The notes beneath the pieces are model-generated. The model did not search any database and was not told the origin of the DNA. It was given only the letters and a program-made list of their open reading frames with translations. A program made the position numbers and the translations under genes. From positions 1-64,000 of the forward strand of contig NZ_BAFK01000006.1 of the NCBI RefSeq assembly GCF_000296695.1: 64,000 nt of DNA, written 5' to 3'. This stretch comes from Rheinheimera nanhaiensis E407-8. Lineage in GTDB: Bacteria > Pseudomonadota > Gammaproteobacteria > Enterobacterales > Alteromonadaceae. Shown here piece after piece: positions 1-64,000 of this stretch. Each line of letters begins with the position of its first letter. Within the stretch, counting starts at the first letter, position 1.

Positions 1-560
1 CCCGGCACACCTAAAATGGTAGAGCGATGCAAGGTAGTATCATCGTCAACAAACCCCACCGGGTGGTATTGCTCACCGTTAATCAGTGCCTGGGCTAACT
101 GACGGCCAGACGAGCCGGCGCCATAAATAAGCACCCGCTCTTTGTGGCCATTATTACGCTGCACTAAAAACATGCGCGCCAGCAAGCGTAAACCACCCGA
201 GCTCACCAGCGCCAAAATGGCATAAACAAAGATCAGGTTGCCTTTTTCATGCACCTGTAATACGCCAAATAACAGCGCCAAAATAAAGGCACTACTAACA
301 ATACCACTTAACACCGCGCCCAATGCATGCTGGCCAATATAGCGGATAACCGCGCGATATAACCCCAGTTTGGTAAAGATAAACAGCGTAATTGGCAGCG
401 TTATGGCAAATGCCAGCGCAATCTGCGGCACGTCAGAGCGCTGTTCTTGCTGCGTTAAAAAATACGCGGCAAACAGCGAGCTAACCAAAAAAAACATATC
501 AGCGGAAACTGAAATTAGCCGTTTTACTGCCCTGGGCAAGCCCAGCAACCATGCCAGCAT
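1..560 (-). CDS. Nucleotide-sugar 4,6-dehydratase, WbpM/PglF type (partial, N-terminal part)
   Basis: Only the first ~186 residues are in the window; the gene leaves through the left edge. The start is an ATG at 560 reading MLAWLLGLPRAVKRL. Several hydrophobic segments (about residues 12-140) are followed by a Rossmann-like YGAGSSGRQLAQ element near 150-162, then VGFVDDD. This is the layout of membrane-anchored WbpM/FlaA1/PglF proteins, which dehydrate UDP-GlcNAc to the 4-keto-6-deoxy sugar. The catalytic SDR half lies outside the window. The gene is last in the polysaccharide cluster, and PglE-, PglD- and PglC-type genes lie 4-6 kb upstream. I infer that it supplies the 4-keto substrate for bacillosamine synthesis. 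The family is clear; the exact product is not provable from this half. Confidence 0.85.
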   Translation of the reverse strand, partial: MLAWLLGLPRAVKRLISVSADMFFLVSSLFAAYFLTQQEQRSDVPQIALAFAITLPITLFIFTKLGLYRAVIRYIGQHALGAVLSGIVSSAFILALLFGVLQVHEKGNLIFVYAILALVSSGGLRLLARMFLVQRNNGHKERVLIYGAGSSGRQLAQALINGEQYHPVGFVDDDTTLHRSTILGVP

Positions 561-644
561 CTGTTACTCCAACCTTATATCGCCAATAGCGATGTATTAC
601 GTCTTACAAGTGTGCGCAAGTATAGCACTTGCTAAGGCAACACT

Positions 645-1547
645 TTAACCTGGTTTTTTGCCCAGCAAGGTATTAAGCCATATTTTAAAACCAGGGCCCA
701 AGTGTTTATCGCGCAGGCCATATTCGACAAAAGCCTGTATATAGCCCAGCTTATTGCCGCAATCATGGCTACGTCCGGTTAAATGGTAAGCATTAACCGC
801 TTCGGTTTCCATTAACAAGGCAATAGCGTCGGTTAACTGAATTTCATCACCGGCACCCACCGGCGTGCGGCGCAAACACTGCCAAATATGCGGGCTAAAT
901 ACATAACGGCCCACTACTGCCAGGTTAGACGGTGCCTCTTCCACGGCCGGTTTTTCAACTATCGCCGTCATATTTACCGACTCACCAGGCTGCAACTTAT
1001 GCCCTTCTACATCGGCTACACCGTAGCTGCTTACCAACTGCTGCGGCACCGGCTCTACCATTACCTGGCTGGTACCAGTTTGCTGGTAAAGTTTTACCAT
1101 AGCAGCCAGGTTATCGTGACTTAAATCGCTGTCGTAGCTGTCGATCAGCACGTCTGGCAGCACCACGGCGAAAGGCGCATCGCCCACTAATGGCAGGGCA
1201 CACAGCACAGCATGGCCCAGGCCTTTTGCCTCCCCCTGCCGCACATGCATAATAGTCACGTCTTTCGGGCAAATGGCTTGCACTTCGTCCAGTAACTGGC
1301 GTTTTACCCGTTTTTCCAGCATCGATTCCAGTTCAAAGCTTTTATCAAAGTGGTTTTCAATGCTGTTTTTTGACGAATGGGTAACCAGCACAATTTCCTT
1401 CATGCCAGCAGCAATACATTCCTGCACTACATACTGAATAAGCGGCTTGTCCACCACCGGTAGCATTTCTTTGGGTATTGCCTTAGTGGCTGGCAACATA
1501 CGGGTACCCAGCCCGGCAACAGGGATAACGGCTTTAGTAACTTTCAT
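645..1547 (-). CDS. galU: UTP-glucose-1-phosphate uridylyltransferase
   Basis: This 300-residue protein makes UDP-glucose from UTP and glucose-1-phosphate in the cytoplasm. The nucleotide-binding loop [19 protein letters not shown] is at about residues 12-30, followed by [19 protein letters not shown] carries the metal/nucleotide Asp, and IVEKP precedes the C-terminal half. The length matches bacterial GalU. The start ATG has GGAAGA just upstream and lies inside the end of ugd (14-bp overlap), so the two are translationally coupled. UDP-glucose is the substrate of the neighbouring Ugd, and the pair supplies UDP-glucuronate. RmlA, a related nucleotidyltransferase, is encoded separately at 15.9 kb and is distinguished by its shorter RmlA motifs. 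Confidence 0.96.
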
Positions 1548-2886
1548 TAATCTTCCTTACACTCTCGCCACGGCCTATAGCGTAATAACTAAAACCTTTT
1601 CTTGCCATCCGCTCCGGCTCATACAAATTGCGACCATCAAATATCACTGCCTGCTTTAGTTGCTGTTTAATCATATCAAAATCAGGCGCTTTAAATTGTT
1701 GCCACTCGGTGCAAATGATCAGTGCATCGGCATTTTTCAGTGCCGCCTCTTTGGTACCCACTAAAGTCAGATTATCTCTTACGCCATAAATACGTTGGAT
1801 CTCTTCCATCGCTTCAGGGTCAAACGCCTGCACCGATGCACCTGCCTGCCACAACTGCTCCATTAGTACCCTGCTGCTGGCTTCACGCACATCATTGGTT
1901 TTGGGTTTAAAGCTCAGGCCCCACAGCGCGAAGGTTCTACCAGTTAAATCACTACCAAAATGTTGGTGCACCAACTGGGGTAAACGTTGTTTCTGCTTGT
2001 TATTAACGTTCTCTACCGCATGCAAAATATTCGGCTGGTAACCATTTTGCTCCGCGGTGCGAATAAGTGCCTGCACATCTTTAGGAAAGCAAGAACCACC
2101 ATAGCCACAACCTGGGTAAATAAAGTGATAGCCAATACGCGGATCTGAGCCAATACCTTTGCGCACCGCTTCAATATCTGCACCTAACAGCTCTGCCAGA
2201 TTAGCCATTTCGTTCATAAAAGAAATTTTGGTCGCCAACATACAGTTAGCCGCGTACTTAGTCAGCTCGGCCGAGCGCACATCCATAAAAATTAATTTTT
2301 CATGGTTGCGGTTAAAAGGCTCGTACAACTCACGTATCACGTCTTTTGGCTTGTCGTCATAGGTACCAACAATAATCCGATCGGGACGCATACAATCGGC
2401 AACCGCTGCACCTTCTTTTAAAAACTCAGGGTTTGATACTACGTCAAAGGCGATATCCACGCCACGACGGTCAAGCTCAGCCTTAATCATCAACCTGACT
2501 TTGTCAGCCGTACCCACCGGCACTGTCGATTTATCAATCACGACTGTCGAATGGTTTAAATACTGCGCAATAGTTTTTGCCACGGCTAACACATATTTTA
2601 AATCTGCCGAGCCATCTTCATCCGGCGGTGTTCCTACGGCAATAAACTGCACCTCGCCGTGTTCCACACCGACAGCGGCATCGGTAGTAAACTCCAAACG
2701 GCCTGCTTTAATATTGTCCTCTACCAGCGGTGCTAAACCCGGCTCATAAATCGGGATAACGCCTTGCCGCAGCTGGGCTACCTTATGCTCATCAATATCA
2801 ACACACACCACATGATGGCCAACTTCGGCTAATACCGCCGCCTGCACCAGCCCAACGTAACCGATACCAAAAACCGTGACCTTCAT
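1534..2886 (-). CDS. ugd: UDP-glucose 6-dehydrogenase
   Basis: This 450-residue NAD-dependent four-electron dehydrogenase oxidises UDP-glucose to UDP-glucuronate. The N-terminal GIGYVGL NAD loop is at residues 7-13. ESTVPVGT-like text ([13 protein letters not shown]) follows, then [13 protein letters not shown] with the family Glu/Lys, and the catalytic cysteine in [12 protein letters not shown]. The C-terminal UDP-binding domain contains [14 protein letters not shown] good ribosome-binding site (GAGGAA) precedes the ATG. The gene overlaps galU by 14 bp. It differs clearly from the two TviB-type dehydrogenases in this locus, which act on UDP-GlcNAc. A degenerate inverted repeat lies directly upstream. 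Confidence 0.96.
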
Positions 2887-2904
2887 TGAAATTCCTCAGC
2901 ACAC

Positions 2905-3009
2905 TGATGAGTTATGAGTGTTTAGTTATGGAGGCGGAGTTTACCTTAAAACCAAGCCCTAAGCACTCACAACTCATCACTCAACATTCACTACTAAACA
3001 CTAATAACT
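2905..3009. repeat. Degenerate TGATGAGT/GTGTTTAGT inverted repeat between ugd and the MBL gene
   Basis: The left arm (2905-2927) contains TGATGAGT and GTGTTTAGT on the plus strand. The right arm (2961-3009) carries the same words in reverse complement (ACTCATCACTCA, ACTAAACACT). The right arm supplies the last codons and stop of the MBL gene (VVISV, TAG at 2994-2996). Related strings occur at 16966-17001 and 34864-34880. The function is unknown. Confidence 0.6.
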
Positions 3010-4403
3010 ACGTCTTTAACATAAACCGCCAGCGCCTGCTGCAGTGCTTGTTTGGCGCCGTTATCACCATGCACTATGCGCACTCTGTCAGGCACTTTAT
3101 GCATCCGGCTAACAAAATTCACTAAACCTGTTTTATCAGCGTGGGCTGAATAGCCACTTAACGTAATAATTTCCGCCGCTATGGCTATGCGCTCGCCGTC
3201 AATATCAACATAACCACCTTTGGGGCCATATTGCTGTATCGCTGCGCCAAGCGTACCGCGCGCCTGATAACCAACAAACACCACCTGATGGGCGCTATCT
3301 GACAATAAGGCTTTTAAGTAATTCACTACCCGGCCGCCTTCGCACATGCCACTGGCAGCAATCACTATTGCTGGCTGGCGGCTTTGGGCTAAAAACTGCA
3401 CCAAGGCCTGGTGCTGGGCGTGGTCATCTATAGTATGAAGCTGTTCAAAGCTAAGCGGATGTCGGCCTTGCTTCAGCCGGCTTTTCGCCTCGTTATCCCA
3501 GTAAGGCTTTAACTCACTGTAAGCCTGGTTAAAACGCGCCGCGAGCGGCGAGTCGACAATTATTTGCAGCTCATCCCACTTAAGGTGCTGGTGTATTTTC
3601 TGGCCACGCAAGCGGTGAATAATGGCTTCCAGCTCGTACAACAGCTCCTGGGTGCGGCCAATACTAAAAGCCGGGAACAATACGGTGCCATTATCTTTTA
3701 GCGAATGCAGCAGCACCTGCTCTAAACGCTTTATACGGCTGCGCCTGTCATCATGCAACCTGTCACCATAGGTGCTTTCGATAACCACTTCATCAGCCGC
3801 ATAAGGCGCTTTGGGTGCCGGCAACAGCGGCGCGTAAGGCGCACCTAAGTCGCCAGAAAACACGGTTTTATAGCCTTTTTTAAGTGGCGTATTGTGCTTA
3901 AGCTCTACATAAGCCGAGCCTAAAATATGGCCGGCGTGCTGAAAGCGCAGCATAGGTGCCGCGCCGGCAAGTTCAGGCAAGGCCAGCCAGCGGTTAAAAT
4001 CACAAGGCACTAACTGGCGGCGCAGCCGCGCCAACACGCCGTTTATCAGTGTAGGGTCGCGGCTAATACCCATCTTTACCGCGTCTTCCAGCACCAGTGG
4101 CAACAACACTGCCGAAGCCTGGGTGCAATAAATTGGCCCGCTAAAGCCAGCGGCTAATAAATACGGAATACGCCCCACATGGTCAATATGCACATGGGTA
4201 ACAATAAGGGCGCGAATATGCCCGATGGCAAAATCAATCTGTGGCTTGCCCGCCGAGCCGCTGTTAGACACTTCAGCGCCCTGAAACAAACCGCAGTCAA
4301 TCAGCAGGCCGTAATCGTCACTTAAGCGGTATTCGTGGCAAGAGCCGGTAACGCCATCTACAGCGCCGTGGTGGATGAATTTGGGTGTGGGGTATAACGT
4401 CAT
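2994..4403 (-). CDS. Beta-CASP metallo-beta-lactamase-fold protein (RNA-specificity domain)
   Basis: The chosen start is the ATG at 4403 (MTLYPTPKFIHHGAVDG), with AGGA 8-9 bases upstream; an in-frame extension to 4454 exists but has no better signal. The 469-residue product has the metal motif VTHVHIDHVGR, then GHILGSAYVEL, FSGDLG and ESTYGDR. A beta-CASP insert carries PAFSIGRTQELL, then SGMCEGGRVVNYL, and the C-terminal GYSAHADKTGL is the RMMBL-type motif. These are the hallmarks of YSH1/CPSF-73-like nucleases and related hydrolases. It is inserted between nucleotide-sugar genes and has no obvious sugar role. A ribonuclease or an RNA-linked regulatory role is possible, but the substrate cannot be read from sequence. 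Confidence 0.85.
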   Translation of the reverse strand: MTLYPTPKFIHHGAVDGVTGSCHEYRLSDDYGLLIDCGLFQGAEVSNSGSAGKPQIDFAIGHIRALIVTHVHIDHVGRIPYLLAAGFSGPIYCTQASAVLLPLVLEDAVKMGISRDPTLINGVLARLRRQLVPCDFNRWLALPELAGAAPMLRFQHAGHILGSAYVELKHNTPLKKGYKTVFSGDLGAPYAPLLPAPKAPYAADEVVIESTYGDRLHDDRRSRIKRLEQVLLHSLKDNGTVLFPAFSIGRTQELLYELEAIIHRLRGQKIHQHLKWDELQIIVDSPLAARFNQAYSELKPYWDNEAKSRLKQGRHPLSFEQLHTIDDHAQHQALVQFLAQSRQPAIVIAASGMCEGGRVVNYLKALLSDSAHQVVFVGYQARGTLGAAIQQYGPKGGYVDIDGERIAIAAEIITLSGYSAHADKTGLVNFVSRMHKVPDRVRIVHGDNGAKQALQQALAVYVKDVVISV

Positions 4404-4428
4404 AGAAAATCCTTTTTTATGACTTCTC

Positions 4429-4451
4429 AGAGCGGCAATAATTGCCGCTCT
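4429..4451. repeat. Perfect intercistronic hairpin upstream of the MBL gene
   Basis: A 10-bp stem (AGAGCGGCAA and its complement) closes on a 3-nt loop. It sits between the stop of the PglE-like gene (4466) and the MBL start (4403). No T-run follows directly on the minus strand, so it looks more like an mRNA stability or attenuation hairpin than a simple terminator. Confidence 0.6.
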
Positions 4452-4465
4452 CATTAGGCTAATGA

Positions 4466-5644
4466 CTACTCACGGTTTGCTTGTGCCAACACCTCACCGA
4501 GCACACGACAACTCTTATCAATCTCTTCTGCCGTTAGGGTTGGATGCACTAACATCATAATGCTGGTTTCACCAAGCAGTTGGGCATTAGTCAAGCGTTC
4601 TTTTGGCCGCCATGGCGTGTTATCAAAGGCTTTCTCTAAATACACTTCGGAGCAGCTACCCTGATAACAAGGCACACCGCGAGAGACAACTTCATCAACT
4701 ATGCGATCCCGGGTCCAGCCATCAGCTAATTGCTCAGGATTAACAAAGAAATAGTGCTTGTATTCAGCATGCTCATAATCTAACGGCACAGCCACCAAGC
4801 GTAAAACCGGATATTTAGATGCTATAGCATCCAGCTTGGCGGCATTTTGCTGGCGCAATTTGGTCCATTCAGCCATACGGCGCAACTGAATACGGCCAAT
4901 AACCGCTTGCACTTCTAACATCCGCCAATTGGTACCGAAACTCTCGTGCACCCAGCGAAATCCTGGCGGGTGCTCGCGCTCGTACACCGCTTCAAAGCTC
5001 TTACCGTGATCTTTGTACGACCACATGCGTGACCAAAGCGTTTTATCGTTGGTAGTTACCATGCCACCTTCACCGCCGGTAGTCATAATTTTGTCCTGAC
5101 AGAAACTCCAGGCGCCAATATGGCCAATTGAGCCGACAGACCGGCCTTTATACTTAGCACCATGTGCCTGCGCGCAATCTTCTATCACCGCAAAACCATG
5201 CTTAGCTGCAAGCGCCATAATGGGGTCCATATCAGCTGGCATGCCTGCCAAATGCACCACTATCACGGCTTTAGTATTCGGCGTTAGCACCTTTTCGATC
5301 GTCTCGGCAGTAATATTTTGGCTATTTAGATCCACATCAGCAAACACCGGGTTAGCACCGGCAGTTACTACAGACGACGCTGAAGCCAAAAAAGTGCGTG
5401 GCGTAACAATAACATCATCACCTACACAAACGCCCAAAGCTTTTAAAGCCACATCCAGCGCTAAAGTGCCATTGCTCAGCGCGACAGCGTATTTAGCGTC
5501 CGCCCAGGCAGCAAACTCCTTTTCAAACTCACGACATTCCTGGCCTGTCCAGTAATTAACCTTATTAGACAACACCACATCACGAACAGCATTGGCCTCT
5601 TCTTCAGTAAAGCTTGGCCAGGGAGAAAATTTAGTGTTTAACAT
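4466..5644 (-). CDS. DegT/DnrJ/EryC1/StrS aminotransferase, PglE-like
   Basis: This 392-residue PLP-dependent sugar aminotransferase has an N-terminal NYWTGQECREFE segment, SNGTLALDVAL, EDCAQAHGA (Asp156 region) and the Schiff-base lysine at about residue 185 in FCQDKIMTTGGEGG. It is one of three DegT-family genes in the locus. The next genes upstream are a PglD-like acyltransferase and a PglC-like phosphoglycosyl transferase. I infer that it aminates UDP-4-keto-6-deoxy-GlcNAc at C4 (the PglE step of bacillosamine synthesis), using the product of the WbpM/PglF-type enzyme at the left edge. Ribosome-binding site GGAGC lies close to the ATG. The family is certain; the substrate is inferred from context. 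Confidence 0.88.
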   Translation of the reverse strand: MLNTKFSPWPSFTEEEANAVRDVVLSNKVNYWTGQECREFEKEFAAWADAKYAVALSNGTLALDVALKALGVCVGDDVIVTPRTFLASASSVVTAGANPVFADVDLNSQNITAETIEKVLTPNTKAVIVVHLAGMPADMDPIMALAAKHGFAVIEDCAQAHGAKYKGRSVGSIGHIGAWSFCQDKIMTTGGEGGMVTTNDKTLWSRMWSYKDHGKSFEAVYEREHPPGFRWVHESFGTNWRMLEVQAVIGRIQLRRMAEWTKLRQQNAAKLDAIASKYPVLRLVAVPLDYEHAEYKHYFFVNPEQLADGWTRDRIVDEVVSRGVPCYQGSCSEVYLEKAFDNTPWRPKERLTNAQLLGETSIMMLVHPTLTAEEIDKSCRVLGEVLAQANRE

Positions 5645-5653
5645 AGCGCTCCA

Positions 5654-6277
5654 TCACGACTTAATAATTTTTGCAGGCACACCCACCACAGTTACACCAT
5701 CAGGTAGATCGTTAACTACCGCAGCACCTGCACCAACCATCACATTCTTACCAATACGCTTTAATTGAATAACAGATGCGCCTATTCCAACCCAACTGCT
5801 TTCACCAACCACAACACCGCCCGCCAAACCAGCGCCGGGGCTAATGTGCACGGCATCCCCCAAAATACAGTCATGCTCAACCACCGCATTTGAGTTGACA
5901 ATGCAGGCAGCACCAACAACAACATCAGCGTTAATAACAGCACCGGCCATAACCACAGTACCCGCTTTAATAATGGCTGAACGCGACACTATGGCCGATA
6001 AATGCACGACAGTGGCAAGATTAAAGCCAGCACTTAATAGCTCGCGCTGTTTTGCCAGCCGAATTTTATTATTACCTATAGCAACAATAACCTCAGGCTT
6101 CTCATGCAAACCAAACAGGCTTTGAGTGTTGCCGATTACATCTGAACTGCCGTTTTTTGTTTTAGCTGGCCAGGCATCGTCGTAAAAAACCACCTCGTGC
6201 CACAAGCCCGTACTCAATGCCGCATCGGCAACCACCTTACCGTGGCCGCTAGCACCAACTATTGCGAGGGTTTTCAT
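5654..6277 (-). CDS. PglD/NeuD-type sugar O/N-acyltransferase (left-handed beta-helix)
   Basis: This 207-residue protein opens with the nucleotide-sugar-binding segment [17 protein letters not shown], characteristic of the PglD/NeuD family. Hexapeptide repeats fill about residues 90-190 ([26 protein letters not shown] and onwards), with the catalytic histidine in [12 protein letters not shown]. PglD N-acetylates UDP-4-amino-sugars to UDP-diNAc-bacillosamine. The gene lies between the PglE-like and PglC-like genes, and its ATG overlaps the stop of the PglC-like gene by 4 bp. NeuD-type sialic acid O-acetylation is unlikely, because no sialic acid genes are visible. Confidence 0.88.
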
Positions 6278-6870
6278 CTGTTACTACTGCCAGTAAATTT
6301 CGACATGGTAGCCTCACCTGCAGCAGAGATACCTTCGCGCACAAACACTTTTTTAACCGTTAAAAATAAAATTTTTATATCCAGCCAAATGCTGCGGTTA
6401 TCTACATACCAGACATCTAACTTAAATTTATCTTCCCAGCTAATCGCATTACGGCCATTAACCTGTGCCCAACCGGTAATACCAGGCCGCACCTCATGTC
6501 GTCTGGCCTGCTCGGCAGAATACAAAGGCAAATATTCCATTAATAATGGTCTTGGCCCCACCAGGCTCATATCACCTTTTAACACGTTAATTAGCCCAGG
6601 CAGTTCGTCTAAGCTGGTAGAGCGTAAAATGCGGCCAAAGCGGGTTAAGCGCATTTCGTCGGGTAGCGGGTTACCCTCTTTATCAGTCGCATCCAGCATG
6701 GAGCGAAACTTCAGCATATTAAATGGCTTACCGTATAAACCAGGACGGACTTGCTTAAACAGCACGGGTGAACCGAGTTTAATTCTTATAAATAAAGCTA
6801 CCAGAACAATTAATGGCGACAAAGCAAGCAAAGCAACCAGAGACACTATAAAACTAAAAAATCGTACCAT
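6274..6870 (-). CDS. Initiating phosphoglycosyl transferase, PglC/WcaJ C-domain type
   Basis: This 198-residue monotopic membrane enzyme transfers a sugar-1-phosphate to undecaprenyl phosphate. One N-terminal re-entrant hydrophobic segment (about 4-26) is followed by KFRSM, the catalytic Asp-Glu pair in [25 protein letters not shown] and [13 protein letters not shown]. The short length with no Rossmann domain matches PglC rather than full-length WbaP/WcaJ. It starts on TAATG, sharing one base with the upstream glycosyltransferase stop, and overlaps the PglD-like gene downstream. I infer that UDP-diNAc-bacillosamine is its substrate, which would make bacillosamine the reducing-end sugar of the repeat unit. 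Confidence 0.9.
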
Positions 6871-8018
6871 TACATCCTCAACATCTCTTCGACTAAGTTA
6901 AAAATTTTCTTATACTCAACTTCCCGGTCAAATCGAATATCAGGTTTGAAATTTAACTCTAATCTGCGATTGTACATCGATAAAATTTTATCCGTTGCAT
7001 CTTTAAAGTCGCCTGAAATGTAATTCTCGTGATCCTTACCTTGTAACAACTCCAGAACTTCTTCATTACGTTGACTGTTAAGAATTGGAATGCCAACACT
7101 CATAAAATCAGAAAGCTTATTTGTCACGGACTGCTTCGCAGCAGATGAAAGACAATTGACTGCAACATCACAACCTTTCATGAACGAATAAACTTCCCGT
7201 ATATTCATAAAACCGTGAAAGACGACTCCATCTTTTGCAACCTTCTTGAGGTTCGCTTCGAATCCCCCGCCGCCAAAAATATGAAATTCTATAGGATAGC
7301 CATTAGCAACCAATGCATTAACAGCCCTTATTATAGTCTCAACATCATAACTGTAACTTAAGGTACCAATGTAAACTAATAAAAACTTTGCTTTATCCTT
7401 AACTTTAGGAACTGCGTTACGGATAAGCTCAAAATCGCTACCAATATATACCACTTCAGATAAAGCATGCTTATTCGCCACCCTCGCTCTATCCATATAC
7501 GTTTTTGAAACAGCCACCAGACCGTCGGCAGAGGCATAAGCTTTATTCGCTTTGCTTGAGAAAGGCAGGTACTGAGGTGAGATATAATCGACCAACGGTA
7601 TCGCTGAAGAAATAGACTCAGGCCATATATCTTGCACGTCGACTACCAACTTAAAATTCTTTTCTTTCTTCAACTTCCCCAAAATAACATTAGTCTCAAT
7701 CAGCGGGTAAGCAGAATAAACGAGATCAAAATCAAAGTTTTCATTTAGCCATGATTTAAAACCATTGATAAAAACCCTGTGACTTATCAATCTGTTAAAA
7801 GAAACATTACTTTTATAGCCCGGCTCATCAATAAGACAAATTCTAAATGTCGAAAAACCGACATCCCCCCTATGAGCCTTGTCAAAATGCCTGAACTTAC
7901 TGGTAACCAGTGTAACCTCATATAAGCCAGCCATCTGCTGAGCCAAATATAAAAACCGATTAAAATAAGGCTCCGAAGGCAATGAGCAGTAAGGGGCAAC
8001 AATCAGTATTTTTTTCAT
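6870..8018 (-). CDS. Glycosyltransferase family 4 protein
   Basis: The ATG at 8018 ([11 protein letters not shown]) is chosen over an in-frame GTG two codons earlier. The 382-residue GT-B protein has an N-terminal acceptor domain, [18 protein letters not shown] at the domain boundary and the donor-site region [24 protein letters not shown]. The ending [16 protein letters not shown] corresponds to the EX7E-type nucleotide-sugar site, although the first Glu is replaced. It probably adds one sugar to the lipid-linked repeat on the cytoplasmic face. The DNA is much richer in A and T than the flanking housekeeping genes. Donor and linkage cannot be deduced. Confidence 0.82.
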
Positions 8019-8047
8019 ATACACACTTCAATTATTCAAATATCAAG

Positions 8048-9151
8048 CTAAATGCCGCTAAGAGCGTCGAAAAGTTTATCTTCCACGTCATCCCAGAACA
8101 CGTCTTCTTCATATTTACAAAAAGGTAAATTAATAATATCTTCGCCAATAGCACTACTCAACGTAACAGATATACTATCAACATCATACTCATCAACAAG
8201 CAATACGCTAGGATTTCTTCCTCTTAAACTTTCTGCCATTTTAGTGTTATTAGAAAATATAGGTACACGGCAAAATAAAGAACTTTCGAAATACTTATTT
8301 GATATAGCGTAGACAGAATTAAAATCCAAAGTCGGGTAAGCAGCCCAAACAAAATCTGTAACTTCATATATAAAAGGGAGTTCGTTATATTTATACCTTC
8401 CGAAAAAATGAACCCTCCCTTCAAGCCCCTCTGATATTACATAACTTTTCAAATAATCCAGGCTGGGTCCATCACCGAAAACAAATAACTTAACATCTAA
8501 GGCTCTAATCGATAGGATTAAATTACATAAAACTTCTGGGTATCGTACGACTCCAATCCAAGATATCGAAGCACTGCTTTCAATTTTCAATTCTTTTGCT
8601 AAGTCATACCACGAAGGCGAACTATCCAGAACTGGAGCAGAATATCTCGAAGGGTAATTTTCGTAAACAAGGTAACTCTGATTTAAATTATATAAATCTG
8701 GATAATATCTAGAGGCAAAAATCACAAAATCAGTATAGCTTAAACTAAAACCTTCTACCGTCTTTAGCAGTTTCAGTAGCAGCCTGTTACTGGAACTAGG
8801 CAAATCCAAACAGTCGTAAACAATTTTAGCTGTACTTCCTGTTATTTTTTTTGCAATAACAGCGCAAATTAAGGAATCCCAATGGCTAGCAAAAATAATA
8901 TCCGGCGAATTATTTTCTACTACACGAACATTGTGTCTAATAAATTTTGGTAGTAAAAAAAGCTTTCCAAACCTATTCCCATACTTGATATTGCTATCTA
9001 ATATATCATGACATTGCACAGAGTCATTCTTAGAAGCCCCTCGATTCCAAGCCGAGACATGCACTAAGTACTTTTTCGACAGTGACACTCTAAATCTTTC
9101 GGTTCGGCTATTAATAGGCCAAGTAGTGTCAATCATAAGCAATTTTTTCAT
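8048..9151 (-). CDS. Glycosyltransferase (GT-B fold)
   Basis: This 367-residue protein starts MKKLLMIDTTWPINSRTERFR. Features consistent with a GT-B transferase are an N-terminal domain with NSPDIIFASHWDSLICAVIAKK, the linker ISWIGVVRYPEVLCNLI, FVFGDGPSLDYLK, and VHFFGRYKYNELPFIYEVTDFVWAAYP. YAISNKYFESSLFCRVPIFSN matches the position of the nucleotide-sugar loop. It resembles capsule and O-antigen glycosyltransferases with low overall similarity. It lies 30 bp upstream of the next transferase, in the same AT-rich block. Specificity is unknown. Confidence 0.75.
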   Translation of the reverse strand: MKKLLMIDTTWPINSRTERFRVSLSKKYLVHVSAWNRGASKNDSVQCHDILDSNIKYGNRFGKLFLLPKFIRHNVRVVENNSPDIIFASHWDSLICAVIAKKITGSTAKIVYDCLDLPSSSNRLLLKLLKTVEGFSLSYTDFVIFASRYYPDLYNLNQSYLVYENYPSRYSAPVLDSSPSWYDLAKELKIESSASISWIGVVRYPEVLCNLILSIRALDVKLFVFGDGPSLDYLKSYVISEGLEGRVHFFGRYKYNELPFIYEVTDFVWAAYPTLDFNSVYAISNKYFESSLFCRVPIFSNNTKMAESLRGRNPSVLLVDEYDVDSISVTLSSAIGEDIINLPFCKYEEDVFWDDVEDKLFDALSGI

Positions 9152-9161
9152 TAAATATTTT

Positions 9162-10229
9162 CTAACCTAAGTAAAAACCATAAGACTGTGCGTTATAGAC
9201 AATTGGAAAAACATAAAGAACATAAATTAGCGAGTAAAAGTTTGACATTACTCTTATATAGCCAAGCGACACAGAAAACCTGTAATTATAATACTTACAT
9301 ATGAGAGGAATAACCAAAACACATGAAATAAGATAAAAGTAACTCAAACGCCAAGCAATTATAGTAACACTTGAAAACAAAACAATTAATATCACACCAA
9401 TAAAAAACAACTTAAACACATAATTATCAAATGCATCAACTAAAGACCTTCTAATGTTATATATCAATAATATAGTAACAACACCAAGGATTATCCTGGG
9501 ATCGTAAAACTTCATAGGATATCCGTAATCATCAGAGGACATATAAGACACTATCATCCACGAAATAATATCCAACCCAACAAGCTTAAAAGCGTCTGCT
9601 ATTAGAATTAACGGATTCATCGCAAAGCCAAAAAATATCGAAATACAAAAAACCGACATCAGTTGTCGGTAAGTCAATTTCGTTAGAAAGACCAGAAGCA
9701 AACAAATTGCAGAGCTGTGAAATGAAATTGCCAACAACAGAAACAGCAAAGAGATAATTTTTTTCGAGTAGTAATAATTAATGATAAAAAGCAACCCAAA
9801 AGCTGCGGCCACTGACACTCTTGAAGCATGCATATTCATTGTTAAAAAATATGGCATCCAGACCAGCAACGAAATAATTCGATAACACGAATACTTATGA
9901 ATCACCCACACTATTGGAAACGCAGATAACAACGCCATGGAGAAAATTATAAATTGACCATCAAAGCCTGCGGCATTACCTACATACGATAGAATTCTGA
10001 AACCAGCCTCTGCATGTATAGTTGGATCAACAACATTTTCCCAGCTTGCTACCTTTGAATATAGTCGTAGATATGCATCATAATCAGCAGGACCAGTTCC
10101 TCCGACACGAAAAGCAGAAAAAATAAATAAAACAAAGGATAAAGATACAAAAACTAGTTTTTCAAACTTTGTCCTATCGTAAATAATTGAAGAATACAAA
10201 CTAAAAAATATCAATAAGTATGGCAGCAT
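9162..10229 (-). CDS. EpsG/Wzy-like repeat-unit polymerase
   Basis: This 355-residue protein consists of about 9-11 hydrophobic segments separated by short loops. Near the N-terminus it has the GTGPADYDAYLRLYSKV stretch seen in EpsG-type proteins (G..DY..Y...Y). HASRVSVAAAFGLLF and SFHSSAICLLL follow, the RVS/SFH signature of that family. It is the only polymerase candidate in the cluster, so I infer that it joins undecaprenyl-linked repeat units in the periplasm, with Wzx and Wzz encoded in the same operon. The AT-rich composition is typical of serotype-specific genes. The ribosome-binding site is weak. Confidence 0.82.
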   Translation of the reverse strand: MLPYLLIFFSLYSSIIYDRTKFEKLVFVSLSFVLFIFSAFRVGGTGPADYDAYLRLYSKVASWENVVDPTIHAEAGFRILSYVGNAAGFDGQFIIFSMALLSAFPIVWVIHKYSCYRIISLLVWMPYFLTMNMHASRVSVAAAFGLLFIINYYYSKKIISLLFLLLAISFHSSAICLLLVFLTKLTYRQLMSVFCISIFFGFAMNPLILIADAFKLVGLDIISWMIVSYMSSDDYGYPMKFYDPRIILGVVTILLIYNIRRSLVDAFDNYVFKLFFIGVILIVLFSSVTIIAWRLSYFYLISCVLVIPLICKYYNYRFSVSLGYIRVMSNFYSLIYVLYVFPIVYNAQSYGFYLG

Positions 10230-10266
10230 AGAGTAACCATCATTTAGACAAGTATTATTTCACTGT

Positions 10267-11361
10267 TTAAAGAGTATCTAACAGCTTAGAAGACCAATGC
10301 GATAGAGAAAATTCAGTCTTAATTTTTCGATATGCTGCCTCAGACATTTTCGCATAATCATCTTCTGATAGTTTTAATGCTCTTTCCAAAGCAGAGTAAA
10401 TGTCAAAGTCAAATGCTACTATGCCGTTAACTCCATCCGTTATAATTTTCTCATACCCGTCACCTGGAAAAATTATAGGCACTAAACCATGAGACATCGC
10501 CTCCAGTAACGCGTAGTTAGCTAAAATCACTTCTGCAGGGAACAAGAAAAATTTGTGTTTTACTAACTCAACGCCGATATCTTTTATGAAACCATCTACT
10601 GAAACAACATCACCAATATCAAGTTCTTCATAAAGTTCCAAAACATCATTGGAATAGGATTCTCCTCTCACACCGTATACAACATTGGAAATAGAGTTAA
10701 ATCCAAAGATAGAAGCAGAAAACACAAAATTATTTTTCTTAAGAGATGAAAATGCCTCAACCAAAGACTTGACGTTGCGACTTTCGATAACAGCATTAGC
10801 ATATATAAAATCTTTACTTATCTTTGAGCGCGAATGATAATTATCTTCAACTGGCACACAATTATAGATGCTTACTACTTTAGCAAGTAAATCCTCTCCA
10901 ATAGATTTAATTGAGTCCAAATGATGAACTTCTTTAGCAAAGATCTTATCAGAAAGCCTCAAACTCTGTCTTGTAAGCACCTTCTTCACATTAACGAATA
11001 GACTCAAGAAGAAAGACTTGCGATTGAAGTGGGTTTTGTCGCCCTTTAACTCCCCACCTATCAGCCAGAACCTTACTTTAACACCAAGAACCTTTGCTAC
11101 AAAAACATAGTATAAAGACAATATGGAATAATCATAACAATCAATGAAATCTGGATTATAGGTCCTTATGGTTTTAGCATAATTGTACATACGCGAAAAC
11201 GTACCCTTTCCAGCGAAATGCATGTCAAAATCGCTACCATAACCAACATAATCAGAGTTGATTAAGACCCTCGGGTGAACACCAATCGAACTATAAGAGT
11301 CCATCATATAGGTATATTTTTCAGCAAAAAAAGGCAACCCGACAATTAATATCTTTTTCAT
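10267..11361 (-). CDS. Glycosyltransferase family 4 protein
   Basis: The ATG at 11361 (MKKILIVGLPFF) is preferred to an upstream TTG at 11421, because it gives the usual GT4 N-terminus. The 364-residue product has an N-terminal Rossmann-like domain (DFIDCYDYSILSLYYVFVAK, VRFWLIGGE). The C-terminal domain reads DFIYANAVIESRNVKSLVEAFSS and VSVDGFIKDIGVELVKHKFFLFP, ending in the nucleotide-sugar site EVILANYALLEAMSHGLVPII. It lies in the AT-rich structure-specific block and follows a 245-bp non-coding gap. Donor and acceptor are unknown. Confidence 0.82.
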   Translation of the reverse strand: MKKILIVGLPFFAEKYTYMMDSYSSIGVHPRVLINSDYVGYGSDFDMHFAGKGTFSRMYNYAKTIRTYNPDFIDCYDYSILSLYYVFVAKVLGVKVRFWLIGGELKGDKTHFNRKSFFLSLFVNVKKVLTRQSLRLSDKIFAKEVHHLDSIKSIGEDLLAKVVSIYNCVPVEDNYHSRSKISKDFIYANAVIESRNVKSLVEAFSSLKKNNFVFSASIFGFNSISNVVYGVRGESYSNDVLELYEELDIGDVVSVDGFIKDIGVELVKHKFFLFPAEVILANYALLEAMSHGLVPIIFPGDGYEKIITDGVNGIVAFDFDIYSALERALKLSEDDYAKMSEAAYRKIKTEFSLSHWSSKLLDTL

Positions 11362-11606
11362 GAAACGCTCTACATTATCAGAATAATACTGAATCGATAC
11401 CCATTGTAAGCAGCCAAGCAATGTTGCTTATTCAAAAATAAAAACCACAGTAAGAAGTCACTTGACCATAAATATCTTTAGAAGAAAACGCTGACAAAAA
11501 AAACCAAGTCTAGTCAATATCATTTTCCATTTATTAATATTGTATTAACCCCCCCAAAAAAATTATGTTTCAACAACACTATCGGTTAGCGATAAACAAT
11601 AGATAT
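11362..11606. other. AT-rich intergenic gap between wzx and a glycosyltransferase gene
   Basis: This is the longest non-coding stretch in the AT-rich block (245 bp). It contains a run of seven C followed by seven A at about 11549-11562. I see no convincing coding potential. A candidate -35-like TTGACT occurs on the minus strand without a good -10, so an internal promoter is possible but unproven. Confidence 0.4.
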
Positions 11607-13016
11607 CTAACTCCTTGTTAATTTAATCGTATGCAGTAACTCATACGCTTCTTTTCTGAAGAATACACCTACCAAAGGTATAAAACAAAGCCAAATAACG
11701 ACATATGTATAAGTGCCATATTCTGGACTCAGCAATGTTACTACAGTCAAGAAAAGTAAAAGTACTACAAAAAAATATATTTTTGCTCTGGGGAAGGATC
11801 GCCAGATAAAAGATGAAACCTCTGTTCTCATAATAAAGAACACTACATAAGCGATTGCATTGCTTACTACAGCACCTGCAGCGCCAAATAGGGGCACCAA
11901 CTTAATACTCAGCAATACGTTTACTACAAAAGCAGCCAGTGTTATCCAAATAGTAAGACCGGTACGTTTAGTAATGCCAATACCTACGCAAGTCACTTCT
12001 GACAAGGTGTACATTAATGGCGCTATCAGTGCGCACAGCAATAAGTATTTTACAGATGCGTAGCCTTGTGGCAGCAGATAGTCTGTTATCCAGGAAAAAA
12101 TGCCACACAAGGCACAAATCACACAAATTGCCATCAGCACCTGCTTGCTTATTGCATGAACTTTTCCCATATCAGCACTCTCTGCATGCCATCTATATAC
12201 CGTTGGCGCCCATATAACTGAAAACACAGACTGGAAAATACTGGCAGCAGCGGCAAAGCTGGCAGTGACTGAATAAAGGCCTAACTCGGATAAAGGTGCA
12301 TACATTCTCAGCGTGACGGTACTGGTCGCCATTAGGCCCCAGTATATAACTCCGGAAAATACAAGCGGCACGCCAAAGTTCAGCAGCTGTTTCCCGCTCT
12401 CAGAGTCCGGCCTACTTCGAAAGGCACTTTGCCATTCGTTGCGTGTGTTCCAGGCGTAAACGATCAATACCGTTGACGTAGACGCAAGGAATGCTAACTG
12501 TAAAGTAAGGAACTCTCTGGCAATACCTGAAAATATAATAATGCCCACTGCTACCAGCATAACTAACTTAGGAATAATTTGGCTCATTGAATACGCCAAG
12601 CCACGTTCTTGCATTCGTAAGATAAGTGAGAGAAACCTGGAAATAAAAGCCGTTATTACACAGTACAGAGTTATCCAGAAATACCTGCCCGCCTCCTCAC
12701 CATACATTAGCAGAGATATGTCCTTTGCAAATACACCACAGCATATCGCCAGTATCGACAACAATATCAACCCCGGCCAAAGACAAGCCTTTAGCAGAGC
12801 AGGTTTATCTTTCGTCTCGTGATAATGTCTGACATAGGCCTGATCCAGCCCCAGCATACAAATCAGTAGAGCCAGCGATACCGTCACATTTAATACATTT
12901 AAGCGGCCAATATCTTCCATACTGAACGCCCAGGCCAATACCGGAACGGTAATAAGTCCCAAAGCTGCTGCACCGATCGGCCCTAACGCAAATAAAGTAA
13001 CGTTTCTTAAATTCAA
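11607..13016 (-). CDS. wzx: Polysaccharide flippase (Wzx, MATE/MOP superfamily)
   Basis: This 469-residue integral membrane protein has about 12-14 hydrophobic segments. Its N-terminus, reading GPIGAAALGLITVPVLAWAFS and MEDIGRLNVLN, is typical of RfbX/Wzx-type transporters. It probably moves the undecaprenyl-PP-linked repeat across the inner membrane. The start is a TTG at 13016, with AGAG further upstream; no internal ATG gives a full first helix. It lies between the GT56 gene and the remaining glycosyltransferases. Its base composition is intermediate between the AT-rich transferases and the backbone genes. Confidence 0.9.
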   Translation of the reverse strand: MNLRNVTLFALGPIGAAALGLITVPVLAWAFSMEDIGRLNVLNVTVSLALLICMLGLDQAYVRHYHETKDKPALLKACLWPGLILLSILAICCGVFAKDISLLMYGEEAGRYFWITLYCVITAFISRFLSLILRMQERGLAYSMSQIIPKLVMLVAVGIIIFSGIAREFLTLQLAFLASTSTVLIVYAWNTRNEWQSAFRSRPDSESGKQLLNFGVPLVFSGVIYWGLMATSTVTLRMYAPLSELGLYSVTASFAAAASIFQSVFSVIWAPTVYRWHAESADMGKVHAISKQVLMAICVICALCGIFSWITDYLLPQGYASVKYLLLCALIAPLMYTLSEVTCVGIGITKRTGLTIWITLAAFVVNVLLSIKLVPLFGAAGAVVSNAIAYVVFFIMRTEVSSFIWRSFPRAKIYFFVVLLLFLTVVTLLSPEYGTYTYVVIWLCFIPLVGVFFRKEAYELLHTIKLTRS

Positions 13017-13063
13017 GTAATATACTCTAAGTTTTTAAGACAGCAGAAAACATAAATAAATAA

Positions 13064-14233
13064 TTAATCTGCCCGAGGCCCAACGTGATAGCGCACTAAT
13101 TTTTCTGTGTTTGAATCTATGACTGCTCTAGACCAGTGTGTATAAAGCGCTTTTTTATTAGCTTTTATGTCCGCTTCGGTTAATGGCGTCGACAACAACT
13201 CTGGATGACTTTCTAAATCCGATATTTTATTTACGACAGCACCAATACCTACAAAGTAATCATAAAGTGGATTATCTTCCCTTAAAAAAACTCTGGCACC
13301 GAGATATACCATCATAATAATATTACCTAAAGCTTGCTGCCTTATGTGGTTCATAACTACAAAACCACAATTCATTAACAGAGTTGAATATTCATCCAGA
13401 GGCATAAACTCTAATACTGGTTTAAATGCATGTTTAAAAAAATCTCTACCGTAATCAACTACGTAATCTTTGTATGATTCATCGCCATAGCTCAACGGTA
13501 CATATACATCCCGTACGGCATTAATCCTACTTAAAGAAGTCGATATAGTTTCGAATGCTTCTATATGATTGTTAGTATATGTAGCACTATTGCCAATTAA
13601 AATAGCATTACCAGTTACAGTTTTTCCTAGGATATTTTTCGCATGGAAGTCTTCTAGAGAACCATAATTCCATTGACAAAAATCCGGAACATGATGCATC
13701 AGTTTTAATTGCTCTATAAGTTGATACTCACTATGCAAAACAGGTGAAAAGCTGTTGAATTTTGAAATTGCTTTTTTCTCAAAAAACATTAAATACACAG
13801 CCTTAATTATTTTCTTAAATGGAGAATAATCTGCTTTTTCAGATTGTAAAGATTGATGAATAAGATCTTTTATTTTTAGCGTCGCTGGCAAAATAAAATT
13901 TTTCTTATTATCGGAAATATAATCATAGTAATCAAAACCCCAACCAAGCCATGCCAACTTAGTTTTTTTTGACGAAAACAAAATTATGGGATACAAAAAA
14001 ATTGATAAAGAATGAAATACAATAAGGTCAAAATTTCTCAACTCTCTGTAGAAAGAAAACCTGAAAAAATCAGACATTGAGAAAGACCTTTCAAAACGGT
14101 GTACGTCTGTTCCTGAAGATACATTACAAGAATGCAACCAAACAGAGTTTTGCTGAGGGAAAACCCGCTCAAACGATGACACTGCTTCATTCAAAAATAC
14201 ATTTTTTGAACTGATATGTAGTATTTTAACCAT
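13064..14233 (-). CDS. GT56 family dTDP-4-acylamido-dideoxyhexose glycosyltransferase (WecF-like)
   Basis: This 389-residue protein shares the WecF/RffT pattern. AILIGNSATYTNNHIEAFE matches the ILVGNS..SN.HI region; VYVPLSYGD follows. LDEYSTLLMNCGFVVMNHIRQQALGNIIMM corresponds to the conserved RQQ.G.I stretch, followed by GARVFLREDNPLYDYF. In E. coli, WecF adds Fuc4NAc from dTDP-Fuc4NAc to lipid II of the enterobacterial common antigen. Here the adjacent genes (rmlB, rmlA, a VioA-type aminotransferase and an acyltransferase) would make a dTDP-4-acylamido-4,6-dideoxyhexose. I infer that this sugar is its donor. Whether it is Qui4NAcyl or Fuc4NAcyl cannot be told. Confidence 0.82.
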   Translation of the reverse strand: MVKILHISSKNVFLNEAVSSFERVFPQQNSVWLHSCNVSSGTDVHRFERSFSMSDFFRFSFYRELRNFDLIVFHSLSIFLYPIILFSSKKTKLAWLGWGFDYYDYISDNKKNFILPATLKIKDLIHQSLQSEKADYSPFKKIIKAVYLMFFEKKAISKFNSFSPVLHSEYQLIEQLKLMHHVPDFCQWNYGSLEDFHAKNILGKTVTGNAILIGNSATYTNNHIEAFETISTSLSRINAVRDVYVPLSYGDESYKDYVVDYGRDFFKHAFKPVLEFMPLDEYSTLLMNCGFVVMNHIRQQALGNIIMMVYLGARVFLREDNPLYDYFVGIGAVVNKISDLESHPELLSTPLTEADIKANKKALYTHWSRAVIDSNTEKLVRYHVGPRAD

Positions 14234-14244
14234 TATTATTTTAG

Positions 14245-14817
14245 TCAGTTAGCGTTATATTCTGCCAGAAAATCCACTTCCAGCTGGAGGGCTGTTTTCT
14301 TTCGTTCTTTAATAAATTTTGCGGGGTTACCCGCATAGATGCTCCACTCGGGATATTCACCTTTTGCAAGACTCAATGCGCCTAAGGCAACACCCTCATA
14401 CAGATGAGCACCTGGCAGAATAACGGTGCCGCAGCCAATAATCACATGTTTTTCTATTACAACGGGGCTATGAGTTACTTTCTTATATTTTCCCGAAATG
14501 CATGGATTAGTCATGGATGCTCCGGAGTAGTCGTCACTAGAACTATACACCGACACTCTGGATGACAGGTTGGAAAAGTCTTGAATAAGTATGCTACCTG
14601 CGCCGATCAAACTGCTGTAAACGGCAATATGTATATGACTACCTATTCTTATACCTCCGTCACCAGCAGACAAAACTGCAAAATCATCTATACGGACGTT
14701 ATCACCCAAGCTAATGTTCGACGCATTGTAAATGCTTGCTTTATCAGAAATACGAACATTTTTACCAAGCGATTTAAAGCCCAGAGACTGTATCTGCTTA
14801 TCATTAAGCGTTGGCAT
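14245..14817 (-). CDS. Hexapeptide-repeat acyltransferase (VioB/WecD-like role)
   Basis: The ATG at 14817 ([14 protein letters not shown]) has GGGAAAG eight bases upstream and is preferred to an in-frame TTG at 14832. The 190-residue left-handed beta-helix protein has repeats from about residue 18 to 150 (VRISDKASIYNASNISLGDNV and onwards). It ends with AGNPAKFIKERKK, the standard C-terminus of LacA/NodL-type acetyltransferases. It overlaps the VioA-type aminotransferase by 14 bp. Position and partner suggest N-acylation of a dTDP-4-amino-4,6-dideoxyhexose. The acyl group is unknown. Confidence 0.8.
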   Translation of the reverse strand: MPTLNDKQIQSLGFKSLGKNVRISDKASIYNASNISLGDNVRIDDFAVLSAGDGGIRIGSHIHIAVYSSLIGAGSILIQDFSNLSSRVSVYSSSDDYSGASMTNPCISGKYKKVTHSPVVIEKHVIIGCGTVILPGAHLYEGVALGALSLAKGEYPEWSIYAGNPAKFIKERKKTALQLEVDFLAEYNAN

Positions 14818-15898
14818 ATATTGCTTTCCCAACTTCAGAAATGATTAGTGAAACGTCTTCTGATGACAGGGCATAATAGAGCGGCAAACACAGCGTCCTA
14901 TTTGATAGCGATTCAGATACAGGACATTGCGCGGCGTACTGATCTTTAAAATTCTCGACCAGGTTTAATGATGGTGAAAAATAGCGTCTTGCGGTTATGC
15001 CATTTCTTGCCAGGGAGTTAAGTACCTGAGTACATTGGATATCGTCTTTAAATGTGATCGGAAGATAGGCCCCATTTTTTGTCGCGTGACTTCTCCAGAT
15101 TGGTTGATAACCTAAGCTTTGTAAACCATCACAATACTGTTCATAAAGTGCAATACGATGTGACAGGATCTGGTCAATATCATCCAATACGGCAAGCCCC
15201 ATAGCGGCATGTACTTCGCTCATTTTTGTATTAATACCGGCGTCAACGATATTGCCTGTAGATGTATCAATGCCAAAATTGGTCATTAAGACGGCGCGCT
15301 CGTAGTCGTCACTATTTTTAAATATAACAGCTCCGCCTTCAACACTGTGAAACACCTTGGTAGCATGGAAGCTTAGGGTAGATGCATCGCCATAATTCAG
15401 TACGCTATTACCATTTACCTTAACCCCAAAAGCGTGGGCGGCATCGTAAATCACTTTAACTTTGTGCTCTTTGCCTATTTGCTCAAACGCTTCAACATCA
15501 CAAGGGTTACCGTATACATGCACTGGCACTATCGCTGTGGTGTCGGTATCTATGGCCTGGCGAGCTTTATTCGGGCATAAGTTATAACTTAGCGGGTCAA
15601 TGTCAGCAAACTTGGGGGTTATACCTTCCCATGCCAAACTACTGCTGGTGGCGATAAATGTAAAAGGCGTAGTTACCGCATTGCCTTTTAAATTAAACAC
15701 TTTATAGGCAAGTTGCATAGCGAGAGTGCCATTAGCCACTGGCAATAAGTTTTTTACGCCCAGATATTCTTCCAGCCGTACTTTTAGTTCCTGAACTAAA
15801 GGGCCGTTGTTTGTTAACCAGGCTTTGTCATAAACGCGTTCAAGGTACTTGGTGTATTTTTCAAATGCAGGTAAATAAGGTTTATTAACTGGAATCAT
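14804..15898 (-). CDS. DegT-family dTDP-4-amino-4,6-dideoxyhexose transaminase (VioA-like)
   Basis: This 364-residue PLP enzyme reads [19 protein letters not shown], then [41 protein letters not shown] and the PLP lysine near residue 181 in [14 protein letters not shown]. The SFHATK context, WLTNNGP and GNPCDVEA are typical of VioA/FdtB-type transaminases acting on dTDP-ketosugars. Its ATG overlaps the rmlA stop (ATGA). RmlA and RmlB upstream supply dTDP-4-keto-6-deoxyglucose, so a 4-aminotransferase is expected. FdtB-type 3-amination would need a keto-isomerase, and none is seen. Confidence 0.85.
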
Positions 15899-16764
15899 TT
15901 TGCTTTCACCAACTCAGCTAAATACTGGCCGTAGCTGTTCTTCGTCATAGTATCGGCAATCCGGCTAATATCCGCTGCTGATAACCAACCATTAATAAAA
16001 GCAATCTCTTCAAGCACTGCGACTTTAAATCCCTGCCGGTGTTCAATCGTTTGCACAAACGATGATGCCTCAAGCAGGCTGTCGTAGGTGCCGGTATCCA
16101 GCCAAGCAAAACCACGGCCCAGCATTTCAACCTGCAAATTTCCGCGCTTTAGATATTCGCGGTTAACACAAGTAATTTCCAACTCACCCCGTGCTGACGG
16201 CTCGATTCGTTTGGCTATGTCGATAACATCATTATCGTAAAAATAAAGCCCGGTTACCGCATAGTTAGACTTTGGTTTGGCCGGTTTTTCTTCTATAGAA
16301 ATAGCTTTTTTGTTTTCGTCAAACTCCACCACGCCAAAACGCTCGGGATCGCGCACCTGATAACCGAATACCGTCGCCCCTGTTTTTCTGGCAGCTGCTT
16401 GTTTTAACTTGGGGCTAAAACTCTGGCCGTAGAAAATGTTATCGCCCAGCACCAGGCATACATTATCATTACCGATAAATTCTTCACCAATAATAAAGGC
16501 TTGGGCCAAACCGTCCGGGTTTGGCTGTGCTGCATAGCTAAGATGAATACCAAAGTCACTACCATCGCCCAGTAAACGCTGGAATGCTGCTTGGTCTTCC
16601 GGTGTGGTAATGATCAGAATATCTCGTATACCAGCCAGCATCAGCACCGACAATGGATAGTAAATCATCGGTTTGTCATAAACTGGCAACAACTGCTTAG
16701 ATACACCACGGGTTATAGGATACAAGCGTGTACCCGAACCACCGGCTAATACTATACCTTTCAT
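15895..16764 (-). CDS. rmlA: Glucose-1-phosphate thymidylyltransferase
   Basis: This 289-residue enzyme forms dTDP-glucose from dTTP and glucose-1-phosphate. The N-terminal loop [20 protein letters not shown] and [16 protein letters not shown] are textbook RmlA. LGDNIFYG carries the metal Asp, and [21 protein letters not shown] and [13 protein letters not shown] complete the active site. Ribosome-binding site GGAGC precedes the ATG. It lies 3 bp from rmlB and overlaps the VioA-like gene by 4 bp. With RmlB it feeds both dTDP-rhamnose (RmlC and RmlD are encoded 10 kb upstream in the same direction) and the dTDP-4-amino sugar. Confidence 0.97.
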
Positions 16765-16767
16765 TTG

Positions 16768-17841
16768 CTAAGCTCCTTGCCCTAAACGCTCCAGCTTGTA
16801 GCTGCCGTCCAGTACTGCCTGCCACCAGTTTTTATTGTTTAAGTACCACTGCACGGTTTTGCGTAAGCCGGTTTCGAAAGTTTCTTCGGGCTTCCAGCCA
16901 AGTTCACGTTCTATTTTGCTGGCGTCAATAGCGTAGCGTAAGTCGTGACCAGGGCGATCGGTTACGTGAGTGATGAGTGATGCGTGTTTAGTGTTGAGTG
17001 GGTAACCGCGCTCATGCATTGGTGCCAGTTCGTCCATCAGCTCACAGATGGCATGCACCACTTCGATATTTTGTTTTTCGTTGTGGCCGCCGATGTTATA
17101 GGTTTCACCAACTACGCCCCCGGTTACTACCTTGTACAAAGCACGGGCGTGATCTTCTACGTAAAGCCAGTCGCGCACCTGGTTGCCCTTGCCGTACACC
17201 GGCAGCGGCTTGCCAGCTAAGGCATTTAAAATAATCAGCGGTATCAGCTTTTCCGGGAAATGGTAAGGGCCATAGTTGTTAGAGCAATTAGTTACAATAA
17301 CCGGCAAGCCGTAAGTACGCTGCCAGGCCCGCACTAAATGATCTGAACTGGCTTTACTGGCCGAATATGGGCTGCTTGGCGCATAAGGTGTAGTTTCAGT
17401 AAACAAATCATCAGTGCCATGCAAATCACCGTACACTTCATCGGTAGAGATATGGTGAAAACGAAATGCCTGTTTACGCTCTTCCGGTAAAGCTTTCCAA
17501 TAATTACGCGCAGCCTCCAGCAAGGAGTAAGTACCAACAATATTGGTTTCAATAAAAGCTGCCGGGCCATCTATAGAGCGGTCGACATGGCTTTCAGCAG
17601 CCAAATGCATAACGGCATCAGGTTGATGCTTTTCGAATACTGCAGCCATTGCCGTTGCATCACAAATATCTGCCTGGACGAATGTGTAACGAGTATTATC
17701 GGACACATCAGCTAATGAGTTTAAATTACCGGCATAAGTTAATTTGTCGAGGTTAACGACTTCGTTATTAGTGTTAGTACAGATATGGCGGACTACAGCA
17801 GAACCGATAAAACCCGCACCACCAGTAATTAATAGCTTCAT
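16768..17841 (-). CDS. rmlB: dTDP-glucose 4,6-dehydratase
   Basis: This 357-residue extended SDR protein makes dTDP-4-keto-6-deoxyglucose. It has the NAD loop [13 protein letters not shown] near residue 7, [26 protein letters not shown], the catalytic [12 protein letters not shown] and [28 protein letters not shown] and [17 protein letters not shown] follow. The ATG overlaps the wbpE stop by 4 bp, with GGAG upstream. Oddly, the segment just before DRPGHD is about seven residues longer than in E. coli RmlB/RffG. It is encoded by a degenerate repeat (16966-17001) also found in intergenic DNA elsewhere in the window. The rest of the protein is normal, so activity is probably kept. Confidence 0.97.
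16966..17001. repeat. Degenerate TGATGAGT repeat inside rmlB
   Basis: The plus-strand string contains GTGAGTGATGAGTGATG and GTGTTTAGTGTTGAGT. It closely resembles the left arm at 2905-2927 and the string at 34864-34880. It falls in frame in rmlB, encoding about residues 281-292 in the loop before DRPGHD. Confidence 0.6.
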
Positions 17842-18962
17842 TGGATCTCCACACCAGATTTAGCCAAAGCCTCCAGTACAGAAACAAAACTAGCCTCAGC
17901 CATGTAGGGGTGCATAGGTATGCTAAAGACCTGTTTTGCCAGCTTAGATGCTGTTGGGAAGTCTGCATCAGTGTAACCCAGCGCGCTAAAGGCGGTTTGT
18001 TGGTGCATGCAGGTGCCGTAGTAGATCATCGTTGGCACACCTTGCTCTTTGCAGCTGGCCATTATTGCATCCCTGTTATCGCTGACAAGGGTGTATTGTG
18101 CCCAAGAGCTTGTATACCCCTGAGGTATATGAGGCTTAAGGTAATTTCCTGTTAATTGAGTACTATACAGTGCCGCTAAACGGTTTCTATTAACAAGCTC
18201 CTGCGGAAATTCAGCAAGTTTCTCCAGCAAGATAGCTGCTTGCAACGTATCTAACCGACTGTTAACACCAATGCGTACATTGTCGTATTTGTCTTTGCCC
18301 TTGCCATGCACCCGATATGAACGGAATAAAGCCGCATACTCATCGCTGTTAGTAAAAACAGCACCGCCGTCACCATAACAGCCCAATGGTTTAGCCGGGA
18401 AAAAGCTGGTGGTGGCCATATCGCCAAAACTGCCGGCACGTTTGCCATTTATTTCGCCGCCGAAGCCCTGCGCCGCATCTTCAATTAGCTTTAAATTGTA
18501 TTTAGCAGCTATTTTTTCGAGCTCAAGATAATTGGCTGGTAAACCAAACAGGTCAACAGCAATAATCGCGCGCGGTGTTAACTTACCCTCTGCTATCACC
18601 TGTTGAATGCGCCGCTCTAAATCTTTAGGGCAAATATTAAAAGTGCGCTCGTCTGAGTCGACAAACACTGGCGTAGCACCGGCGTAAGCGACTACTTCGG
18701 CCGTGGCGAAAAAGGTAAAGGTGGGGCAAAACACCGCATCACCAGGTTTAATATCCAGTACCATCATGGCAAGTTGCAGTGCATCAGTTCCGTTAGCACA
18801 GCTGATACAATGCTTTACACCTACGTACTCTGCCAACTTAATTTCGAGTTCCTCAACCTCTGGCCCCATTATGTAGTTGCCATGGTCAAGAACTGTTTGA
18901 ATACGTTGGTCAATACGCTGTTTTAAATGCTTATACTGCGCGGCTAAATCAATAAACTGCAT
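17838..18962 (-). CDS. wbpE: UDP-2-acetamido-2-deoxy-ribo-hexuluronate 3-aminotransferase
   Basis: This 374-residue DegT-family PLP enzyme has EFIDL-type start [57 protein letters not shown] and the PLP lysine near residue 191 in [33 protein letters not shown] and the late [12 protein letters not shown] are also seen in P. aeruginosa WbpE. It transfers an amino group from glutamate to the 3-keto uronate sugar made by WbpB. It sits directly downstream of wbpD (2-bp gap) and overlaps rmlB. The wbpB-wbpD-wbpE trio supports the assignment strongly. Confidence 0.94.
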
Positions 18963-18963
18963 G

Positions 18964-19545
18964 TTAGCTAACCTTGCTTAACAAATTGTTTTTAAGAATG
19001 TAACGGTCGCCAGTGTGTTGACATAGCGCCTCGCCCTCACCTGTCACAGGCAGGTTTAACCGCTCGCCAAACTCGCTCATCCAGCCGACTTGTTTAGCAG
19101 GTACGCCGACCATTAGGGCATATGCAGGCACATCTTTATTAATAACAGCGCCGGCACCGACAAAAGCAAATTCACCTATAGTGACGCCACAGACAATAGT
19201 GCAATTAGCGCCTAACGTAGCGCCCTTTTTTACCAGAGTGTCGCGGTATTCGTTCTTACGCTCAATTAGCGAGCGCGGGTTATATACATTGGTAAACACC
19301 ATACTAGGACCGCAAAAGACGCCTTCTTCTAAGTGCACATTGTCGTACACTGATACGTTGTTCTGGATTTTGCATTTGTCACCAATGGTAACTTTATTGC
19401 CGACAAAGACGTTTTGACCAAGTGAAACGCCTTTGCCAATTTTAGCGCCGCCACAAACGTGAACAAAATGCCAAACGCGTGAGCCTTCGCCAATAAAGGC
19501 GCCATCGTCGACAATAGCGCTTGGATGCGCTTGATAATCAGCCAT
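18964..19545 (-). CDS. wbpD: UDP-2-acetamido-3-amino-2,3-dideoxyglucuronate N-acetyltransferase
   Basis: This 193-residue left-handed beta-helix acetyltransferase reads [20 protein letters not shown], then [19 protein letters not shown] and [20 protein letters not shown]. The WbpD-type loop [19 protein letters not shown] is followed by [20 protein letters not shown] and [11 protein letters not shown]. It acetylates the 3-amino group formed by WbpE, giving UDP-GlcNAc3NAcA. It starts 3 bp after wbpB ends and is followed directly by wbpE. Length and motifs match WbpD/WlbB. Confidence 0.94.
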
Positions 19546-19547
19546 GG

Positions 19548-20519
<972 letters not shown>

Positions 20520-21797
20520 TTAAAAACGAATATCTACCAGATTTTTATCAAGTACATATTTTAAGTCATAAATAACACTGTCTGGCCGACAAAACTTTCT
20601 GACGCCTTTAGCGCCCATCGCTTTAAATTCGCTGTGACCTACGGCTAATATAACGGCATCGTAGTTGCCCTGTACAGGCGCAGCAATCGGCGTTATGCCA
20701 TATTCGTGTAGTGCTTCTTCGGCATTAACCCAGGGATCAAACACATCGGGCATTACACCATATTCTTTTAACTCGGTAATAATATCGACCACTTTAGTGT
20801 TACGAATATCAGGGCAGTTCTCTTTAAAAGTTAACCCCATAACAAGTACCCGGGCTCCTTCTACGTGAATACGTTTTTTTAGCATTGCCTTTACCAGCTC
20901 ACTAACAACGTATTGTCCCATACTGTCATTAATACGCCGCCCAGCGAGGATAACCTCGGGGTGATAACCTACAGACTGTGCCTTATGCGTTAAATAGTAA
21001 GGGTCTACCCCGATACAGTGGCCGCCGACTAAACCCGGCCGGAACGGCAGGAAATTCCATTTGGTGCCTGCTGCCAGCAGCACTTCTTCGGTGTCGATAC
21101 CCAGCTTGTTAAAAATCACCGCCAGTTCGTTTATCAGGGCAATATTTAAATCGCGCTGGGTGTTTTCGATAACTTTGGCTGCTTCTGCCACCCGGATTGA
21201 GCTGGCTTTGTAGGTGCCGGCGGTAATAATGCTGCGGTATAAGCCATCGACAAATTCAGCAACTTCTGGCGTGGAGCCCGAAGTGACTTTTTTAATCGTC
21301 GTGACCCGATGCTCTTTATCGCCCGGGTTTATCCGCTCAGGGCTGTAGCCGGCAAAAAAGTCGACGTTGTATTTAAGGCCAGATACGCGCTCAATCACCG
21401 GAATACAATCTTCTTCGGTGGCGCCCGGGTACACGGTAGACTCGTAAATGACGACGTCACCGGCTTTAATCACTTTACCTAAGGTTTCTGACGCCTTTAT
21501 CAGCGGGGTTAAATCGGGCTGGCGGTGCTCGTCTATCGGGGTGGGCACGGTAACAATAAACACATTGGCGCGACGTAAGTCGTTGATATCTGCACTGTAG
21601 CTAAGCTTAGTGGCCTCTGACAGCTCTTCTGAGCTCACTTCCAACGTATGGTCTTCGCCACGCTGTAACTCACGGATGCGCGCCTGGTTAATGTCAAAAC
21701 CCAAGGTAGCGTAGTGTTTACCAAACTCGACCGCCAATGGCAGGCCAACGTAGCCCAGGCCTACAATGGCAATATGTACTTTATCTAGATCTCTCAA
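20520..21797 (-). CDS. tviB: UDP-N-acetylglucosamine 6-dehydrogenase, TviB/WbpO type (copy 2)
   Basis: This 425-residue nucleotide-sugar dehydrogenase has the NAD loop [20 protein letters not shown] (residues 10-29), [16 protein letters not shown] and [29 protein letters not shown] follows, with the catalytic Cys in [19 protein letters not shown] and [16 protein letters not shown]. The sequence is of the TviB/WbpO group rather than WbpA proper. Its place before wbpB-wbpD-wbpE implies that it performs the WbpA step (UDP-GlcNAc to UDP-GlcNAcA). The TTG start overlaps the wzz stop (TTGA). It is a close paralogue of 27877-29154. Confidence 0.92.
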
Positions 21798-22738
21798 ACC
21801 GACGCCCTGCTCTGTCTAAAATAATGCCGTAAAATAACTGCGAATATCGCAATAAAACCACCTAAAAACGTACAAACGATAACAAGAACAGCCCTAGCTG
21901 GCCGGGCCTTTTCTTCCGGCACTATCGCGCTATCTATAACTTTTAACGCATATTCATCACGTACATTCGCCAGCATTAAAGTTTTAGTTTGCTCCTCAAT
22001 GAGTGAATACAGCGCGGTGCGTAAATCTGCGATATTGGTTTGGCTAATTTGCTGCTGCAGATAGGCAATACTTTTTTCGGCTTCTTCAATATCGCGGGTT
22101 TTCATTTCCAGGTTTAAATCGGCAATCAGCATTTGCACCCAGCTTTGCGCGATATAGGGCGATTGATGCTCGATACTCAGCTTTACCATGCCGGTAGTTT
22201 TGTCCTGGCTTACACTGAGGATTTCAGACAGCGCTTTATAAGCTTCCTGCAAAGAGGGCTGAGCTTGCTTTGGTGGTTTAACTTCGCGCAGCCACTGTTG
22301 ACTTTCCGGGTTATAAACATCTAAGTCGTATTTTAGAGAGTTAGTAGTAAGGTCCCAGCTTTTAACCGCCATTAAGTCTTGCAGCTGAATACGCTGCTGA
22401 ATAAAGCGGCTGAGAAAATCGCGCGATTTTACTACCTCAATAGCCAAGGCAGTTTTATCCACCCCGGCGCCACTGCCCAAGCTAACACCAGCAAGCGCGG
22501 CTAGGCCACCTAATTGGCCCGATAACCCAGCCCCTTTTTGCTCGGCGGCCGGCGCTAACAACGCCTCAGATTTATAAATATTCGGCAAGCTTAGCGCATA
22601 AAACACCGATGCAACGGCAAAAATCGCCGTGACCGCGATAATAAGCCACTTACCCTGCCAGATAGCAGCGAATAGCTCGCGCAGGTCTATTTCGTCGTCG
22701 GCCACACGCGAAAGCGTGGCGTTTTGTTGTTCAGACAT
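21794..22738 (-). CDS. wzz: Chain-length determinant protein (Wzz/PCP family)
   Basis: The ATG at 22738 ([12 protein letters not shown]) has AAGGAA at ideal spacing and is preferred to a GTG at 22762. The 314-residue inner-membrane protein has an N-terminal [17 protein letters not shown] segment, TM1 at about 31-52, the post-[14 protein letters not shown] motif, and a periplasmic helical domain. That domain has a Gly/Ala-rich [17 protein letters not shown] stretch typical of this group. TM2 near the C-terminus is preceded by PARAVLVIV. There is no tyrosine-kinase domain. It sets polymer length with the Wzy-like protein. It overlaps the tviB copy downstream. Confidence 0.93.
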
Positions 22739-22778
22739 AGAGTTCCTTGAAAATTCGCTCACTTAACAATTAACAGCT

Positions 22779-22796
22779 GGGCGCAATAATGCGCCC
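22779..22796. repeat. 18-nt palindromic hairpin, copy 1
   Basis: GGGCGCAATAATGCGCCC (7-bp stem, 4-nt loop) lies between the SLBB exporter and wzz. Its reverse complement recurs at 34886-34903, and on that strand the flanking bases match too (GTA before, GC one base after). It has no T-run, so it is not a classical terminator; a repeat family or mRNA-processing hairpin is more likely. Confidence 0.6.
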
Positions 22797-22809
22797 TTAC
22801 ACTCAGGAT

Positions 22810-25518
22810 TTAGAATGAATTAAGCGCTGCTATTGCTACTGCAGTTTGATAGAAAATTTGCGTTACCTGGGCCCACAGACTTAAGCCATCTTTGTAGTCG
22901 GTGTCTAGCGGCACTATGATGGTGTCGCCCGGTTTTAACACGTCTGATTTTACGCTATACCAGCTGCGGTTGGGCACATACACAGAGCCGTCTGCGCGGA
23001 TAACGTAAATACGGTCTTCGTCGGCGCGTTTACGCATACCACCGGCCAGGCGGATATACTGCTCGACATTCACACTGGTGTCGTAACGGTGCGTGCCCGG
23101 TAACTGCACCTCACCTAATACCGACACTGCGCTGTTGCGCCTTGGAATAAGCAGCTGATCGCCATCTTCTACTACCAGGTTATGCTGTGGGTTTGCTGCC
23201 AGTATTTGCTCGGCATTTATTACCAGCCGGCCAACGGGGGTCATATTTTCCAGCTGCGCTATCATGCCCATCGCATCAGCAGGGGTTGTCATTGAGCTAC
23301 TCGCCGTAAGTGCTTTGGTAGCAATGTCTGACTTTAACTGTTCCAACAAGCGTTTATGCTGCACCTGCTCGCGCTGCTGAATATTGCGCCGGGTAAATAC
23401 AGCGCCGTATAAGAAGGCATCGTCGGTAACACCGCCAGCACGGGCAAGCACGTCGGATAGCGTTTCACCCTTTTGAATACTGTAGACACCAGGGAAGCGT
23501 ACTTCACCCTGAATGGTGATTTTACGCGCTAATGACCAGTCTGGCGTAGCAAAAATATTAAGCCGGTCGCGGCTTTGCAGCGGCAGTTGTGCTGCCTGCC
23601 CCTCAACTATAGCCGCCAGATTAACCGGCATATGGCTTACCGTTACTGCGTTTTGCTCGCCGTTAGTTAACTTATAACGGCTAAGCTCGGCGCGCTGTAA
23701 AAACGCTGCCGGGTTAACACCGCCAGCTGCGGCGAGTAAATCGGTAACGCCGGCGCCCTGCGTCAGCGGGTATTCACCCGGTACTTTTACTTCACCAGAT
23801 ACCGACACCAGCTGCACGCTATGTTGCACATTACTTTGCTGCTTTAAACGTTGCAGCACCGGATAGAGTAATTCGGTACGGGTTAAATGGGCTGAATATG
23901 CTATTAGGCTACTATCGGTAAGCACATTTTGTAGCAGCTGCTGCAGCTGGGCTTTAAGCAAAGATTCGGCACTGACAGCAACCTCATCATTACTGGCCTG
24001 AACTTCGGAGGTGCGTAGCGCATCCTCTACTTTCAGTTGTTCAAAGGTACGCCCTGCTACGTCTCCTGCTAGTGTGGCATTTAGTGATAACGCGGTAAGC
24101 TTAGGAGCCAGTTGCTCACGCAAATAGCCATTTAGCGTATCGCGCTTATAACCATTGTCGGCATGGTGAAACACCAGCACGGTATCGTTGGCCTGCAGCT
24201 GCGTTGTGGGCTGAGGGCTGTTTAGGGCATTGGCCAGATTAAACTGCAGTACGCTAATATCGCCACGCAGGTTTTGCTGACGTACGATAAGGGCGTAGTC
24301 TAAGTCTGCCGACCAGAGCAAGTCGGACCACAGTGATGGAATAAGATCTTTTACCTGCATACCCTGACGCCAGGCGTACATTCCCGGGCGGGCAACCGCG
24401 CCAGCTAAGGTAACCTGATTTTGTACCCGATTGGATACTTGATCTACCCGCAGTACGTCGCCATTTTTAACACTGACGTTGCCGCTGTTGTTATTGGACA
24501 GGTCGACGTTTTTAATATCACGCAGGTTGTTTGCACTAATGCGTTCTAACCGCGCAGACGCAGCGTGAGCAGTCGCCTTTAAGCCACCGGCCATCGACAC
24601 CAGGTCGCTGAGCTGTTCGTTGGCTGTAAGCTCGTATAAACCGGGACGAACCACTTCACCGGTTACCTCTGCCAAGGCTTTATAGGGTGGCACAAATACT
24701 ACGTCGCCGTGCTTAAGGTTAATATCACCGCGGTTATCGCCACGTAACAATAAATTGTACAAGTCAAAACTGGCGACGGTTTCGCCACGGCGTTTAACCT
24801 CAATTGCCCGCAAGCTGCCAACATCAGACACGCCACCGGCGACAAATAAAGCCTGAGTAACACTGGTAAGGGCAGACACCGCATACATACCGGGGTTTTT
24901 CGCTTCACCTGCCAAAAACACATTGATACTACGCGTGGTGCCCATGCTCACAGCCGCCTGGGTGCCTATCATGGCAGCACTGACACGCTCGGCAATAAGT
25001 TCGCGGGCAGTTGCAAAGGTTAAGCCGCCTACTACCATGGGGGCTAAATCGGGAATGGTTATTTTGCCTTCACGGTCGACGCTTAAAGATAAGTCACTAC
25101 TTTGCTTACCAAATAACTGCACTAGTAAGGTATCGCCGGCGCCCAGCACGTAGCCTTCTGGTACAGGGGCATTATCAACCGGCGCAAAGGTACTGATGTC
25201 AGCATTAAACAAAGCCAGGCCAAAGCGCTGTGCTTTTTGCTCAACTTGTTGTTGCATGCTAACGTCTTGTTCCGTTTGCCGGGATGGCTCACGCGGCGTC
25301 AGCGGTTCAACCTGGTCGCGTTGTGACTCTGCCGTTTGGCTGACAGCAGAGAACTGGTTAAGATCAACACCGTATTGGCGCGCCAGCTGCTCCTGCTGCG
25401 CCCGAGGCAACTTTTTAAACTGCTCTATCATGGCCGGCGATGGCGTTACTGCCTGCGCTGCAACCAGAGGTGAGCCCAGCAGCAGTGCCAGGCAAGCATA
25501 TTTAACGTATTTAAGCAC
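22810..25518 (-). CDS. Multi-SLBB polysaccharide export outer-membrane protein (Wza-like)
   Basis: This 902-residue secreted protein has an N-terminal signal peptide (about 1-23, ending VAAQA) and a short charged helix. A poly-export domain spans roughly 115-200 (YVLGAGDTLLVQLFGKQSSD, then REGKITIPDLAPMVVGG). At least five SLBB-type units follow, recognised by repeated G-E/A-V-x-x-P-G-x-Y phrases such as GEVVRPGLYEL, GAVARPGMYAW, GEVKVPGEYPL, GEVRFPGVYSI and GEVQLPGTHRY. No lipobox cysteine is present, unlike E. coli Wza, and it is more than twice as long. It probably forms the periplasm-spanning/outer-membrane channel. The start is GTG with GGAG upstream. It is the first gene after the ops leader. 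Confidence 0.9.
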   Translation of the reverse strand: MLKYVKYACLALLLGSPLVAAQAVTPSPAMIEQFKKLPRAQQEQLARQYGVDLNQFSAVSQTAESQRDQVEPLTPREPSRQTEQDVSMQQQVEQKAQRFGLALFNADISTFAPVDNAPVPEGYVLGAGDTLLVQLFGKQSSDLSLSVDREGKITIPDLAPMVVGGLTFATARELIAERVSAAMIGTQAAVSMGTTRSINVFLAGEAKNPGMYAVSALTSVTQALFVAGGVSDVGSLRAIEVKRRGETVASFDLYNLLLRGDNRGDINLKHGDVVFVPPYKALAEVTGEVVRPGLYELTANEQLSDLVSMAGGLKATAHAASARLERISANNLRDIKNVDLSNNNSGNVSVKNGDVLRVDQVSNRVQNQVTLAGAVARPGMYAWRQGMQVKDLIPSLWSDLLWSADLDYALIVRQQNLRGDISVLQFNLANALNSPQPTTQLQANDTVLVFHHADNGYKRDTLNGYLREQLAPKLTALSLNATLAGDVAGRTFEQLKVEDALRTSEVQASNDEVAVSAESLLKAQLQQLLQNVLTDSSLIAYSAHLTRTELLYPVLQRLKQQSNVQHSVQLVSVSGEVKVPGEYPLTQGAGVTDLLAAAGGVNPAAFLQRAELSRYKLTNGEQNAVTVSHMPVNLAAIVEGQAAQLPLQSRDRLNIFATPDWSLARKITIQGEVRFPGVYSIQKGETLSDVLARAGGVTDDAFLYGAVFTRRNIQQREQVQHKRLLEQLKSDIATKALTASSSMTTPADAMGMIAQLENMTPVGRLVINAEQILAANPQHNLVVEDGDQLLIPRRNSAVSVLGEVQLPGTHRYDTSVNVEQYIRLAGGMRKRADEDRIYVIRADGSVYVPNRSWYSVKSDVLKPGDTIIVPLDTDYKDGLSLWAQVTQIFYQTAVAIAALNSF

Positions 25519-25758
25519 CCGAAAACTCCAGTGTTATTTGGTTATTCTGACTATTTAGTCTGTTTCAGGCACGCTACCGCCACTAGGTTACAGCACCCTA
25601 ATGCCTGATGGTACACGCCTGATTGATGAAGCTGCGCTTAACGCACCGCAACTGTAGGGCATTGGCAATAAAAAACTGCCTGGCGCCTTAGCAAAAAACG
25701 TCGGAATATTACCGTTTTTTTTGCGTTTAATCGAATGTTATTACCGCTTTGTTACTGC
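25519..25758 (-). promoter_or_regulatory. Operon leader upstream of the export genes
   Basis: This 240-bp non-coding leader lies between rfaH and the SLBB exporter. It holds an ops element near its downstream end. It also has two A/T-flanked weak hairpins at about 25660-25725 that could end rfaH transcription (GGCGCC core followed by a T6 run on the minus strand). A promoter is expected here, but I cannot define -35/-10 boxes with confidence. Confidence 0.55.
25570..25581 (-). promoter_or_regulatory. ops element (RfaH recruitment site)
   Basis: The minus strand reads GGCGGTAGCGTG, an exact match to the ops core GGCGGTAGnnT known from E. coli RfaH-controlled operons. It lies 52 bp upstream of the SLBB exporter start, in the untranslated leader, and 178 bp downstream of the rfaH stop. 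In known systems the paused polymerase at ops recruits RfaH, which suppresses termination through long polysaccharide operons. Confidence 0.85.
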
Positions 25759-26289
25759 TTAAGCATCACTTGTAGGTTTTTTCGGCGCCAGCTGGCCATT
25801 ATCGAAACTGGATGCAACCCATTGCCCCAGTAGGCTAACCAAAATAACGCTGCGTTTGTCGCCATCAGTGGTATTAAATACTGCCTGCAATCCGGCAAAA
25901 GGCCCGGTTAAAATATTAACTGCCTCGCCCGGTTTAAACCCAGCTTCGGGCAGCTGCTGCTTAAGGGTAATTTGCTGCGCAGTTAGCTGTGCAACTAACT
26001 GCTGTGGCACAGTGGCAAGCTGAAGACCAAAGCGGACAAAGTCGGTAATGCCACGAGTGGCGCGAATAGCGCGCATGTTTAGCTCTTGCCCGGCTGGCAG
26101 ATGTAAAAATAAATAACGCGGGAATAATGGCTCGGTGACTTGGCACCAGCGGTTAGCACGCAGCTTTTGCAGCGTAATTTGTGGCACAAAGGAGTGAAAA
26201 CCCTGATTGGCTAAATGCTGCTGGGCACGCAGTTCCTGCCGCGGCTTGCAATAAAGCAAATACCATTGGCTTGTTGTTTGGCTTGACAC
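25759..26289 (-). CDS. rfaH: Transcription antitermination factor RfaH
   Basis: The GTG at 26289 is chosen because AAGGG lies seven bases upstream; an in-frame ATG extension to 26367 adds 26 residues with no homology to RfaH. The product (about 176 residues) has the NGN domain with SQWYLLYCKPRQELRAQQHL, FVPQITLQKLR, VTEPLFPRYLFLHLPAG and IRATRGITDFVRFG. A KOW-containing C-terminal part follows (FKPGEAVNILTGPFAGLQAVF, then GDKRSVILVSLLG). These match E. coli RfaH closely (WYLLYCK, EPLFPNYLF, ATRGVSHFVRFG). It lies directly before the ops-bearing leader, so it likely activates the downstream ~25-kb polysaccharide operon in cis. Confidence 0.94.
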   Translation of the reverse strand: MSSQTTSQWYLLYCKPRQELRAQQHLANQGFHSFVPQITLQKLRANRWCQVTEPLFPRYLFLHLPAGQELNMRAIRATRGITDFVRFGLQLATVPQQLVAQLTAQQITLKQQLPEAGFKPGEAVNILTGPFAGLQAVFNTTDGDKRSVILVSLLGQWVASSFDNGQLAPKKPTSDA

Positions 26290-26373
26290 GGGCAATCCCT
26301 TGGCTGAAACGATACCGGCTGTTTCACTTATGCCGGCAAGCTTAAGGCGCAGCAGATCTGCTGTCAATGCTGA

Positions 26374-27249
26374 TCAATCGCCCTTATCTCTGTGACGGGA
26401 TAAACGGGTTAACGCCTGCTGCCAGGACGGCAAGCTGATACCAAAGGTTGTGCTAAATGCCCGACTGTTAAGTGCTGAATAAGCTGGCCGTTTTACGCCG
26501 CCGGCCCAGTGTTTACTGCTAACAGCTGTTAACACTGGTGTAAGCTGGTGTGCCGCAAATATAGCGCTGGCAAACTGATACCAGCTAACAGCCGGTGTTG
26601 AGGCTAAATGATAGATGCCATAAGAAAATTGCGCTTTGTCGCTTTGATTATACTGCGCAAGCACCTTAAGCACCGCATCGGCAACATCGCCGGCATAGGT
26701 AGGGCAACCTGTTTCGTCATCTACCACGCTAATAGCAGTACCTTTTTCTGCCAGCGTTAACATAGTGCGGTAAAAGTTGTGGCCGTATTGGCTAAACAGC
26801 CAGCTAGTGCGAAATATCAGGTACCGCTGGCAGTGCTGCTGTATTGCCTGCTCGGCCAACAGCTTACTTTGGCCATAAACATTAAGCGGCGCTGTGCTGT
26901 CGGTTTCAATATAAGCACTGCCTTTTTCGCCGTTAAACACATAGTCGGTAGAAAACTGCACCAGCAAACACTGTGCTTTGGCGCAAAGCTGCGCTAAGTG
27001 CACAACTGCATTGGTATTAATTTGCAGGCACAGTTCAGCTTGCTGCTGCGCCAGCGCAACCTTGGTGTAGGCGGCACAGTTAATCACCACATCGGGCTGA
27101 TACGCGGTGATAAGCTGCTGAAGTGCTTTGCTGTCGGTGATATCAAGCTGGGCATGATTTAGCGCCAGGCTGTTATTGCCCGGCCAAAAGGGGCTTTGGC
27201 AAAACGCCTGGCCTAACTGACCGCCCGCGCCTAATAGCAATAGCTTCAT
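26374..27249 (-). CDS. rmlD: dTDP-4-dehydrorhamnose reductase
   Basis: This 291-residue SDR enzyme performs the last step of dTDP-L-rhamnose synthesis. It has the N-terminal MKLLLLGAGGQLGQAFCQS with GxxGxxG, then LDITDSKALQQLI, VVINCAAYTKV, QFSTDYVFNGEK, the catalytic YGQSKLLAEQAI and FRTSWLFSQYGHNF. The C-terminal half (STPAVSWYQFASAIF, RPAYSALNSRAF) is typical. It lies 24 bp downstream of rmlC and just upstream of rfaH. RmlA and RmlB are encoded about 9 kb downstream, in the second half of the locus. Confidence 0.95.
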   Translation of the reverse strand: MKLLLLGAGGQLGQAFCQSPFWPGNNSLALNHAQLDITDSKALQQLITAYQPDVVINCAAYTKVALAQQQAELCLQINTNAVVHLAQLCAKAQCLLVQFSTDYVFNGEKGSAYIETDSTAPLNVYGQSKLLAEQAIQQHCQRYLIFRTSWLFSQYGHNFYRTMLTLAEKGTAISVVDDETGCPTYAGDVADAVLKVLAQYNQSDKAQFSYGIYHLASTPAVSWYQFASAIFAAHQLTPVLTAVSSKHWAGGVKRPAYSALNSRAFSTTFGISLPSWQQALTRLSRHRDKGD

Positions 27250-27273
27250 GACACTAGCTTCATGGGGATAGCT

Positions 27274-27807
27274 TCATCTAAGCGCCTGTTTAAAACCCGG
27301 CGCTGCGGCATCTTTGTCGGATAACAGCTTAGGCATCACAGGCCAGGCTATTGCCAGATCGGCATCATTCCAGATAAAGCTGCCCTCATCACTGGCCTGG
27401 TAATACTGGCTGGTTTTGTACAGCACGTCAGCCACATCTGACAGCACTAAAAAGCCATGCGCAAAACCCGGTGGCAACCACAGCTGTCTTGGTTGATGTT
27501 CAGATAAATATTCGCCATGCCACTGGCCAAAAGTAGCTGAGCCGGGGCGGATATCCACTGCGACATCAAAAATTTCACCGCGCAGCACACTAATTAACTT
27601 ACCCTGCGCATGATTGCGCTGAAAGTGCATGCCACGCAGCACGCCTTTAACCGAACGCGACCAGTTATCCTGCACCAAAGGCGTGTTAATACCGGCAGCG
27701 CTGTAATCAGCGGCGCGGAACATTTCCTGAAAAAAACCGCGCTTGTCGCTAAAGCGCTTAGGCTCAAGCAGCACACAACCGGCCAGAGGCGTATTGATAA
27801 TGTTCAT
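27274..27807 (-). CDS. rmlC: dTDP-4-dehydrorhamnose 3,5-epimerase
   Basis: This 177-residue cupin enzyme has FSDKRGFFQEMFRAADY at about 17-33, VQDNWSRSVKGVLRGMHFQR with the catalytic His in RGMHFQ, GKLISVLRGEIFDVAVDIR, and GFAHGFLVLSDVADVLYKTS with the second functional region. WNDADLAIAWP is near the end. The length fits RmlC. It is immediately upstream of rmlD, with tviB copy 1 upstream of it. The C-terminus (KDAAAPGFKQALR) is slightly different from the enteric form but unremarkable. Confidence 0.96.
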   Translation of the reverse strand: MNIINTPLAGCVLLEPKRFSDKRGFFQEMFRAADYSAAGINTPLVQDNWSRSVKGVLRGMHFQRNHAQGKLISVLRGEIFDVAVDIRPGSATFGQWHGEYLSEHQPRQLWLPPGFAHGFLVLSDVADVLYKTSQYYQASDEGSFIWNDADLAIAWPVMPKLLSDKDAAAPGFKQALR

Positions 27808-27876
27808 CTGTCATGCCGTTGTGACAATAACGGGTAAGTAAGCACTAACCCGCGAGTCTGGCTATCAATTACAAGG

Positions 27877-29154
27877 TTACAGCCGTAAATCACTATCACG
27901 GCTATCGAGCACATATTTTAAGTCGTACAAAATGCTGTCGGCTTTCATCAGTGTGCGAATGCCCGCCGCGCCCAGGGTACGAAACTCTTTATGCCCCACC
28001 GCCAGTATCACCGCATCGTAAGCGCCCTGCTCTGGCTTGGTAAGCGGCGTAATACCGTATTCGTGCTGCGCCTGTTCTATGTCTACCCAGGGGTCGAACA
28101 CGTCGGCCTGTACACCGTATTCTTTTAACTCGGCTAAAATATCCACTACTTTGGTGTTGCGGATATCCGGGCAGTTTTCTTTAAATGTCAGGCCCATTAT
28201 TAGTACTTTTGCACCTTGTACATGCATATGACGCACAATCATAGCTTTGACCAGCTGCCCCACCACATAGCGGCCCATACTGTCGTTAATGCGCCGCCCG
28301 GCCAATATCACCTCAGGGTGGTAACCTATCGCCTGCGCTTTGTGGGTTAAGTAGTATGGGTCTACCCCTATACAGTGGCCACCGACTAAGCCTGGGCGAA
28401 ATGGTAAAAAGTTCCACTTGGTGCCAGCGGCTAACAGCACTTCTTCGGTATCGATGCCGAGTTTATTGAAAATGACCGCCAGCTCGTTAATTAAGGCGAT
28501 ATTTAAATCGCGCTGGGTGTTTTCAATCACTTTAGCCGCCTCGGCCACCCGGATGGAGCTGGCTTTATAAGTGCCGGCGGTAATAATGCTGCGATATAAA
28601 CTGTCGACGAATTCCGCTACTTCTGGGGTGGAGCCAGAGGTGACCTTTTTGATGGTGGTAACCCGGTGCTCTTTGTCGCCCGGGTTTATCCGCTCCGGGC
28701 TGTAGCCGGCAAAAAAATCGACGTTGTATTTTAGCCCCGACACTCGCTCAATCACCGGGATGCAGTCTTCTTCGGTGGCGCCTGGGTACACGGTAGACTC
28801 GTAAATTACCACATCACCGGCTTTAATTACTTTGCCTAAGGTTTCTGAGGCTTTAACCAGTGGCGTTAAATCCGGCTGGCGGTGCTCGTCTATGGGTGTG
28901 GGCACAGTCACAATAAACACGTTGGCACGGCGTAAATCGGCTAAATCAGCGCTGTAGCTAAGCTTAGTGGCTTGTGACAGTTCATCCGGGCTGACTTCTA
29001 ATGTGTGGTCTTCGCCACGCTGTAACTCGCTGATACGTGCCTGGTTAATATCAAACCCCAGGGTATGGTAGTGTTTACCAAACTCGACCGCTAACGGCAG
29101 GCCGACATAGCCCAGGCCAATAATAGCAATCTGGCTGTCTGCAAGTGTTCTCAT
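27877..29154 (-). CDS. tviB: UDP-N-acetylglucosamine 6-dehydrogenase, TviB/WbpO type (copy 1)
   Basis: This 425-residue paralogue of the 20520-21797 product is identical over long stretches (for example [48 protein letters not shown]). The first ~12 residues and the C-terminal UDP-binding third diverge most ([20 protein letters not shown] against [20 protein letters not shown]). DNA differences are mainly at third codon positions, so both copies appear to be selected for function. It lies next to tviC, as in Vi-antigen and WbpO/WbpP loci, implying synthesis of UDP-GlcNAcA for epimerisation to UDP-GalNAcA. The ATG is preceded by AGGAA. Confidence 0.93.
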
Positions 29155-29200
29155 GCTGTGTTCCTGTGTAAGTCCATTTAGCTGTAATGTATTTTGTTGC

Positions 29201-30205
29201 TTATTGTTGCTGAATATACCATGGCATCGCCCGTTTTATGCCATCCAGAATGCGATACTCTGGCGCATAACCCAGCAGCGCTTTGGCTTTGCTGATATCA
29301 GCCTGCGAGTGACGCACATCGCCGGGGCGAAACTCGCCGTATTTCGCCGCTTTGCGATAAACAATACCATTGTCGGCCAGACTTTGGCGGATGGCGGCGA
29401 ACAGCTCATTGAGTGTGGTTCTGTCCCCCAGTGCCACGTTAACCACTTCGCTTTGGCTGATAGTGGCCAGCGCCGCGCGGATATTGGCCTGCACGGCGTT
29501 GGCAACAAAGCAAAAATCGCGGCTGGTTTCACCGTCGCCGTTAATGACCACATCATCGCCTGCGATCATCGCCGCTGTCCATTTGGGGATCACCGCCGCA
29601 TAGGCGCCGTTAGGGTCTTGCCGGGGGCCAAACACATTAAAATAGCGCAGGCCGACACTGTGAAAGCCATAAGTACGGGAGAACACGTCAGCATATAACT
29701 CGTTGACATACTTGGTAATGGCATAAGGCGATAACGGCTTGCCGATAACCTCTTCTACCTTGGGCAGCGCCGGATGGTCACCATAGGTCGAGCTTGACGC
29801 AGCATACACAAAGCGTTTTACGCTGGCGTCACGCGATGCAACCAGCATGTTTAAAAAACCGCTGATATTGGTATCGTTAGTGGTAATGGGGTCGTTAATC
29901 GAGCGCGGCACTGAGCCAAGCGCGGCCTGATGTAGCACATAATCGACGCCCTGACAGGCTTGCTGGCAATCGGTAAGCTGACGGATGTCGGCCTTGATAA
30001 AACGAAAATTGGCCCACTGCGCTGCGCTTACCAGGCTTTTTACTTCATCCAGATTGCGCTGATGGCCGGTAGCAAAATTGTCCAGCCCCACTACTTTTTG
30101 GTTAGCTTTTAGCAGCACCTCGACCAGATTAGAGCCGATAAAACCGGCGCAGCCAGTGACCAGCCAGGTGTGCGAGGCCTTCGCCAGCGCGGCGTTAATA
30201 TCCAT
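29201..30205 (-). CDS. tviC: UDP-GlcNAc(A) C4-epimerase, TviC/WbpP type
   Basis: The ATG at 30205 ([18 protein letters not shown]) with AGGAG nine bases upstream is preferred to an extension to 30256. The 334-residue SDR epimerase has [59 protein letters not shown], the catalytic [17 protein letters not shown] and [20 protein letters not shown]. The N-terminal helix before the Rossmann fold and the SVPRSI/FGPRQDP motifs mark the WbpP/TviC group. It interconverts UDP-GlcNAc(A) and UDP-GalNAc(A). It lies downstream of wecB and upstream of tviB copy 1. Confidence 0.93.
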
Positions 30206-30265
30206 ATTTATAGTCTCCTTGTGTAAACCTTGTGTAAGCCGTTTTCGCGCGTGCAAAGCGCTGCA

Positions 30266-31390
30266 TTAACCACCTGCTTTAATGGCATCGATTATACGCT
30301 GACAGGCCTTGCCGTCGCCATAGGGGTTGTGGGCAAAGCTCATGCTGTCGTAATACGCCTTGTCGGTCAGCAGACGACTGGCCTCGGCAACAATTTTCGC
30401 TTTATCGGTGCCGACCAGCTTTACGGTACCGGCGGCAACCGCTTCTGGCCGCTCGGTGGTGTCGCGCATTACCAGTACCGGTTTACCCAAAGATGGCGCC
30501 TCTTCCTGAATACCGCCCGAGTCGGTCAACACTAACGTGGCGCGGCTCATTAAATAGACAAAGGGTAAATAATCCTGCGGTTCAATTAAATGCACATTGG
30601 CCGCATCAGACAACAAGCGGTATACCGGCTCACGCACATTGGGGTTTAAATGCACCGGATAGACAATGTCGCACTTGGGGAAGTCGGTAGCCAGCTGCTT
30701 AAGCGCCGCGCAAATGTTGTCAAAACCGGCACCAAAGCTTTCGCGCCGATGGCCGGTAACCAAAATAAGCTTACGGCCATGTTGGCCATAGGGGAATTTT
30801 TCCGCAAACGTCTGATTAAGTGCCGGGTCGTTGTCAATTTTCGCCACCACCTGCAGCAGCGCATCGATCACCGTATTGCCGGTTACCACGATGTGGGCCG
30901 GGTTTACCTGCTCGTTTAACAGGTTTTGCCGGGACGTTTCAGTCGGGGCAAAGTGGTAACGGGTTAAGGCACCGGTCAGTTTGCGGTTGGCTTCTTCTGG
31001 CCAGGGGCTGTAAATGTTACCTGTTCTAAGGCCAGCCTCTACATGGCCGACAGCAATTTTTTCATAATAGCAAGCCAGCGCCGCGGCAAAGGTAGTACTG
31101 GTATCACCGTGTACCAGCACCACGTCGGGTTTAAAGTCGCGCAGTACCGGCTTAATATTTAACAAAATACTGGTGGTCACATCATACAAGTCCTGCCCGG
31201 CTTTCATAATAGCCAGGTCGTACTCGGGCTTAATAGCAAATAGCTGCAGTACCTGATCGAGCATTTCTCTGTGCTGCCCGGTAACACAGACCCGGCTGTC
31301 GATATCGCTTTGCTGCTTGAGCAAATTTACCAGTGGCGCCATTTTTATCGCCTCTGGCCGGGTACCAAACACGCTAAGAACTTTAATCAT
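30266..31390 (-). CDS. wecB: UDP-N-acetylglucosamine 2-epimerase (non-hydrolysing)
   Basis: This 374-residue GT-B-fold enzyme interconverts UDP-GlcNAc and UDP-ManNAc. [14 protein letters not shown] is at about residues 8-21, followed by [53 protein letters not shown] and [30 protein letters not shown] and [20 protein letters not shown] complete the active site. It is closer to E. coli WecB than to WbpI/Cap5G. The ATG at 31390 follows a GTG by one codon; AAGGA serves either. No UDP-ManNAc dehydrogenase (WecC) is visible, so the fate of UDP-ManNAc is unclear. It is the first gene of the locus, divergent from 31491. Confidence 0.95.
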
Positions 31391-31490
31391 CACAGATCCT
31401 TATTCAGCTGATGGCGTAAAGCTTACCAAAAGCCCTTTTAAAGCGATAGCTCAAGCCGCTAAACTAGCGCCTGACCAAGAGGAATTGACC

Positions 31491-31790
31491 ATGCTGTATT
31501 TTAATAGCCAAAGTATCCCTGAACTTAGCGGGCTGAATTTTGCCCAGCGCATGGCGGTGATCCGCAAAGCGTCTGACAGCTTACCGGTACCGACAAAAAT
31601 TACGCTTAATATCATTAAATTATTGGTGCTGTTTCCGCTGTTTATGCTGATTGCACGCGCCGACGGCTGGGCCATTGCCGGTTATGCCCTGCTGCTGGTG
31701 GTGGCTTACCCGCTGGTTACCCGGCCTATTACCTTTGCACTGTGCCGTAAAGATATGGCCAGGCTTAGGGCGCAACTGTTCCCATCTTAG
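31491..31790 (+). CDS. Small membrane protein, possibly DUF6170
   Basis: This 99-residue product starts MLYFNSQSIPELSGLNFAQR at an ATG preceded by AGAGGAA. A basic N-terminal half (about 1-40) is followed by two adjacent transmembrane segments (about 41-55 and 60-75), then a basic tail RKDMARLRAQLF. The layout resembles small Alteromonadales membrane proteins annotated as DUF6170; I assign this only tentatively. A longer in-frame reading from 31317 exists but overlaps the wecB start and has no better ribosome-binding site. Function unknown. It is transcribed divergently from the polysaccharide operon. Confidence 0.75.
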   Translation: MLYFNSQSIPELSGLNFAQRMAVIRKASDSLPVPTKITLNIIKLLVLFPLFMLIARADGWAIAGYALLLVVAYPLVTRPITFALCRKDMARLRAQLFPS

Positions 31791-31863
31791 TGTTGTTTGC
31801 CGCCAGCAGCGGGGATTGCACCGGTAAATTGGCGCTTTTTATCTGATCCCACCAGCGCCGGTG

Positions 31864-31916
31864 ATGACAACACCGGCCGACATCTGCATAATCCGTGACA
31901 GCTTCAGCGTTGTCAT
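31864..31916. repeat. 8-bp inverted repeat in the leader of the POT transporter
   Basis: ATGACAAC (31864-31871) pairs perfectly with GTTGTCAT (31909-31916), 47-99 bp upstream of the transporter start. It could be a regulator site or an mRNA hairpin; no assignment is possible. Confidence 0.35.
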
Positions 31917-31962
31917 GAAGCAAATAATTCTAATAACGAAGTCTATTAACTCTGGGGTTACG

Positions 31963-33519
31963 ATGACAGATTCTACTACTGCTGAGCAGGCGCTGGCCAA
32001 TCAGCCGCAATTTCTCGGCCATCCGGTCGGGCTTTATGTCTGCTTTCTTACCGAGATGTGGGAGCGCTTTTCTTTTTACGGCATGAAATACCTGCTGTTG
32101 TTGTACTTAACCAAGTATCACTTATTCAGCGATGCCGGTGGTTTAGACGTGCTGGGCAGTTATGCCGGTTTAGTGTATGCCATGCCGGTCATTGGCGGCA
32201 TGCTGGCCGACCGTTACCTGGGTATGCGCAAGGCTGTTACCTTTGGTGCTATTTTGCTCTGTTTAGGCCACTTAGGTTTGGCCTATGAGGGCTTTCAGGC
32301 CTATGTAGAGAACGGTGTGGTGATACAGGATACCGGCGCCATTCAGGTGTTTTACTTTTCACTGGCGCTGATCATTATGGGTGTGGGCTTTTTAAAGCCG
32401 AATATCTCTACCATAGTGGGTCAGTTATACGGTAAAGAAGACGCGCGGCGTGACTCTGGCTTTACCATCTTTTATATGGGTATTAACCTGGGCTCGTTTA
32501 TTGCCACTTTGCTGGTGACTTACATAGGTGAAACCTATGGCTGGGGTTACGGCTTTGGCCTGGCCGGTATTGGTATGGTGCTGGGTTTAATTGTATTCTT
32601 AGCCGGGCAAAAATATCTGTATGGCTACGCCGAGCCTGCCAACCCTGCCCTGCTGCGGGAGAGCGTATTTGCTGGCATTAACCGCGAATGGCTGATTTAC
32701 CTGTTAACCATACCAGCACTCTGTATGGTATGGCAGCTGGTGCAATACAACCCGGTGGTACATGACACCTTGTTAGGCTTGTCGTTACTGGTACTGGCTG
32801 GTGTGATCTGGTTTATGGTAACCCAGTGCACGAAAGAAGAACGCGACCGTATGCTGGTACTTATTGTACTGACGGTGTCTACCGTGGTGTTTTGGGCGCT
32901 GTTTGAACAGTCGGCTTCATCGATGACTTTATATGCGGACCGGGTAATGGACCGTACAGTATTTGGTTTTGAGACCACCGCTGGTCAGTACGGTGCATTA
33001 AACCCGTTATTTATTATTACCCTGGCACCGTTTTTTGCCTGGTTATGGATTTATCTGGCCAGAAAAGGCTTAGAGCCGAGCACACCGGTAAAATTTGCCC
33101 TGGGTATTATGCAGGCAGGTTTAGGCTTTGGCGCATTGGTATTAGGCGCGCAGTTTCCAAACGAAGCCGGCCTGGTTGGTGCGGGCTGGATGGTACTGGC
33201 TTATATGCTGCACACTATGGGCGAGCTGTGTTTGTCACCAGTTGGCTTATCGGCGGTAACCAAGTTAGCGGTACATAAAGTAGTCGGCGTGATGATGGGT
33301 GCCTGGTTTTTGGCCACTGCATACTCAGAACTGCTGGCCACGCAGTTAGCGAAGCTGGCGGCAATAGACACCCCGGCGGGTGAAACGGTTGAAGTAGCGA
33401 CAGCCCTGGCTGGCTACACTGAGTTATTCAGCTTCTTACTGTATGTGGGCGTGGGCATTGGCGTGTTTATGCTGCTGATTAGCCCCTGGCTAAGAAAGCG
33501 GATGCACGGCGTGCACTAA
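31963..33519 (+). CDS. POT/PTR2-family proton-dependent oligopeptide transporter
   Basis: The ATG at 31963 (MTDSTTAEQALANQPQFLGH) is chosen with GGGG upstream; the long N-terminal extension in frame is not typical. The 518-residue major-facilitator protein has the family signature in its first helix region (EMWERFSFYGMKYLLLLYL, with ExxERFxYY-like residues) and AGLVYAMPVIGGMLADRYLG. The second POT signature is FTIFYMGINLGSFIA. The C-terminal half has FWALFEQSASSMTLYADR and LHTMGELCLSPVGLSAVTKLA. It imports di- and tripeptides with protons. It is monocistronic and ends at a strong terminator. Confidence 0.93.
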   Translation: MTDSTTAEQALANQPQFLGHPVGLYVCFLTEMWERFSFYGMKYLLLLYLTKYHLFSDAGGLDVLGSYAGLVYAMPVIGGMLADRYLGMRKAVTFGAILLCLGHLGLAYEGFQAYVENGVVIQDTGAIQVFYFSLALIIMGVGFLKPNISTIVGQLYGKEDARRDSGFTIFYMGINLGSFIATLLVTYIGETYGWGYGFGLAGIGMVLGLIVFLAGQKYLYGYAEPANPALLRESVFAGINREWLIYLLTIPALCMVWQLVQYNPVVHDTLLGLSLLVLAGVIWFMVTQCTKEERDRMLVLIVLTVSTVVFWALFEQSASSMTLYADRVMDRTVFGFETTAGQYGALNPLFIITLAPFFAWLWIYLARKGLEPSTPVKFALGIMQAGLGFGALVLGAQFPNEAGLVGAGWMVLAYMLHTMGELCLSPVGLSAVTKLAVHKVVGVMMGAWFLATAYSELLATQLAKLAAIDTPAGETVEVATALAGYTELFSFLLYVGVGIGVFMLLISPWLRKRMHGVH

Positions 33520-33521
33520 CG

Positions 33522-33551
33522 AAAAAGGGTCTGCTTGCAGACCCTTTTTTT
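33522..33551 (+). terminator. Rho-independent terminator of the POT transporter
   Basis: A 13-bp stem (AAAAAGGGTCTGC and its complement) with a 2-nt loop is followed by a T7 run, 3 bp after the transporter stop. The A-tract on the left also makes it usable from the opposite strand. Confidence 0.93.
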
Positions 33552-33552
33552 A

Positions 33553-33660
33553 TTTCATCTAGTGGCTGCGCCTCTTTTTACGTCACTTAGTGGCTGCGCC
33601 TCTTATTACTTCACTCAGTGGCTGCGCCACTTTTTACGTCACTTAGTGGCTGCGCCACTG
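33553..33660. repeat. 28-bp tandem repeat (four units) with hairpin core
   Basis: The core AGTGGCTGCGCC begins at 33561, 33589, 33617 and 33645, an exact 28-bp period. In units 3 and 4 the core extends to AGTGGCTGCGCCACT, a 6-bp stem with a TGC loop; in unit 3 it is followed by T5. Units 1 and 2 differ by one base in the stem. The last unit encodes the C-terminal residues and stop of the DUF440 protein. There are no variable spacers, so this is not a CRISPR array. Confidence 0.85.
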
Positions 33661-33966
33661 GGCATGACACAGTGATTCATGTTTTTCGCGGCTGAGTAAA
33701 ATACGCGCCAGCACTTTATCCGGCTCGCCGTTTTCGCCGGTCAGGCCAATTTGCGCTTCATAGTGCAGCTCGGGCTCCAGGTCCTGCATCATAATCTCTA
33801 CCCAGTCTTCGCCGGGAATAGCCAGATCAACATAGCCACGGCTTTCATAATGCTGTTGGTACTGTGCATAGTCTTCTGCTGACAGGTTTTCGCTGGCCAG
33901 CTCTTCAAAAATGTCAAAGGCGTGGTCGCATAACTCGTCCAGCGTCCATAATTCTAAATCTTGCAT
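33643..33966 (-). CDS. yciU: DUF440 family double-strand DNA mimic protein (YciU/HI1450)
   Basis: This 107-residue acidic protein has AFDIFEELASENLSAEDY at about 15-32, ESRGYVDL, EDWVEIMMQDLEPELHYEAQ and the end VLARILLSREKHESLCHAQW. These align with E. coli YciU (YDIFLELAADNL, EDWQEHVDFDLNPDFF, FARILLCREKDHKLCH). Family members are small acidic proteins proposed to mimic DNA and bind HU. The last five codons and stop come from the 28-bp tandem repeat, replacing the usual short ending. Ribosome-binding site GGAGC precedes the ATG. Confidence 0.9.
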   Translation of the reverse strand: MQDLELWTLDELCDHAFDIFEELASENLSAEDYAQYQQHYESRGYVDLAIPGEDWVEIMMQDLEPELHYEAQIGLTGENGEPDKVLARILLSREKHESLCHAQWRSH

Positions 33967-34066
33967 TGCTGCTCCGGTTTACTTTTGCCCGCCAGTATAG
34001 CAAGGCTTTGGCCAAAACACTGCTGTGCTGCTACACTAAGCGCCAATTTTTCAGATAGAAACCGCT

Positions 34067-34861
34067 ATGTACCTGTGCCCGCTTTGCCAGCAACCGCTCA
34101 GCCAAAATGCTAAACAGTACCAATGCTCCAACCGCCACAGCTTCGATATTGCGCGCGAGGGCTATGTTAACCTGCTACCGGTGCAGCAAAAAAACTCCAA
34201 AGATCCGGGCGACAACAAAGAGATGATGCAGGCCCGCCGGCAATTCTTACACGCTGGCTGGTATGCGCCACTGGCGCAGGCTGTGGCGACAACGCTAAGC
34301 GAAGTTGCACCGCAACGCTTACTGGATTTAGGCTGTGGCGAGGGGTATTACACCGGCATTATTAAGCAGCAACTTGCTGACACCGCCGTATGGGGCCTGG
34401 ATATTTCCAAAAGCGCGATAAAATTTGCCGCTAAAGCGCAACCCAATATTGCCTTTAACGTGGCCAGCGCTTATCAGCTGCCGTTTGCCGCTAACAGCTT
34501 TGATGCCATAGTGCGTATTTATGCCCCGTCTAAAGCACAAGAGCTAAAACGGGTGTTAAGCACCGGTGGCCATTTGCTTACCGTCACGCCGGGCCCGCAG
34601 CATTTAGTGCAAATTAAGCAGGCGGTGTATGAACAGGTACGGCTGCATGACGATGCCATGGTAAGCCTGGATGGCTTTGTGCATTTAAAGCGGCAGCAAC
34701 TTAAGTTTGAGCTTAACTTTAGCCGCAGTGAAGATGTGCTGGCGTTAGTGCAAATGGTACCACTGGCGTGGAAGTTTACCGCCGAACAAAAGCAACAGTT
34801 CGCTGACAGCCTGCCGGCCATCAGCGTGGATTTTCTGCTGGATCTGTATCAGCGCCGCTGA
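34067..34861 (+). CDS. rlmA: 23S rRNA (guanine-N1)-methyltransferase
   Basis: This 264-residue SAM-dependent enzyme has an N-terminal zinc ribbon (Cys4, Cys7, Cys20, His24), then FDIAREGYVNLL and the family signature GDNKEMMQARRQFLHAGWYAPL. The SAM site is LLDLGCGEGYYTG at about 85-97, followed by WGLDISKSAIKFAAK. RIYAPSKAQELKRVLSTGG and LTVTPGPQHLVQIKQAVY complete the RlmA pattern. It methylates a guanine of helix 35 (G745 in E. coli) in 23S rRNA. The ribosome-binding site is not obvious. It is convergent with the GH13 gene. Confidence 0.93.
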   Translation: MYLCPLCQQPLSQNAKQYQCSNRHSFDIAREGYVNLLPVQQKNSKDPGDNKEMMQARRQFLHAGWYAPLAQAVATTLSEVAPQRLLDLGCGEGYYTGIIKQQLADTAVWGLDISKSAIKFAAKAQPNIAFNVASAYQLPFAANSFDAIVRIYAPSKAQELKRVLSTGGHLLTVTPGPQHLVQIKQAVYEQVRLHDDAMVSLDGFVHLKRQQLKFELNFSRSEDVLALVQMVPLAWKFTAEQKQQFADSLPAISVDFLLDLYQRR

Positions 34862-34863
34862 AT

Positions 34864-34880
34864 TAGTGTTGAGTTGTGAT
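34864..34880. repeat. Degenerate TAGTGTTGAGTTGTGAT repeat, third site
   Basis: TAGTGTTGAGTTGTGAT matches words in the repeats at 2961-3009 (reverse strand) and 16966-17001. It starts 3 bp after the rlmA stop and directly precedes the 18-nt palindrome. Confidence 0.45.
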
Positions 34881-34885
34881 AGTAG

Positions 34886-34903
34886 GGGCGCATTATTGCG
34901 CCC
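34886..34903. repeat. 18-nt palindromic hairpin, copy 2
   Basis: GGGCGCATTATTGCGCCC is the exact reverse complement of 22779-22796. It sits between the convergent rlmA and GH13 genes. Confidence 0.6.
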
Positions 34904-34917
34904 TGCATGCAAAGTGT

Positions 34918-36378
34918 TTACTGTTTCACGTAGATCCGGTAGCCCCAGGCAGCTAATGTCAGGCTGCTGTCGGCGCTAAATTCGGCCGTGTCACCGCTTA
35001 AGTACTCGACATACCGGCCATGATGTAAATGCGCTTTAAAGTTAACTGTTTGCTCGCTGTCGCTAAAGTTAAATACGGCAAAGACTTTATCCTTGTCGTT
35101 TTGCCGGACAAAACTCAGCACCTGTGCCGCCTGGCTGTTATGCACCGGGATCATCCGGGCGCCCCAATCGGCATTCCACAGTGCTGTATTGGCTTTTTTC
35201 AGCGCGAACAGTTGCTGATACAGTTTGCCATTATCGTGCTGAATAAAGTCGCCATTTTCATCATGCCAGCTGATGGGGTCTCGCTCAAAAAACGCTAACC
35301 GGCGCGGGTTACCCACCTCCTGGCCGTTATAGATCATCGGCATGCCCTCACTGACCACTGACAGTGCGATCACCGCCGGCAAAGCATCGCCAAACATTTC
35401 AAACTCAGTGCCTTCCCAGGCGTTTTGATCATGGTTACTCACACCCAGCATGCGCATAATGTTTTGCGGGTAGTATTTTTCGTTCCAGGAGTAATACACA
35501 TACAGTTTATTGACATCGGCATGGCCACTGGCAATGGCATGCACCGCCTGATGCCAGGTCCAGGCATAAGTCATGTCAAAGGCCTGGGCATGAAAATCAC
35601 GCCCCTCGAATTCAGCCAGCATAAACACCGGCTTTATTTCATCGAGCTCTTTGCGTACCTGTTGCCAGAAGTCCAGCGGTACAAAGCCGGCGACGTCGGC
35701 GCGAAAACCGTCAAACCCCACTTCTTTCACCCAGTATTTCATCGCCTCTGTCATGTATTTGCGCAGGCCGGGTTGGTCATAATCCAGCTCGATAATATCG
35801 CTCCAGTCCCACCAGGGAGTGGGGCGAAAATCGCCTTTCCAGTCACGGATATACCAGTCTGGCTGCTCTGTCACCAGATTGTTATCCCAGGCGCTGTGGT
35901 TTGCCACCCAATCCAGAATAACGTACATGCCCTGCGCATGCGCCGCGCGGATAAAGGCTTTAATATCTTCCAGTGTGCCAAACTCAGGGTTGACGCCGTA
36001 GTAGTCTTTCACTGAATAAGGGCTGCCCAGGCTACCCTTGCGGTTTAACTCACCAATAGGCTGAATGGGCATTAGCCAGAGAACATCAACGCCCAGGGCT
36101 TTTAGCCGTGGTAGCTGTTGCTGGGCCGCGGCAAAGGTGCCTTCAGGGGTGAACTGGCGGGTATTAATCTGGTAGATAACCGCGTTTTTGCTCCACTCGG
36201 GGTGCTTCACTTTGACGTAAGGCTGCGGCTGGTATGGGTCTGCTACTGCGCTGCCCGCTGTGGTTTGCGTGGTGACGTTATTATTTGTGGCCTGGCCACA
36301 AGCGGCCAGTAAACTTAACCCCACTGCCAGCAGAGCCAGCTGTCGTAAATATTGTTTTTTAGTTGACGTCATATTCAT
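34918..36378 (-). CDS. GH13 alpha-amylase-family lipoprotein
   Basis: This 486-residue protein has a lipoprotein signal with lipobox LLAAC (Cys27), so it is probably anchored in a membrane facing the periplasm or outside. The (beta/alpha)8 domain contains region I VILDWVANHSAW, region II GFRADVAGF with the nucleophile Asp, region III FMLAEFEG with the acid Glu, and region IV LGVSNHDQNAW with the transition-state Asp. A short all-beta C-terminal domain ends SSLTLAAWGYRIYVKQ. Alpha-glucan or maltodextrin hydrolysis is likely; exact specificity is not readable. Ribosome-binding site AGGGGAT. A candidate promoter and a palindromic operator lie upstream. Confidence 0.92.
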   Translation of the reverse strand: MNMTSTKKQYLRQLALLAVGLSLLAACGQATNNNVTTQTTAGSAVADPYQPQPYVKVKHPEWSKNAVIYQINTRQFTPEGTFAAAQQQLPRLKALGVDVLWLMPIQPIGELNRKGSLGSPYSVKDYYGVNPEFGTLEDIKAFIRAAHAQGMYVILDWVANHSAWDNNLVTEQPDWYIRDWKGDFRPTPWWDWSDIIELDYDQPGLRKYMTEAMKYWVKEVGFDGFRADVAGFVPLDFWQQVRKELDEIKPVFMLAEFEGRDFHAQAFDMTYAWTWHQAVHAIASGHADVNKLYVYYSWNEKYYPQNIMRMLGVSNHDQNAWEGTEFEMFGDALPAVIALSVVSEGMPMIYNGQEVGNPRRLAFFERDPISWHDENGDFIQHDNGKLYQQLFALKKANTALWNADWGARMIPVHNSQAAQVLSFVRQNDKDKVFAVFNFSDSEQTVNFKAHLHHGRYVEYLSGDTAEFSADSSLTLAAWGYRIYVKQ

Positions 36379-36428
36379 TGTTATCCCCTTTGCCGTTGTT
36401 GTACTTTTAATCTTTATCGATTAAGAGT

Positions 36429-36457
36429 AATAGCGGCTAAAAGGGGATCAGACAAGT
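36429..36457 (-). promoter_or_regulatory. Candidate sigma-70 promoter for the GH13 gene
   Basis: On the minus strand, TTGTCT and TATTAC are separated by 17 bp, each matching consensus at 4 of 6 positions, about 50 bp upstream of the GH13 ATG. A perfect 16-bp palindrome lies immediately upstream (36457-36472). Confidence 0.4.
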
Positions 36458-36472
36458 TGAATACGTATTCAA
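36457..36472. promoter_or_regulatory. 16-bp palindromic operator candidate (LacI-like)
   Basis: TTGAATACGTATTCAA is a perfect palindrome with a central CG, the form of LacI-family operators. It abuts the candidate GH13 promoter and overlaps the stop codon of the upstream serine hydrolase gene. No regulator gene is visible in the window. Confidence 0.5.
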
Positions 36473-37644
36473 TCTGCCTGCGTTTTGTTGTCCTGCCGCT
36501 GTTGATGGATGGCAGTGAGCATGCCGGACCAAAAGTAGGTGCCCATTTCATTGATGATGTTCGACTCGGCATTCATCAGCATAACCAGCCCTAACTGATG
36601 CTCGCGCGAGTAGGCAATTTCGGCGCGGTAGCCCTGCACCCAGCCACCGTGGTACATCAGGCTGTCCTGGCCAAACTGATATACGCGCCAGCCCAGCGCA
36701 TAGTGCGCATCGGTCAGATAGCGCCGCCACTCGCGCCGGCGCAAGTCACGCCGTGTTTTTATCTGCTTGCTGCTGATGGTTGCCAGCAGGTTATCCGGCA
36801 GCACTTGCGGGTTGTGTCCCAGATGTGCAATCAGCCAATAGCCTAAATCTATCGCGCTGGCATTAACACCGGCCGCCGGGGCAAAACGGTAATAGCTTTC
36901 AGCCACTTTGGTCTCATGCCATTTACCACGGGCCCGTACATGCGGCATAGCGCGGTTGGCGGTAGCGAAAAAGCCATCCAGCCCTACGGAGGCGGTGGGT
37001 AACTGCAACGGCGTAAAAATACGCTCTTGCAACAGCTGGGCATAACTTTTGCCGGTGGCCTGCTGCATCACCGGTTCAATTAAACTAAACAGCACATTTT
37101 GATAACCGTAGCACTGGCCAGGCGGACACAGCGGGTCAATTTTATCAAATTGTGCCAGTATCCGCTCCAGCGGCACATTGGCTTCAATCAGGTTATCGTA
37201 AGCATTGGCCATTACGCCGGTGCTTTGTGATAACAAATGCTTAAGCTTTAGCTGTTGGTTGTATTTTTTGCTTTTAAACGAAAAGCCCGGCAGATACTGC
37301 ACCAGCTTATCATCCCAGCTGAAGTGGCCTTCGGCTTCCAGCATACTGCTTAAGCCACCGGCAAAGGTTTTTGAAACTGAGGCAATACGAAACACGGTAT
37401 AAGGATCGACCGGCTCAGTGCCGCCGCGTTGACGCACACCAAAACCGGCAGTGGCAATAATTTTATTGCCGTGCACTATGGCATAGGCAGCGCCGGGAAT
37501 ATCATGTTCGGCCAGTTTAGCAGCGTAATACTGGTCAAAATCAGCCACCAGTGGCGCCAACAATTGCGGGGTTAGCTCGCTGCTGGCCAGCACGGTTTTA
37601 CTTAGAAATAAACAGCCTGCTACGGCATAAAGAAACTGTTTCAC
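36469..37644 (-). CDS. Serine hydrolase, class C beta-lactamase/penicillin-binding-protein fold
   Basis: This 391-residue secreted protein has a signal peptide (about 1-20, ending TVLA). The SxxK motif is SVSK (Ser89, Lys92), preceded by FRIA. A YxN-type CYGYQNVLFSL and a third motif HGG in MYHGGWVQGYRAEI follow, with NAES near the end. These are the features of AmpC-fold hydrolases, which include carboxypeptidases, esterases and beta-lactamases. The KTG triad is HGG here, favouring an esterase or peptidase over a true beta-lactamase. The start is GTG with a weak ribosome-binding site. It lies 10 bp downstream of the subtilase gene. Confidence 0.9.
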   Translation of the reverse strand: MKQFLYAVAGCLFLSKTVLASSELTPQLLAPLVADFDQYYAAKLAEHDIPGAAYAIVHGNKIIATAGFGVRQRGGTEPVDPYTVFRIASVSKTFAGGLSSMLEAEGHFSWDDKLVQYLPGFSFKSKKYNQQLKLKHLLSQSTGVMANAYDNLIEANVPLERILAQFDKIDPLCPPGQCYGYQNVLFSLIEPVMQQATGKSYAQLLQERIFTPLQLPTASVGLDGFFATANRAMPHVRARGKWHETKVAESYYRFAPAAGVNASAIDLGYWLIAHLGHNPQVLPDNLLATISSKQIKTRRDLRRREWRRYLTDAHYALGWRVYQFGQDSLMYHGGWVQGYRAEIAYSREHQLGLVMLMNAESNIINEMGTYFWSGMLTAIHQQRQDNKTQAD

Positions 37645-37653
37645 GCTGTGATG

Positions 37654-40401
37654 TTATCCGTGTTCTGACGTTGCTACAGCTGCAACCGGCCTGGCATTGT
37701 AGGCAGTTAGGCCGCTCTTGCCAAGCCTTGTTAACAGCAATAACCCCAGTAGCAGCAGACTGATAATGCCTAAGCTGCCACCACCAGACCCGCCACCGGC
37801 ATTACCGCCACTGCCGCCAGTTGGTTGCACCGTGATGGTCACTTCAGCACTGCTTTGCGCAATGCCATCATCCACTGTGAGCCGAAAGCGTAAGCTGGTA
37901 GTGCTGCTTACCACCGGGGCAGTAAAGCTGGCAGTGAGTGTATCGGCCTGGCTTAGGCTAACCGACGGCCCGGCTAGCTGCTGCCATTGATAGCTAAGCA
38001 CATTAAAATCGCTGTCGCTGGCAGTGCCCGTCAGCGTTACCACACTGCCACTGCTAACCGTTTGCGCACTGCCGGCCGACACCTGTGGCGCGCTGTTGGC
38101 ACAGTCGGTGTTAATAAACAGCTGCTCTATTTGTGCCAGCCAGTTGCCAAAGTCAGCCGTTGCCGGGGCACACAGCTCAGTACCGGCAAAGCTAAAGGCG
38201 CGCAGCTGGTTTAAGTTAGTCAGCGTAGAGGGCAAGGTACCGCTAAAATCGTTGTTTTCCAGCCATAGAATTTGTAGCTGACTAAGCTGGCCCAACGCCG
38301 AGGGCACAGTGCCGCTTAAGTAATTATTTTCAACAAACAGTTCACGCAACAGCGGCAAATTGCCAAGGCCAGCAGGTAAACTGCCACTAAAACGGTTAAA
38401 CGACAGATCCAGCTCGGTCAGCGCGGTTAAGTTGGCAAGGCCAGCAGGAATACTGCCTTCAAACGCATTATTCCACAATTGTAACCGGCTAAGTTGGGTC
38501 AGCTGCAAGAGGGCCGCAGGGAAGTTGCCCTGCAGCGCGTTAAAACTGAGGTCCAGCTCGGTCAGCGCAGATAACTGATTAAAATTAGCTGGCAGCTGGC
38601 CCACCAGGCCGTTATCTGACAGGTTTAAACTGGCAACCCGGCCACTGCTGCACGCCACGCCAAACCAGCTGCACGGCGTGTTGTTTTGCAGCCAGTTAGT
38701 GCTATTAAGCCAGCTTTGGCCACCGGTGTCGTAATACAGCTGGACCAATGTTTCGCATTCGGCCAATGGAATTTCGCTGACATTGTTCGCTGCACAAAAG
38801 TTGTCATTACGCAGCAGCACCTGCACCGGGCCATCGGCAAATTGCAGTTCAGCGTCATTGCCATCAAAGGTCCAGCTGCCACTGTAAATGCCATCGCCGG
38901 CAAACTTGTCCTGCTGCTGAGCGTCATCATTCAGTGCGACTGCACCACCCTGAGCTATGCTGACTGTGGTGTTGATGCTATTGCCGGCGCAGTCCAGGCT
39001 TAACACTTCGATCGGTAAGGTAGCACCGGCACTTAGAAAAACCGTGTCAGTAAGCGGCAACAGCCGGCGGGTAAGCTGTTTATTCATGCACTCTAACGCC
39101 CCGTCCTGGCCGTCACCGCTGGCCAGCAGCAAATGCCCGGTGGCAGTTTGGCTACTTAATACAGAGTCTGTCGCTGTCACGCCTGAGATCAATAGCCGCG
39201 CCCTTAGCTGGTTAGCATTAAGGCCGGGCTCGGCGGCACTTAGCAAGGCAGCAACCCCGGTTACCACGGGAGCGGCCATTGAGGTACCTGATGCCAGACT
39301 GTACTGATTATCCAGATCTGTGGTGTAAATGGCCACGCCCGGCGCGGATAAGTCGACCCAATTGCGGCCGTAGTTAGCAAAATCTGCTTTACTGCCGCTT
39401 TGACCATGCGCACTGACACTGATGACGTTAGGTAAATCGAATGCGGCCGGATAAAACGGCGCCTGGGTGTTGTCATTGCCGGCACTGGCAACAAATAAAA
39501 TGCCGGCGTCATAATGCGCTTGTACCGCATTGTAAAGTGCCTGCGAAAACACTGGCCCACCCCAGGAGTTGTTGGTGGCAACGATATTTTCGCCGCGCTG
39601 TTTCAGCGCCAGCACATAATTAAGACAAGCGATGGCATCACTGACAAAGCCTTCGCCGTTAACGTCCATAAAGCGGCAAGGCAGCAGGGTAACTGACCAG
39701 TTTACCCCGGCAACACCGGTGCTATTGTTGCCCACGGCGCCAATAATGCCGGCCACCTGGGTGCCGTGGCCGTCTTCGTCCATCGGATCAACGTTATCAT
39801 CTGCCGGGTTAATACCGTAAATATCATCAACGTAGCCATTGCCGTCGTTATCAATACCGTCGCCGGCAATTTCCTCCGGGTTCTGCCAGATATTGGCCTG
39901 CAGATCCGGGTGGCTATAATCGACACCGGTATCTATTACCGCCACGATCACCTGGGCATCGCCGGTGCTGCTATCCCAGGCCGCTTGCGCATTAATACCC
40001 GGGCTGGTTTGCAAATGCCACTGCTGGTTAAACAAGGGATCATTACTGCTTTGGGTAGTGCGCAGGCGGTAATCTGGCTCGGCTGCTTTTACCCCGGGCA
40101 GCGTTTTATATTGGGCAATAATTGCAGCAATATCGGTGCCGGCTGCCAGCTTTACTAATGCCAGTTGCGGCAAATGGCTAAACTGCTGCACGTCGCGTAA
40201 GGCCGTAGTATTGGCCGCAGCGCTATGACCAGCGGCACTCACTGCGGATAGCTTGTGCAAGTCGGGCTGTATTGCCTGTGCGGATACGCCCTGCTCCAGC
40301 GTTAAAATAAGCCGGTTGGGTGCGCCTGCTAAGTCGCGCTCTGCTGCTGTTGCAGCTGTTGCCACAAGCGCACATAAGGATACTATTACCGGTTTTAGCA
40401 T
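37654..40401 (-). CDS. Secreted S8 subtilase fused to plant-type leucine-rich repeats
   Basis: This 915-residue protein has a signal peptide (about 1-20) and an inhibitor-like propeptide (about 28-115, ending GVKAAEPDYRL). The S8 catalytic domain has Asp157 (VIDTGVDYSHPDL), His212 (DGHGTQVAG), the oxyanion Asn in ATNNSWGG and Ser374 (ASGTSMAAPV). After about residue 545 a cap-like segment (CSWFGVACSSGRVASLNL) leads into five or six LRRs of the plant type (LTELDLSFNALQGNFP and similar), then a PKD/cadherin-like beta domain (about 775-860). Last is a Gly/Ser run and hydrophobic stretch SLGIISLLLLGLLLL resembling GlyGly-CTERM. About 24 residues follow this, longer than usual. Confidence 0.9.
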   Translation of the reverse strand: MLKPVIVSLCALVATAATAAERDLAGAPNRLILTLEQGVSAQAIQPDLHKLSAVSAAGHSAAANTTALRDVQQFSHLPQLALVKLAAGTDIAAIIAQYKTLPGVKAAEPDYRLRTTQSSNDPLFNQQWHLQTSPGINAQAAWDSSTGDAQVIVAVIDTGVDYSHPDLQANIWQNPEEIAGDGIDNDGNGYVDDIYGINPADDNVDPMDEDGHGTQVAGIIGAVGNNSTGVAGVNWSVTLLPCRFMDVNGEGFVSDAIACLNYVLALKQRGENIVATNNSWGGPVFSQALYNAVQAHYDAGILFVASAGNDNTQAPFYPAAFDLPNVISVSAHGQSGSKADFANYGRNWVDLSAPGVAIYTTDLDNQYSLASGTSMAAPVVTGVAALLSAAEPGLNANQLRARLLISGVTATDSVLSSQTATGHLLLASGDGQDGALECMNKQLTRRLLPLTDTVFLSAGATLPIEVLSLDCAGNSINTTVSIAQGGAVALNDDAQQQDKFAGDGIYSGSWTFDGNDAELQFADGPVQVLLRNDNFCAANNVSEIPLAECETLVQLYYDTGGQSWLNSTNWLQNNTPCSWFGVACSSGRVASLNLSDNGLVGQLPANFNQLSALTELDLSFNALQGNFPAALLQLTQLSRLQLWNNAFEGSIPAGLANLTALTELDLSFNRFSGSLPAGLGNLPLLRELFVENNYLSGTVPSALGQLSQLQILWLENNDFSGTLPSTLTNLNQLRAFSFAGTELCAPATADFGNWLAQIEQLFINTDCANSAPQVSAGSAQTVSSGSVVTLTGTASDSDFNVLSYQWQQLAGPSVSLSQADTLTASFTAPVVSSTTSLRFRLTVDDGIAQSSAEVTITVQPTGGSGGNAGGGSGGGSLGIISLLLLGLLLLTRLGKSGLTAYNARPVAAVATSEHG

Positions 40402-40609
40402 AACAAAGCTCCACAGCTGCTATTTGCTTTGGTTAATAGTACGCCAGCCAAAGGCAAAAGGTGCAATGCTTTTTTGCCGCTCTATTACTCAGCTGAGACT
40501 TTGGTCTTATTTCAGCATGAACTGATTGACTTAACGCAGCCAACTGCAAAGACTGCAAACTTAGCTATAGTGTTATCAGTTTTGTATGTCGTTGCTATAA
40601 GAGGGATTT

Positions 40610-42148
40610 ATGCTAAACCACGCTATCCGGCCAGCGGCGCTGGTTGCTGTATTCATTGCGCTGCAGGCGGTGCTGTTCGCTGTTGGCGGCATGATCTGGC
40701 CACTGCTGGCAGGCGCCCTGTTATTACTCGGTTATCTGTACTGGCCCAAACCAGAGCCGGTTGCCAGCGATACCGCTCTGGAGCAGCAGTTGGCTGACAC
40801 CGCCGATAACATTACCGGTGCGACATCAAAGATGGCCATAGGGGCAGCAGAAGTGTCGTTTTATATCGACAGCCTGATGAAGGATATCAGCCACAGCAGT
40901 GAAGACAGCGGCAAAATAGCCGATGTCAGTAACGCGCTGGCCAGTACCAGCACTGAGCTGAGCCATTCTTTGCAGTCTATCGGCGCGACCTTGCAACAGA
41001 CAGCCGGTGCATCGGATGACGCCGATGTGCGGTTGCAGGCGGCGGTGGAGAATATTAACAGCCTGGTGCAGGCGGTAAGCCAGGCGACGGCGGACTTACA
41101 ACACCTGCGCGCCAGCAGCGATAATATTCAGCGTATTACCGAGGTGATTAACACCGTAGCTGAGCAAACCAACCTGCTGGCTCTGAACGCAGCCATTGAG
41201 GCAGCGCGCGCCGGTGAACAAGGCCGTGGCTTTGCCGTGGTAGCAGAAGAAGTGCGCGCACTGGCCGGTAAAACTGCCGGCGCGACAAAAGACATCGCCA
41301 GCATGCTGGGCGATATTCGCCAGCAAAGCCAGCGCACCGCAGAGCAGATGCAACAGCTGGAGCAAAGTGGCAGCCTGGTGCAACAAGAGTTAAGCCAGGT
41401 TGCTGCCGGTTTTGCCGCCATAAACCAGCAAATTGCCGAAGCGTCCGGCACCTTTGCCCAGATAGAGCAAGCCAGCAGTGAGCTTAACCAGACCAGTATA
41501 GCGCTGGCGCAGTCGGTCGACAGCATTAGCCAGACACTGGCCAACATTAGCCAAAAAGGCAGCTCGGTGGCTGGCCAGGCTATTGCCTTATCAGAAGAAA
41601 CGGAAAGTATTTACCGCGAGCTGAATAGCCTGAGCGGGCACAGTTTTTACAGTGCCATTTTGGCCGAAGCCGAACAAGCCGCAGCTACAATAGGCCAGCT
41701 TTTCAGCGATGCTATTGCGCAGGGCAAGCTGAATAAAGACGCGCTGTTCGCTGAGCGTTACGAGCAAATTAGCGGCACTAACCCGGTGAAATACCACACC
41801 GCCTATGACCGCTTTACCGATCAGCATTTACCGGCCATTCAGGAGCCTATTCTGGCGCGGCACAAACAGGTGCAGTACGCCATTACCGTTGATCGCAAAG
41901 GCTATGCCCCCACACACAACAGCAAATTCAGCCAGCCATTAACCGGCAATTATGATAAGGATTTACTGCAAAACCGCAGTAAACGTATTTTCAGTGACCG
42001 CACCGGTAGCCGCTGCGGCAGCCATACCCAGAGTATGCTGCTGCAAACCTATAAACGTGATACCGGCGAAATTTTGCATGACTTGTCAGTGCCGATCTAT
42101 GTTGACGGTCGGCACTGGGGTGGCTTTCGCATTGGTTTTAAACGCTAG
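40610..42148 (+). CDS. Methyl-accepting chemotaxis protein with C-terminal sensor domain
   Basis: This 512-residue receptor has two closely spaced N-terminal hydrophobic segments (about 8-42) and almost no periplasmic loop. A long helical signalling domain follows, with the hairpin tip [20 protein letters not shown] and [18 protein letters not shown] at about 180-220. After about residue 370 the C-terminal globular domain reads [20 protein letters not shown], then [15 protein letters not shown], and ends [20 protein letters not shown]. This is a Cache-like fold seen in soluble-sensor MCPs. No CheR pentapeptide is present. It probably senses a cytoplasmic cue. Ribosome-binding site AGAGGG. Confidence 0.92.
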
Positions 42149-42151
42149 GCG

Positions 42152-42952
42152 TTATTCCAGATCGTCCAGCAGATCGTCAAATACGCTTTCATCCACCTCT
42201 GGCTCTTCTGGTTGGGGTGGGTTGCCATCGTATATTCTGAAGTCCTGTCGCTGAAAATAAGACTCTTTGATAAAGGCATAAGGGTCTAGCGACTCTTCCA
42301 GCAGGTTTTCCATTGACATTAACTGTTCGCGGCTATCCAGCGCCCCTATCATAGCGCGGGTAATCGACAACGGTGTATTTAGCAGGCCAAGCGGAAAATA
42401 CAGGTTATCGACCACGCCCCCCGCTGTACCACGCACTGTAGTAGGCCCAAGCGCCGGTAACATCAGGTAAGCACCATCGCCGACGCCCCATACTGCCATC
42501 GTCTGGTTAAAGTCTTCGTTTTGTTCTTGCAGGCCTATCGCTGTTGCCACATCAAACAAGCCAAATAGCCCTAGCGTGCTGTTAACCAGAAAACGGCCGG
42601 CGCTAATGGCAGCCCGGTCTGGCTTGGCTTGCAAAGCGCCGTTGACAAAGCTGGCCGGTTCGTTGAGGTTATTGGCGACATTCACCAAACCTTTGCGGGC
42701 CGGTTTAGGCACTACGGTCATATAACCCACGGTGGCCGGGCGTAGCAGGTATTTATCCAGAATATCGTAGTTAAAGTCCCACAAAGGCCGGTTAATGGTT
42801 TCCAGCGGATCGCGGCTATCGGTGTACACAGCGCCGGTTTGGCCCTGTGTCTGGTTTTTTGCTTGGTTATCCACTGCCTGCTGTGAGGCGCAGGCTGACA
42901 GCAACAAGGCGGCGCTTAGCAGCAGACAACGAAACAATGCAGAGTCAGCCAT
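42152..42952 (-). CDS. mlaA: MlaA/VacJ phospholipid-transport lipoprotein
   Basis: This 266-residue outer-membrane lipoprotein has lipobox LSAC with Cys21. The family core follows: DPLETINRPLWDFNYDILDKYLLRP, GLVNVANNLNEPASFVN, GRFLVNSTLGLFGLFDVATA, FNQTMAVWGVGDGAYLMLPALG and TTVRGTAGGVVDNLYFP. It removes phospholipids from the outer leaflet for the Mla pathway. The C-terminus is acidic (EPEVDESVFDDLLDDLE). It starts one base after the ccmI stop, which is unusual; the mla transport genes themselves are not in the window. Confidence 0.95.
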   Translation of the reverse strand: MADSALFRCLLLSAALLLSACASQQAVDNQAKNQTQGQTGAVYTDSRDPLETINRPLWDFNYDILDKYLLRPATVGYMTVVPKPARKGLVNVANNLNEPASFVNGALQAKPDRAAISAGRFLVNSTLGLFGLFDVATAIGLQEQNEDFNQTMAVWGVGDGAYLMLPALGPTTVRGTAGGVVDNLYFPLGLLNTPLSITRAMIGALDSREQLMSMENLLEESLDPYAFIKESYFQRQDFRIYDGNPPQPEEPEVDESVFDDLLDDLE

Positions 42953-42953
42953 A

Positions 42954-44150
42954 TCAGGGCTCCAGAGTTAAAGAAATAGTCAGGGTGTTAGCAGTCAGGT
43001 CCAGCACACCGGATTCTGCCTGAATATCACCGGGGCGCAGCTCAACGGTGCCGCTTTGTGACAACCGCGCCACCACCTGCACTTTGTCGGCACTGGCCAG
43101 GGTCCACTCGCTCTGCATCGCCATTTGTTCGGTTAATACTAACTGCAGCTGCCCTTCTGGTAGCGGAACACGTTGCACTGCCAGCGGCAGGCCCGGGCCT
43201 TCTGCGGCACGGGCAAATAAAAACAGGCTGGCGTCCGGGTTGGCCTGTTTTAATCTGGGGTCGACAAACAGGTTTACCGTGATCTGCCTTCCCGGCACTT
43301 TAATATCAACGCCAAGCTCGGTTAACCGCTGTTGCACCGCCGCGTAACGTGGGTCCTCTTTCGGTAGCTGTTCTAACAACAACTGCCAGGCACTGGTCGC
43401 CTCAGCCATATCGCCTTTCTCGTAGGCAATCAGTGCCATTAAAGACAGCGCATCAGTATTGCTGGCCTCGCGCGTTAATACCTTAGCTACGGCGCGACCA
43501 GCGCGGGCCAGGCTATTATCATCACCCAGTAAAATCAGTGCCTGGGCATAACTCAGCAACAGCGGCACCCGCTCGGGTGACAGTTTCAGCGCGCGCTCAA
43601 AGGCCGCCACCGCTTGCTCGGCCGCGCCTTGCGACAAACGAATACGGCCCAGCAGCATCCAGGCGACAGCGTCATCGCCTTCATTGGCCAATCGGGTACG
43701 CAGCCCAAGCGCAAACAGCTCCATTTCCTGCTCGGACAGGGGCTCGCCCTGCCCCAGTAAGGCGCGCTCGCCAAACTGCTGTAACTGCTGCTGCGCCTGC
43801 TGCCAGTCGTCCAGTTGCCGGTAATGACCGGTAACGGCATAGATACCGCCAACTAACAACGTTACCAACAGCAGTAATACCAGGGGTAAACGCCAGCCGC
43901 TGCCTGGTTGGCTCAGCTGGGCCTGTTGCTGCTGCGATAAAAACTGGGTTTTCAGCTCTTGTGCTGCGGCATCAAAATCCTGCTCGGCAAGCTCGCCGCT
44001 ATCGCGCGCCAGCGCCAGCAGTTGCAGGCGCTCTTCAAATAATTGCGCCGGCGTTTGGGTGTACTGCTGGTAAGCACGCCTTGGCCAGAATAAACACAGC
44101 GCCGTGACAAACAACATAGCCAATGCAGTGAACAACAACGGCGCCATCAT
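42954..44150 (-). CDS. ccmI: Cytochrome c biogenesis protein CcmI
   Basis: This 398-residue inner-membrane protein has a first TM (about 5-22), a linker with the CcmI-type DSGELAEQDFDAAAQELKTQF, a second TM (about 88-108) and TPR-like repeats (WMLLGRIRLSQGAAEQAVAA, LMALIAYEKGDMAEATSAW). A beta-rich C-terminal domain ends ITVNLFVDPRL. CcmI holds apocytochrome c for haem attachment by CcmF/CcmH. It overlaps ccmH by 4 bp. Confidence 0.93.
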   Translation of the reverse strand: MMAPLLFTALAMLFVTALCLFWPRRAYQQYTQTPAQLFEERLQLLALARDSGELAEQDFDAAAQELKTQFLSQQQQAQLSQPGSGWRLPLVLLLLVTLLVGGIYAVTGHYRQLDDWQQAQQQLQQFGERALLGQGEPLSEQEMELFALGLRTRLANEGDDAVAWMLLGRIRLSQGAAEQAVAAFERALKLSPERVPLLLSYAQALILLGDDNSLARAGRAVAKVLTREASNTDALSLMALIAYEKGDMAEATSAWQLLLEQLPKEDPRYAAVQQRLTELGVDIKVPGRQITVNLFVDPRLKQANPDASLFLFARAAEGPGLPLAVQRVPLPEGQLQLVLTEQMAMQSEWTLASADKVQVVARLSQSGTVELRPGDIQAESGVLDLTANTLTISLTLEP

Positions 44151-44614
44151 GGTTTTTTACTCCGGTAACGATCAATCAAGGTATCTAACTCTGAGGCTGA
44201 CGGTGTATTGGCTGCCAGTTCGTCGTCGTTGTTTTTGCTGGCACGGCGATAAGCTCCTACCGCCAACAACAGCACCAGCATTAACAGTGGCGCCAGCCAC
44301 AACCACAGCGTGAAACGGTTAACCGGCGGCTGATAGTGCACAAAGTCGCCATAGCGGCCAATCATATAGTCCAATACCTGAGCGCGGTCTTTGCCTTCGC
44401 GCACCAATTGGTACGTTTTCTCACGCATATCTACGGCGACTATGGCATTAGAGTCGGCGATATTCTGGTTTTGACACTGTGGGCAGCGCAGCTCAGCGGT
44501 TAGCTGGTTAAATAATTGCCGCTGCTGCTCGTTGTCAAAGGGGCGTATATCCTGCGCCAGCAGGCTAAAACTGGCAAACAGCGCAACAAGGACAAGTCTC
44601 ATGGCTGGCTCCAC
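44147..44614 (-). CDS. ccmH: Cytochrome c maturation protein CcmH
   Basis: This 155-residue protein has a signal peptide (about 1-20), the redox/apocytochrome motif LRCPQCQNQNIADSNA with two cysteines at about 43-46, IGRYGDFVHYQPP, and one C-terminal TM (about 104-122). It reduces the CXXCH disulfide of apocytochrome c together with CcmG. It overlaps ccmG by 16 bp and ccmI by 4 bp. It is the short CcmH, since the TPR part is a separate ccmI gene. Confidence 0.96.
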   Translation of the reverse strand: MEPAMRLVLVALFASFSLLAQDIRPFDNEQQRQLFNQLTAELRCPQCQNQNIADSNAIVAVDMREKTYQLVREGKDRAQVLDYMIGRYGDFVHYQPPVNRFTLWLWLAPLLMLVLLLAVGAYRRASKNNDDELAANTPSASELDTLIDRYRSKKP

Positions 44615-45171
44615 TGCTGGTATAAAGGTGCCAGCTTAGCGCGCCACACCTGCGGGTTAATATCACCAATGTGATGGGCCCGCACTATGCCGCTGGCATC
44701 AATAATAAAGGTTTCCGGTGCCCCGCTGACGCCTAAATCCAGCGACAGGCTGCGATCTAAATCGAGGATATTAAACTGATAAGGGTTACCGTTTTGCGTT
44801 AGCTTTTCGCTGACGTCGCGCTGCAACACGCTCAAATCAAAAGGCGCATCAAACGCCGGATCGCGTGGCAGCTCGTAATACAGACCAACAATTTTCACGC
44901 CCTGTTCGCGCAGCTCAGTTAAATAGCCCAGCTCAGCATTACAGGTGGGGCACCAGACGCCCCAAACGTTCAATAAATAGGTTTCGCCTTTTAAGGCTTC
45001 AGCGGTCCAGATTTTGTCTGGCTGCATTAAGTCGGCCAGCGCAAATTCTGGCAGCGGTTTATCGACAATAGCGGAGGCGCGCTCACGCGGGTCGGAAAAC
45101 AAGCCGCTGAGTAAAAACAGCGCCAGCGCTAAAAAAGCGGCCAACGGCGCATAAAATAACACCTTACGCAT
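44599..45171 (-). CDS. ccmG: Thiol:disulfide interchange protein CcmG (DsbE)
   Basis: This 190-residue membrane-anchored thioredoxin-like protein has one N-terminal TM (about 8-26), PLPEFALADLMQPDKIW, the active site WGVWCPTCNAEL, GLYYELPRDPAFD, and the conserved cis-Pro loop GVSGAPETFIIDASGIVR. It supplies reductant for haem ligation to apocytochromes in the periplasm. It overlaps ccmF by 8 bp and ccmH by 16 bp. Confidence 0.95.
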   Translation of the reverse strand: MRKVLFYAPLAAFLALALFLLSGLFSDPRERASAIVDKPLPEFALADLMQPDKIWTAEALKGETYLLNVWGVWCPTCNAELGYLTELREQGVKIVGLYYELPRDPAFDAPFDLSVLQRDVSEKLTQNGNPYQFNILDLDRSLSLDLGVSGAPETFIIDASGIVRAHHIGDINPQVWRAKLAPLYQQWSQP

Positions 45172-47122
45172 GGGCTTCTCCGTTACCGGTCAGTTTACGG
45201 CGGTACTTTTTATCACATAATGCCACCAGCGCGCCCAGTGACATTAACAGGCCACCGAGCCAAATCCAGCGTACAAAGGGTTTTACATGAATACGCAGCG
45301 CCCAGGCATTGCCCGGTAATGCCTCGCCCAGCGAGACAAAAAGATCACGGCTTAAACGGGCATGAATAGCCGCTTCGGTCATAATAGTGCTTTGAATACG
45401 ATAGAAACGCTTTTCGGCGTGTAAATGGGTAACAAAGCGGCCATTTTTGTGTACATCCAGCTCTGCTGCCTCGCCGCCATAGTTGGGGCCATTCAGTGCA
45501 TACACTTCCTGCAGGGTGAAATCATAGCCTGACACCGTTACCGTATCGCCCTCCTGCATCCGCACATCACGCTCGACGGTGTAGGTTTTGGTCATGGCAA
45601 CGCCTATCACCAGCACAGCAAAGCCAATATGCGCCAGTGTCATACCATAATGGCTGGCGTTAAGTTTACTAACACCGGCCGTTACCGAGCCAAACTGCTT
45701 TAAGCGCAGCATGACTTCAGCAAGGGCCGATACGCCCACCCAGGCACCCAGCAACAAGCCCAGCAGGGCTAAATTGGCTTGCACGCTTTGCATCAGCGCC
45801 AGGGTACCCAGCGCCAGCATCAGTGTCGCAATTAACACCAGACCAAATGGCTTAATCAGCGGCACCAGCTGTTGCTGCTTCCAGCGCACCCAGGGGCCTA
45901 AGCCCAGCATCAGCGCAAACGGTATGGTCAGGTAGTAAAACATCTGGTTAAAAAACGGCTCGCCAATCGAGATAGAACCCAGGCCCAGCTCTTTGTGGAA
46001 CAACGGAAACAAGGTGCCTAAAAATACGATTAAACAGGCCGTCAGCAAAAATACATTGTTGCCCCACAGCATCATTTCACGCGAGAACAGCTGATAACGT
46101 GCCTGCGAGCGCACTGAGTTCATCCGGCTGCCGTACAACAGCAAGGAGCCGCCTACCACCAGCAGTAAAAACACCAGCAAATACATACCGCGGCCCGGAT
46201 CGGTTGCAAAAGAGTGTACCGACACCAGCACGCCGGAGCGCACTAAAAAGGCACCGACTAAACTCAGTGCAAACGCCGCCAGCGCCAGAAGTACTGTCCA
46301 GCTTTTAAAGGTGCCGCGTTTTTCCGTCACCGCCAGGCTGTGAATCAGCGCGGTACCGGCCAGCCAGGGCATAAAAGAAGCGTTTTCAACCGGGTCCCAG
46401 AACCACCAGCCACCCCAGCCTAATTCTTTATAAGCCCACCAGCTGCCAAGCATGATACCCAGGGTTAAAAACAACCAGGCTGACAGCGCCCAGGGCCTGA
46501 CCCAGCGCGCCCAGACACTGTCAAAGCGGCCGCTGATCAGCGCCGCCAGTGCAAAGGCAAAGGCCACGGCAAAACCCACATAGCCCATATACAGCGTGGG
46601 CGGGTGCATAATCATGCCAAAGTCTTGCAGCAAGGGGTTTAAGTCGCGCCCTTCAACCGGGAAAAACGGCAGGCTGCGCTCAAAGGGATTAGACATAAAC
46701 AGCGAAAAGGCGACAAAGCCAACGCAAATAATGCCCAAAATACCCAGAATACGGCCCTGCAGCAGCAGCGGTAAGGCTTTGGAGTATTGCGCCACCAGTG
46801 CCGTCCAGCCGGCCAGCATCAGCACCCACAGCAGCATAGAGCCTTCATGCGAGCCAAAGCTGGCCGTAATTTGATAATACCAGGGCAAGGTAGAGCTGGA
46901 GTTTTGCGCCACGTTAATGACGGTAAAATCGTTGGTGCGAAAGGCGTAAATCAGCGCTGCCATCGCCAGCAAACAAAAGATAAACTGGCCAAATGCCAGC
47001 GGTTTAGCCAGCAGCAGCATACGCTGATTGGCGACAAAACTGCCGTACAAAGGCACCAGCGCCAGCAACAACGCCAGCGCAAAAGCAAATGTCAGCGCCA
47101 GCTGACCGGCTTCAGCAATCAT
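45164..47122 (-). CDS. ccmF: Haem lyase CcmF
   Basis: This 652-residue polytopic membrane protein has about 14-15 TMs. The WWD haem-handling motif is KELGWGGWWFWDPVENASFM near the middle. GSHEGSMLLWVL, MHPPTLYMGYVGFAVAF and FLVRSGVLVSVHSFA are further conserved stretches carrying haem-ligand histidines. It transfers haem from holo-CcmE to the apocytochrome with CcmH/CcmI. The single-base overlap with the ccmE stop fits a tightly coupled operon. Length matches the family. Confidence 0.97.
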   Translation of the reverse strand: MIAEAGQLALTFAFALALLLALVPLYGSFVANQRMLLLAKPLAFGQFIFCLLAMAALIYAFRTNDFTVINVAQNSSSTLPWYYQITASFGSHEGSMLLWVLMLAGWTALVAQYSKALPLLLQGRILGILGIICVGFVAFSLFMSNPFERSLPFFPVEGRDLNPLLQDFGMIMHPPTLYMGYVGFAVAFAFALAALISGRFDSVWARWVRPWALSAWLFLTLGIMLGSWWAYKELGWGGWWFWDPVENASFMPWLAGTALIHSLAVTEKRGTFKSWTVLLALAAFALSLVGAFLVRSGVLVSVHSFATDPGRGMYLLVFLLLVVGGSLLLYGSRMNSVRSQARYQLFSREMMLWGNNVFLLTACLIVFLGTLFPLFHKELGLGSISIGEPFFNQMFYYLTIPFALMLGLGPWVRWKQQQLVPLIKPFGLVLIATLMLALGTLALMQSVQANLALLGLLLGAWVGVSALAEVMLRLKQFGSVTAGVSKLNASHYGMTLAHIGFAVLVIGVAMTKTYTVERDVRMQEGDTVTVSGYDFTLQEVYALNGPNYGGEAAELDVHKNGRFVTHLHAEKRFYRIQSTIMTEAAIHARLSRDLFVSLGEALPGNAWALRIHVKPFVRWIWLGGLLMSLGALVALCDKKYRRKLTGNGEAHA

Positions 47123-47643
47123 CAGTAGCGCCCTTCTGAACTGCTGCTATTCGCTTCGCGGTCTGAAGCAGCCGGCAGGTTTTGTTTTGACGGTGGCACA
47201 TGGCGGATGCCTTTTAACGCCTCTGCCACTTCCGGTGGCATGTACTCTTCATCGTGCTTGGCCAGTACTTCAGTGGCGGCGATCGTGGTTGCATCCACTA
47301 AAACCCCCTGCGCCACTATGCCCTGCCCTTCGCGGAACAAATCCGGCAGTATGCCTTCATAAGTCACGGTGACGATGGGGCCGGTGTCTACTAAGTCGAA
47401 GCTGACTTTCAGCGACTCTGGATCACGTTTTACCGAGCCTTCCACCACCATGCCCCCAATGCGCAGACGCTGGCCCACTACCGGTTTTACCTTATCTTTA
47501 CCCAGCCCTTCTACCAGCTGCGAGGGGGTATAAAACAAGTCGATATTTTGCTGCAACGCATACAGCATGGCGCCTACTGCACCCGCCAGCAGGCCGATGA
47601 CCAATAGCACCGCCCACAGGCGTTTCTGACGTCGGGTTTGCAT
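47122..47643 (-). CDS. ccmE: Haem chaperone CcmE
   Basis: This 173-residue protein has an N-terminal TM anchor (about 9-28), the OB-fold domain with [42 protein letters not shown] and the covalent haem-binding His in [14 protein letters not shown] (followed by Tyr). The C-terminal tail is flexible ([11 protein letters not shown]). CcmE receives haem from CcmC and passes it to CcmF. It overlaps ccmD and ccmF by one base each. Confidence 0.97.
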
Positions 47644-47846
47644 TATGATGAGGACTCCTGATACTGCTTAATACGTTGCTCGCGGGCCAGCTTGTCTGCC
47701 AGCTGCTTTAAACACTGGCGCTGCTGAAAATGGCTGTACACCACCAGTGCCAGTAACAGCGTATAGGTAGCGCCAAAGGACAACCAGACAAAAAAACCAT
47801 AGCCGCCCATGGCCAAAAACTCGCTGAAAGATTGAAAATGCATCAT
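47643..47846 (-). CDS. ccmD: Haem exporter accessory protein CcmD
   Basis: This 67-residue protein has a single TM (about 16-38; [20 protein letters not shown]) preceded by FSEFLAMGG and followed by a basic coil ([17 protein letters not shown]). It stabilises the CcmABC-CcmE complex. Its stop is shared with the ccmE start region and it begins at the end of ccmC. Confidence 0.93.
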
Positions 47847-48583
47847 TATACTGCTCCGGCCAGTGCTTTAACCCAGGGCCTGTGCTGCTCATGCTGCAAT
47901 ATGGCAGTACGCAGGCGCAGGCATAACAGTGCCAACATTAACACCTTGAACGCCAGTATGCTGATCAGCAGCGGCCATAACATGCTGGGATCTATCGACG
48001 GTTTGGCAAACTTGGTTATAGACGCGCCCTGATGCAAAGTGTTCCACCACTCGACCGAAAAATGAATAATCGGCAGGTTAATCACCCCCACTACCGCCAG
48101 CAGTGATGACGCTTTAGCTCCGGTTTGCCGGTCGGAAAAAGCGCCACTGAGGGCAATAACACCTAAATATAAAAATAACAGGATAAGCTCTGACGTTAAG
48201 CGCGCGTCCCATACCCACCAGGTGCCCCACATCGGCTTGCCCCAGGCCATACCGGTGATCAGCGCAATAGCGGTATATACCGCACCTATGGGTGCTATGG
48301 CCAGTACCGACCACTGCGCCACTTTTACCTGCCACACCAGGGCAATAAACGCCGCGATGGCCATAGCGGAATAGGTGCCCATCGACATAATGGCCGATGG
48401 CACATGAATATGAATAATGCGGTAGCTGTCGCCCTGCTGATAATCGGGCGGGGTAAAGGCCAGGCCCCAGATATTGCCAAGCAGCAACAGCGTAACAGCC
48501 AGCAGCATTAACCAGGGGTACAGGCGGCCACACAGGTGATAAACGGTTTCAGGCTTCGCTAAAGGATGTAACCATTTAAACAT
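47846..48583 (-). CDS. ccmC: Haem transporter subunit CcmC
   Basis: This 245-residue protein has six TMs, the haem-handling WWD motif GTWWVWDARLTSELILLFLYLG, IHVPSAIMSMGTYSAMA with a haem-ligand His, and HFSVEWWNTLHQGAS with the second His. It loads haem onto CcmE. It lies 1 bp downstream of ccmB and overlaps ccmD by one base. Confidence 0.97.
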   Translation of the reverse strand: MFKWLHPLAKPETVYHLCGRLYPWLMLLAVTLLLLGNIWGLAFTPPDYQQGDSYRIIHIHVPSAIMSMGTYSAMAIAAFIALVWQVKVAQWSVLAIAPIGAVYTAIALITGMAWGKPMWGTWWVWDARLTSELILLFLYLGVIALSGAFSDRQTGAKASSLLAVVGVINLPIIHFSVEWWNTLHQGASITKFAKPSIDPSMLWPLLISILAFKVLMLALLCLRLRTAILQHEQHRPWVKALAGAV

Positions 48584-48584
48584 A

Positions 48585-49250
48585 TCAGCTCACATTTAAT
48601 TTAAGGGCACTGAGCACCGCCAGCGGCACCAGTGCCAATGCAAATAACAACATGGCCAGCATAATGGCCAGCTGACCGTGATAAGGCAGCGCCATCGTGG
48701 CCGCTTCCATTGCTGCGCTGGCAAAAATCAGCAGCGGAATATACAGCGGCAAAATCAGCAGTGCCAGCAAAATACCGCCTTTATCGGCCGACACCGTCAG
48801 CGCTGCGCCCAGCACGCTAAGCAGGCTTAACAGCGGCGTGCCCAACAACAGGGTAAGCAGCAGTGCGACAAAGGCTGGCGTTTCTAAATTTAACAGCAAC
48901 GCCACCAGCGGCGATAACAGCACCAGCGGTAAGCCAGTGCTAAGCCAGTTAGTGACCAGCTTCGCCAGCACAAAGCTCAGCAGTGGCTGGCGCGCGGCCA
49001 CCAGCTGTTCAATTACGCCGTTGCGGTAATCATCTTTAAACAGCCGCTCAGCAGCGAGCAAGACACTTAACAGTGCCGCTATCCAAACGATACCCGGCGC
49101 CATTAGCCGTAGCAAGTTTGGCTCTGGCCCCACACCCAACGGAAATAAACACAGCACGATAATGAAAAACAGTACCGGATTTAACCAGTCGGCCTTTTGT
49201 CTGGCCAGCAAGCGCAGCTCGCGCTGAATAAACACACCCAGTTTTACCAT
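48585..49250 (-). CDS. ccmB: Haem exporter membrane subunit CcmB
   Basis: This 221-residue protein has six predicted TMs. The N-terminal stretch IQRELRLLARQKADWLNPVLFF is diagnostic, followed by WIAALLSVLLAAERLFKDDYRNG and LGTPLLSLLSVLGAAL. It is the permease part of the CcmAB ABC unit, which releases holo-CcmE from CcmC. It overlaps the ccmA end by 7 bp. Confidence 0.96.
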   Translation of the reverse strand: MVKLGVFIQRELRLLARQKADWLNPVLFFIIVLCLFPLGVGPEPNLLRLMAPGIVWIAALLSVLLAAERLFKDDYRNGVIEQLVAARQPLLSFVLAKLVTNWLSTGLPLVLLSPLVALLLNLETPAFVALLLTLLLGTPLLSLLSVLGAALTVSADKGGILLALLILPLYIPLLIFASAAMEAATMALPYHGQLAIMLAMLLFALALVPLAVLSALKLNVS

Positions 49251-49903
49251 CGGTAAGCCAGCTCCAGTTTACACAGCTGAGCATACTGCAGACTCAGGCT
49301 CTGATGTGTGGTCAGCACAATACTGCCTCCGCGCTGCAAATGCTGCAAAAAATGTTGCTGCAATAAGGCGATAGCAGTTTGATCCAGTGCGGTAAAAGGT
49401 TCATCTAAAATCCAAAGCTGGCCTTGGCTAAACCATAAACGCGCCAGTGACACCCGCCGCTGCTGACCCGCCGACAACATACGACAAGGGATATCTTCCA
49501 GCCCGGCCAGCCCCAGCCGGCCAAGCAAAGCATAATCGTCACCCGCCGGCGCCTGTACAGCGGCGCGCCAGAAACGCAGGTTCTCCAGCGCGGTTAATTG
49601 TTCATGAATACCGCTTTGGTGGCCGATATAACATAAGTCGGCGGCGTAGTCGGCAGCTTGTTGGGCCAATGGTTGCTGACGGTAATAAATGTCGCCCTCG
49701 TCGGGATGTGCCAGGCCAGCTAATAAGCGCAGTAACGAGCTTTTACCGGCACCGTTTTTACCGGCAATTTGCAACAGCTCACCGCCATGCACCGTAAGGC
49801 TTAGCTGCTCAAACAACACTCGGTCCTGGCGGATACAGCTTAAGCCTTTCGCTTCAAGCAGGATCTGGCCGGACGATACGGAAAATGGTTGTGGTATATT
49901 CAC
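49244..49903 (-). CDS. ccmA: Haem exporter ATP-binding subunit CcmA
   Basis: The ABC ATPase domain has Walker A GKNGAGKSSLLRLLAG, the Q-loop region LCYIGHQSGIHEQLTALENL, signature LSAGQQRRVSLARLW, Walker B LWILDEPFTALD and the H-loop TTHQ. The start is uncertain. The GTG at 49903 gives 219 residues, close to the usual ~207; in-frame ATGs at 49948 and 50029 are possible, but the latter would run into the divergent FliK-like gene. It is the first gene of the ccm operon. Confidence 0.92.
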   Translation of the reverse strand: MNIPQPFSVSSGQILLEAKGLSCIRQDRVLFEQLSLTVHGGELLQIAGKNGAGKSSLLRLLAGLAHPDEGDIYYRQQPLAQQAADYAADLCYIGHQSGIHEQLTALENLRFWRAAVQAPAGDDYALLGRLGLAGLEDIPCRMLSAGQQRRVSLARLWFSQGQLWILDEPFTALDQTAIALLQQHFLQHLQRGGSIVLTTHQSLSLQYAQLCKLELAYRW

Positions 49904-50006
49904 TGCACGAGCTATCGACGACGGTAAAAATTGCGCGCATATTACCATAATGCCGGCATAATACGAATGTAACAGGGCGTCAGACCAGGCGAAAACGGGT
50001 AAAACT

Positions 50007-51854
50007 ATGAACCAGATCAATCTGGACAAACTGCTCAGGCTGTCTGCCGGTGGTAAAGCCGACAGTGGCGCCGTAAAGCTGGTGCTGGCGCAGGTGTATC
50101 AGGCGCAGCTGCAGCAGCTGCCCGATGGCGGCGCCCGGTTACAACTGGGCGCAGGCCAGATGCCGCTGCAACTGACTCTCAGCGCTGCGGAAGCCGCCCG
50201 CTTACAGGGGCTGTTACAGCCCGGTGCGGTGCCGGGCCAACCACGACAGCACGCCAGTGCAACTGGGCTGCAGGTGCCGGTACAGGTGCAATTTGCCTTA
50301 AGCGCCGATAACCAGATCCAGCTTAACCTGCAAAACAGCCCGGTTACGCAGACACTGGCATTGCCGACCGCGCAGGTGCGCCAACTGCTGCTGCAGTTTT
50401 TCTTAGGCGCCAGCGGCGCCACGCCGGTACAAACGCCCAGCACTGACAATAACCAGGCTGAAACGCCGCAGCAAAGTGCAGCCTTGGTCAGTGCCCGGCT
50501 GCTTGTTGCTGCCTCATCATCCGCGGCTACCTCAGCAGTGGCTCCGGTTAAAGCCGGCAGTATTCAGCTACCCATGATGGCGCCACTTACCATCGCCAAA
50601 GCAGCGCAGCAGCAGCTGAGCAGCCTGTTACAACCCAGCCACTCCAACCAGTTGACGGTGCTGCTGCAACTGAGCAGCAGCAACGGCGAGTTAAGCGCCC
50701 GCTTACTGCTGCCCGGCAACGCCAGCGGCGCGCAGCAAACCTTACTGGACAAACCGCAGCAACAACAGTTATTACAGCAGTTGGTACAGCTGTTTAACCA
50801 ACAGCGGCCAAGCACGCTAAGCCCACTGCCCTTGCTTAGTACATTAAAACTGCCCCCCGGCGCGGCTCAGCAGTTGCAACTGCAGCAGCAGGGCACAAAC
50901 TGGCAGTTAGTGCTGCAGCCCGCCAGTGTCAAAACCGGCTTAACGGTAGATGCCAGCCAGTTTAACCGGCCACTGCAATTGGTTGGGCCTGCCCCCGCAG
51001 CCAACAATAAAGAGGTAGCACCGGCTCAGCTAACCAGCAGTACTATTACCCAGGCCTGGCGCCACTTGTTGCCGGTATTACCGCTAAGCGCCGATCCGCT
51101 GGCCAGTGTGCCTGAGCTACCCGAGCCGGTACAACAACTGTTACAGACAGTGCGCCACAGCCAACTTGATGGCGCGAAAGTTGTACCGGCACAGCAACTG
51201 CTACCGCAGCTGCTTAGCCTGCTGCAGTTTCAGCCACTACAAAGCCAGGCCAGTCTGCAAACCAGCGGCGGTACGCTGGCGGTTGCAATTCAGCTATTGC
51301 TTGGCCACCTGCTGCAAAAGCCGGTACCCGCCGCACAGACCGCCGCTAATCAGCGCCTGTCGCAGCTTGTTAGCGCGCTGGAACCACAGCAAGCCAGTAA
51401 TTTATTGCGTCAACTGGCCAGCCACAGCAGTACGCTGCAGCAAAGCCAGTTAGCCACCCTGGATAGCAGCACTCAGGCGCAGCAGCAGCTGATCCTGCAA
51501 CTGCCGCTGCAACAGGGCAACCACAGCGTGTTTAGCCAGCTCCAGATAGAGCAGCGCGAAGCCGACTGCAAGCAGGACGGCAGCAAACAGACGTTGTGGC
51601 AGCTGACCATGCGCTTTGATATGCAGCAACTGGGCGCGATGCTGGTAATTGCCCGCTTGCAACAGCAGCAATTACAGCTGCAATTTTACACCGAGCAACC
51701 ACAAGCCCTGGCGCTGACCGAGCAGTTTTTACCTATCTTAAAAGATCGCTGCACCATGCAGGGGCTGGAAGTAAAACAGGCCGAGTGTGTGCTGGGTAAA
51801 ATTCCCGAGTCGCTGCTACCGCGTGCCAACAGTTTACTGACAATAAAAGTATGA
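50007..51854 (+). CDS. FliK-like flagellar hook-length control domain protein
   Basis: This 615-residue protein is extremely rich in Gln, Leu and Ala, with long poly-Q/L stretches in the first ~470 residues. Its C-terminal domain (about 490-600) reads LILQLPLQQGNHSVFSQLQI, WQLTMRFDMQQLGAMLVIAR and QLQLQFYTEQPQALALTEQF, which is the FliK C-terminal (Flg_hook) pattern. FliK measures hook length and switches the export gate through FlhB. Here the next gene encodes an FlhB C-terminal homologue. A similar FliK-like/FlhB-C pair is separate from the main flagellar clusters in related bacteria. Exact function is unproven. Confidence 0.82.
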   Translation: MNQINLDKLLRLSAGGKADSGAVKLVLAQVYQAQLQQLPDGGARLQLGAGQMPLQLTLSAAEAARLQGLLQPGAVPGQPRQHASATGLQVPVQVQFALSADNQIQLNLQNSPVTQTLALPTAQVRQLLLQFFLGASGATPVQTPSTDNNQAETPQQSAALVSARLLVAASSSAATSAVAPVKAGSIQLPMMAPLTIAKAAQQQLSSLLQPSHSNQLTVLLQLSSSNGELSARLLLPGNASGAQQTLLDKPQQQQLLQQLVQLFNQQRPSTLSPLPLLSTLKLPPGAAQQLQLQQQGTNWQLVLQPASVKTGLTVDASQFNRPLQLVGPAPAANNKEVAPAQLTSSTITQAWRHLLPVLPLSADPLASVPELPEPVQQLLQTVRHSQLDGAKVVPAQQLLPQLLSLLQFQPLQSQASLQTSGGTLAVAIQLLLGHLLQKPVPAAQTAANQRLSQLVSALEPQQASNLLRQLASHSSTLQQSQLATLDSSTQAQQQLILQLPLQQGNHSVFSQLQIEQREADCKQDGSKQTLWQLTMRFDMQQLGAMLVIARLQQQQLQLQFYTEQPQALALTEQFLPILKDRCTMQGLEVKQAECVLGKIPESLLPRANSLLTIKV

Positions 51855-51864
51855 GCCTGACAAC

Positions 51865-52173
51865 ATGACCGACGACAATAAAGAGAAAAGCGCTACCGCG
51901 CTGCAATATCAGGGCAAAGCGGCGCCCACCGTCACGGCGCGCGGCCATGGCCAGTTGGCAGAAGAGATGATTGCTCTGGCGCAGCAACATGGCATTTTGG
52001 TGCACCAGGACGAAGAGCTGAACAAATTACTCAGCCAACTGGAACTGGGCGAGCAGATCCCGCAAGCGCTTTATGTGGTGATTGCTGAGCTAATTGCGTT
52101 TTCGTACGTGTTGCAGGGGAAGTTTCCGGAAAACTGGCACAATATACACCAGCGTATCGATTTTAAAACCTGA
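51865..52173 (+). CDS. Stand-alone FlhB C-terminal domain homologue (FlhX-like)
   Basis: This 102-residue protein aligns with the cytoplasmic FlhB/YscU C-terminal domain after the autocleavage site. ATALQYQGKAAPTVTARGHG corresponds to VALKY...APKVVAKGAG, and LAEEMIALAQQHGILVHQDEELNKLL to the following helices. GEQIPQALYVVIAELIAFSY is the conserved end. The NPTH autocleavage motif and all membrane segments are absent. It starts 10 bp after the FliK-like gene. Free FlhB C-domains can replace the processed part of FlhB in the export switch; here that role is inferred. Confidence 0.88.
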   Translation: MTDDNKEKSATALQYQGKAAPTVTARGHGQLAEEMIALAQQHGILVHQDEELNKLLSQLELGEQIPQALYVVIAELIAFSYVLQGKFPENWHNIHQRIDFKT

Positions 52174-52218
52174 TACCAGCTGCCGTGATCAGCAACAGCC
52201 TGGCTAATCAGCAGTTTT
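52165..52218. terminator. Candidate bidirectional terminator between FlhX-like and DUF2802 genes
   Basis: An imperfect stem pairs AAAACCTGATACCAGC (52165-52180) with GCCTGGCTAATCAGC and its TTTT tail (52198-52218). It lies between convergent genes and has T/A tracts on both sides. Confidence 0.45.
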
Positions 52219-52230
52219 GAGCAGCAACAG

Positions 52231-52668
52231 TTAGCTTTTAGCCTGATGCAAATTAAACAGCAGTTCCGCTTCAGCCCGTGGCAGCTCACATTCACGCATG
52301 ATCTCGTCAAGATCAGCGCCCAGCTGCACCATTTTCATCGCCCGGCTGTATATTTTTGACTCGGGGTCAGTCAGCTCCATCGCCTGCTGTTTTTCTTCCA
52401 GTTGTTTAAGGCTCTGGCTCAGGTTGTCACCAAGCTGGCCCAGCGAGGCATCCAGCTGCAGTACCCGCTGCCCGACGCCAATCAGACCGGAGCGCAGCTC
52501 CTGCACCTCCAACTGGCTTTGCGCTAATTGTTGTGCACTGTACTCCAGCCGCTGCTCCAGTTGTGCCTGTTGCTGCAGCCACTGCCGCTGCTGCGCTTTA
52601 AGCCACCAGATAATGGCCACAGCAATTAACAGCAGCAGCGCGGTTTGGATTGCCAGACTAAGCCACAT
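52231..52668 (-). CDS. DUF2802 domain protein
   Basis: This 145-residue protein has one N-terminal TM (about 4-23), a long coiled coil rich in Gln/Glu (about 25-100), and a C-terminal helix-turn-helix-like segment IYSRAMKMVQLGADLDEIMRECELPRAEAELL. That segment defines DUF2802. The gene regularly ends the cheA-cheB-parC-parP-cheW cluster in polar-flagellated gammaproteobacteria. A link to the chemosensory array is inferred from this conserved position only. It lies 8 bp after cheW. Confidence 0.88.
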   Translation of the reverse strand: MWLSLAIQTALLLLIAVAIIWWLKAQQRQWLQQQAQLEQRLEYSAQQLAQSQLEVQELRSGLIGVGQRVLQLDASLGQLGDNLSQSLKQLEEKQQAMELTDPESKIYSRAMKMVQLGADLDEIMRECELPRAEAELLFNLHQAKS

Positions 52669-52676
52669 AACTTGCC

Positions 52677-53171
52677 TTAAATTGAGCTGATTTCATCCCA
52701 CTCTTCTTCGCTGAGCAGTTTGTTTAAATCGACAAGGATCAGCAATTCGCCTTCGCGGTTTGATACGCCCTGGATAAAGCGGGCGCTTTCTTCGGTACCA
52801 ACATTGGGTGCAGTGTCAATTTCTGACGCTTTGAGGTAAACCACTTCGGCCACGCTATCCACCAGTATACCGATCACCTGCTTGTCCGCTTCAATGATGA
52901 CGATGCGGCTGTTGTCGGTGACATCGGCCGGCTCCAGCCCGAAACGGGAGCGGGTATCAATAACGGTCACCACATTGCCACGTAAGTTGATAATGCCCAG
53001 CACATAATCGGGTGAGCCCGGCACCGGCGCAATCTCGGTATAGCGCAGCACTTCCTGTACCTGCATTACGTTAATGCCGTAGGTTTCTTCCTGTAGCTTA
53101 AAGGTGACCCACTGTAACACTACATCGGTGGCCTCGGTTTTTTTTACCGATTGCTTGGTTAATTCACTCAT
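52677..53171 (-). CDS. cheW: Chemotaxis coupling protein CheW
   Basis: The ATG at 53171 (MSELTKQSVKKTEATDVVLQ) with AGGAG is preferred to a 32-codon extension. The 164-residue protein is a single CheW domain: WVTFKLQEETYGINVMQVQEVL, PGSPDYVLGIINLRGNVVTV with the receptor-contact Arg, DTRSRFGL, and ILVDLNKLLSEEEWDEI. It bridges receptors and CheA. It follows parP by 29 bp. Confidence 0.96.
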   Translation of the reverse strand: MSELTKQSVKKTEATDVVLQWVTFKLQEETYGINVMQVQEVLRYTEIAPVPGSPDYVLGIINLRGNVVTVIDTRSRFGLEPADVTDNSRIVIIEADKQVIGILVDSVAEVVYLKASEIDTAPNVGTEESARFIQGVSNREGELLILVDLNKLLSEEEWDEISSI

Positions 53172-53200
53172 GCACAGCTCCTGTCTTAATTCCTGACCGT

Positions 53201-54007
53201 TTAGGCACTGATATCCTGGCCCCGGTTTAACAATTCGATCATCGCGTCTATGTCGATCAACACACACATATGCTTTTTAATTACGCCAGCCATCCAGGGC
53301 CTTTTACCCTCGGCTTCACGCCATTTCACATCATCTTGCTCCAGCATATAGGTATTAACCAGATTTTCGCAGCACAGACCCCAATTACTGTTGCCCAGCA
53401 TAATAACATATTGATAGTTTAGCGTTTGCTGCATAGTTTGGTCATATTTTTCTGGCATAACCCAGCGCGCGGTATCAACCACATTAATTTTTTGCTCACG
53501 GTACAGCATAACGCCTTTAAACCACTGTGGTTTACCGATCAGACTGTTAATGGTGGATAACTGATGGATACCGCCTAACTCTTTCAGTGGCACTGCCACT
53601 TTTAAACCGGCTACATCAAAAAACAACGCCTGAAAGCGGCCCTGACGGTACGCTTTTTCTGCGGGCTTTGGTGCAACGGGGGTAACCGGCGCGGCAGTAG
53701 CCAGCCGCTGGGCGACCGGTACCTGACGCTGTTGTAGTTGCTGCGACTGCTCTGCGGCGGCAAATTTTGCTTTTAGCGTGTCAAGCGCTGCCGCCGTGTT
53801 ATCTGTTACCGCCTGTTTCACCGGCAGTACAACCTTAGTTACGTCAGTGTCAGCCGGCGGCGCTGCCACCACCGCCTGTGCCAGTAACTGGTTTAGTTGC
53901 TGCTTTTTCTCGTCAGCCAGCGGCGCAGCGTCCAGGGTATCTTCTTCGGTTAACAACGCCGACAAATAATGCTGCATCACTTTTTGACTGGCGATTAAAT
54001 TACTCAT
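53201..54007 (-). CDS. parP: ParP-like CheW-domain protein
   Basis: This 268-residue protein has an N-terminal acidic, low-complexity region (about 1-120) starting ASQKVMQHYLSALLTEEDT, then a CheW-like C-terminal domain with GRFQALFFDVAGLKVAVPL, LGGIHQLSTINSLIGKPQWF, KGVMLYREQKINVVDTARWV and KHMCVLIDIDAMIELL. In Vibrio, the gene between parC and cheW encodes ParP, which binds CheA and receptors and tethers arrays to the pole. Order and architecture match. It starts 2 bp after the parC stop. Confidence 0.87.
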   Translation of the reverse strand: MSNLIASQKVMQHYLSALLTEEDTLDAAPLADEKKQQLNQLLAQAVVAAPPADTDVTKVVLPVKQAVTDNTAAALDTLKAKFAAAEQSQQLQQRQVPVAQRLATAAPVTPVAPKPAEKAYRQGRFQALFFDVAGLKVAVPLKELGGIHQLSTINSLIGKPQWFKGVMLYREQKINVVDTARWVMPEKYDQTMQQTLNYQYVIMLGNSNWGLCCENLVNTYMLEQDDVKWREAEGKRPWMAGVIKKHMCVLIDIDAMIELLNRGQDISA

Positions 54008-54009
54008 GC

Positions 54010-54786
54010 CTACTCCGCCGACAACTGCAGTAAATAGGTTAACAAGGTATTGTAAGCAAAGACCCCGCGCGATGAATTGGCAAACTCACTCGGTGGTGTT
54101 TGCGCCAGGCTGGCATCACGAAACTTGGTATCAACCGGGATCACGGCCGACCACACCTTGTCCTGATACTTGGCTTTTAATTCTTTGTAGGCCTCTAATG
54201 AGGCTTTAGTGCGTTTGTCGTACATGGTTGGAATAATAGTGTAGGCATAATCTTTTTGCTGCGAGGTTCGCATCAGTGCCATGGTGGCTATCATGCGCTC
54301 CAGGCCTTTTAGTGCCAGAAATTCCGTTTGTACCGGGATCAGAATACGGTCGCAGGCGGCTATGGCATTGACCATCAGTACGCCCATTACCGGCGGGCAG
54401 TCGATCAGGACATAGTCATATTCTTTGCTGATTTTTTGCAGCGCTTTTTTCAGCATCAGCCCCATACCACCTTTATTGCCCAGGGTGCGGTCTAAGGTTG
54501 CCAGTGACATCGAGGATGGCAATATATCTAAGTTTGCCATACCGCTTGGACACAACGCCTGTAAAATTTCTTCGCTGCGAATATCTTTACCACGAATAAA
54601 AATATCGTACACGCTCACTTCAAGCTCTTCAGCGTCTATGCCGAAATAATAGGTCAGTGAGGCATGCGGATCGGTGTCTACCAGCAGCACTTTATAGCCC
54701 CGCTGCGCCAGCAGGCCACCAAGAGTTACTGTGGTAGTCGTTTTACCTACTCCACCTTTTTGATTAGCAACGGTCCAAATAACCAC
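54010..54786 (-). CDS. parC: ParC-like ParA/MinD ATPase
   Basis: The GTG at 54786 (VVIWTVANQKGG) is chosen: AGGAA lies upstream and the motD stop is one base away; an ATG extension to 54888 would lie inside motD. The 258-residue ATPase has Walker A ANQKGGVGKTTTTVTLGG at about 7-23, VLLVDTDPHASLTYYFG (Walker A'), and DYVLIDCPPVMGVLMVNA (Walker B). In Vibrio, ParC localises chemotaxis arrays at the flagellated pole with ParP. The adjacent CheA carries candidate interaction motifs. Confidence 0.9.
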   Translation of the reverse strand: MVIWTVANQKGGVGKTTTTVTLGGLLAQRGYKVLLVDTDPHASLTYYFGIDAEELEVSVYDIFIRGKDIRSEEILQALCPSGMANLDILPSSMSLATLDRTLGNKGGMGLMLKKALQKISKEYDYVLIDCPPVMGVLMVNAIAACDRILIPVQTEFLALKGLERMIATMALMRTSQQKDYAYTIIPTMYDKRTKASLEAYKELKAKYQDKVWSAVIPVDTKFRDASLAQTPPSEFANSSRGVFAYNTLLTYLLQLSAE

Positions 54787-54787
54787 G

Positions 54788-55771
54788 TCAGGGTTCCTGT
54801 TGTTTTTCTGGCTGAGCGTCCGGGTTGTCTTCACGGGTGGTAATACGAATACCCCCGCCTGGCAGCGCAATAACCCGGATACTACCATCTTGCTGCGACA
54901 CTTGCTCTAATTGCTGTTGCAAGGCAGCACTGGCGGCGGCATCGTCCTGGCTTACCGACGCTGTATCTGGCGCCAGGTAGCCGTAACGCGAAATAGCAAT
55001 CACTACCTTACGGTTAGCCGCCCGGCCCTGAGCACTGTCGTTGGACGTAAACGGATAATACTGGCCATAACCTTCAATGGCCATGCGCTCGGGCGCGGTG
55101 CCCAGCCGTTCCAGTAAACGCAAGACCGAGGTGGCACGGCTTACCGACAGCTCCCAGTTCGAGGCAAACAACTCGTTGTTTATCGGTTGGTCATCGGTGT
55201 AACCACGAATGCGGATATAGTTATTAATCGGATTTATAATGCGGGTAATTTCTGCCAGCAGTGTTTGCGCCGACGACGTGGTACTGGCACTGCCACTGGC
55301 AAACAGCAAACCGCTGCTCAGTTCAATACTAAGCCAGTTATCATCTTGCTGCAGCTTGGCCAGCCCCTGCTCCAGTAAATTCGCCAAAGCACGGGTAAGC
55401 TGTTGTTCAACCGACTGCAGCGGGCTACCCAGCTGCCGCTCAGATACCTCAGACAAGCGGGTGGCGTCGGCCAGCAAGGTCGGGCCTTTGGCACTGTCCA
55501 GTGAACTGCCATGCAGCTCTAACTCGCTTTGTGGCGCCGGCACCGTAAGTACCGACTTACCCGGCACGCCGGTACCTGACTGTGCGGGTTTTTCAAACAG
55601 CTTGGTCAGGCTGTCGGCCAGCACGCTGTATTCTTCTTCTTTGATAATCGACATGGCGTACAACACAACAAACAGTGCAAACATCAGGGTCATATAATCA
55701 GCGTAGGACACCAGCCAGCGATCCAGCTGCTCTTGTTCTATCTGTTGATGCTGCTTTTTGTGCCGGTACAT
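54788..55771 (-). CDS. motD: Flagellar motor stator protein MotD (MotB family)
   Basis: This 327-residue protein has one N-terminal TM with the proton-channel Asp in SYADYMTLMFALFVVLYAMS (about 24-43). An extended linker follows, then a C-terminal OmpA-like peptidoglycan-binding domain with YIRIRGYTDDQPINNELFAS, NWELSVSRATSVLRLLERLG and IEGYGQYYPFTSNDSAQGR. It anchors the stator to the cell wall. It lies 3 bp downstream of motC, in the Pseudomonas-type order. Confidence 0.93.
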   Translation of the reverse strand: MYRHKKQHQQIEQEQLDRWLVSYADYMTLMFALFVVLYAMSIIKEEEYSVLADSLTKLFEKPAQSGTGVPGKSVLTVPAPQSELELHGSSLDSAKGPTLLADATRLSEVSERQLGSPLQSVEQQLTRALANLLEQGLAKLQQDDNWLSIELSSGLLFASGSASTTSSAQTLLAEITRIINPINNYIRIRGYTDDQPINNELFASNWELSVSRATSVLRLLERLGTAPERMAIEGYGQYYPFTSNDSAQGRAANRKVVIAISRYGYLAPDTASVSQDDAAASAALQQQLEQVSQQDGSIRVIALPGGGIRITTREDNPDAQPEKQQEP

Positions 55772-55774
55772 AGT

Positions 55775-56518
55775 TTAACCCGGATGGTAAGCGGCCAGCT
55801 TACGCTCTATATTGCGTGGATTTTCGCCATGAGCAATAGACACCAGGCCTTCGACAATCAGCTCATGGTATAAGGTTCGTTGCTGCACCAGGCTTTTTAG
55901 CTTGTTGCCCACCGGAATAAAAATCAGGTTAGCAAAGCCGACACCGTAAATGGTGGCGACAAAGGCGGTAGCAATGCCCATGCCCAACAGCTGCGGCTCA
56001 GAAATATTGGCCATGGCTTGTATTAAACCCAACACTGCGCCTACGATGCCGATGGTGGGGCTATAGCCGCCCATCGCATCAAAAATACGCGCCCCGCGCA
56101 GCAGACGCTCGCGCTCCAGCGTCAGCTCTGCATCCAGGGTATCTTGCAACACCCGTGGCTCTATACCATCGACCAGTAAATTCAGCCCCCGGTGTAAAAA
56201 CGGGTCCTGCTCGGCCAGTGCATCATTTTCCAGCGCCAGAAAACCACTGCCGCGGGCAGCACTGCCCCAGTGCACTATACGCTCGGCGGTATGGTGTAGC
56301 GGTAAAACCGATGGGCGAAACACCCAGGGCAGCATTTTCAGCCCCAGCACAAACTGATTCAGTGGCGTTTGCAGCATCACCGCCCCTAAGGTGCCGCCAA
56401 ACACTATTAAAAAGGCCGGAAAGTGGATTAAGGTGCTTAAGCTGCCCCCTTCGATGACAAAGCCACCTGCAACTGCCAGCAGCGCCAACACAAAGCCACT
56501 TATCGCCAATTTATCCAT
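55775..56518 (-). CDS. motC: Flagellar motor stator protein MotC (MotA family)
   Basis: This 247-residue protein has four TMs (about 5-22, 29-48, 148-170, 180-200). Conserved text includes [38 protein letters not shown] and [18 protein letters not shown] cytoplasmic loop with charged residues follows TM2. It pairs with MotD to drive flagellar rotation. Its ATG overlaps the cheB stop by 8 bp. Confidence 0.94.
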
Positions 56519-57668
56519 GGGTCACTTCCGTTATCAGCCGGGTCGCCACATCATTCAGCGCCACTTCCATATCCATTAAGCCGGCGGCCGCTATGGCTTG
56601 CGGCATGCCATACACCACACAACTGGCTTCATCCTGTGCCCAAATTCTTGCACCGGCCTGTTTTAATAAACGTGCACCTTCACGGCCATCCGCTCCCATA
56701 CCGGTGAGCACTATTGCCAGCACTTTGTCAGCAAAGGCTTTAGCGGCAGTAGCAAAGGTAATATCGACGCTGGGTTTAAAGGTAATGCGTGGCGAGTCAT
56801 CTTCTTTAATACGCAGACGGGCATCGCGCTCATTGCCTTCAATCAGCATTTGTTTGCCACCAGGCGCCAGATAGGCCACCCCCGGGCGCAGCACATCGTT
56901 ATCCTGTGCTTCACGCACTTCAATTTTGGCCAGCGCATTGAGCCGCTGGGCAAAGGCGCCGGTAAAGGCCGCCGGCATGTGCTGAATAAGCACTATCGGC
57001 AGCGGAAAATCAGCCGGTAAGCTGGTAATAATGCGCTGCAGCGCCACCGGGCCACCGGTTGAGGTACCGATAGCCACCAGTTTGTAACTTTTGCCGCTGG
57101 CGGTGTAGCGCCCACTGCTGACCGGTGCCACGCGCTCAGTCAGACGTGGCCGCTCCAGGCTGCTGCGACTAAGCGCCGGGCGCTCGGCAGCTTTGCTGCC
57201 CGGGCTGCTGTCAGTGCGGGGTAAGGTACTGTTGCTGTAGGTGCTACTAAAGGTAGGCCGGCCCAGTTGCCGTTTACGTGCAACCGCCCGCACCCGTTCG
57301 CGTAATAGCGTGCCGGCTTCGTCTTTGTCGCGGGCGATGTCTTCAAATTTTTTCGGCAGAAAATCGACCGCGCCGGCTTCCAAGGCGTCCAGCGTCGCCT
57401 TGGCACCTTCATGCGTCAGCGAGGAAAACATCAGAATAGGAATACGCTGCTGCGCCATGATCTCGCGCACCGCAGAGATACCATCTAACACTGGCATCTC
57501 TACGTCCATGGTGATGACGTCGGGTTTTAACGCCAGCGCTTTATCAACCGCCTCACGGCCATTTACCGCTGTGTCGATAATGCTGATATCGCCGTCTTTG
57601 GCCAGTATTTCCGTTAACCGGCGGCGAAAAAAACTCGAATCATCAACCACTAACACCCTAATCGCCAT
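56511..57668 (-). CDS. cheB: Chemotaxis response regulator methylesterase CheB
   Basis: This 385-residue protein has an N-terminal receiver domain ([26 protein letters not shown] with the phospho-Asp, [10 protein letters not shown]) and a C-terminal esterase domain with catalytic Ser in [12 protein letters not shown], His in [14 protein letters not shown] and Asp in [10 protein letters not shown]. The linker (about 140-190) is Ser/Arg-rich and longer than in E. coli CheB. It demethylates receptors after phosphorylation by CheA. Confidence 0.96.
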
Positions 57669-57680
57669 AATGCTCTCTCT

Positions 57681-59873
57681 TTAGGCGTGCATTTTATTGA
57701 AGCGATCAAACTTAATTTTTGATTTCTTCGCATAATGCTTCAGCAAGTTAGGCACGTCCAGAATAAGCGCTATACCACCATCGGAGGTAATAGTGGCGCC
57801 CGCCATACCCGGCGTGCCTTGCAGCAGGGCGTCCAACGGTTTAATTACCACCTCTTCCTGGCCAATCAGCGAGTCGACGACAAAGCCAACTTGCTGGGTG
57901 CCAATCTGCACAATCACCACATGGCCCTGCTCACGACGGCGTTTTTTATCTGAGCCTTTGACCAGCCAGTGCTCGAGGAAAAATAGCGGTATGGCTTTGT
58001 TGCGCACCACGACCGTTAACTGGCCATCCACCACATTGGTTTTATTCAGATCCAGATGGAATATTTCACTGACACCCGCCAGCGGCAGCGCAAAGGTTTG
58101 TTTACCCACTATCACCATTAAGGTTGGCAGGATCGCCAGCGTCAGCGGCACCTTAATCTCCAGCAAAGTGCCCTCACCCATTTTCGAGTGAATATGCACA
58201 GTACCGTTAAGCTGGGTAATTTTGGTTTTTACCACATCCATGCCGACACCGCGGCCGGAGATATCGGAGATTTGCTCTTTGGTGGAAAAACCTGGCGCAA
58301 AAATCAGGTTAAAGGCTTCAGTGTCCGACATGCGCGCTGCGGCATCGGTATCTAAAATGCCCCGCTTAATAGCAATACCTTTTAGCTTTTCCGGATCCAT
58401 ACCGGCACCATCATCGTGAATGGTCAGCAGTATATGATCTCCGGCCTGCGCGGCGGCAAGCTTGACCGTACCGGTGCGCTTTTTACCGGCTTTTTGCCGC
58501 ACTTCCGGCATTTCGATACCGTGGTCGACAGAGTTGCGTACCAGGTGCACCAGCGGGTCGGCCAGCGCCTCGACCAGGTTTTTGTCTAAATCGGTTTCTT
58601 CGCCTTCCAGCACCAGTTCAATGTCTTTTTGCAGTGAGCGGGCTAAATCACGTACCACACGGGGGAAGCGGCCAAATACCTTCTTAATCGGCTGCATGCG
58701 GGTTTTCATCACCGCGCCCTGAATATCAGCAGTAACCACATCCAGGTTTGAGATGGCCTTGCTCATCTCTTCGTTTTGCACAGTGCCGGACAAACTGACC
58801 AGACGGTTACGTACTAACACCAGCTCTCCGACCATATTCATAATTTGGTCCAGCCGCTTGGTATCTACCCGCACTGTCGTTTCAGCCTGCGCTGCTTGCT
58901 GCGCAGCAGCGGCTTTATCAGCTGCCACGGGCGCTGCCGGTGCAGTACTGGCTGTGGGCGCCGCCGCAGCAGCTTTTGGCACAGCAGCAGGCTCGGGCTT
59001 AGGCGGCGTTGCAGCATTAGACGCTACAGCGACAGGCGCTTTGCCTTTGCCGTGTAACTGATCAAGTAAGGCCTCAAACTCGGCATCGTCAATTTCATCA
59101 TCGGCTTTGCCACTGCTGGCCGGGCTGCTTGCTTTTTCTGCCGGCGCTGCTTTGTCTTCAGCTTTAGCGACCGAGTCTGGAATAAAAGAGCCTTTACCGT
59201 GCAGTTGATCGAGGATGGCTTCAAACTCGTCGTCGGTAATGTCGTCCCCTGCGGCGCTCTTGTCACCAGTGGTGGCGCTGACGGGGGCGGCCACTGCAGC
59301 AGGGGCCGGGCCAGGAGCTGCTTTTTTGCCGTGCAGCTCATCCATCAGGCGGTCAAATTCTTCTTCGGTTATCTCATCAATATCGCCTGCAGCGGCTTGC
59401 TCTGCAGCAGGTTTAGCCACGGCAGCGGGTGCAGGTTCGACGGCTGCTTTAGTAACAGCCGGTGCCGGCGCAGCTGAGCTGGACTCTGGCTCACTGTAAT
59501 AATGCAGCGCATCCAGAATGGCCTGCGAAGCCGGTGTCAGCGGCTGACGGTTTTGCACTTCAACGAACATGGCATTGATGCTGTCAAGCGATTGCAAAAT
59601 TACGTCCATCAGCTCAGGCGTTACGCGCCGTTTGCCGGTGCGCAGTATATCAAACACGTTTTCGGCGCCGTGACAGGCATCTACCAGTTCAGTCAGTGAC
59701 AAAAAGCCGGCTCCGCCTTTTACCGTATGAAAACCACGGAAAATTGCATTAAGCAGATTGGCATCGTCAGGATTATTCTCCAGTTCTACCAGCTGCTCCT
59801 GCAATAACTCGAGGATTTCGCCGGCTTCAACCAGGAAGTCCTGCAGTATATCTTCATCCATATCAAAGCTCAT
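57681..59873 (-). CDS. cheA: Chemotaxis histidine kinase CheA with triple acidic linker motif
   Basis: This 730-residue kinase has a P1 HPt domain with His49 in FRGFHTVKGGAGF. A long Ala/Pro-rich linker (about 128-320) carries three copies of an acidic helix motif ending D-x-L-H-G-K (about 165-183, 210-228, 258-277). P3 dimerisation (RVDTKRLDQIMNMVGELVLVRN), the P4 ATPase (LVHLVRNSVDHGIE, DDGAGMDP, GRGVGMDVVKTKI) and the P5 CheW-like domain follow. The canonical CheY-binding P2 domain is not recognisable. The linker corresponds in position to the Vibrio CheA segment contacting ParC/ParP. Ribosome-binding site AGAGG. Confidence 0.96.
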   Translation of the reverse strand: MSFDMDEDILQDFLVEAGEILELLQEQLVELENNPDDANLLNAIFRGFHTVKGGAGFLSLTELVDACHGAENVFDILRTGKRRVTPELMDVILQSLDSINAMFVEVQNRQPLTPASQAILDALHYYSEPESSSAAPAPAVTKAAVEPAPAAVAKPAAEQAAAGDIDEITEEEFDRLMDELHGKKAAPGPAPAAVAAPVSATTGDKSAAGDDITDDEFEAILDQLHGKGSFIPDSVAKAEDKAAPAEKASSPASSGKADDEIDDAEFEALLDQLHGKGKAPVAVASNAATPPKPEPAAVPKAAAAAPTASTAPAAPVAADKAAAAQQAAQAETTVRVDTKRLDQIMNMVGELVLVRNRLVSLSGTVQNEEMSKAISNLDVVTADIQGAVMKTRMQPIKKVFGRFPRVVRDLARSLQKDIELVLEGEETDLDKNLVEALADPLVHLVRNSVDHGIEMPEVRQKAGKKRTGTVKLAAAQAGDHILLTIHDDGAGMDPEKLKGIAIKRGILDTDAAARMSDTEAFNLIFAPGFSTKEQISDISGRGVGMDVVKTKITQLNGTVHIHSKMGEGTLLEIKVPLTLAILPTLMVIVGKQTFALPLAGVSEIFHLDLNKTNVVDGQLTVVVRNKAIPLFFLEHWLVKGSDKKRRREQGHVVIVQIGTQQVGFVVDSLIGQEEVVIKPLDALLQGTPGMAGATITSDGGIALILDVPNLLKHYAKKSKIKFDRFNKMHA

Positions 59874-59888
59874 GCAACGACACCTCTG

Positions 59889-60641
59889 TTAAAAACCTAA
59901 ACTGGACAATAAATCGTCAACATCATCCTGACCGCTTACCACATCGTCACGCTCAGCCGCATCAATAATCGGGCCTTCAGCTTCATGGGCTTTCGGCTTG
60001 GCTTTGGCAGGTTTAGCCTCAGCGCTCACCATCATGCTCGACTGGCCAAAAGCGGTTAACAAACCAATCAGGCTCTCTTCAACTTCACGCACTAATTCTA
60101 TGACCCGACGCAGAATTTGGCCGGTGAGATCCTGATAATCCTGCGCCATCAATACATCGGTTAACAGCGCATTGAGGGTGTTAGAGTCGCCATTGGCTTG
60201 CTGAAAAAAACCATCCAGCTGATGACACAGCGCTTTAAACTCACCCAGCTGCAACTGTCGCTGCATCAGCTTTTGCCACTGGGGTTGAATTTTAGCCAGC
60301 TGCTGTGAAATTTGATCGGCAATAGGTAAACAGGACTCCACTGCATCCATGGTGCGGTTGGCTGCCTGCTCGGTCATGTCAATAACATGGTTAAGCCGCT
60401 TTTTCGCATCAGGGATATCTTCTTCCAACAGGTTGTTAAGCGAGGGATCTATCTGGAAGTTTTTCAGTGAGTCATGCAGCTGGCGGGTTAACTTACCTAC
60501 TTCAGCAAAGAGCTCCGATGAACCTGGTACAGCAAGCTGCTGTACCAGCTGATTAGCGCTGTCGTGCTCCCCCATTTCCAGTAGCTGTACCAGCTCCCTG
60601 GCCTGCTCTAGTGAAATTATAGGCGCCGTACTTGCGGACAT
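59889..60641 (-). CDS. cheZ: CheY-P phosphatase CheZ
   Basis: This 250-residue helical protein has the four-helix core with ALLTDVLMAQDYQDLTGQIL carrying the catalytic Gln, preceded by DIPDAKKRLNHVIDMTEQAA. The C-terminal CheY-binding peptide is DDVDDLLSSLGF. It removes phosphate from CheY-P. Ribosome-binding site AGGAG. It follows cheY by 26 bp. Confidence 0.95.
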   Translation of the reverse strand: MSASTAPIISLEQARELVQLLEMGEHDSANQLVQQLAVPGSSELFAEVGKLTRQLHDSLKNFQIDPSLNNLLEEDIPDAKKRLNHVIDMTEQAANRTMDAVESCLPIADQISQQLAKIQPQWQKLMQRQLQLGEFKALCHQLDGFFQQANGDSNTLNALLTDVLMAQDYQDLTGQILRRVIELVREVEESLIGLLTAFGQSSMMVSAEAKPAKAKPKAHEAEGPIIDAAERDDVVSGQDDVDDLLSSLGF

Positions 60642-60666
60642 GGCAACGCTCCTTTGTCAGTTACGG

Positions 60667-61050
60667 TTAGCCTATCCGTTCAAACACTTTAGCTAACTTC
60701 TCTTGCAGCGTGGCTGCGGTAAAAGGTTTTACAATATAGCCATTTACCCCGGCCTGCGCCGCAGCAATGATCTGCTCTTTCTTCGCCTCGGCCGTTACCA
60801 TCAGCACCGGGATATGTTTTAACTTAGCGTCGGCCCGGATGGCGCGCAGCAAGTCGATGCCTTGCATACCCGGCATATTCCAGTCGGTTACCACAAAGTC
60901 GAAGTCGCCGTTTTGCAGCATGGGCAAGGCAGTGCTGCCATCGTCCGCTTCAGATACATTAGTAAAGCCAAGGTCACGCAACAGGTTTTTTATTATGCGT
61001 CTCATGGTAGAGAAATCGTCTACCACCAGAATTTTCATGTTTTTATCCAA
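60667..61050 (-). CDS. cheY: Chemotaxis response regulator CheY
   Basis: This 127-residue receiver protein has the acid pair in [15 protein letters not shown] (Asp11, Asp12), the phospho-Asp in [13 protein letters not shown], the switch Thr in [10 protein letters not shown] and the Lys in [14 protein letters not shown]. The start is TTG at 61050, because GGAGG lies five bases upstream; the ATG at 61038 lacks suitable spacing. It binds the flagellar switch when phosphorylated. Confidence 0.97.
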
Positions 61051-61090
61051 AATCCCCTCCGGCGAGATATTACTGTTATCTCAGAATAGG

Positions 61091-61810
61091 TTACAACCAA
61101 TCCTGCATTCTGGCTTTTAATCTGACCAATGCCTGACTATGTATTTGACTGATCCGGGACTCACTGACATTCAGCACAGCCCCAATCTCTTTTAAGTTTA
61201 GCTCGTCATTATAATACAGCGAAAGCACTAATGCTTCACGCTCAGGTAAACTGCTGATTGTTTTTGCTAAATCCTGATGGAAGCTATCATTTGCCTGTGT
61301 TTCATATAAGTGGTCGCAATCTGAGTCGCCTGAGGTGACCAGCACATCCTCTGACACCCCCAGATCTTCAATCCCGATAATACGACCACTGCTGATATCA
61401 CTTAACATATGATGGTATTCATCCAAAGATATATCAAGTTTTTCAGCAACTTCAATGTCTTTTACATCACGGCCGTGTAACGCTTCCAGCTCGGCAATGG
61501 TTTCGGCGATCAGGCGGGCGTTGCGATGCACTGAGCGGGGCGTCCAGTCGCCGCGGCGCATTTCATCCAGCATAGCGCCCCGAATACGGATACCGGCAAA
61601 GGTTTCAAAACTGGCACCTTTGCTGCCATCGAAATTTTTTGCCGCTTCAATCAGGCCAATCATGCCAGACTGAATTAAATCATCTACCAGCACGCTGGCC
61701 GGTAAACGCGCCATTAAATGGTAAGCAATACGTTTGACTAAAGGTGCGTGGCGCTCGACCAGTTGCTGCATATGGTCGACTCCGCCATAGGCTGCAATTT
61801 TGCTGTTCAC
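61091..61810 (-). CDS. fliA: Flagellar sigma factor FliA (sigma-28)
   Basis: This 239-residue sigma factor has region 2 with PLVKRIAYHLMARLPASVLVD and DLIQSGMIGLIEAAKNFDGS, then SFETFAGIRIRGAMLDEMRR and GDWTPRSVHRNAR. The region 4 helix-turn-helix is YNDELNLKEIGAVLNVSESR, ISQIHSQALVRLKARM. It directs class III flagellar genes. The GTG start overlaps the flhG stop (GTGA), with AGGGGG upstream. Confidence 0.97.
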   Translation of the reverse strand: MNSKIAAYGGVDHMQQLVERHAPLVKRIAYHLMARLPASVLVDDLIQSGMIGLIEAAKNFDGSKGASFETFAGIRIRGAMLDEMRRGDWTPRSVHRNARLIAETIAELEALHGRDVKDIEVAEKLDISLDEYHHMLSDISSGRIIGIEDLGVSEDVLVTSGDSDCDHLYETQANDSFHQDLAKTISSLPEREALVLSLYYNDELNLKEIGAVLNVSESRISQIHSQALVRLKARMQDWL

Positions 61811-62685
61811 GCCAGCCCCCTGTCTGCCTGTGGTTGAACCAGTTGTTCAAGAAAAAATTCCAGATGACCGGAAGCTGTAGCCGGCAACGGCCATTTGGCG
61901 GCTTTTAATGCCAGGCTTTTAATTGCCATACTGGCTGCCGTTTTTGGAAAAGCATCAACAAAGGCTTTTTGTTTACGCGCGGCTTTACGCACATTTTCAT
62001 CATAGGGAATGGTGGCCACCAGCTCCAGATTCACGTCTAAAAAGCGATCTGTGACCCGGGTGAGCTTAGCAAACAGCTCCTGCCCTTCTTTTAAACTGCG
62101 CACCATATTGGCGACAATTTTAAATTTTTCTACCCCATGATCGCGGCTTAAAATTTTCATCAAGGCATAAGCGTCGGTTATGGATGAAGGTTCATCACAT
62201 ACCACGACCATCACATCCTGCGAGGCGCGGGAGAAACTCAGTACCATATCAGAAATGCCGGCGGCAGTATCAACCAACAGCACGTCAACCGGTGTTTTAA
62301 GTTCACTGAAGGCGCGAATAAGGCCGGCATGTTCGGCCGGCGCCAGCTCGGTCATATTTTGCGAGCCGGAAGTGGCCGGGATAATTTTAATACCAAAGGG
62401 GCCGTCAATAATGATGTCATCCAGCTCAGCTTCACCGGCTAACACGTGCGAGAGGTTTTTTTCTACCCTAAGGCCCAGCATTACATCACAGTTGGCCAGG
62501 CCCAGATCGGCATCCAGTACCAGTACCCGTTTGCCCAGTTGCGCCAGCGACATGGCAAGATTTAGCGTAACGTTGGTTTTACCCACGCCGCCTTTACCAC
62601 CGGTTACTGATATTACCTTTACCATCTGCTTATTCATTTTTCTCAGGCCACTGGCTTGATCATCAATATTTACATGACTATGCAT
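61807..62685 (-). CDS. flhG: Flagellar number regulator FlhG (FleN), MinD-like ATPase
   Basis: This 292-residue ATPase has Walker A VTGGKGGVGKTNVTLNLAMS at about 27-46, VLVLDADLGLANCDVMLGL, and DVLLVDTAAGISDMVLSFSR. The N-terminus (about 1-22) carries the conserved DQASGLRKMN helix (DQAxGLR), which stimulates FlhF GTPase activity. It limits the number of polar flagella. The ATG overlaps the flhF stop by 8 bp. Confidence 0.95.
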   Translation of the reverse strand: MHSHVNIDDQASGLRKMNKQMVKVISVTGGKGGVGKTNVTLNLAMSLAQLGKRVLVLDADLGLANCDVMLGLRVEKNLSHVLAGEAELDDIIIDGPFGIKIIPATSGSQNMTELAPAEHAGLIRAFSELKTPVDVLLVDTAAGISDMVLSFSRASQDVMVVVCDEPSSITDAYALMKILSRDHGVEKFKIVANMVRSLKEGQELFAKLTRVTDRFLDVNLELVATIPYDENVRKAARKQKAFVDAFPKTAASMAIKSLALKAAKWPLPATASGHLEFFLEQLVQPQADRGLA

Positions 62686-64000
62686 AGGTTCCGTCCGCGC
62701 GGCTCATCCCGTCGTTGTACCACTGATGTGCCGTACTGCTATGTGCGATTCGTAATTTCTCTGCCTGCTGCACCAGGGTATGGGCATCGGCAACCGCTAT
62801 ATCTTCCGGTACACGTTGCCCGTTGGTCAAGTAACTGACCGGCAGTGCATTGGCTATAGCGACATTGATCACTTCACCCAAACTTAAGCATTCATCAAGT
62901 TTGGTGAAAATACAACCAGAGAGGGGAATGCGTTTAAAATGCATGACGCTTTCCTGCATTACCCTTGATTGCGCTGTGGCAGACAATACCAGATAACTTT
63001 TTATTTTGACACGACTATTATGCACCAGCGTGGCAAGTTTCTCCGCCAAACGGACATCGCGCTGGCTCATGCCGGCGGTGTCGATAAGAATAAGTTTACG
63101 CTGTTGTAACTGATTAATTAACAGTGCCAGCTCATCGCTGTCTTTCGCCTGCTTTACCGGACAGCCGATAATACGGCCAAAGGTGGCCAGTTGCTCAAAA
63201 GCGCCGATCCGGTAACTGTCGGTGGTGATAAGCGCCACCTGATCAGCGCCGTGCCGCTTGGCAAATTCGGCCGCCAGTTTCGCTACAGTGGTGGTTTTGC
63301 CTACACCGGTCGGGCCAACCAGCGCCACTACGCCACCACGGCGCAAAATGTCATCGTTAGTGGTACTTAACTGGCCGCTTAACAGCTCCAGTGCCGCTTG
63401 CCAGGCATCGGTAGTGTTAAGATCTTCAGGCATAAAGCACGCCAGTTGATCAGCCACTTGTTCAGATAAGCCCAGCTGCTGCAGATGTTCAATTACCAGC
63501 GCACGCACCGGCTCCCGCCGTGCCAAATCCTGCCACATTAAACCGGAGACCTGATGTTGCAGCAGCTGGCGCATTGACAGCATTTCATTGCGCATCGCGT
63601 CCATTTGCTGTTGCACCAGCTTCGCTTGCTGCTCCTGCTGTTTGGTCAGCTCGGTCAGTTGCAGCGGGTTAATGGCCTGCACTGATGCAGTGCCAGAAGT
63701 TTGACGCTCAAAGGCAGCGGCCCGGGCAGGCTGCGCCGCTGCAGGCTTAACTGCCGCGCCCTGACTAACCTGCTGTTTAATCATTTGCCGTGCCAGCAAC
63801 GCTTTTAACGAGTCGGCAGGCGCGCCGGCCGGCTCGGCCATATCGGTATCATCAGCTACAGTGGCAACAAAACGCGGCTGCGCGGGCTTGGCCGCTGCTA
63901 CCGGTGCCTTTACACTGGCCTGCGCTTCCTGGTCAATAGCGGCAACAATTTCAACACCTTCAGCGACTTTTTTATTGGACAGAATAATGGCGTCCGGCCC
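62678..64000 (-). CDS. flhF: Flagellar biosynthesis GTPase FlhF (partial, N-terminus beyond window)
   Basis: The open frame continues to the last base. The first visible residues, GPDAIILSNKKVAEGVEIVA, match the region ~22 residues from the FlhF start, so only about 20-25 codons are missing. A basic/Ala-rich B domain follows, then the SRP-type NG domain with GPTGVGKTTTVAKLAAEFAK (G1), TTDSYRIGAFEQLATFG (G2), LILIDTAGMSQRDVRL (G3) and FTKLDECLSLGEVINVAI (G4/G5). FlhF places the flagellum at the pole. Internal ATG 63841 is not the start. Confidence 0.96.
   Translation of the reverse strand, partial: GPDAIILSNKKVAEGVEIVAAIDQEAQASVKAPVAAAKPAQPRFVATVADDTDMAEPAGAPADSLKALLARQMIKQQVSQGAAVKPAAAQPARAAAFERQTSGTASVQAINPLQLTELTKQQEQQAKLVQQQMDAMRNEMLSMRQLLQHQVSGLMWQDLARREPVRALVIEHLQQLGLSEQVADQLACFMPEDLNTTDAWQAALELLSGQLSTTNDDILRRGGVVALVGPTGVGKTTTVAKLAAEFAKRHGADQVALITTDSYRIGAFEQLATFGRIIGCPVKQAKDSDELALLINQLQQRKLILIDTAGMSQRDVRLAEKLATLVHNSRVKIKSYLVLSATAQSRVMQESVMHFKRIPLSGCIFTKLDECLSLGEVINVAIANALPVSYLTNGQRVPEDIAVADAHTLVQQAEKLRIAHSSTAHQWYNDGMSRADGTYA

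Follow-up and report, generated by a model that had tools for sequence, protein, structure and literature searches.

RfaH of Escherichia coli works with the ops/JUMPstart leaders of rfaQ, rfb, kps, hly and tra. A conserved JUMPstart stem-loop was reported earlier, as far as the available text goes (PMC2864571), and the accessible part of a study of the Vibrio vulnificus group 1 capsule operon describes an ops at the operon and lowered expression of distal genes upon knockout of rfaH (PMC7247339). In its available sections, a 2020 survey of the family places rfaH clusters beside polysaccharide genes, with E. coli-like RfaH acting in trans, and lists UpxY (Bacteroides), LoaP (Firmicutes), TaA (Myxococcus) and the plasmid-borne ActX as specialised paralogues of NusG whose genes lie within or next to the operon under their control (PMC7593976). 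Table 1 of a 2026 preprint counts an rfaH beside an operon for 17 of 212 metamorphic, eight of 12 mixed and seven of 10 monomorphic proteins, and the consulted portions of the same text report the RfaH proteins of Idiomarina/Pseudidiomarina as ops-independent monomorphic forms (PMC13015549). The published model, as outlined in those portions, holds that operon-linked NusG paralogues acted in cis first and that ops reading and autoinhibition arose for action in trans (PMC7593976, PMC13015549). At the locus described here, rfaH directly precedes an exact ops and a long polysaccharide gene run, and related genomes keep or lack gene and site together.

Organisation of the rfaH-ops locus

The window, which is the whole stretch of 64,000 nucleotides analysed, carries on its minus strand wecB, a tviC-like gene, tviB, rmlC and rmlD, followed by rfaH, a leader, a Wza-type exporter gene, wzz and a long run of polysaccharide genes (Table 1). 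This run comprises a second tviB, a Gfo/Idh oxidoreductase, hexapeptide transferases, aminotransferases, rmlB, rmlA and glycosyltransferases, as well as wzx, an EpsG-type protein, a sugar transferase, ugd and a nucleotidyl transferase. Minus-strand genes continue from 25518 to the edge of the window, which is also the end of the contig; if they form one unit, the exporter/synthesis operon measures at least 25.5 kb. Both rfaH and the exporter gene start with GTG, the former with a ribosome-binding-site-like AAGGGA six bases upstream and the latter, at 25518, preceded by a similar GGAG sequence.

Table 1. Features of the rfaH-ops locus in the window
Feature	Position	Strand	Evidence
wecB (UDP-GlcNAc 2-epimerase), start of the gene set before rfaH	30266..31393	-	NCBIfam TIGR00236, 531.5 bits
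tviC-like UDP-GlcNAcA C4-epimerase	29201..30256	-	best NCBIfam match PRK15181, 467.8 bits, under the cut-off of 760
tviB-type UDP-GlcNAc C6-dehydrogenase, copy one	27877..29154	-	NF011729, 647 bits (cut-off 592)
rmlC	27274..27807	-	TIGR01221, 227.9 bits
rmlD	26374..27249	-	TIGR01214, 293.1 bits
rfaH	25759..26289	-	TIGR01955, 164.7 bits (cut-off 144.5)
Promoter-like element TTCGAT-N18-TAATAT, past the rfaH stop	25706..25735	-	conservation
JUMPstart-type leader, hairpin then ops	25570..25606	-	Rfam RF01707, arm-swap test, leader model
ops core	25570..25581	-	exact 12-mer match
Wza-type polysaccharide exporter (Poly_export and SLBB repeats), first gene past ops	22810..25518	-	Pfam PF02563, PF10531
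wzz-type chain-length determinant	21794..22762	-	Pfam PF02706
Remaining polysaccharide gene run, to contig end	3..21797	-	

The ops core, GGCGGTAGCGTG, lies 177 bases past rfaH. An earlier note on this DNA had described a clear RfaH gene directly upstream of an exact ops 52 bp before the exporter. The protein exceeds both NCBIfam RfaH cut-offs (TIGR01955, Table 1; NF006534, 170.5 against 124 bits) and the match to ops is indeed exact, while the spacing needs correction to 51 intervening bases. No further ops at zero or one mismatch occurs elsewhere in the window; at up to two mismatches there are six matches against 6.6 expected, so such loose matches are uninformative. Across the whole genome, the 11-base core of ops occurs six times and its reversed pattern seven times (the window genome's five further core matches were examined at the one that is an exact 12-mer), so motif frequency alone shows nothing and the signal is carried by position and conservation.

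Several other features of the region were recorded. The two TviB-type dehydrogenases flanking rfaH and ops (27877-29154 and 20520-21797) share 86% identity. The rmlC and rmlD genes (26374-27807) precede ops and rmlA/rmlB-like genes (15895-17841) follow it, and one sugar pathway may thus be split across both halves of the locus. A beta-CASP/RMMBL metallo-hydrolase of the RNA-processing type is encoded at 2994-4454, within the polysaccharide run. Between 5600 and 25520, 29 terminator-like sites were counted on both strands, against 20.1 in shuffled sequences.

Regulator and site are kept or lost together in the genus

Thirty-one genomes of Rheinheimera/Arsukibacterium were compared. RfaH scored above cut-off in 15 and the exporter was found in 30, leaving 15 genomes with an exporter and no rfaH. 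In every one of the 15 rfaH-positive genomes, rfaH directly precedes the exporter gene with ops in between, 13 times exact, once with one mismatch (G008) and once with two (G002), and a site this regularly placed is not a chance match; tblastn also located wzz after the exporter in 14 of these loci. By contrast, none of the 15 exporter loci without rfaH has an ops at one mismatch or fewer within 500 bp. Their best 12-mers carry two to five mismatches, and the lone two-mismatch case (G028) gives no leader-model match at E<=0.5.

This leader model, a sequence-only model, was built from 32 linked leaders (L205, L214 and L219 having been dropped from 35). In each rfaH-positive genome it returned a single hit with E<=7e-5, always at rfaH (window leader, R1, E 1.5e-7), while all other matches in the 31 genomes had E>=0.098 and the 16 rfaH-negative genomes held no strong site. 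Of the roughly 500-1200 first-look candidates per genome, 150 were scored, so that weak extra sites could escape; the model was trained partly on the sites that it scored, and its informative part is the silence elsewhere. Within this scope, the window genome showed no leader-type target besides the leader adjoining rfaH, and in place of an E. coli-type trans regulon with several unlinked ops leaders, each rfaH-positive genome showed one strong leader site among its 150 candidates.

Exact 12-mers elsewhere in the genus number 18, against five for the reversed pattern, and are divided into 10 in the 16 genomes without rfaH and eight in the 15 with it. The 17 that were checked, all but G029:C14, were rejected as candidate trans targets: every one lies in a stop-to-stop frame of 226-893 codons, and none has a hairpin visible by eye. 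The frame test is a blunt one, as in G001 the genuine leader too reaches into a frame of 506 codons.

Pairwise comparisons located the loss. Between G015, which lacks rfaH, and G021, which has it, the flanks align around a replaced stretch of 209 bp versus 610 bp with rfaH, and G014 resembles G015 in having the rfaH stretch replaced and the flanks kept. Aligned with G016, G015 matches in the promoter region and at the exporter start and not in the intervening ops stretch; with G021 and G024, a gapped alignment at 72-73% identity spans that stretch. The rfaH-negative G018 still has a leader that aligns at 77-81% identity to its three closest rfaH-positive counterparts, with a decayed ops, GCCGTTAGCATG. 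GGTAGC-bearing 12-mers with three and four mismatches stand at near-equal distance in G006 and G017 and are possibly ops remnants. When the window RfaH was searched in five rfaH-negative genomes, the best match was their NusG (E 0.002).

An rpoB tree could be drawn for 27 of the 31 genomes, the other four lacking an rpoB match, and on it the presence of rfaH takes nine changes, the same as with shuffled labels. On an exporter tree of 30 genomes, made by a quick method and with long branches, it takes five against 10.3 for shuffled labels (0 of 500 as low). The scatter of rfaH on the first tree and its clustering on the second suggest that the pair moves along with the locus. Presence of rfaH and a leader-model match agree in 27 of 27 rows, and in all nine independent pairs on the rpoB tree the two traits switch jointly (p 0.004 by sign test; p 0.004-0.008 when ops is taken as a site with at most one mismatch). 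The simplest reading of these comparisons would be that the locus takes both elements with it when it moves, and that some lineages have lost the two jointly.

A JUMPstart-type hairpin precedes ops

Alignment of the rfaH-exporter gap from the window and eight genus members revealed three conserved blocks: a promoter-like element, a block ending in ops and the ribosome-binding-site/start region. The longest near-invariant block is the second, which opens with a hairpin and terminates in ops. In the window the hairpin arms are ATTAGG (25602-25597) and CCTAGT (25587-25582), giving six pairs, one of them G-U. Shuffle tests of single leaders were mostly weak (p 0-0.36; window, p 0.04). An arm-swap test across 35 distinct linked leaders gave a mean pairing of 12.0, against a permuted mean of 8.3 and maximum of 9.7, and none of 300 permutations of the 5' and 3' halves among leaders reached the observed score, under a null that ignores relatedness. 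The hairpin arms thus change together across lineages, as judged from the aligned leaders.

Against the Rfam JUMPstart model RF01707 the window leader gives an end-to-end alignment with 21.6 bits, under the gathering threshold of 35. In a search of 18 rfaH-linked loci, five passed that threshold, 10 matched at E<=1 and eight had no match, the window's own locus having none at E<=1 in that search.

Forms related to the promoter-like element align in eight rfaH-positive relatives and are also seen in several rfaH-negative ones. A consensus promoter scan called no promoter at this position, and it is conservation that makes us call the element promoter-like. Since a GGAG ribosome-binding-site-like sequence precedes the exporter gene itself, activation of translation may be less important here than in leaders without one.

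Features of the RfaH protein

A single RfaH was found in the window genome, with nusG as the sole other match to the NusG family. Models of the UpxY and LoaP families gave the window RfaH 71.5 and 41.1 bits, under their cut-offs of 100 and 125, respectively. The available text of two studies names K10, H20, R23 and R73 as ops contacts of E. coli RfaH (PMC5995543) and E48, I93 and F130 as residues of its autoinhibition (PMC7593976). The window protein keeps K10, H20 and R73 with N in place of R23, and keeps E48, F130 and also R138 with V in place of I93; the H65-T66-T67 motif of E. coli RfaH is absent. Among 68 linked RfaH proteins, K10, Q24 and R138 are present in all 68, R73 in 60 and E48 in 59, while 27 have F and 38 have Y at position 130, with a similar distribution in unlinked RfaH; this count omits seven named loci already present among the genus or order rows and classes G002, with its two mismatches, as unlinked.

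The best AlphaFold model of the window RfaH has a beta-barrel C-terminal domain. The RfaH of Citrobacter sedlakii, which we take to be metamorphic as that of a close enteric relative, also gave a beta-barrel from the same 108 rows, and AlphaFold was therefore dropped as a test of fold switching.

Base T6 of ops flips into a pocket of E. coli RfaH. An ops variant with A at this base, GGCGGAAGCGTG, was observed at nine loci (L141, L143, L144, L146, L149, L151, L207, L247 and L347, the last sharing a contig with L241). All nine have an RfaH with N20, the variant occurs at none of 29 linked loci with H or Q at position 20, and 30 N20 loci retain T6, in counts uncorrected for kinship. We remark on this as apparent co-variation of T6A with N20.

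Linkage beyond the genus

In a sample of 118 genomes of the family, 17 had an RfaH over cut-off, three of them within the window's genus. Across 24 loci from other genera, some of them below cut-off, 12 had a same-strand ops after rfaH with zero or one mismatch. One genus (g11) had rfaH in 17 of 17 genomes and a linked site in nine. Among named loci, 17 of the best 80 of at least 562 had ops within 400 bp of rfaH, including Aliidiomarina, Denitrificimonas, Methylicorpusculum, Seongchinamella and Tepidicella, and the enteric and Aeromonas loci within those best 80 had no linked ops, two Aeromonas contigs ending within 250 bp. An order-wide sample of 158 genomes gave RfaH in 72, at 75 loci, with linked ops within 420 bp at 26 of the 75, compared with none for the reversed motif and one for ops in the 420 bp before rfaH. 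The distance taken as linked varies among these counts (400, 420 or 450 bp), and some loci are short, L250 with 154 bp after rfaH and the named loci L173, L181 and L186 with less than 250 bp.

Linkage is frequent in families f6 (5/8), f7 (8/9), f12 (3/3) and f16 (5/7), and was not found in f2 (0/11), f18 (0/8), f21 (0/6), f25 (0/9) or four families with a single locus each. In ten linked named loci, the first long downstream frame has Pfam polysaccharide export or sugar-nucleotide enzyme domains in seven, the other three being a glutamine amidotransferase, Uma2 and one without a family. A FastTree of 196 RfaH proteins requires 22 changes in linkage, against 57 when shuffled, with at least 10 forced by supported branches. 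As this tree is unrooted and has many long branches, we do not claim from it that linkage is ancestral.

Individual loci showed further variation. Aliidiomarina L193 and L222 have an exact ops and a JUMPstart-like hairpin after rfaH, and Idiomarina L177 and Aliidiomarina L225 do not. Eight enteric loci (L199, L213, L216, L217, L218, L220, L221 and L227) have a one-mismatch ops-like 12-mer inside rfaH, 152 bases before its end. One genome of the family sample (G069) has six RfaH/NusG family matches.

Proposed mechanism and alternatives

In our view the locus very probably holds an RfaH antitermination module that is complete in itself and acts on its own operon. RfaH would be produced from the last gene of the upstream set. 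RNA polymerase would start between rfaH and the exporter gene, transcribe the JUMPstart leader and pause at ops, where RfaH would read the ops hairpin in the non-template strand and load onto the polymerase. It would then stay on through the adjacent exporter/synthesis operon, over at least 25 kb, excluding NusG and Rho and aiding translation. We observe how the locus is built, that the pairing is conserved, that gene and site are missing together and that each rfaH-positive genome has one strong site; from these we infer pausing, loading and antitermination, as well as the independence of the upstream half. Given its position and the conserved promoter-like element between rfaH and ops, the wecB-tviC-tviB-rmlC-rmlD half would escape RfaH control. 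Counting against the module are the changes R23N and I93V and the missing H65-T66-T67 motif, the imperfect ops of G002 and G008, the window score under the RF01707 gathering threshold, the negative promoter scan and the mostly weak hairpins of leaders shuffled one by one.

The earlier note had suggested a self-contained antitermination switch, to be checked by conserved rfaH-ops adjacency in related genomes and refuted if close relatives with the same operon lacked ops. Adjacency recurs in all 15 rfaH-positive genus genomes and at a fraction of loci in several other families. Ops is absent from relatives with the operon only where rfaH is missing too (none of these 15 leaders has it at one mismatch or fewer), which supports the link between the two. 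The conserved pairing and joint absence thus favour the proposed switch, with the regulation itself deduced from them. The note mentioned neither the JUMPstart hairpin nor the lack of a second leader-type site. The arrangement is also less unusual than the note implied, being seen at 26 of the 75 order-sample loci.

Three other explanations were weighed. RfaH could be a general trans regulator that lies in a capsule locus by chance, with adjacency reflecting co-inheritance only. E. coli RfaH does act in trans on unlinked targets, according to the available text of the 2020 survey (PMC7593976), and the repeated switching of linkage on the RfaH tree, with its 22 changes and at least 10 forced by supported branches, would suit such a regulator. 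It is hard to reconcile with the lack of a second strong leader site in the genus, among 150 candidates scored per genome, or with the other exact 12-mers, which lie in open frames and are about equally frequent in genomes without (10/16) and with (8/15) rfaH, and we regard a chance placement as quite unlikely. A constitutively active, ops-independent RfaH that loads co-translationally in cis, with ops as a pause only, has been proposed for operon-adjacent monomorphic homologues, seven of 10 of which adjoin an operon in the preprint's table (PMC13015549, available portions). The beta C-terminal domain in the AlphaFold model of the window protein agrees with this, but the Citrobacter control gave the same fold. 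Moreover, the ops contacts and most autoinhibition residues are kept among the 68 linked proteins (position 130 being mixed F/Y) and ops is exact at 13 of 15 genus loci; on sequence grounds, this retention speaks more for recruitment by way of the ops sequence than for a constitutively active factor in cis, which we think unlikely.

It is very improbable, finally, that the leader is an RNA or pause element working without RfaH. Rfam lists JUMPstart among its RNA families, its stem-loop is conserved according to the accessible text of its report (PMC2864571), and the hairpin arms co-vary, but no comparable leader was found at the 15 rfaH-negative exporter loci and in G018 it has visibly decayed. 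The reading that we prefer remains the cis module, in which rfaH and its adjacent leader would work as a pair. With related species keeping or losing rfaH and ops together, this module looks like a portable, self-contained on-switch for a sugar-coat operon.

More tentatively, RfaH and its single JUMPstart/ops leader may form a monogamous cassette that is exchanged with capsule-type loci, the cis pairing, with specificity and autoinhibition residues in place, being the standing or ancestral state and the multi-target trans regulon of enterics derived; we hold this as possible and rather doubtful. If the cis pairing is ancestral, ops specificity would have evolved for fidelity in cis and not for action in trans. 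A genus whose RfaH retains most residues for reading ops and has one adjacent site, with species lacking both, makes the cis-first order of events testable. The signature of rfaH, JUMPstart/ops and operon in succession can be used to find RfaH targets outside enterics, and the regulator with its site offers a part for use in the expression of long gene clusters.

Comparison with known systems

The locus resembles the E. coli RfaH system in its protein family, its exact ops, its JUMPstart-type hairpin and its long surface-polysaccharide operon. It differs in that the rfaH of E. coli lies apart from the several operons that it serves, whereas the window rfaH directly precedes the only leader-type site found. 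UpxY, LoaP, TaA and ActX, whose recruitment was called unknown in 2020 (PMC7593976, available text), differ from the window locus, which has an RfaH-type ops. The V. vulnificus capsule operon shares an ops at the operon, with an adjacent rfaH not among the features described in the accessible text (PMC7247339). Like RfaH clusters CL2-CL8, of which CL7 is that of Shewanella, and the operon-adjacent RfaH of the 2026 preprint, the window rfaH adjoins a polysaccharide operon; in their available parts, the descriptions of both cover gene neighbours and no ops/JUMPstart leader beside rfaH. A literature search, mostly of titles and the beginnings of abstracts, returned no published report of an rfaH with an ops leader next to it. 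RfaH itself, ops, JUMPstart and rfaH genes adjoining an operon, including metamorphic forms, are already known, and what is new is the pairing in cis of one regulator with one site, in which most residues for reading ops are retained, and the loss of both together.
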